DNA of 23,820 nucleotides from a virus, in the IMG/VR virus record IMGVR_UViG_3300008217_000096, positions 1-23,820 of that record; one strand, 5' to 3'. This document shows, piece after piece, positions 1 through 23,820 of this stretch. Position numbers and translations under genes: made by a program. Below the pieces are notes generated by a model that worked only from the letters and a program-made list of their open reading frames with translations, had not been told where the DNA came from and ran no database searches. Position 1 is the stretch's first letter; each line of letters opens with the position of its first letter.

Positions 1-1169
1 ACATTAAACGCAAGATCTTCGCCCCAGTTATCTTGAGCCCACAGCCGAATATTTGATCCTGATTCTGCGGCGGTGGCCGAGGCTTGCCCGAATCCTACAA
101 AGTCATTGGCTTCTTTAACTGTTGCACCATCATCATGGGCCGCTGCCGTAGTTCCTCTGGCTGCCCTGGCGACTCCCGCGTTAATCGTATTGGATGATTT
201 GCCCGTGTACTGGAGTAATTCATCGTCAATCAGGACAAGTCCAACAAAGGTTATGGTAGCCCCGCTGGAGGAACTCGCCGCCGTAGTGCCGTCGTCCGCC
301 CTTGTCAGATCCCCAAAGACATTCCCTGCATTGGTTCCATAGCGAATGTTTTCGCTTCCGATCTTAATGGTACCTTTACTAGGAAACCCCGTTGTACTGG
401 AGCCCGCTATGGTGGAGCTTGAGGCAGTCAAATCTGCGGTGGTGGTAGTAGACGCTGTCTCGAAGTCCGAGGCACTCGTCAGAATGAAAGTTGTGTCAGA
501 ATCGCTTATCCCGCCACTGTCATTGAGGGTAGTTTGTGCATAGCCTGTGCTAAGTCCACCCCAAAGACCCGCCCCAAAACCAGTGCCAGTTACAACCGTG
601 TCGAGACCTGTGTTTATCTGATAAGTGGCAACGACAGAGGAGCCTCCGCCAGCGGTGGACCCGGAAGAAGCTGAACCCGCTGTTGTTATCGTGTAACTGT
701 TCGAGTCTATGAGAGTAAGCTCATGTTCCGTGTTCAACTGGGCTGCTGTGATCCCATCCGTAGTCGTTGCCCCGCTTAACGTGACGAAGTCTCCATTAAC
801 CGCGCCATGGCTAGGGGCGGTCACAGTCACCACTGCGCTACTAGCTGCACCTGTTTTAAGGGGATTTGCTCCAAGAGTAGTTGTAGCTCGGATAGGGGTA
901 ACATCGTTGTATCCCCCACCCTCTTCTATATAGAACTTGGTCTCTGTCCCAAGGCCCATGTACTTGGAGCCGCTTAACGCGGCCCATACATGAAGAGACC
1001 GGCCCGTTCCTTCTATAGTGTTGCTACTAAGACGGGTCCATCCGCCCATTTTCTCGGGTCGCCCTTTGCGGAACCGAACTAGGTCGGAATTATACCAACC
1101 GTTCTCATCTCCGTAGGACGTAGTTTCCCTGTTAACCCCAGGACGAAACTGTATCTTTGACAAGGGCAT
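1..1169 (-). CDS. Large tail/stabilisation-type virion protein, 3' end cut by window edge
   Basis: An open frame begins at ATG 1169 and runs without a stop to the left edge, giving 389 codons with the C-terminus missing. GGAAG lies 7 bases before the ATG. The N-terminus (MPLSKIQFRPGVNRETTSYG, then a YNSDLVRFRKGRPEKMGGW segment) is a signature I recall from virion proteins of marine podovirus-like phages, often labelled tail or stabilisation protein. Residues 112-176 form a Ser/Thr/Gly-rich beta domain (TVTAPSHG...GD.V...YTI...GGG) that recurs in the 167-aa protein at 5334-5837. Residues from about 205 contain FPSKGTIKIGSENIRYG and a second IDDELLQYTG-type segment, which look like repeated beta modules. 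The visible part ends near RLWAQDNWGEDL. It follows the XhlA-like gene by one base. A virion role is likely; the exact place in the tail is inferred. Confidence 0.85.
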   Translation of the reverse strand, partial: MPLSKIQFRPGVNRETTSYGDENGWYNSDLVRFRKGRPEKMGGWTRLSSNTIEGTGRSLHVWAALSGSKYMGLGTETKFYIEEGGGYNDVTPIRATTTLGANPLKTGAASSAVVTVTAPSHGAVNGDFVTLSGATTTDGITAAQLNTEHELTLIDSNSYTITTAGSASSGSTAGGGSSVVATYQINTGLDTVVTGTGFGAGLWGGLSTGYAQTTLNDSGGISDSDTTFILTSASDFETASTTTTADLTASSSTIAGSSTTGFPSKGTIKIGSENIRYGTNAGNVFGDLTRADDGTTAASSSSGATITFVGLVLIDDELLQYTGKSSNTINAGVARAARGTTAAAHDDGATVKEANDFVGFGQASATAAESGSNIRLWAQDNWGEDLAFN

Positions 1170-1170
1170 C

Positions 1171-1401
1171 TTATATCTTCCAAAGCATCCCAACCATCAG
1201 GATAATCACCGCTCCAGCAGAAGTAATCATAATCAACTCAAGACGCTTTATTCGCTCAATGGTCTCTTTCCACCGTTCAGCACAGACCGCTTCATGGGTA
1301 TTTAGTTTCGCCTGAACTTCTTTAACTGTCGCCATTACCTGTGACCCTAACTTAGAATAATCATAATAAACGCCTCTGAAGAAAGGACGCAGGTGTCTCA
1401 T
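1171..1401 (-). CDS. XhlA-like small membrane protein
   Basis: A 76-aa frame whose ATG overlaps the stop of the upstream gene (TAATG). Its core, from MATVKEVQAKL onward, has an amphipathic helix with THEAVCAERWKETIERIKRLE followed by one C-terminal membrane segment (IMITSAGAVIILMVGMLW). This layout, with the ERW.....RI..LE signature, matches haemolysin XhlA-type phage proteins, which sit in the membrane and assist lysis or holin action. An internal ATG at 1335, with AGGG about 9 bases upstream, would give a 54-aa protein that starts exactly at the conserved core; I cannot choose firmly between the two starts. It lies between the fibre-linked 102-aa gene and the large tail protein, away from the main membrane cassette at 11504-12431. 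Lysis role is inferred from the family only. Confidence 0.75.
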   Translation of the reverse strand: MRHLRPFFRGVYYDYSKLGSQVMATVKEVQAKLNTHEAVCAERWKETIERIKRLELIMITSAGAVIILMVGMLWKI

Positions 1402-1709
1402 TATTCTGGTTTCGGATGTGCTGCCTTCACCGCTGCAATAGTATCTTTCCAGGTAGTCGTTCCGTTGACTTGATCCCAGTATTGCATGTCAAGCTGATCG
1501 CCAACGGCAGGATATGCAGTCTCTCGTGTTCTTGCATATTCTTGGGCGTCATATTCTGACTGTAGCTCTGCCTGTTTAGCAACAATCTGCTCGGCGGTAA
1601 TGTTGTTGGGATTGCCATCATGCCAAGTGATTTGGTTAATGTCTTCTGCATTAATAGAAACTTGAGCAGTGGAATCGAGCTCAAGGATTGCTCTAGCAAT
1701 ATTTGTCAT
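1401..1709 (-). CDS. Small protein downstream of tail fibre
   Basis: A 102-aa protein whose ATG overlaps the tail-fibre stop codon (ATGA), with GGAG about 8 bases upstream. The C-terminal half has a pattern I recall from small proteins next to phage tail fibres: AYPAVGDQLDMQYWD, a short variable segment, then a helix ending IAAVKAAHPKPE. The middle is a helix rich in Ala, Glu and Gln. Such proteins are sometimes proposed as fibre assembly chaperones or tail accessory factors; nothing in the sequence proves that here. The tight coupling to the fibre gene argues for a joint role. Confidence 0.8.
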   Translation of the reverse strand: MTNIARAILELDSTAQVSINAEDINQITWHDGNPNNITAEQIVAKQAELQSEYDAQEYARTRETAYPAVGDQLDMQYWDQVNGTTTWKDTIAAVKAAHPKPE

Positions 1710-3418
1710 GCCCCTATCTCCATAACGATTATGGACGTTGGCACTCGGCCCTCATTGTCAGCGTCAGAGTCATCGCCGGAACGTCCAACCACCATGGTGC
1801 CCTCACCCCCAATTCGCGCTTGAGCTTTGTAGGTTGTCGAAGAAGTTGAGGAGGGGGAATCCACATACGCAATACTTACGCCGTAAGCAATCCCATTGGC
1901 AGACCTACTCGGCCCAATGGTTGTCGATGCTCGTACTCGGCTGCTGGCCGCATCACCTATAAATATTTCGGTCGAGCCTCTCACAAGCGATAAGTAAGCA
2001 TTAGCATTACCCGTGGAGGAATTACCAACAAAACCAGTAAGAAGAACCAGAACCTTACTACTTGTCGCCGCCGGAGTAATATCTACAGTGACATCGGTGA
2101 CATCGGTAAAACTTGTGGATGTTGTAGTAAATGTGTCTGTCTTCGTCGCTTGAACCACTTGTAGAATTTTTCCCCCTGACAGTGCCTCCGACTGCCAAGT
2201 GCTGCCTGTTGACGTTAAAACTTGGCCGTCCGCTCCTGGAGCAATTACCTGAAAGGCGGAGGTTCCGTTGCCTAAGAGTACATTGTTTGCGGTAAATGTA
2301 CTGGCTCCCGTGCCACCGTTAGCTACGCTTAAATCAGTCCCTAAAGTTAGCGCCCCAACTATCTCTACGCCCGTTGCGCCCGTTGCAATTTTGATAACCG
2401 CAGTGTCAGCGTCGTTCTTAATGGTAACATCGTTTGTGCTTCCCTGGCCTGTAAGAATAAGACCTTCCGCAGCGGTGTAACCCATTGTGGCATTATCGCC
2501 AGCGGCGGTGTCCCCATCAGCATTTACCGTAGATGCTGTTACATCTCCTACGATGTCTACATTGGTAGCACCTGTGGCGATTGTGATTACGTCAGCATCA
2601 GCGTCGTTCTTGATCGTAACATCATTGGTCGAACCCTGGCCTGTAAGGATCAGTCCTTCGGCAGAAGTGTAACCAAGAGCAGCATCATCTCCCGCTGCGG
2701 TGTCGCCAGTAGCGCCTACCGTCCCACCAGCCGTAATGTCTCCTACAACCGTGACATCTGTGCCTCCTGTAGGAATTTCTAAGACATCAGCGTCAGCATC
2801 ATTCTTGATCGTAACGTCATTGGTCGAACCCTGACCTGTAAGGATAAGACCTTCAGCGGAAGTGTACCCAACTGCGGCTTTATCACTGGCGGCAGTATCA
2901 CCTAACGCATTAAAGGTTCCGCTAGAGGTAATGTCTCCAGAAGCTGTTATGGTAGCGAGGGCCAAGTTGGACAGAGCATCCACAACCGCCGCGCCAGAAC
3001 CCGCGCCATCCATATAAACGAGAGCAGATTTACCGTTCTCTATCGTTATGTTGGCACCACTACCCTGAGTCAGAATAACTGAATACGGTCCACTGGATCC
3101 TGAATCTGTGGTTGCGTTAATCATAATAAAATAAGCAGCCGTCGTATTCGGAGCCACTGTGACGGTATTATTACCTCCCAATGCTCCCGTGAACTTAACC
3201 ACGCGGTACATTCCATCCTGAAGATTTTCAGTCCCGGAGCCTGGGGATGCTTCTCGGACAGTGAAAGTGGTGGTTGTTCCAGTTAAGCCCACCGCCTTGT
3301 AAGAAGCTATCCGATCCAGAATATCCAGATTGTGGTTGGTAGTCGTTCCCCACGCACCGGATTGTTCTCCAGATCCGATTTTTTCGATGCCAAAACTTGT
3401 TGTGTATGAAGATGCCAT
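1706..3418 (-). CDS. Tail fibre / receptor-binding protein with tandem repeats
   Basis: A 570-aa protein with AGGA 7 bases before its ATG. The N-terminus (SYTTSFGIEKIGSGEQSGAW, then GTTTNHNLDILD) is a motif I recall from the virion-attachment end of marine and cyanophage tail fibres. Three consecutive repeats of about 64-65 residues occupy roughly residues 173-360; each contains GDTAA....GYT.AEGLILTGQ, DVTIKNDAD and TG.T.V..VG. A short phage-fibre element (VANGGTGASTFTANNVLLGN) follows, then a beta-rich C-terminal domain from about residue 410 (TDTFTTTSTSF...) that is the likely receptor-binding head. It sits between the 153-aa repeat protein and the 102-aa accessory gene. Fibre identity is well supported; the receptor is unknown. 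Confidence 0.87.
   Translation of the reverse strand: MASSYTTSFGIEKIGSGEQSGAWGTTTNHNLDILDRIASYKAVGLTGTTTTFTVREASPGSGTENLQDGMYRVVKFTGALGGNNTVTVAPNTTAAYFIMINATTDSGSSGPYSVILTQGSGANITIENGKSALVYMDGAGSGAAVVDALSNLALATITASGDITSSGTFNALGDTAASDKAAVGYTSAEGLILTGQGSTNDVTIKNDADADVLEIPTGGTDVTVVGDITAGGTVGATGDTAAGDDAALGYTSAEGLILTGQGSTNDVTIKNDADADVITIATGATNVDIVGDVTASTVNADGDTAAGDNATMGYTAAEGLILTGQGSTNDVTIKNDADTAVIKIATGATGVEIVGALTLGTDLSVANGGTGASTFTANNVLLGNGTSAFQVIAPGADGQVLTSTGSTWQSEALSGGKILQVVQATKTDTFTTTSTSFTDVTDVTVDITPAATSSKVLVLLTGFVGNSSTGNANAYLSLVRGSTEIFIGDAASSRVRASTTIGPSRSANGIAYGVSIAYVDSPSSTSSTTYKAQARIGGEGTMVVGRSGDDSDADNEGRVPTSIIVMEIGA
2340..2902 (-). repeat. Three tandem ~192-bp coding repeats in the tail fibre
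   Basis: On the minus strand the units start at about 2902, 2707 and 2515, a spacing of 195 and 192 bases, so the reading frame is kept. Each encodes the GDTAA...GYT.AEGLILTGQ block and an identical DVTIKNDAD block; the ends of the units vary more. The third unit fades into the GGTG fibre element near 2340. Confidence 0.85.
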
Positions 3419-3427
3419 AGCCTTTTC

Positions 3428-3889
3428 CTATGCCGCTATTTTTGTCCAATCCGGCGTTTGTGTGGTACTTATTTCTGAGAAACTAGAGGTTTGAGAGGTG
3501 TCAATAACACTCCAAACAAGGGCATTATTGACAATTCCTTCAGCCGAAACCCCCTCTACACTGAACGCGAAGTTTATCTGAACGGAACCAATACCACTTG
3601 CTGCGGAGACACCTGTAACAGAAAGATTGGAATTGGTTACTGCTGTAGCACTTCCAATTGCGCTAGCGGCGGATACTCCAGATACCGCCACCGTTACAGG
3701 AACTACTACGGAAGCTGAACCAATTGCGCTAGCGGCGGATACTCCAGTAACACTGATGCTGACGGGGAGATTGACTGTAACGGAACCCGTTGCACTGGCC
3801 GCAGAGACACCTGTAACTTCAACGGGAACGGGGCTATTCCACGTTCCTGCGTTCCAGGTACTCCTATCCCAGCCAGTAATAAGGGCCAT
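3428..3889 (-). CDS. Tail-associated protein with 22-residue repeats
   Basis: A 153-aa protein starting in a TAATG overlap with the gene upstream. After a short N-terminus (WDRSTWNAGTWN) it carries four copies of a repeat with core V.GVSAAS.IGS; three are 22 residues and the last is shorter and decays into VEGVSAEG. The C-terminus has VWSVIDTSQT and TTQTPDWTKI, a doubled DTSQTPxW-like ending that I recall from small tail proteins of marine phages. The repeats read as alternating beta strands with Val/Ser/Ala, consistent with a fibrous or beta-solenoid segment. It directly precedes the tail-fibre gene, so a role in the distal tail is likely. The exact function is unknown. Confidence 0.8.
   Translation of the reverse strand: MALITGWDRSTWNAGTWNSPVPVEVTGVSAASATGSVTVNLPVSISVTGVSAASAIGSASVVVPVTVAVSGVSAASAIGSATAVTNSNLSVTGVSAASGIGSVQINFAFSVEGVSAEGIVNNALVWSVIDTSQTSSFSEISTTQTPDWTKIAA
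3654..3747 (-). repeat. Two identical 28-bp copies inside the 22-aa repeats
   Basis: Positions 3654-3681 and 3720-3747 are identical over 28 bases, 66 bases apart, which is exactly one 22-codon repeat. Identity at synonymous positions points to recent duplication or gene conversion rather than selection on protein alone. Confidence 0.9.
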
Positions 3890-4398
3890 TATGCAATCCT
3901 GATTATCGCGTTATTGGCATCATTTGCCGGAAACTGTATAGTAAAATCACCCGCACTGGATGACTTATCCCCGCCGAAGTTGATTACCGCAACCGCTGGG
4001 TATGCCGCATGATTAGTAGTTGAACCTGTACCCGCAGAACTTAGCGTGCTGTTATAGATTAAAGCTCCTCTGGCACTGGAAATAGTAGAAGTTGACCATG
4101 TGCTATCAGCGAAATCCAAATATGCAGTGGGTACAGAACTGCTGTTATCGGCCAAGCCAAGTGTCACACTTGCCAACGCATTACCCCCCGCTGTGTAAGC
4201 TGTTCCAGACACCTCGTTAGAGGTAGTGTAACCAGTAGTATCAGCACTGATGGATGAGCTATTTGTAAACATCGCAATCTTGAACGTATCCGCACTTATT
4301 GCGCTAGATCCAGTTCGTGTATGCGGAGTCCAAAAATGGATTCCCGCCATTGCTTCTGTCTTGAAAGTTCCGCACATTGCGGAGGATCCAACTGCCAT
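3889..4398 (-). CDS. Virion structural protein (tail-fibre-like)
   Basis: A 169-aa protein with AAGGAGG ahead of an ATG that overlaps the upstream stop (TAATG). The sequence is rich in Ser, Thr, Ala and Gly and predicted mostly beta. Segments such as GIHFW, DTFKIAMFT, NEVSGTAYTAGG, LDFADSTW, ARGALIYN and the ending NAIIRIA form a pattern I recall from small structural proteins of marine phages close to the tail fibre. No enzyme motif is visible. Its location between the 96-aa gene and the repeat protein supports a tail role; which component is not determinable. Confidence 0.8.
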   Translation of the reverse strand: MAVGSSAMCGTFKTEAMAGIHFWTPHTRTGSSAISADTFKIAMFTNSSSISADTTGYTTSNEVSGTAYTAGGNALASVTLGLADNSSSVPTAYLDFADSTWSTSTISSARGALIYNSTLSSAGTGSTTNHAAYPAVAVINFGGDKSSSAGDFTIQFPANDANNAIIRIA

Positions 4399-4688
4399 TA
4401 CAGCCTCCTTATAATCTCTGCCAAGTCACGATGGCCCTGATTTCTCAGTAGAGCCCAAATAGTAGTCCGCTCACTCTGCGCCACCCTTTTCATATAAAAG
4501 ACTAGCACCTCTTTCAATCTATCCCTATGGGCCAGCGCCTGCTCTCGGATGACTGGAGGAGCCCCCTCGGAAACAAGCATTATCTTGTTCAGGGTCATCT
4601 CCGCTATTTCTTCAGGAGAATGTCCTCTGTTCTCAGTAGTAAATACGAAAACATCGTTTATCCGAGAAGAACCAACCGAATCAAACAT
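4398..4688 (-). CDS. Small conserved helical phage protein
   Basis: A 96-aa, mostly helical protein whose ATG overlaps the upstream stop (TAATG at 4688). The core RGHSPEEIAEMTLNKI, then a helix with REQALAHRDRLKEVLVFYMK and an end GHRDLAEIIRRL, is a pattern I recall from uncharacterised small proteins in marine phage structural clusters. No catalytic motif, membrane segment or signal peptide is seen. The last codons (AGGAGG) double as the Shine-Dalgarno of the next gene. It could be a tail assembly factor; that is only suggested by its place. Confidence 0.8.
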   Translation of the reverse strand: MFDSVGSSRINDVFVFTTENRGHSPEEIAEMTLNKIMLVSEGAPPVIREQALAHRDRLKEVLVFYMKRVAQSERTTIWALLRNQGHRDLAEIIRRL

Positions 4689-5332
4689 TATTGTACGGCC
4701 TTCCTAACCCTATCGTAACGGTACTCATCACGGGTTTGCTTACCCTCGCCCAAATTCTTGAGCCATTGAATAGATTCAATAAACCTGTCTGTGTACTCTT
4801 TCTGGATATCGGCTTCGCCCTTCATAAAGACATACGCTTCACACAGACTCCCGTACAAAAGGCACAATTCTGCGTTGGTCCCCAACCAACTCGTACCATC
4901 ACTACTGGTTGTTATAGAGGTTGGACGGTAAAAATAATGCAATTCCATGGTGTAGTTACTGTCGGGGGTAGGAGCCAGCAGGAATGTTTCCTCATCCCAG
5001 TCAGCGTAATACTTAGGGGTTCCTGTTGTTGCTGGATTAGGGGTGTAATCCTGCAACATAGTTGCCTGTTTATAAAGAAGAAATTCTTTACTAGATGAGT
5101 TTATAACGCTCAACGAGTTCTGAGATAAGAAGTCTGTCGGCTTGGACAGGTACTGATTTCCAGAAGTGGCGGACCCTTGGGAAGACTTTCTAAAAACATC
5201 TAACTGGCATTCTTTCAAAATACGCTCTTCAGCGTTCAAAATAAATCTCGACAACTGACTGTCGAAAGTGGTTTCAGTGTTCTGAGTGTAATCCTGAATA
5301 GCAGTTTTCAGTGTAGTGAAAGTGAAAGCCAT
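4688..5332 (-). CDS. Head-tail adaptor-like protein
   Basis: A protein of 214 aa from ATG 5332 (MAFTFTTLKTAIQDYTQNTE). A GTG at 5341 would add three residues but I prefer the ATG because the family begins MAFTF. The ATG lies one base after the upstream TGA. N-terminal helices (LSRFILNAEERILKECQLD) are followed by a mixed beta part (SKPTDFLS, TPKYYADWDEETFLLAPTPD, MELHYFYRP) and C-terminal helices (AELCLLYGSLCEAYVFMKGE). I recall this pattern as a very common adaptor or connector protein of marine podovirus-like phages. It lies two genes after the 292-aa adaptor-like protein, which fits a head-to-tail joining role. Family recall is firm, function less so. Confidence 0.83.
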   Translation of the reverse strand: MAFTFTTLKTAIQDYTQNTETTFDSQLSRFILNAEERILKECQLDVFRKSSQGSATSGNQYLSKPTDFLSQNSLSVINSSSKEFLLYKQATMLQDYTPNPATTGTPKYYADWDEETFLLAPTPDSNYTMELHYFYRPTSITTSSDGTSWLGTNAELCLLYGSLCEAYVFMKGEADIQKEYTDRFIESIQWLKNLGEGKQTRDEYRYDRVRKAVQ

Positions 5333-5333
5333 G

Positions 5334-5837
5334 TCATGCACTCACGGTTACGGGGCCCGCAGAGGCGTCCCCACCGCCACCTTTTACGCTACCCGTTGTT
5401 GCGGTTCCACTACTTGCGGCAAATGTATAATTGTCGTCATCAACCTTGGTTATAGAGTATCCATCGGAGCTTTCTATGGTATCCGAGGAAAACCCGTCAA
5501 AAGAACTAACGGAACGGAATCTAACAGTATCCCCCGTGCTTCTCCCATGTCCCGGTTCCGTAACTGTTATGGTAGCTGACCCGCTGTTTCCGGAACGAAA
5601 CGAATTAAAAGCAAGAAGGACAGTAACCGCAGGCTCCGTTCTATCTGGGCGGGCATTGCGAAGAGCCTGGGGGTCTCCGGTGGGCTTTATAGGATTTAAT
5701 TGCGGCTGTTTTGCCTCCCATTCATCTTTCCCAACAAGAAATCCGGTCCATTCCTTACGCATGTGACGTAAGCGATAAGCCGCACCAGAACGATCAGAAA
5801 TACCCATTGCATGTTTATCAGAGGCATATCTAGCCAT
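5334..5837 (-). CDS. Virion protein with C-terminal beta domain
   Basis: A 167-aa protein in two parts. Residues 1-70 are charged and conserved in character (MARYASDKHAMGISDRSGAA, then RKEWTGFLVGKDEWE and DPQALRNARPDR), a pattern I recall from small marine phage structural proteins. Residues 87-156 are a beta domain (ITVTEPGHGRSTGD.V...DGYSITKVDDDNYTF...GGGG) sharing its layout with residues 112-176 of the tail protein at the left edge. The start has only a weak ribosome site (GGGG, 5 bases before). It sits between the two adaptor-like genes, so it probably belongs to the neck or tail. No enzymatic motif is present. Confidence 0.8.
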   Translation of the reverse strand: MARYASDKHAMGISDRSGAAYRLRHMRKEWTGFLVGKDEWEAKQPQLNPIKPTGDPQALRNARPDRTEPAVTVLLAFNSFRSGNSGSATITVTEPGHGRSTGDTVRFRSVSSFDGFSSDTIESSDGYSITKVDDDNYTFAASSGTATTGSVKGGGGDASAGPVTVSA

Positions 5838-5850
5838 TAGGACCCCGCAC

Positions 5851-6729
5851 TTACAAAGAGGCGTAGTAAGGAACTAAGTTAATACTTGCTATGTCGTGAT
5901 CTTCTTCTGCTGCACGGGTAAACTCTTCTTCGTACAGTCCTTTTAAAATCTGTATTCTTTCGGGAGCTTTTTTCAGGGATATGTAGTAGGCCAAACCTGC
6001 CGCCAAGCACGGGTAAAAACGAAAAGGTATCTCGGTAGTATTTACCGCAGCATCCACATCATCTATTCGGACGAGACGATCATAAATAAAAATATCTGTG
6101 CTATTCTCGGGAACAGGCCAAATCTTAACTACAGGGGTTATCTGGCGATCCACGTAAAATTGGATGGGCCTCCCCGTAGTAGTTTTGGTAGGGATATTTA
6201 GATAGGTGTCCCGAGTTATTCTTGCGATAGATATATCGGAATCACTACGCCTTATTACCCCAGTTAGAATATCAATAGTGGCCTGGGTATCCTCTAAACT
6301 TGGGCTAGCCGAAATTGTCGTGCTCGCCCCGCTAGTGCCCCCAGTTATGGTTTCCCCAGAGGTAAAGGTTCCCGATGGAACGGTAACCGTTATTGTGGTG
6401 GAGGTGGGTTTTGTAATTATGGAAGCCGTGACCGCGCTAGTTCCACCCGTAATGGTTTCCCCAACGCTGAGACTTCCGGAATCCCCAACAGTCGCTGTGA
6501 TAGTACCTACTGGATATTCGGATATTCCGGAGGCTACTGTTTGACTTACCTGCTTAATAGTCCAACGATTTAAGCCACGGTTAGCCCAGTCCGAGAACAA
6601 TAAATTAAGAGACCTTCGAGCCGTGGCGGAATCATAGCCTGTCCGAAACTCCAAACCACAACGCTCAAAAGCCTCTTCTATATAGTCTGCTACATTGGGC
6701 TCAAAATCCTTAGATCCGGAGACAGCCAT
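5851..6729 (-). CDS. Neck/head-tail adaptor-like protein with beta insertion
   Basis: A 292-aa protein. The N-terminal helices (VADYIEEAFERCGLEFRTGY, then ARRSLNLLFSDWANRGLNRW) and the C-terminal part (RPIQFYVDRQ, VVKIWPVPE, IPFRFYPCLAAGLAYYISLK, YEEEFTRAAEEDHD) are a pattern I recall from podovirus-like neck or adaptor proteins of marine phages. Residues about 77-143 interrupt this with a Ser/Thr/Gly-rich segment holding two copies of GETITGGTS, 37 residues apart; the helical adaptor body would be continuous without it. The ribosome site is weak. It lies upstream of the second adaptor-like gene, and both may stack on the portal ring. The adaptor role is inferred from family recall and position. 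Confidence 0.83.
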   Translation of the reverse strand: MAVSGSKDFEPNVADYIEEAFERCGLEFRTGYDSATARRSLNLLFSDWANRGLNRWTIKQVSQTVASGISEYPVGTITATVGDSGSLSVGETITGGTSAVTASIITKPTSTTITVTVPSGTFTSGETITGGTSGASTTISASPSLEDTQATIDILTGVIRRSDSDISIARITRDTYLNIPTKTTTGRPIQFYVDRQITPVVKIWPVPENSTDIFIYDRLVRIDDVDAAVNTTEIPFRFYPCLAAGLAYYISLKKAPERIQILKGLYEEEFTRAAEEDHDIASINLVPYYASL

Positions 6730-6747
6730 TGTATTTCAAACCCTTCA

Positions 6748-7152
6748 TCAGTATTCCTTCAGGCAGTGGATAACCACGGAATAAGTGTCGCCACTGCCAT
6801 GACCCACAGTGGTAAACTGAATATCCCCTGTTTTCCCTCCGGAAGCTGCCACGTTAGGCAATCCACTGATGTCTGAATAGTCAAGGCTATCAGAATAGTC
6901 AGCAGGAAGTTCCGCCGCGATAACGTCGGTGGAAGCGTCCCAAAGGATCTTCACGCCCATGCCGACGTTAGTGAACACGATCTTCTTAATCCTGACACCA
7001 GTGCAAGCCGTTCCATCCTGACGAGAGGAGAGAGCGGAAACATCTACTTTTGTAACCGCAGCTTCTCCACTCCCGTCGCTGGTATTGGTGCAGTAGATTA
7101 TGGCGTCTCTCGCACCATCTATAACCGTGGTGGTTGTTACAGCATCAGCCAT
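6748..7152 (-). CDS. Small virion structural protein
   Basis: A 134-aa protein with AAGGAG 7 bases before ATG 7152. It begins MADAVTTTTVIDGARDAIIY and includes CTNTSDGSG, VRIKKIVFTNVGMGVKILWD and the ending GDTYSVVIHCLKEY, alternating beta strands without enzyme motifs. The pattern resembles small capsid- or tail-associated proteins found downstream of the major capsid gene in marine phages; I recall the type but no proven function. It partners with the 182-aa gene just upstream, of similar composition and also ending in a strand-rich segment. Confidence 0.78.
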   Translation of the reverse strand: MADAVTTTTVIDGARDAIIYCTNTSDGSGEAAVTKVDVSALSSRQDGTACTGVRIKKIVFTNVGMGVKILWDASTDVIAAELPADYSDSLDYSDISGLPNVAASGGKTGDIQFTTVGHGSGDTYSVVIHCLKEY

Positions 7153-7201
7153 GATCTACTCCTTAATTTCACCAGATAACACTGTCATTCTCCTCTTCGA
7201 T

Positions 7202-7750
7202 CTATGCAATCTGCACGTATTCGATAATAAACGTAAAGGAGCCTGCGGTGGTGGCGTCTGCCGTATTGGTGATGTTGCAGTAGATCGTCCTTGCTGAAGC
7301 GGTATACTGCACAGAGGCGGGGGCCGTTGTTCCACTTTCAGTCTGTGTAACCAAAGAAGGCAATGTCACATTGCCCACTACAACAGTCGTGCCACCATCC
7401 AAAATCTGATCCGTTACCGCCGCCACAATCTGTGCACCGGAACTGGAAGTACCAACCTCATAACCAATGTCGCCTGTCCCAATTACGGGAGCAGTCGCGC
7501 AAAAGATTTTGATATTGGTCATAATTGTGTTGGCGGGTTGGGTGAACTCACCAATAGCAGGACTATCGCCAGCCGTCGTGTTAACTGTAACGCCTGTCGC
7601 ATAACCGACATGCTTGATGTACTTGTTTGTAAAAATACCAGTAGAAGCAACAGAGGAAGTTTCAGTAACTGTCCCGGTTGTTGCAGCGATATTTATGACT
7701 TTAAACCCGTTTTCAGAACGAACGGGGCCGTTAAAAGTTGTGTTAGCCAT
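7202..7750 (-). CDS. Virion structural protein downstream of capsid gene
   Basis: A 182-aa protein with a near-perfect ribosome site (AAGGAGGT, 6 bases before the ATG), suggesting high expression. It starts MANTTFNGPVRSENGFKVIN, an opening I recall from marine phage structural proteins, and continues as Thr/Ala/Gly-rich beta sequence ending FTFIIEYVQIA. It is the first gene after the hairpin that closes the capsid gene. High expression and position fit a decoration or tail-tube-like component, but neither can be proven from sequence. Confidence 0.8.
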   Translation of the reverse strand: MANTTFNGPVRSENGFKVINIAATTGTVTETSSVASTGIFTNKYIKHVGYATGVTVNTTAGDSPAIGEFTQPANTIMTNIKIFCATAPVIGTGDIGYEVGTSSSGAQIVAAVTDQILDGGTTVVVGNVTLPSLVTQTESGTTAPASVQYTASARTIYCNITNTADATTAGSFTFIIEYVQIA

Positions 7751-7761
7751 CCGGCTACCTC

Positions 7762-7791
7762 CTTACAAAGATTGCCCTAGAGTCTTGTAAG
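7762..7791 (-). promoter_or_regulatory. Inverted repeat touching the ribosome site of the 182-aa gene
   Basis: CTTACAA at 7762-7768 and TTGTAAG at 7785-7791 can pair in the minus-strand RNA as a 7-bp stem with a 16-base loop. The downstream arm overlaps the first bases of AAGGAGGT. It could tune translation of the next gene, or be incidental. Confidence 0.3.
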
Positions 7792-7829
7792 CGTCTGCTG
7801 GGCCAGTCGCTAGGGCTAGTTATCCCAGG

Positions 7830-7865
7830 GAAGACCGGGAGGAGGCTAACCTCCTCCCGGTCTTC
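7830..7865 (-). terminator. Perfect 16-bp hairpin after the major capsid gene
   Basis: The arms at 7830-7845 and 7850-7865 are exact reverse complements around a 4-base loop (CTAA on the plus strand). It starts 10 bases past the capsid stop codon. The stem is GC-rich (GACCGGGAGGAGG core). On the minus strand it is not followed by a U-run, so a classical intrinsic terminator is not certain; partial termination or protection of the capsid mRNA 3' end is equally possible. Confidence 0.55.
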
Positions 7866-7874
7866 TCCTATTGT

Positions 7875-8783
7875 TTATGCTCCAGGTGATCCAAAGATCC
7901 CGCGTGGATCAGACCAACCAAACGCATAGCGTTCACGGGCCTTATACCGCACGTTACCTGTATCAAAATCACCTTCCATGGAAGTACGAACTGCCGTCCG
8001 GTTGAAACCTTTCAACCCGTTGGGCGCATCCGTCATAATGAACCAAGCATCGGTATCCGTCAGGAAGTGATTAACGGCGTAGCCTTCAGGAAGCATTCCC
8101 ATGTTCCTTACAGCATTTACGTCGTTATCCGCCGTTCCCGGACGAAGTGTCGATTCGAGGAGCCGATCCGTAGTAAATTGGAGTTCCTTCGGAACAACCA
8201 ACTTAGTGCCACGGACAGCTACCTTCAGTCCACGCTCATCCACAAAACCAGCAATATCAATGAGGGCCTGTTCAAGGCTGGTCTCATTAAGATCTGCTGC
8301 CGTGGAAAGCTCGTTACGGAAGGTACTGCCATTGGCGAGGGTGTGCGCTGTAGAACACAGTTCCAAACCATCACCGCCCGTGTAGCTGCTGTCGAAAGCA
8401 TTGTTAAGAACTGAGGCAGCCTTAACCTGCTTTGTCTGGCTCATACTACGAGCAAGGGCCTTCGTGTAGCGGCTGGCAAGCCGATCATAAAGGTTATCCT
8501 CAATAGCTTCTTCCGTGATGGAGAACGCCAAAGCAATTGTCTCCATCGTGTAACGGGCCGTATACACTTCCTGAGCATCGTCAAACGATACCGCCGAGCC
8601 TTCAGATTTGGTAGGTGCCGACCCGAAACCGGAGAGCATTACCTCTTCCTCAAAAGCACGATCAGAGCTTTCCATAGAAAAGATCTCTTCAAACTCACGG
8701 TCGTACTGGTCATATTCCAGTCCAAACAAGGCGTTCAGGCCGGGTTCCAACTCTTTTACAAGTTGCGCTCTACTAATAGCCAT
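7875..8783 (-). CDS. Major capsid protein
   Basis: A 302-aa protein with AGGAGG 9 bases before the ATG. The sequence shows features of HK97-fold major head subunits: an N-terminal helix (AQLVKELEPGLNALFGLEYD), a segment DRAFEEEVMLSGFGSAPTKS with YTARYTMETIALAFSITEEA resembling the E-loop and spine region, the helix NLYDRLASRYTKALARSM, and a P-domain-like part with KLVVPKELQF, then ending RYKARERYAFGWSDPRGIFG. Length is typical. It follows the 214-aa virion protein and is closed by a strong hairpin. It forms the icosahedral shell, assembled on the scaffold encoded at 9967-10839. Assignment to a specific capsid subfamily needs a profile search. Confidence 0.93.
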   Translation of the reverse strand: MAISRAQLVKELEPGLNALFGLEYDQYDREFEEIFSMESSDRAFEEEVMLSGFGSAPTKSEGSAVSFDDAQEVYTARYTMETIALAFSITEEAIEDNLYDRLASRYTKALARSMSQTKQVKAASVLNNAFDSSYTGGDGLELCSTAHTLANGSTFRNELSTAADLNETSLEQALIDIAGFVDERGLKVAVRGTKLVVPKELQFTTDRLLESTLRPGTADNDVNAVRNMGMLPEGYAVNHFLTDTDAWFIMTDAPNGLKGFNRTAVRTSMEGDFDTGNVRYKARERYAFGWSDPRGIFGSPGA

Positions 8784-8795
8784 ATCTCAGCCCTC

Positions 8796-9440
8796 CTATA
8801 CGCCGGTGGTTGAAACAGTACCACCAGCAATAGCACCATTCGGGCTCTGGAAGTGGTTGTTCAACCGTACAAGGACTGGAATACCAGCAGCAGAGAAGTC
8901 CTCATTGAGAGCATCCTCTTGCCAACCAAGAATACGCATATTCAACGTGTTCGTGGTTGCTATCGTACTGATAGCGAGGGCCCCTGATGAGTTGCCAGTG
9001 GTTGTGCTGCCGCTAGTTCCACTAGAGAAGTTAGCGTTAGCAAAAACCGCTGCTCTGGCGGTAGCCTTACTTGTCCAAGTAGCGTCTGTCGCAATGCTAA
9101 AGACTTGCATTGGATCATCCGCGACGAAAGCCTTTACAGGATGGTTACTATCCGCTCCTGACCCAGGCCAATAATTGCTCCACGTAGGTTTCCCCGTGGT
9201 GCTTGCGACATACCTACAGCCCATGAAAGCACCAAGTAGTCCAACAGTGCCACCCGCCGCTGCGCCTACAACGTCAATATACCCTGTAGACAGGGGGATG
9301 ACTGGCGTACCGAAGTAAATGACATTGCTGTTTCCGTTAGCGATTTCATACTGTGTATATCCCGAAACACCCGTAGAGTTGGAGTTTTGCCCGAACTTCG
9401 ATACGGGTTTTAAACCCCACGCTCCATTTGTATTTGCCAT
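8796..9440 (-). CDS. Capsid-associated virion protein (possible decoration protein)
   Basis: A 214-aa protein with AGGAG 6 bases before the ATG. It begins MANTNGAWGLKPVSKFGQNS and is rich in Gly, Ser, Thr and Ala, with GAAAGGTVGLLGAFMGCRYV, a KPTWSNYWPG segment, VADDPMQVFSIATD and a C-terminal ILGWQEDALNEDF. I recall this pattern from proteins encoded immediately before or after the major capsid gene in marine phages. A head decoration or minor capsid role is the most likely reading. No enzyme motif is seen. Its place between the 158-aa gene and the major capsid gene supports head assembly. Confidence 0.8.
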   Translation of the reverse strand: MANTNGAWGLKPVSKFGQNSNSTGVSGYTQYEIANGNSNVIYFGTPVIPLSTGYIDVVGAAAGGTVGLLGAFMGCRYVASTTGKPTWSNYWPGSGADSNHPVKAFVADDPMQVFSIATDATWTSKATARAAVFANANFSSGTSGSTTTGNSSGALAISTIATTNTLNMRILGWQEDALNEDFSAAGIPVLVRLNNHFQSPNGAIAGGTVSTTGV

Positions 9441-9479
9441 TTGTAGCTCCTGTCGGCAAAAGGGTGATAACAGTAAGTC

Positions 9480-9956
9480 CTATTTCTTTACAGATTTAGG
9501 ACCTCCAAACGTAACACGCGACTGGCGCTCAGGTTTCTGAATCGCCATCGAAGGATGCTGGTTTTCCTTAAAGAGGTCGTTGTCAACTGCCTGCATAGCA
9601 TCAGAATTCTGTCTCTGAAAATAAGACGTGCGCTCGCCAACAATCTCTTCTGGTATTCGTGCCAGCAACAACCCACCCACACCAAAGACGCCTTCGTATT
9701 TACCGCTATCAATAGTGGGTGCCTCGAAATCCGGGTATTCGTCTTTCCGAACTAATTCCCAGCCCTCTCTCATTCGGGCCGATACATTCTTTCGGTCATC
9801 AAAACCCCTAACTTCGGAGCGAATCCACCTATGTACGAAGCCTTCCGGTGGGGGAGGCGCATCCAATAAGGATGGAGGGGCCCAAGGTTTCCTTCGCGGC
9901 TGCGCCGCTCTGGTTTGGGAGGCGCGAGGAGTTCTGTCAATCACTTGCTCAACCAT
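9480..9956 (-). CDS. Conserved head-cluster protein of unknown function
   Basis: A 158-aa protein from ATG 9956. The open frame reaches 9995, but the ATG at 9956 has AGGAG 7 bases upstream and begins MVEQVIDRTPR, while the longer version would overlap the scaffold end without a ribosome site. The N-terminal third is basic and proline-rich (RKPWAPPSLLDAPPPPEGFV), followed by HRWIRSEVRGFDDRKNV, MREGWELVRKDEYPDF and a GVFGVGGLLLARIPEEIV segment, ending RQSRVTFGG. I recall this type between scaffold and capsid genes in marine phages. Function is unknown; a head assembly factor is the natural guess. Confidence 0.8.
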   Translation of the reverse strand: MVEQVIDRTPRASQTRAAQPRRKPWAPPSLLDAPPPPEGFVHRWIRSEVRGFDDRKNVSARMREGWELVRKDEYPDFEAPTIDSGKYEGVFGVGGLLLARIPEEIVGERTSYFQRQNSDAMQAVDNDLFKENQHPSMAIQKPERQSRVTFGGPKSVKK

Positions 9957-9966
9957 TTTATCTCTC

Positions 9967-10839
9967 CTAGCGTTTATACTTCGCGTACTCGTCAAGAGGA
10001 ACCCCGAGCTTTCGAGCTATCGCAACTTCGCTTGGGGACAGTCTTACTGTTTTGCGCCCAGAAGAACTGGAGCGTGTCGCAGATGCCACAGCCTGCTGGG
10101 GCCTCCGGCTATCTGAAGAGGCACTAACCCCATTAAACTTATGGGGAAATGCCTCTTTTAATCTTTTGTCAATCTCATCGTAATACTCAGGCGACTCCGT
10201 GTCAAAGCCTTCTTCCTCGACGAGTTTCTTATGTATGCCAAAGGCTGCAAAGGTCATAGCCTCATCGTCACCGAACCACGGGTTCCTACCAGCCCATTTC
10301 TCCGCCTTCGGATCGGGCCTAACCGGGGCCGCTTGCCGATTTTGTGCCTGTGCCTGAGCTTGTGCCTGAGCCTGAGTGTAGGCCGCTTTCTGCTGTAATT
10401 GGGCAGCTTTTACTCGTTCTTCTTCTATGGCTAACTGAGCCATCTTCTTGTTCAACTCTACTTGGGCAGAAGTATCGTTTGTTGCTATCGCCGTTTCCAA
10501 ATCTCTAGTCAAAGATTCGTTTTGCGTAGCAATGCGATCTCCATATTCTGCAACATAGCCCTCGTCTAAACTCTGGACCCTGTTTTTTAGAGACGCATTC
10601 TCCGCCTGCATGTTCTTTGCATAGTTCAATGCGGCGTCCTGCTGTCTCTCGGCTTCCCTAGCCTTCTTGGTAAGTTTGTCTATCCTACGTTGGACATTCT
10701 TACTGTAATTCTCATGCTCTTCCCCGGAAGACGCTCCTACGAGAGAATCCTCTTCTGCAAGAGGCTCAATCTCCACCTCTACTTGTTTACCGGAATCTGG
10801 GAGATCCACGGTTAATTCATCTGTGTTAGTTTCTGGCAT
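9967..10839 (-). CDS. Capsid scaffolding protein
   Basis: A 290-aa, highly charged protein with GGGGA 6 bases before the ATG. The N-terminus is acidic (VEVEIEPLAEED). Residues about 45-165 form a long helix or coiled coil (RRIDKLTKKAREAERQQDA onward), ending in an Ala-Gln alternation (QAQAQAQAQAQNRQ). The C-terminal part has WAGRNPWFGDDEAMTFAAFG and EYYDEIDKRLKEAFPHKF, a pattern I recall from phage scaffold proteins in marine podovirus-like phages. It lies upstream of the capsid genes and after the GroES-like gene. The protein would guide procapsid assembly and leave before or during packaging. No protease motif is seen. Confidence 0.85.
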   Translation of the reverse strand: MPETNTDELTVDLPDSGKQVEVEIEPLAEEDSLVGASSGEEHENYSKNVQRRIDKLTKKAREAERQQDAALNYAKNMQAENASLKNRVQSLDEGYVAEYGDRIATQNESLTRDLETAIATNDTSAQVELNKKMAQLAIEEERVKAAQLQQKAAYTQAQAQAQAQAQNRQAAPVRPDPKAEKWAGRNPWFGDDEAMTFAAFGIHKKLVEEEGFDTESPEYYDEIDKRLKEAFPHKFNGVSASSDSRRPQQAVASATRSSSSGRKTVRLSPSEVAIARKLGVPLDEYAKYKR

Positions 10840-10853
10840 GGTAAGTCCCCATG

Positions 10854-11300
10854 TTAAAAGTGCAGGATATCGTCCGGATCCTGTATAACGGCTATGACCT
10901 CATCGTCATTTAAAATGCGAACCTCGCCACCGTCTATTTTAAAACGAGCGCCCGCATATCGGCCAAAAATAATCCAATCCTTCTCCGCGCACCAAGGACC
11001 GCCGGGAAACTTCTCCTTATCTCCATAAGCTAGGGGTCCTACCTTCAGCACATAACCACAAACAGTGGCTACAGATTCCCGATCCACAACAGCATCGGGA
11101 ATTAAAACACCTCCCCCAGTCTTTCCTTTTCCTCTGTACGGTAAAATTAACAACCGCCATCCCGTTGGATTGGGAAGACGGTCAAAGGTCGCCGCGTCAA
11201 CTTTCTCCGGATCCAGAACTCTTTCTTCCGGCTTCACATAAGCAGTCTTCAGGGAGACAAGATTGTCGGTTTCTTCCAATTCAGACTTCTTCTGCATCAT
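10854..11300 (-). CDS. GroES-like co-chaperonin (Cpn10 fold)
   Basis: A 148-aa protein starting in an ATGA overlap with the 61-aa gene; a second ATG lies three bases on. From about residue 44 it follows the GroES layout: PTGWRLLILPY (first strand), a loop GKGKTGGGVLIPD matching the mobile loop with its hydrophobic VLI tripeptide, VCGYVLKVGPLAYGD, DWIIFGRYAGARFKIDGGEV and an end ILNDDEVIAVI. About 43 extra N-terminal residues and an insertion (KEKFPGGPWCAEK) distinguish it from host GroES (about 97 aa). By analogy with T4 gp31 it would cap host GroEL to help fold the capsid protein. No GroEL gene is in the window. Confidence 0.9.
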   Translation of the reverse strand: MMQKKSELEETDNLVSLKTAYVKPEERVLDPEKVDAATFDRLPNPTGWRLLILPYRGKGKTGGGVLIPDAVVDRESVATVCGYVLKVGPLAYGDKEKFPGGPWCAEKDWIIFGRYAGARFKIDGGEVRILNDDEVIAVIQDPDDILHF

Positions 11301-11482
11301 TCCGCCTTTTCTAAGATTTCTCTTATCTCCTGACTTATATAATCCAAAGATTCGATATTGCCAACAAGCTGTCTATACTCTTCCAGACTTTTTATGGTTC
11401 CTGAAGTTATCATCTCAGAAATTCGATCCCGACGCTCTCGCACAGATTTCAATATATGCTCTGCAAGAAGTATTCCGTCCAT
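11297..11482 (-). CDS. Small helical phage protein
   Basis: A 61-aa protein with GAGGG 8 bases before the ATG. It is almost all helix and charged (MDGILLAEHILKSVRERRDR, then LEEYRQLVGNIESLDYISQE), consistent with a short coiled coil. Its stop overlaps the start of the GroES-like gene. I recall similar small proteins in marine phages without a known function. It sits between the 3TM holin and the co-chaperonin. Confidence 0.78.
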   Translation of the reverse strand: MDGILLAEHILKSVRERRDRISEMITSGTIKSLEEYRQLVGNIESLDYISQEIREILEKAE

Positions 11483-11503
11483 AGATGTTTCCCTCTTTCA
11501 TCG

Positions 11504-11911
11504 TTAGTTACTAACACCCTTAAATTTTTCAAACGTGCGTAAGCCGCCCAAGCCCAGCATCCCCATTAAAACAGGCATCATTTGGCTCATGTCCAAAGCC
11601 GGAAGATCTATAAGGTGACCTGTCTGCGCTAAAATAAACTGCAAGATTGGAGTTGCAACATACGTCCAAGCCAACGCAATCCCGCAGGACCATCCAATGA
11701 ATGGACGCCAACCAGCGACAAAAATAGTCCTATGAGCAGCTTCTGTTTTGTTAATATCCAGTTGAGCCATGTCGATCTTGGCAAGATGTACCGACAACTG
11801 TTGCTCAATCTCACGTTCGGCCTTTGCCCGCGCTTCTTTGTCCTCGGGTAAGAAACGCCCGATAACATCTCCGACAATAGGTAAGAGGCTGGGTAAAAGG
11901 GCCTGTATCAT
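11504..11911 (-). CDS. Holin, GTA/3TM-holin family
   Basis: A 135-aa protein whose ATG overlaps the upstream stop (ATGA), with AGGAGGAG upstream. It has an N-terminal hydrophobic helix (MIQALLPSLLPIVGDVIGRF), a charged helical linker (EDKEARAKAEREIEQQL), then the family signature GWRPFIGWSCGIALAWTYV with a membrane segment, and a C-terminal LDMSQMMPVLMGMLGLGGLR plus TFEKFKGV. This layout matches the 3TM holin family first described from gene transfer agents. It would form pores in the inner membrane at the end of infection and let an endolysin reach the cell wall. No endolysin gene is seen near it. Confidence 0.9.
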   Translation of the reverse strand: MIQALLPSLLPIVGDVIGRFLPEDKEARAKAEREIEQQLSVHLAKIDMAQLDINKTEAAHRTIFVAGWRPFIGWSCGIALAWTYVATPILQFILAQTGHLIDLPALDMSQMMPVLMGMLGLGGLRTFEKFKGVSN

Positions 11912-12261
11912 GTCTCTCCTCCTATCTTAGGATGATTACCATTGTGCATATTCTTCAAATTTTCTATATCAGACTCCAGTCTCGCAATAAGTGTCAGCAT
12001 GGTGGCGGTTTCCCGAGCCTTAGCCTCACGCTCCTTGGGCGCTAGCATACCAGACATCACTTCCAGACGTTGGGCATGATTCTGAATTGCGACCTCCTGT
12101 GTGTCCGTAGATTTGTCCAGTGACCGGATCCTAAGCTCAATATCGCTAATCTTCTCCACCAGAGACTTTATCTGATGACGGGCAATAGCTGCTGCTCCGG
12201 CTACTGAGAATAATATACCCCCTAGAGTGACTATTAACCGTATATCAATAGCACCGTCCAC
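11908..12261 (-). CDS. Membrane-anchored coiled-coil protein of the lysis cassette
   Basis: The open frame extends to 12423, but the first 54 residues are an out-of-frame reading of the gene at 12267-12431. I therefore start at GTG 12261 (VDGAIDIRLIV), giving 117 aa. One N-terminal membrane segment (LIVTLGGILFSVAGAAAIA) is followed by a coiled coil (IKSLVEKISDIELRIRSLDK) and further helix to residue 110. This resembles spanin-like or holin-accessory proteins in layout, though no lipobox or outer-membrane anchor is visible. It is sandwiched between a tiny membrane protein and the 3TM holin and is coupled to the latter. Function is inferred from position. Confidence 0.75.
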   Translation of the reverse strand: MDGAIDIRLIVTLGGILFSVAGAAAIARHQIKSLVEKISDIELRIRSLDKSTDTQEVAIQNHAQRLEVMSGMLAPKEREAKARETATMLTLIARLESDIENLKNMHNGNHPKIGGET

Positions 12262-12266
12262 CAGCT

Positions 12267-12431
12267 TTAGATGACACCTCTCTCTTTCAGGGCAAAACCG
12301 ATAATTCCCCCGGCAATCCCAATAATAATAACCATGGGTTCGTCTATTAAAACACCAACACCCATAACAGCGGCACCCATAGCCGCATAACTTGACGGTT
12401 CGGACAGACGTCCTTTCATCCACGCAACCAT
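12267..12431 (-). CDS. Small hydrophobic holin-like membrane peptide
   Basis: A 54-aa frame from ATG 12431, beginning MVAWMKGRLSEPSSYAAMGA. It has two hydrophobic stretches separated by a short acidic turn: AAMGAAVMGVGVLI, then PMVIIIGIAGGIIGFAL, with a basic tail (KERGVI). Size and hairpin topology fit small class II-type holins or pinholin-like proteins. It is shadowed by a longer frame on the same strand that would give an implausible Cys-rich N-terminus, so the short frame is the real gene. It ends 5 bases before the GTG of the coiled-coil membrane gene. Lysis function is inferred from topology and neighbours. Confidence 0.72.
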   Translation of the reverse strand: MVAWMKGRLSEPSSYAAMGAAVMGVGVLIDEPMVIIIGIAGGIIGFALKERGVI

Positions 12432-12445
12432 ATCACTCTCCTAAC

Positions 12446-12634
12446 TTAGCAAATTTTAAATGTTCCGCCGCGAAGGGCGTCCCCCATCCCGCGATTCTTA
12501 CCCGTTGTAGATGTCGCCAAGGCGACATCCGGCGTCGGCTCTTCCTTGACATCGTTATAAGGAACAAAACCCTGATCCTTGACCACTATACCTTTCCGAG
12601 TCACCCCAACAGAATTACCCTTATTCCTAGCCAT
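12446..12634 (-). CDS. Small conserved phage protein
   Basis: A 62-aa basic protein with AGGAG 6 bases before the ATG. The middle is variable; the C-terminus GKNRGMGDALRGGTFKIC holds a RGMG.A.RGG motif that I recall from small proteins encoded downstream of portal genes in marine phages. No fold or function can be assigned. It lies between the portal gene and the membrane cassette. Confidence 0.75.
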   Translation of the reverse strand: MARNKGNSVGVTRKGIVVKDQGFVPYNDVKEEPTPDVALATSTTGKNRGMGDALRGGTFKIC

Positions 12635-12643
12635 GTCTCACTC

Positions 12644-15073
12644 CTAGCCTCGTTGCTGCTGTTTCATAAGTTCACGCTCCTTGGCAGCGTTAATACGAGC
12701 TTGAACTATCTCTTCCTGGGATTGAATCCTGGCAGAACCAAGATTCACCGTATTTTGGGCCTTTTTCTGATCCAGAGCCAACCGTTCTTGGTCTATCTGG
12801 TTCTCTGCCGCGTCTCTTGCCGCCCTTATCTGTAAATCCTGTTCCTTCAATGCGATAAGAGGATCCGGTTCCCCGCCGCCACTTATCTGCATACTCAGTG
12901 CCTTGACCTCTTGCATACCCTGAGCAACAAGTTGGGCCACTAAGCTTTCTATTTGCAAAGCTTGTTCTTCCGTTGGTGGCTGATCTCCCAGTTGCCCCCG
13001 CATTTCCATTATTACCTGCTCTTTTGCCTTAATAGATACATGCTCCATCACATGCTTTTGCAAAGACATGGTAACCGCAGGCATCTGGGCCACCATGGGA
13101 GAAGAACCAAATACAAGATGAGCCATGATATGTGCATCGTGGTTCTGTCCTTCAAAAACAACAAGTGGAACATTCTCTAAGGCTTCAGAATTTTCTGCCG
13201 CAGGATCCTTCGGCGTTGGGTCTCCCTGCTCTACAGGTTTCAGTATTGAATCAACGTCCTTGATACCTATTGCCCGATACATCCTGCGATACGCTTCATA
13301 CAGGTTATGAAGCTCCGGAGCAGACTGCGCGAGTTGCAACTCCGTTTGGGCAAGCGTGACACGTTGTGCCATTGAGAAGATATTCGGGTCGGAAACTGGA
13401 ACAACATCAACCCTGTCATCAAAATCTTCCGCTTTAACAGTCCGCTCTGCACCGACTACGTTGTAGGGATATTCGGGCGGAAGAGACTGTCCAAACACGT
13501 CTGACAGAAGATTAAACTCATCCTTCTGTGCATAATGCAGGCGCTTATGTATGGCGGACATGACTTTTGCGCCCTGCTCCAGCATTGCAATAGTTGTTCC
13601 TACTGCCGCCTGCTGGTTGCCGTCACCCACCTGCAAGTTTGAAACTGCTGCGAACCTCTGGCCCGCTTCAACGCAAAACCCCATCAACTGATACAAAGTC
13701 TGATCGGCACCCTTGTACGGAAGAAGCATAAGAGAATCGCGGATGGCCCCTCCCGGTGCATCAACATCCCGGAATTCACCCGGAGACAGGGGCTCATCAT
13801 CGTCCCGTATACGCAAACCACGGGCCTTGAATCCTGCCGGAAGATTAGCAAGAGTACCGGCATCTATAAGTTGACGAAGTGCGGCTGTCGCTGTGCGGCT
13901 CAAGCCGCCAATCATGTGTATCAGGCCAAGACCGTAGAATCCAAAACCGGGAAGAAATTTGAAATGTACAAAATACTGGTTCTTTCTACGGTTGGAATCG
14001 TCGGGATCATAGTTCCTTCGGACGCTTAAAAGCTTACTGTTGTTTTCTGATATCGTGACGACATACGGAAGCTTGATGCCCGTGGGCTCGCCGCCCTCGT
14101 CGGTGTCCTCGTATCCTTCCAAATCCAGATCTACGTGACATTCAAGAAGCGTTACTTCCTGATCCAGGTGATTGGGGGATATTCCGGAGATCTCGTCCAT
14201 CTCCTCACGGACCTGTGACGGATCCGACTGAGATGCTGTCACTTCTACGTCACGGTAAAAACCAGCAACCTGTTTTTTGCGTAGCTCGTTCTCACTTATC
14301 TGTATGACGTGCGTGACATTCTCCGCAGTCTCAAGATCCGTCGCCGTATACGGAACAATCAACTGTTCGGCAGGAACAAATTTGCTTACCGCTCTTCCAA
14401 GGAATTCATCGTAATATACTTTTTTGAATGTAGAACCTGATAACGGTAAGTAAAATAGCATCTGGTCAAATTCCGGCGTGTATTCTTTCATCACGCAGGT
14501 AATCTGATAATTCATAAAGTGGCGAACGCGCTCCGCCTGATCCTCTGCCTCTGGTGTTACCTTTCCTATTATTTCTGTTCTTACGGGACCACCCGATGGA
14601 AGAAGTTCTCCGAAAGCCTGCGCCTGAAACTGCGTTACGGCTTCCGCGAGTAGCGGATGCGTTACACCTGTTGCGCCCCTGAAGGGCTCAGATCTGTCCT
14701 CGTACTTGAACCCAAGAAGTTCAAGACCCGTCCGGTAGGTATCCTCCCAGTCCTTGCGACCATCCTTGTTCGCCTCATACTGGGCCATCAAGTCCGAAGA
14801 AATCCGGGATGAAGACGTGTCGGAAAGGCTTTCCGCCAAGTTATCATAGAAATCTCCAGTATCGGAAGAAGGTGCGCGGGGATCAAAATCGACAACAACG
14901 CCGCCATCGTCCTCCAGTTCGATATTAAGACCTGGAGCTTCTATAAGTGTGTCGTCCTTCACAGGTACCTCGGCGGCGGGGCCTTCCTCTAGTTCAACAG
15001 GAGGAATCGCATCCCGGCGCTCTACAAGGGAGGCCGTACCAAAATTACTTCTGGGGAGGGGGGTGCTAGCCAT
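12644..15073 (-). CDS. Portal protein (head-tail connector)
   Basis: An 809-aa protein, long as in P22-type portals. After an acidic N-terminal 90 residues come motifs typical of this portal type: DGRKDWEDTYRTGLELLGFK, RGATGVTHPLLAEAVTQFQA, EYTPEFDQMLFYLPLSGSTF with KKVYYD, and FKFLPGFGFYGLGLIHMIGG in the region that forms the wing and stem. VGDGNQQAAVGTTIAMLEQG lies further on. The last ~110 residues are a Gln/Glu/Lys-rich coiled coil (LALDQKKAQ...QEEIVQARINAAKEREL) that may correspond to the barrel. Twelve copies would form the ring through which TerL pumps DNA. A purine-rich AGAAGG precedes the ATG. Confidence in the portal call is high. Confidence 0.93.
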   Translation of the reverse strand: MASTPLPRSNFGTASLVERRDAIPPVELEEGPAAEVPVKDDTLIEAPGLNIELEDDGGVVVDFDPRAPSSDTGDFYDNLAESLSDTSSSRISSDLMAQYEANKDGRKDWEDTYRTGLELLGFKYEDRSEPFRGATGVTHPLLAEAVTQFQAQAFGELLPSGGPVRTEIIGKVTPEAEDQAERVRHFMNYQITCVMKEYTPEFDQMLFYLPLSGSTFKKVYYDEFLGRAVSKFVPAEQLIVPYTATDLETAENVTHVIQISENELRKKQVAGFYRDVEVTASQSDPSQVREEMDEISGISPNHLDQEVTLLECHVDLDLEGYEDTDEGGEPTGIKLPYVVTISENNSKLLSVRRNYDPDDSNRRKNQYFVHFKFLPGFGFYGLGLIHMIGGLSRTATAALRQLIDAGTLANLPAGFKARGLRIRDDDEPLSPGEFRDVDAPGGAIRDSLMLLPYKGADQTLYQLMGFCVEAGQRFAAVSNLQVGDGNQQAAVGTTIAMLEQGAKVMSAIHKRLHYAQKDEFNLLSDVFGQSLPPEYPYNVVGAERTVKAEDFDDRVDVVPVSDPNIFSMAQRVTLAQTELQLAQSAPELHNLYEAYRRMYRAIGIKDVDSILKPVEQGDPTPKDPAAENSEALENVPLVVFEGQNHDAHIMAHLVFGSSPMVAQMPAVTMSLQKHVMEHVSIKAKEQVIMEMRGQLGDQPPTEEQALQIESLVAQLVAQGMQEVKALSMQISGGGEPDPLIALKEQDLQIRAARDAAENQIDQERLALDQKKAQNTVNLGSARIQSQEEIVQARINAAKERELMKQQQRG

Positions 15074-15074
15074 T

Positions 15075-15824
15075 CTAGTACCTTCTCAGGGCCATAATCC
15101 CACCGTTTCGCATTCCGCGTAGGTCTTCTATGTCTCGATCCGCAGGACGATCCGAAAGAGGAGGATTTAAGCGGCCATACCAAGTTTGAAACAGGGTCCG
15201 GAATTGTTCGTCTGTCATCGGCGGCGCTTTATTGAAATCCTTCAGTTGGTAAGCTGGAGTCCCAAGCAGTTCCGGGTCTTCTTCTGTTATAGTTCTTCCT
15301 CCTTGAAGGGCCCTCCACCCCGGCTCACTCACGCCCATGGTAGGCTGCCGCCGCTGAAACTCGGGAAAACTACCGGCTTCTAGGGCATCCCGATACACCT
15401 TCTCGCGTGGATTAACAGCAGGCGACGTCGGCACCTCCACCCCGCGACCGAAAAGACGATTCCAACGATTCATTATACTCTCGTATGCAGGGGGGGATTC
15501 TCTAAATACATGATCGTACTCACCAGCTTCTGCTCTACGCCTTACTTCCATCTCAGCCCTTCGCACCTCAGCGTCACTACGTGTAAGAAGATCCGCTACC
15601 GTGGCGTCTCCGGCCTCGGTCATCTCCGCAATAAAATTTATAGCGGCCTGTCTGGATAGCTTGTCAGGGTATGTATACCCTTCCACCAAATCTCCGTCTG
15701 CATATCCGAGAGGGCGAAAGCCCATCATACCGCCGTTACGCATTCCAACGGCCTGTCTGTACCGCTCCGCCGCAGCGATGCCTTCCGGCGTATAGGGAAA
15801 TTCCCTGCCCATTACATTTGGCAT
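15075..15824 (-). CDS. Unknown protein with RNGG motifs
   Basis: A 249-aa protein with AAGGAGAA about 6 bases before the ATG. The N-terminus MPNVMGREFPYTPEGIAAAE, then RNGGMMGFRPLGYADGD, and the C-terminus DLRGMRNGGIMALRRY each contain MRNGG followed by I/M-M, near the start and at the very end. I recall short GG-hydrophobic motifs like these in many marine phage proteins with no known function. The middle is helical and charged (LTRSDAEVRRAEMEVRRRAE), then MNRWNRLFGRG and a Pro/Asp-rich segment. It directly precedes the portal gene. A virion or assembly role is possible but unproven. Confidence 0.75.
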   Translation of the reverse strand: MPNVMGREFPYTPEGIAAAERYRQAVGMRNGGMMGFRPLGYADGDLVEGYTYPDKLSRQAAINFIAEMTEAGDATVADLLTRSDAEVRRAEMEVRRRAEAGEYDHVFRESPPAYESIMNRWNRLFGRGVEVPTSPAVNPREKVYRDALEAGSFPEFQRRQPTMGVSEPGWRALQGGRTITEEDPELLGTPAYQLKDFNKAPPMTDEQFRTLFQTWYGRLNPPLSDRPADRDIEDLRGMRNGGIMALRRY

Positions 15825-15825
15825 T

Positions 15826-15972
15826 CTAGGTTCTCCTTTTTGTCGTCTTCTTCTCCGCGCCCTTCACTGTACCCTTATTCAGGGAAGCGTAAAAGACACT
15901 GGAGCCTTTTTTCTTACCATACGTATTAGTCATCGCACCCTTTATCTTTGCACCTTTTTTAGTTAAAGGCAT
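15826..15972 (-). CDS. Short basic phage protein
   Basis: A 48-aa protein from the ATG at 15972, which overlaps the upstream stop (TAATG). The frame is open to 16047, but the extra 25 residues lie inside the 323-aa gene and lack support. It is Lys-rich (MPLTKKGAKIKGAMTNTYGK, then SSVFYASLNKGT and EKKTTKRRT). The AM...YGKKKG..VFYAS.NKGT pattern is one I recall from very small proteins across marine phages. The charge suggests nucleic-acid or acidic-partner binding; this is a guess. Confidence 0.78.
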   Translation of the reverse strand: MPLTKKGAKIKGAMTNTYGKKKGSSVFYASLNKGTVKGAEKKTTKRRT

Positions 15973-16943
15973 TACCGCCCCCCTAGTGGAATTTTGAACC
16001 GTGCCATGCCGCTTACGTTGCTTGGGGCACCGTAAAGATTTTCCCAAACACCCTCCATGGAAACGATGCCGGGCCCTAGAGGGGCTTCAAGATTAGCGCC
16101 GAGGCCCTTGCTCGTGCCGAGATCCTGCATGTCCTCGAACCATGCACCAATACCAAGGTTTCCTTTCCCAACGGGCCTATCGTAGCCAAGATTAAACCTT
16201 GTGACACGCGGGTCTTGGGCCGTGGGCCGCTCTTCCTGACCAACGAATTGTGGGAATAAGGTTTTCATAAACTCTCGGCTTACATCGAACGAACCAATGC
16301 CCCCGAGCACCGGGCCCTGAACTCCAAGACCCAACCTTTTTCGCCTCTGCTCTACATCCGAATTCGTGTAATATCTTCTGTTAGCTTCCGGTATGACGTT
16401 CTGTCTGGTTCTTGCTCCCTCACCAAAAAGAGTAAAAGGACCCAGGTTGAAGGAGCCCCTATACTCGGTGCCCTCTCCTCCCGGAAACGTGCTTTCCATA
16501 AAATGGGCGCGTAACACGTCGCCAATACCACCTTCAACTCTATCATGGACCTCGCGTCCCTCCTCCGGAAGAAGGACTTCTCTGGAATAACCAACATAGG
16601 GTTCTCCCCCCCGTTCGGGAATACCCACATAAAGGCTCGCGTCCTTCTCCCTCGACAAAGGGTCTATCCGCGCCTTAAGGGAAGCTTCCGGAAGGTTCTG
16701 TCTCGGTGGCACAAGGCCAAATTCAGCAGAAGGTGTTTTAGAGGGTGTTCCGGAGAGATGGGCCTCATAAGCCCGCCATGCCCGAAGTTTCATCATATAC
16801 TCAGATGCTGTATCATTAATCAGGTCAGGCAGGTCAGGCCGATCCGGCGGGGTTGGATCGTGCTCTCCGGGGGTTTTAACGTGGCGGGCGATGACTTCAG
16901 GATCCAAATTGCCCCGCTCGCCCAGATATACACGAGATGCCAT
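15972..16943 (-). CDS. Unknown 323-aa protein with strand-rich C-terminus
   Basis: Not recognised. The first 130 residues are charged and Pro-rich, without clear domains (VKTPGEHDPTPPDRPDLPDL). The second half alternates short hydrophobic and Gly turns: YRGSFNLGPFTLFGEGARTR, GIGSFDVSREFM, RVTRFNLGYDRPVGKGNLGI then GAWFEDM, LGANLEAPLGPGIVSMEGVW, and the end GMARFKIPLGG. This looks like successive amphipathic beta strands, similar in style to a beta barrel. No signal peptide or membrane helix is seen. It sits between the membrane-anchored 192-aa gene and the basic 48-aa gene. Its ribosome site is weak, so translation may depend on the gene upstream. Confidence 0.7.
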   Translation of the reverse strand: MASRVYLGERGNLDPEVIARHVKTPGEHDPTPPDRPDLPDLINDTASEYMMKLRAWRAYEAHLSGTPSKTPSAEFGLVPPRQNLPEASLKARIDPLSREKDASLYVGIPERGGEPYVGYSREVLLPEEGREVHDRVEGGIGDVLRAHFMESTFPGGEGTEYRGSFNLGPFTLFGEGARTRQNVIPEANRRYYTNSDVEQRRKRLGLGVQGPVLGGIGSFDVSREFMKTLFPQFVGQEERPTAQDPRVTRFNLGYDRPVGKGNLGIGAWFEDMQDLGTSKGLGANLEAPLGPGIVSMEGVWENLYGAPSNVSGMARFKIPLGGR

Positions 16944-16949
16944 AATCTA

Positions 16950-17528
16950 TTACTCGCCGTTGATCTCTAGCAGCGTTTTCTCAACATCTTCAATGGTCGC
17001 TCCGAGAGCGGCATCATAGGCTGTCAGAACGGCATACATCTTACCGTTTTGGGATGTGTGGACTACCGACTCAACATTGTCCTCAATCGCCCGGACAAGA
17101 ATGTCCACTACCCGCTTATGCCATTTGTTGAAGTTATCAATGAACGTACTTGATATCGCGGCTCGCCTTGCATCTGCAATGTAATCCGTCACCGTTTCAT
17201 TAAGATTGTGCGACAGCAGTGAGTGCATTTCCGCGTCAGATAGTTCATTGAAGTCTGTGGCCTTGACCAGTTCTTCCAGACTTTCTTGAAACGCTGAGAA
17301 CTTTATGAGCAAGAACTTCTTGGCAGTCGGCGTTACATCTAACTGCGGGATAACAAGCTGCAACCACGTATCCGCGTGGGTGAACAGTGAATGATTCAAC
17401 AGCACTGCCTTATTGATTCCGCCGGACGCTAGTTCTTGTCGTTCAAGATGGTTCTGCACCAACATGACGCCCATCGGACTAAGGCCCGTAATGAACGCCA
17501 CCATAATGGCTGCAATACTCTTAGACAT
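16950..17528 (-). CDS. Membrane-anchored protein of unknown function
   Basis: A 192-aa protein with AAGGAG 7 bases before the ATG. One N-terminal hydrophobic segment (IAAIMVAFITGLSPMGVMLV) could be a membrane anchor or uncleaved signal. The rest is mostly helical and charged (FSAFQESLEELVKATDF, AEMHSLLSHNLNETVTDYIA, DNFNKWHKRVVDILVRAIED). No enzyme motif is visible. The layout of one anchor and a large helical domain could fit a periplasmic or cytoplasmic face, which I cannot decide. It is placed between the 74-aa and 323-aa genes. Confidence 0.75.
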   Translation of the reverse strand: MSKSIAAIMVAFITGLSPMGVMLVQNHLERQELASGGINKAVLLNHSLFTHADTWLQLVIPQLDVTPTAKKFLLIKFSAFQESLEELVKATDFNELSDAEMHSLLSHNLNETVTDYIADARRAAISSTFIDNFNKWHKRVVDILVRAIEDNVESVVHTSQNGKMYAVLTAYDAALGATIEDVEKTLLEINGE

Positions 17529-17555
17529 TGTGATCTCCTTACAAGCTCGTCGCAG

Positions 17556-17780
17556 CTATCCTTGTACTTCCACTTTTGACTCTGTTTCTATCCACACTTT
17601 GGCTCCACAGGACAAAGGTTTATCGGGTCGGTATATTACTTTGCAGGGACCACTAATTAACACTTCGCGCCCATACTTGTTGTCCTTGTATGTCTTGGCA
17701 GTAATGACAGGATTACGTTCGCCCGTCTTATGATTACGTTTTATAACGTGCTGGTTAACATGAACGTAAGTCTTCATCAC
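17556..17780 (-). CDS. Small conserved phage protein
   Basis: A 74-aa frame whose GTG at 17780 shares a base with the upstream stop; the ATG at 17777 is an equally good start. The sequence (MKTYVHVNQHVIKRNHKTGE, then GREVLISGPCKVIYRPDKPL and SCGAKVWIETESKVEV) is a compact mostly beta protein. I recall the TYVHVNQHVI and PDKPLSCGA.VWIET segments from small hypothetical proteins in several phages. No function is known to me. It follows the Cys-rich peptide directly. Confidence 0.77.
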   Translation of the reverse strand: MMKTYVHVNQHVIKRNHKTGERNPVITAKTYKDNKYGREVLISGPCKVIYRPDKPLSCGAKVWIETESKVEVQG

Positions 17781-17944
17781 TAAACACCCGGTCCCGGCCA
17801 GCTACTCGGGGCCCCTTGGCAGCAATCCCCATCCGCTACGCACTTGCAATCCACGCACTGGTAGTGCCCATGGACAAATACTTTCGGTTTGTCGCATCCG
17901 CAAACCGGACATCTCGGAGAAGGCATCTTTGGTTGTGTATTCAT
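17780..17944 (-). CDS. Cys-rich zinc-ribbon-like peptide
   Basis: A 54-aa frame from ATG 17944, three bases after the stop of the 593-aa gene. It starts MNTQPKMPSPRCPVCGCDKP and continues VFVHGHYQCVDCKCVADGDC. The pairs CPVC and CVDC, 15 residues apart, form a CxxC...CxxC zinc-ribbon pattern, with C17, C35, C41 and C42 extra. Codon order and neat start-stop junctions on both sides support a real gene. Such ribbons bind nucleic acid or protein partners; nothing more specific can be said. Confidence 0.72.
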   Translation of the reverse strand: MNTQPKMPSPRCPVCGCDKPKVFVHGHYQCVDCKCVADGDCCQGAPSSWPGPGV

Positions 17945-17947
17945 GGC

Positions 17948-19729
17948 CTACCCTATCAGCCTTGCACTCTCATACAATGGCTTGTCTACAAAACCGCCGG
18001 ATACGTAACCTTCTCTATCATCCACTGATTTAATATAAAGGTCCTTAATCTCATCAATAATAGAACGAGGCGATTCCGTTCCTGAAACAACAATATCTTC
18101 GTCCCAACGCGGTCCACCAGTTTGCGAGTGCATGTATTCCCGTTCTGGAGTATCCGGTAAATAATGATCGGATAAACGAACTTCAAAACGTCTGTCTGGT
18201 GAAACAATGTATCGACTGGAGCGCCGTTTATCACGGCCCTTGGACGCATATCTGACTGTCCATCCCTCTTTCTTCAGGGCTCGCGGGACGGCTTCCATAT
18301 TTGCACGGGCTATCTCTCTCTGTAAGTAACCAATCCCCATGTGTTCTATTAAGTTCATCCGTGAGGCTATTTCACCGACAGCTTTCTTATTCCAGAGCCC
18401 TTCCTCATCGAGTCCTTGTAAGGCTTCGCCACGCTCACGTATTGCAGCCTCGTTAGAACGCCTAGCTTCTTCTTCCAATTTATGCCTTTTTTTTGCCTCA
18501 AACTTTCTAATAGCATGTCCGGGCTGCCGAGAAGCTAATGGGTCGGGTTTCTGATCGTAAACTCGGCGCTGCCGCGCAGACCCGAACTTTGCTGAACCTT
18601 CAAGAAATGCTATGCCATCCGAACGCAGTTCCTCGGGCCAATACTCGTTTCGCACCAAGTCATTAACTGCGTTTCTCGGCTTACTCTTCTGCGTTCTTGT
18701 TTCATATAAATTAAGTAGTTCACCTCGTTGCGCCCCCGTAAGGGGCAAATCGTCTACCGGCCAAGGGTTTCTGAGGAGGTCGTCTTCTGAGATACCCATT
18801 GCTTCTCCCAAAGAAGCAATACCCTGTTGCGGTTTCGCTACGGTGCCGACAATTTTTTCCCACACCTTGGGGGGAATGACAGTAGGTCCCGCATGCTCGG
18901 CAAACGTCTGTAAAAACTCTCCCAGACCTTCTTGCTGTCCAGGAGAAAGAAGGCTGTAGTATCGTTCTACGGAATCGAGAATACGAAGTGGTAAGTTGAC
19001 CTTACCAACACGTCTAAATATCTTACGGAGTATCTGACCCTTGCCCTGTCGTGTTTGAAGCCCCCGACCTCTCACCGGCTCTTCGGGCCGTTGTTCGGGC
19101 AATCGTTCGTCGTACCAAAGTCTGAGTATTTCTGAAATTAAAGGCACGCCCTCCAAAACGGCGGGTACATTCCGCGCCAGATTCCCCGCCGGGGTCTCAT
19201 ATGGAGACCATCCTGGCGGGGTGGTTAGTTCTTCAGGTCCGGGCTGGTCCGTGGGCCGTGGTTTACCTAAACTCGAAACAGGAACCTCTTGCCAGTCCAA
19301 AACAGCGCGGGAAGTATCCGACTTCGGGCGAAACACATTGCCCCGGTACACCTTGATTATATTTTCAAGCGGGATTTGTCCACGAACCCCGAACTCAGGT
19401 CCTGATGCACCCTGTTGAGGAACCGAATCGGAAGGCTTTCTTATACCAACTACATATGCAGGAGATTCCGGGGTAGCCTTAAAGTCACGCGGAGCAAAAT
19501 CGTGGGCGTACATTTCAGCCGTGCGAGGATTTGTGGAAAATATGGTTAAACCCTTCTGGCTTTCTCCTATGTTGTACTCACCCTTGCTGGCTAAAAAACC
19601 TTGTTCTAAAAGATTCTTGTACTCACCCCCGCTCATGCCGCGCCAGAGTATTCCTTCCTGCGGTTCTGGAGGAACGCGACCCAGCTTGAGTTTATACTCA
19701 AGGCTGTCGGGGTCTATGTAATCAGCCAT
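17948..19729 (-). CDS. Large phage protein with N-terminal ADP-ribosyltransferase-like domain
   Basis: A 593-aa protein. Residues 26-130 look like an ADP-ribosyltransferase fold of the R-S-E type: ILWRGMSGGEY (R30), a loop with GEYNIGESQKG, then LTIFSTNPRTAEMYA (S65), AYVVGIRKP and GQIPLENIIKVY (E122). I recall this arrangement from large polyvalent phage proteins. The middle (about 150-450) is helical and charged, with no recognised domain. The last 30 residues carry the tag GGFVDKPLYESARLIG, shared with the preceding 757-aa protein. The start lies 3 bases after that gene's stop, with the same TAGGCCATG junction as at the next gene. It might be packaged in the virion and modify host proteins on entry, as T4 Alt does; that is inference. 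Confidence 0.78.
   Translation of the reverse strand: MADYIDPDSLEYKLKLGRVPPEPQEGILWRGMSGGEYKNLLEQGFLASKGEYNIGESQKGLTIFSTNPRTAEMYAHDFAPRDFKATPESPAYVVGIRKPSDSVPQQGASGPEFGVRGQIPLENIIKVYRGNVFRPKSDTSRAVLDWQEVPVSSLGKPRPTDQPGPEELTTPPGWSPYETPAGNLARNVPAVLEGVPLISEILRLWYDERLPEQRPEEPVRGRGLQTRQGKGQILRKIFRRVGKVNLPLRILDSVERYYSLLSPGQQEGLGEFLQTFAEHAGPTVIPPKVWEKIVGTVAKPQQGIASLGEAMGISEDDLLRNPWPVDDLPLTGAQRGELLNLYETRTQKSKPRNAVNDLVRNEYWPEELRSDGIAFLEGSAKFGSARQRRVYDQKPDPLASRQPGHAIRKFEAKKRHKLEEEARRSNEAAIRERGEALQGLDEEGLWNKKAVGEIASRMNLIEHMGIGYLQREIARANMEAVPRALKKEGWTVRYASKGRDKRRSSRYIVSPDRRFEVRLSDHYLPDTPEREYMHSQTGGPRWDEDIVVSGTESPRSIIDEIKDLYIKSVDDREGYVSGGFVDKPLYESARLIG
17973..17999 (-). repeat. 27-bp repeat encoding shared C-terminal tag, copy B
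   Basis: These bases are identical to 19758-19784. They encode most of GGFVDKPLY at the end of the 593-aa gene. Homology continues less perfectly through the stop codon to the next ATG (TAGGCCATG in both). Confidence 0.93.
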
Positions 19730-19732
19730 GGC

Positions 19733-22006
19733 CTAGCCAATCATCCTTGCGTCTTCGTACAATGGCTTGTCTACAAAACCGCCGTGCGTAAATTTCTGGA
19801 TACCTTTTCCGAGTAAATGCCTCCTCATTTTTGGAGTGATTTTCAACGACCAGACCTTAGCGGTCGCCTTATTGATTGGGGAGTAGTATATCTCCGTCAT
19901 GCCTGCCTTCACACCGAACTTCTTCCCAAACTTGTTGGCATAATTTTTAATCATCACGTCATAAAACTTCCGCATACCTTTGGCTTCGTCTCCCGTTAAG
20001 CCATACCGCGCCACCTGCATATCTCCAGGTGTCCACGCTAAACTGTCTTTTCCTTCCTCTGCCGCCAGCCGCAGGGCACGTCTAAAAGCCAGTTCGTGCC
20101 ACGTTTTCTTGAATGGCATATCGGGGACGGCACCCAACAGACTTGAGATTTGGCTATCGATTTCTCGAAGCGCGGCCCTTGTCTCGTCGTCAAATTTTCC
20201 TCGTTTGACTACTAACCTTGAATATTCGTCTTGTTCTACGGGGGTTAGCCCCACTAAACTTTCACCCACCCGTTTGTCTGCTAGTTCTTTAAGACGAGGC
20301 AGCCAATCAGACATCCTTGCGTCTTCAGCCGCAGTATCCCGCTCCGCTAATATCTCGGCTCTTTGTTCTTTGAGCAGAGCAAGCCGCTCCGGGTCTTTAT
20401 ATCCAAAATTTTTAGGAACCAGTTCTTTCACCCCTTCTTTCGCGGCATCCCATGCTTTGCCAAACTCTCCTCCGATCAGGTGGGCAACTTCGTTCCTATC
20501 AATATCCTCATCATCATCTATAAAATCATCCAGAGTCATAATATTATTGGGAGTCAGCCCCTCGTCGACGTCGTATAGGAGCTGGGCCTCGTCGAAATAT
20601 GCGTCGAGCATAAGCTTACCATGTAAAGGATCCGGATCAAAATTCTTGAGGAACCGTGCAAGAGTTACCCTCTTAATTTCGGCTTTCCGCATGTCCCTGG
20701 CTCGCTGATGCGCGTCACCCTGAATTTCTTCAACAAACTTTACATCATTACCTGCAACCGTTTTTCTGTCATTTACACGCAGGTGAGCGAAATAGTTTTT
20801 GTCGGGAAAGTGACCGCCAACAAAATCCTCTCCAGCCGTCCTGGGGGGTAGCTGCATTAAAATTTCCTGGTAATTCTGGAGTCCTCGACCACGGCCCAAT
20901 GTCTCCTCGCTAAATATGGTCTTATCTTCGGCACGTATCTTCCCATCCCTCACGGCATGTCTTTGAGCCATGATCTTGGCCTCTTCCAGAGTACGACCAA
21001 AGTAGCGACCTTCTGACCAGGGTAGTGGTGCATCAGAATCGGGGCCATAAACGCTATATCTGTTGGTGTTGGAGCCGCTGCTACGCAGCCTAGCCGATGA
21101 TGGGTGTTTATAAATACGGTATCCAAATTCTGGATCAATAAGAGCCGCAACTGGACCGCCGATAATTATGGGGCGCGTGACGAGGGATCCCCCATAAACG
21201 GACGCCTCGCTTACCGTTTTCGCTTCCAGAAGCCTTGCTTCCAGAGCGGGTCCAGATTCCTGGGGGTCCAGATTTGGCAGATTTTTCCAAGTCAGAGTCT
21301 TACCTTCCCCCCCACGGATAATATCCTTGATGCTAACCGGATTGGCGGCCAGGATGTCCTGAACCTCCTGCTTGGAAACTTTTCCTCCCGTTTCGATCTT
21401 GTTCCTCAAGTATGGACCCAAGCCTCTATACTCTAGTTCCGCCTCTTTCACGCCCTCGGTCTTTCTAAGCGTAGTTAATACCTGGGAGGGGTCAGCCGCG
21501 TAGCGCCCCCATGACACCTTATCGACAGCGTCGGCAAGTGCTGATCCGTATACAGGGGGAAGCTGGTACTTCCCGGATTGTGGATCCCATGGCATCAGCG
21601 TCGTAATGCCGCCTTCGGGCACGTCTTCTTTAGCAAGACCAAAGAGGTCCTGGAAATATCCGATACCAGCGCGGGCAAGAGGATGCGGTTCGCCCAGTTG
21701 CCCCTGCTGTTTCAGCCAATCCAGAGTTGGTCCCACGATCTGCCAGTCTTTTGGCAGCAGATCGTAGCCCTGCTGTGCCAGATTAACAAAATTGAGGAAC
21801 GATCTTATGTTGGGAGGTACTGGGAGCCCCACAATGCCACCAGGACGACGTACTACCAGACTTCTGCCCGGGGCCTTCGGACCCTTCTTCTGAATCGCTC
21901 CCCCTGGAACTCCTACAGGTGGGGCCGGTTCGTCCAACTGAGGTATTTCAGGTAGATCTGCCCTCTGCTTGGCAAAGTCTTTGCTAGGGTCGAACTCGTC
22001 AGCCAT
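19733..22006 (-). CDS. Large polyvalent-type phage protein (possible internal virion protein)
   Basis: A 757-aa protein overlapping the terL end by 8 bases, with GGAG 5 bases before the ATG. The N-terminal 60 residues are Pro-rich and basic (PAPPVGVPGGAIQKKGPKAP). Residues about 397-433 hold HFPDKNYFAHLRVNDR and VKFVEEIQGDAHQRARD; about 630-700 hold TWHELAFRRALRLAAEEGKD, LAWTPGDMQVARYG and FYDVMIKNYANKFGKKFG. I recall these two blocks as parts of one conserved domain in very large polyvalent phage proteins, here separated by about 200 acidic residues (DDFIDDDEDIDRNE, coiled coil near KEQRAEILAERD). The end is the tag GGFVDKPLYEDARMIG. Function is unknown; virion or injected-protein roles are typical guesses. 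Confidence 0.78.
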   Translation of the reverse strand: MADEFDPSKDFAKQRADLPEIPQLDEPAPPVGVPGGAIQKKGPKAPGRSLVVRRPGGIVGLPVPPNIRSFLNFVNLAQQGYDLLPKDWQIVGPTLDWLKQQGQLGEPHPLARAGIGYFQDLFGLAKEDVPEGGITTLMPWDPQSGKYQLPPVYGSALADAVDKVSWGRYAADPSQVLTTLRKTEGVKEAELEYRGLGPYLRNKIETGGKVSKQEVQDILAANPVSIKDIIRGGEGKTLTWKNLPNLDPQESGPALEARLLEAKTVSEASVYGGSLVTRPIIIGGPVAALIDPEFGYRIYKHPSSARLRSSGSNTNRYSVYGPDSDAPLPWSEGRYFGRTLEEAKIMAQRHAVRDGKIRAEDKTIFSEETLGRGRGLQNYQEILMQLPPRTAGEDFVGGHFPDKNYFAHLRVNDRKTVAGNDVKFVEEIQGDAHQRARDMRKAEIKRVTLARFLKNFDPDPLHGKLMLDAYFDEAQLLYDVDEGLTPNNIMTLDDFIDDDEDIDRNEVAHLIGGEFGKAWDAAKEGVKELVPKNFGYKDPERLALLKEQRAEILAERDTAAEDARMSDWLPRLKELADKRVGESLVGLTPVEQDEYSRLVVKRGKFDDETRAALREIDSQISSLLGAVPDMPFKKTWHELAFRRALRLAAEEGKDSLAWTPGDMQVARYGLTGDEAKGMRKFYDVMIKNYANKFGKKFGVKAGMTEIYYSPINKATAKVWSLKITPKMRRHLLGKGIQKFTHGGFVDKPLYEDARMIG
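19758..19784 (-). repeat. 27-bp repeat encoding shared C-terminal tag, copy A
   Basis: These bases are identical to 17973-17999 and encode most of GGFVDKPLY at the end of the 757-aa gene. Confidence 0.93.
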
Positions 22007-23462
22007 AATAACTCCGCAGGTGGGTAGACGGCTCGCTGTCCACCCAATCGTCGCTCGGTAATTGTACGAAGTTACCCTGACGGTACCGCATCAGGGCCTG
22101 CGTGGTGCTGTCTACAAGATCATCATACTCGCCATGCGGAAATGCCGCACATTCGTCGATAACCTCGTCAGCCCATCGTTCGTCCGGTGCCCATATCATC
22201 CCGCTCTCAAATAGCGGCGAAACGGAGTGCACCCGCGTTAACTTATCGTTTCCCTTACTTGGTGTAAAGTTTACAACAGGTATTCCAACCTGCCGTAATT
22301 CCTGCGTCAGCGGCAGCCCCGACGCCTTGGCCTCCACGATTACCGTCTCAGGCTCCCAGAACTTGTACTGCTCTAACGCCTCCACCTTCAATTCCGGAAA
22401 ATCCCACCGCCCCTTCTTCGCGCCCAACAAAATCAGATTAGCCGGTCCATCCTGCTTTGGATAAAATACCCCCCACGTCGTAATGGCCGAGTAATCCGCA
22501 GTCTCCCGCTTGCTGAAAGCCGTATCGTAACTCTGTATTACATACGCAAGCTGGGGAACCTCCTCCTCTTTCCACCTGTTCCACCACTCCTTCTTGATAA
22601 TCGCACCCTCTTCCGAAGTCGGATTCTGCTGCCACTGGGCATTCCACTTGGAAACGGACAACGAAGCACGGACCCCCTCCAACTCCTCCTTGCTCCAGAA
22701 CTCAGGCCAACAGGAATTCCCGCTCGGCATCAAGGCAGGAAACTCGATCACCTCCCACCGGTCCGCATGCTCATCATAACTCTGCGCCTTCAAAACCTTT
22801 GCAGTCAAATCCTTCAACGACCACCGCGTCATAACAATAACAATGGCACCCCCAGGCTGGAGCCTCTGCCGGGGACCCGACGTATACCACTCATACGCAT
22901 GCTCCATCGCCGTCTCGGAAAGCGCGTCCTGCTCGGAATGCGGATCGTCAATAATCAACAAATCAGCACCGCGCCCGGTTATCGCACCACCGACACCCGC
23001 TGCAAAATACTCCCCACCTTGGTTCGTGGACCACCGCCCGGCAGCCTTGCTGTCCGCCTGCAAGGACACATTGTCGAATATCGACGTGTACTCGCCCGTA
23101 TCCAAAAGGTTGCGAACCTTCCTTCCAAAATTTACGGCTAACTCTGCGGTGTGCGTGGTCTGGATGATCTTGGTCTTCGGAGCACGGCCAATGACCCATG
23201 AGGGAAAGAGATAGCTTGCAAACTCAGATTTCGTATGGCGGGGAGGCATGTTGATGATGAGCCTCTTGTTCTTGCCGTTTGCAATATCCTCAAATTTCTT
23301 TGCAATCATTCTGTGGTGGGCCCCTGCAATAAATTCAGGCCACACTTTGCGGACGTACTTTAAGAAGTCTTCCCTACACCCCTCTACTTCTGACATCTGC
23401 GCCAAGCGCAATTCCAGCTTCAGTCTCCGCTCCTCGATCTCTGGTGTCTCTGTTCTTAGCAT
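21999..23462 (-). CDS. terL: Terminase large subunit
   Basis: A 487-aa protein from ATG 23462 (MLRTETPEIEER), with AGGGA upstream. The frame is open to ATG 23549, but the extra 29 residues cross the parS-like palindrome, look non-conserved and lack a ribosome site. The ATPase domain has the Walker A-like MPPRHTKS (72-79), Walker B LLIIDD (168-173) and a coupling motif VIVMTRWS (208-215). The RNase H-like nuclease has acidic residues at SYDTAF (D313), VIVEAKASG (E377) and DDLVDSTTQ (D447/D448, D451). Length is normal. It cuts concatemeric genomes and drives DNA through the portal. The small subunit is not in the window; it may lie to the right or be unrecognised. Confidence 0.95.
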   Translation of the reverse strand: MLRTETPEIEERRLKLELRLAQMSEVEGCREDFLKYVRKVWPEFIAGAHHRMIAKKFEDIANGKNKRLIINMPPRHTKSEFASYLFPSWVIGRAPKTKIIQTTHTAELAVNFGRKVRNLLDTGEYTSIFDNVSLQADSKAAGRWSTNQGGEYFAAGVGGAITGRGADLLIIDDPHSEQDALSETAMEHAYEWYTSGPRQRLQPGGAIVIVMTRWSLKDLTAKVLKAQSYDEHADRWEVIEFPALMPSGNSCWPEFWSKEELEGVRASLSVSKWNAQWQQNPTSEEGAIIKKEWWNRWKEEEVPQLAYVIQSYDTAFSKRETADYSAITTWGVFYPKQDGPANLILLGAKKGRWDFPELKVEALEQYKFWEPETVIVEAKASGLPLTQELRQVGIPVVNFTPSKGNDKLTRVHSVSPLFESGMIWAPDERWADEVIDECAAFPHGEYDDLVDSTTQALMRYRQGNFVQLPSDDWVDSEPSTHLRSYYG

Positions 23463-23481
23463 GAGGGTCCCTGAGTGATGA

Positions 23482-23497
23482 TGTTTCACGTGAAACA
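23482..23497. promoter_or_regulatory. Perfect parS-like ParB binding site
   Basis: The 16 bases TGTTTCACGTGAAACA are a perfect palindrome and match the consensus of bacterial chromosomal parS sites, to which ParB binds as a CTP-dependent clamp. It lies 20 bp upstream of the preferred terL start. I saw no second copy in the window. Under equal base use, a given 16-mer is expected about 5e-6 times in 23.8 kb. Confidence 0.85.
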
Positions 23498-23549
23498 CTA
23501 ATATGGGGGTGTTTGGAAGGCAATTCCCGTACCAGTTAATCCATATCAT

Positions 23550-23577
23550 TTTTTACCGGATTATTTGAGAGAAACAA
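23550..23577 (-). promoter_or_regulatory. Weak sigma70-like promoter candidate upstream of terL
   Basis: On the minus strand TTGTTT (23577-23572) and TAAAAA (23555-23550) are separated by 16 bases. Both hexamers deviate from consensus. It lies in the gene-free leader before terL, where a promoter would be expected, but the match is poor. Confidence 0.2.
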
Positions 23578-23606
23578 GGCCGAAGCCATCACTTGCGCCG
23601 CCGATG

Positions 23607-23652
23607 GGCCAGAATCGCGGGCCGGGTGGCGTAACCCGTTGATTCTGTGGCC
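23607..23652. other. Imperfect inverted repeat in the terL leader
   Basis: GGCCAGAATC at 23607-23616 can pair with GATTCTGTGGCC at 23641-23652, with a two-base bulge and a 24-base loop. It lies between the tandem array and the terL leader. It may be an RNA hairpin or part of a packaging site; no direct evidence separates these. Confidence 0.3.
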
Positions 23653-23698
23653 AGATTCAGCCCTGGGGCCCCCTGGCGCTTGGAGCGCGGAGCGCGGA

Positions 23699-23820
23699 GC
23701 CAGGACAGCGGAGCCAGGGCAGCGGAGCCAGGGCAGCGGAGCCAGGACCAGGGCAGCGGAGCCAGGACCAGGGCAGCGGAGCCAGGACCAGGGCAGCGGA
23801 GCCAGGACCAGGGCAGCGGA
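23699..23820. repeat. 14/20-bp tandem array running off the right edge
   Basis: Three 14-bp units (23699-23712, 23713-23726, 23727-23740) of the form GCCAGG(G/A)CAGCGGA are followed by four identical 20-bp units GCCAGGACCAGGGCAGCGGA up to 23820. A shorter GCGCGGA element is repeated just before. Unit lengths are not multiples of three and no gene covers it. The array is cut by the window, so its true length is unknown. Low-complexity arrays at a contig end can also be assembly products. Confidence 0.9.

Follow-up and report, generated by a model that had tools for sequence, protein, structure and literature searches.

A host-type parS palindrome beside the terminase gene of apparently lytic phages probably serves to recruit host ParB

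A 16-bp palindrome in the leader of a phage terminase gene has the form of a bacterial chromosomal parS site, and comparisons of sequence across relatives make it probable that the palindrome is under selection in these phages to recruit the ParB of the host, whatever use the bound protein is put to. These marine phages probably borrow a segregation protein from the host, since their DNA bears an exact host-type tag and a gene for the protein that binds it could not be detected. The features listed below belong to the DNA analyzed here, a viral fragment of 23.8 kb referred to as the window.

23482..23497, strandless: parS-type palindrome TGTTTCACGTGAAACA, perfect (both strands read alike), an exact 16-bp match
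23463..23549, minus strand: terL leader, which contains parS as well as the region of ribosome binding, from the sequence and the leaders of relatives
21999..23462, minus strand: terL, terminase large subunit, 487 aa (phrog_38, E=1.2e-111; Terminase_6C above cut-off)
23694..23820, strandless: GC-rich tandem repeats with 14- and 20-bp units, which lie upstream of terL and parS where the contig ends
12644..15073, minus strand: portal protein of the SU10 type, which identifies the phage family
7875..8783, minus strand: major capsid protein, a context gene

The palindrome at 23482-23497 equals the bacterial parS consensus over its whole length, which confirms the report of the first-pass annotation that the terL leader holds an exact copy of that consensus. 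The annotation had put the odds of a chance occurrence at about 5 in a million, and recomputation returned 5.2e-6 with the base use of the window and 5.5e-6 with equal base use. A search for further copies, which had been proposed as a check, covered the whole 23.8-kb window and found no second parS-like site at three or fewer mismatches, while dinucleotide shuffles of the window gave a mean of 0.05 matches at this tolerance. The likely start codon of terL is the ATG at 23462, which is common to the relatives in an alignment of 17 of them, and on account of this shared start the site spans positions -35 to -20, about 20 bp from the ATG. The terL frame stays open to an ATG at 23549, and a start at that position would place the palindrome inside the open reading frame as VFHVKH. 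A TTGCTATAAT-like promoter element is found about 20 bp upstream of parS in many relatives; the window has at most a weak version of it.

In nearly every relative, GC-rich tandem repeats are found at a shared location ahead of parS and terL, at about -220 to -500 from terL in L122, L127, L129, L130, L132, L134 and L139-L145, with repeat units that are unrelated to one another. The repeats probably cause the many contig ends that fall upstream of terL. Their tie to parS is one of position only, as the units are unrelated.

Is the palindrome kept in other phages with this terminase? Eighty terL loci (637 kb) were retrieved by protein and without use of the motif, and a close set was defined as those with a terL at least 87% identical after removal of near-duplicates (n = 26). 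The palindrome was present within one mismatch of a parS form in 25 of these 26 close relatives and was exact in 20 of them; the relatives are statistically non-independent, and their flanks and site positions are nonetheless widely different. The site usually lies 30-40 bp before terL, four close genomes have it further upstream (-63 to -286), and L129 is the sole exception in the close set. Information content is 1.92 bits per base within the site; the corresponding values are 0.33 for the flanks of 40 bp and 0.93 for the third codon positions of terL. The first-pass annotation had named absence or free mutation of the palindrome among terL relatives as the observation that would tell against parS; what we found is a site that is kept while its flanks drift. 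Most changes within the site affect its outermost bases or the inner positions that alternate between T and C or A and G, in a set that takes in loci found by the motif and in which the share of exact sites is therefore biased. Bacterial parS consensuses also vary at that T/C position (PMC7022226). The site of one relative, L130, has a symmetric double change, TGTTCCACGTGGAACG.

The same result emerged when the motif was not specified in advance. A count of all perfect 16-mer palindromes in the 80 terL-selected loci placed TGTTTCACGTGAAACA first (38 loci) and TGTTCCACGTGGAACA second (10 loci), the next best being found in 2, and the two leading palindromes are the two bacterial parS forms. Permuted palindromes (n = 200) gave no exact matches, versus 38 loci for parS. 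With one mismatch and all Y/R forms allowed, the site was present in 61 of the 80 loci, compared with a mean of 0.005 loci for the 200 permuted palindromes at the same tolerance and in one form. Across IMG/VR, two control palindromes of the same composition occurred in 5 and 20 stretches and parS in at least 120.

A fixed position of the site relative to terL throughout the family was rejected, as the site moves between clades. In sister clades parS lies either inside the gene after terL, +0.3 to +3.4 kb away, or upstream of terL. The in-gene words (L163:2485, L070:1849, L186:10023 and their relatives) are in the coding gene after terL, and the peptide shifts among VPRGT, VSRET and VSRGT with the DNA word held constant. 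Most of the contigs compared are fragments, and on the longest ones in which both could be placed (G076, G106, G107, G030 and HTVC027P) the site is no further than about 7.5 kb from terL; a counter-example is the 41-kb contig G069, where a second site lies a long way from the end that bears terL. No site at two or fewer mismatches was found in L129 or in the complete relatives HTVC023P, 023Pt_psg01, DSL-LC04 and CRP-901, so that phages of the wider family can evidently do without it.

The motif scan also turned up several contigs with up to five exact sites beside a terL that is only about 27% identical to the window type. Relatives of the L044 terL (L300-L379) were retrieved by protein to represent this second phage group, and 74 loci were usable for a count, which yielded 103 exact parS sites in 35 of the 74 loci, with up to five in each. 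All 103 sites are upstream of terL and none is downstream, the arrays lying 0.1-4 kb upstream, and the whole contigs of the group that were checked (up to 61 kb) had no more exact sites away from the region upstream of terL. The site is clade-specific within the second group, since many more distant members are without it. The first-pass claim that the phage DNA bears a genuine parS linked to the terminase region is therefore supported by conservation, by the top rank among palindromes, by the permuted controls and by the second group.

Terminases of other families (phrog_2) were also found next to exact parS sites, 18 bp upstream in one case (L078:1048-1063) and about 230 bp upstream in the other (L025:11019-11034). 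These two loci hint that parS beside terL is more widespread.

A further question is which protein would read the site. ParB_N and HTH_ParB domains were absent from the family records, including five complete related phages, the window's own clade being represented by fragments of at most 30 kb; no ParA-type ATPase (AAA_31) was found in 19 family records, and 18 records from the second group gave no match to ParB_N, in searches that were profile-based and that a divergent ParB-like protein could escape. Only 2 of 50 motif-selected viral contigs gave a ParB_N match at all. The family records searched showed neither the ParB gene nor the ParA-type ATPase on the same replicon that would mark a self-encoded ParABS system, and a phage-encoded ParB, none having been found in them, was rejected. 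The first-pass annotation had allowed for ParB of the host or of the phage and had suggested looking for parA and parB genes. As none turned up in the family records, the host-ParB half of that reading was kept, and it seems to be favored as well by a SAR11 site beside parAB; the half that invoked the phage's own ParB is left unsupported. The SAR11 site, identical to that of the window, is in rsmG beside parA and parB in the single cell AG-404-L13. The MAG labels of contigs with a related terL disagree widely on host. The AG-404-L13 assembly also holds a contig with a related terL (L209), which has no parS site.

The chromosomal parS sites of B. subtilis, Caulobacter and Hyphomonas (PMC7022226) have the same 16 bp, the Hyphomonas form being TGTTTCACGTGAAACA, and like the phage sites they tolerate variation at the inner T/C position and occur singly or in clusters. 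The phage site differs from them in that it is on phage DNA beside terL rather than near oriC, with no parA or parB found on the replicon. The phage-plasmids P1 and N15 and the parABS mycobacteriophages likewise have a partition site on phage DNA. These phages, however, have their own ParA and ParB (or equivalent) and their own sites, and they persist as plasmids, whereas searches of the window's family turned up neither par genes nor a tyrosine integrase, and its site is of the host type.

The window belongs with the HTVC023P-type phages, with which it shares homologous terL, portal, capsid and GroES genes in a similar order. Its terL is 58-67% and its portal 52-54% identical to those of 023Pt_psg01, HTVC027P, HTVC023P and DSL-LC04, which are phages of 58-62 kb. 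The HTVC023P-type pelagiphages (HTVC027P and HTVC023P) and 023Pt_psg01 resemble the window in GroES and capsid order and have genomes of about 60 kb. HTVC027P also has a parS-type site, as does the window clade, but with one mismatch and about 4 kb before terL; HTVC023P and 023Pt_psg01 differ from the window in being without one at two or fewer mismatches. PMC9599517 mentions neither parS nor ParB, and PMC12753301 does not mention ParB. No near-identical DNA to the window was found in the INPHARED phage collection; contig L122 has an identical terL and the same parS site.

The window also encodes a GroES-like co-chaperonin (Cpn10; 10854-11300, minus strand) and a GTA-type holin. Two adjoining large proteins of no assigned function (19733-22006 and 17948-19729, minus strand) have a common C-terminal motif, GGFVDKPLYExARxIG, and the GG..PLY peptide motif was absent beside the in-gene parS sites of the relatives checked.

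Phages of this family are apparently lytic. An obligately lytic life that depends on the RNA polymerase of the host has been described for HTVC027P (PMC12753301), and a search confined to tyrosine integrases found none in 21 family records. Because the phages look lytic, partitioning of an extrachromosomal prophage, which had been among the uses first suggested for the site, is not our first choice.

By what mechanism might host ParB assist a lytic phage? We propose that the palindrome acts as a working chromosomal-type parS under selection in phages that have no ParB themselves. Once a cell is infected, its ParB, which clamps DNA in a CTP-dependent manner, would load at the phage parS and spread over the terminase region, and the host machinery that recognizes ParB (ParA and SMC) would then handle the ParB-coated phage DNA, which may position, separate or compact the replicating phage genomes ahead of packaging. 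Loading of ParB-CTP at parS, clamp closure, spreading, and contact with ParA and SMC have been described (PMC12704722). Phage lambda with an engineered parS replicates in and lyses cells that produce CFP-ParB (PMC13190303), so a lytic cycle can accommodate the loading of ParB. By inference, binding of ParB to the site in the infected cell is highly probable. If binding occurs, a positioning or SMC-related use, as opposed to some other use of the bound protein, has slightly less than an even prospect of being correct. Because the neighborhood of terL, and not one promoter position, is conserved, we favor an effect on the region as a whole, whether by positioning, SMC loading or packaging, over simple repression.

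An alternative role for bound ParB is that of a transcription timer, in which host ParB in the terL leader represses the terminase or late operon early and the operon is released as phage copies multiply; the amount of ParB per genome would fall with copy number, and packaging would thereby be coupled to replication. The location of the window-clade site, 30-40 bp before terL and just downstream of the promoter-like element in many members, is in keeping with such a timer, as are the repression by Pseudomonas aeruginosa ParB of promoters adjoining parS3 and parS4 (PMC5521831) and the need of HTVC027P for host RNA polymerase (PMC12753301). P. aeruginosa ParB at parS3/parS4 and KorB of RK2 are likewise clamp-type proteins at palindromes near promoters, but these are local transcription repressors, whereas promoter control in the phages is putative. 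The sister-clade sites reach as far as 3.4 kb downstream of terL, within genes, and the second-group arrays are 0.1-4 kb upstream, so conservation does not attach to one promoter position. Although ParB spreading could still reach the promoter from displaced sites, we consider the timer unlikely. ParB loaded beside the terminase genes might also mark or shape the end of the DNA from which packaging begins, in the pac or cos region, which would account for sites that stay in the terL neighborhood though their exact place shifts. To our knowledge, however, no terminase uses ParB, and with the second site of G069 so far from terL a packaging mark appears quite unlikely.

Replicating phage DNA might instead be a decoy that titrates host ParB and upsets segregation of the host chromosome. 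The many phage genome copies in a cell would multiply a single site, and genomes of the second group have up to five, yet a single site per genome would titrate poorly and a decoy role leaves its persistence beside terL unexplained, which makes this role highly improbable. The palindrome might also be read by some regulator of the terL operon, from phage or host, that has no relation to ParB, or it might work as a 6-bp stem in the leader RNA. Palindromic operators are common, and the stem could form near the ribosome-binding site (-3.9 kcal/mol alone). An RNA hairpin should undergo compensatory drift, but almost every one of the 16 letters is invariant, those of the loop included; the hairpin was rejected as the conserved element because it can form and yet does not explain this near-total fixation. 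Identity with bacterial parS, occurrence in two distantly related phage groups and use within genes would all be coincidence if ParB were not the reader, and we regard another reader or an RNA stem as very unlikely. Chance occurrence or host DNA contamination might be entertained for a single short word within the window, but conservation across relatives, the palindrome rank, the permuted controls and the second group led us to reject both; the contig moreover encodes phage structural genes and L122, with its identical terL, has the same site. The probability that either accounts for the palindrome is negligible.

No earlier report of a host-type parS in phages without ParB was found in a search of the open-access literature. 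The broadest form of the proposal, in which at least two distantly related, ParB-less and apparently lytic lineages use host ParB, with SMC, in the lytic cycle and so link segregation of the viral genome to packaging, stands in our judgment at about even. If it is true, a borrowed cis site would by itself be enough for lytic phages to make use of the machinery that segregates bacterial chromosomes, genome segregation would be tied to DNA packaging, and the phages would be predicted to depend on host ParB or SMC. The parS motif would then provide a simple marker for phages that may use host ParB.
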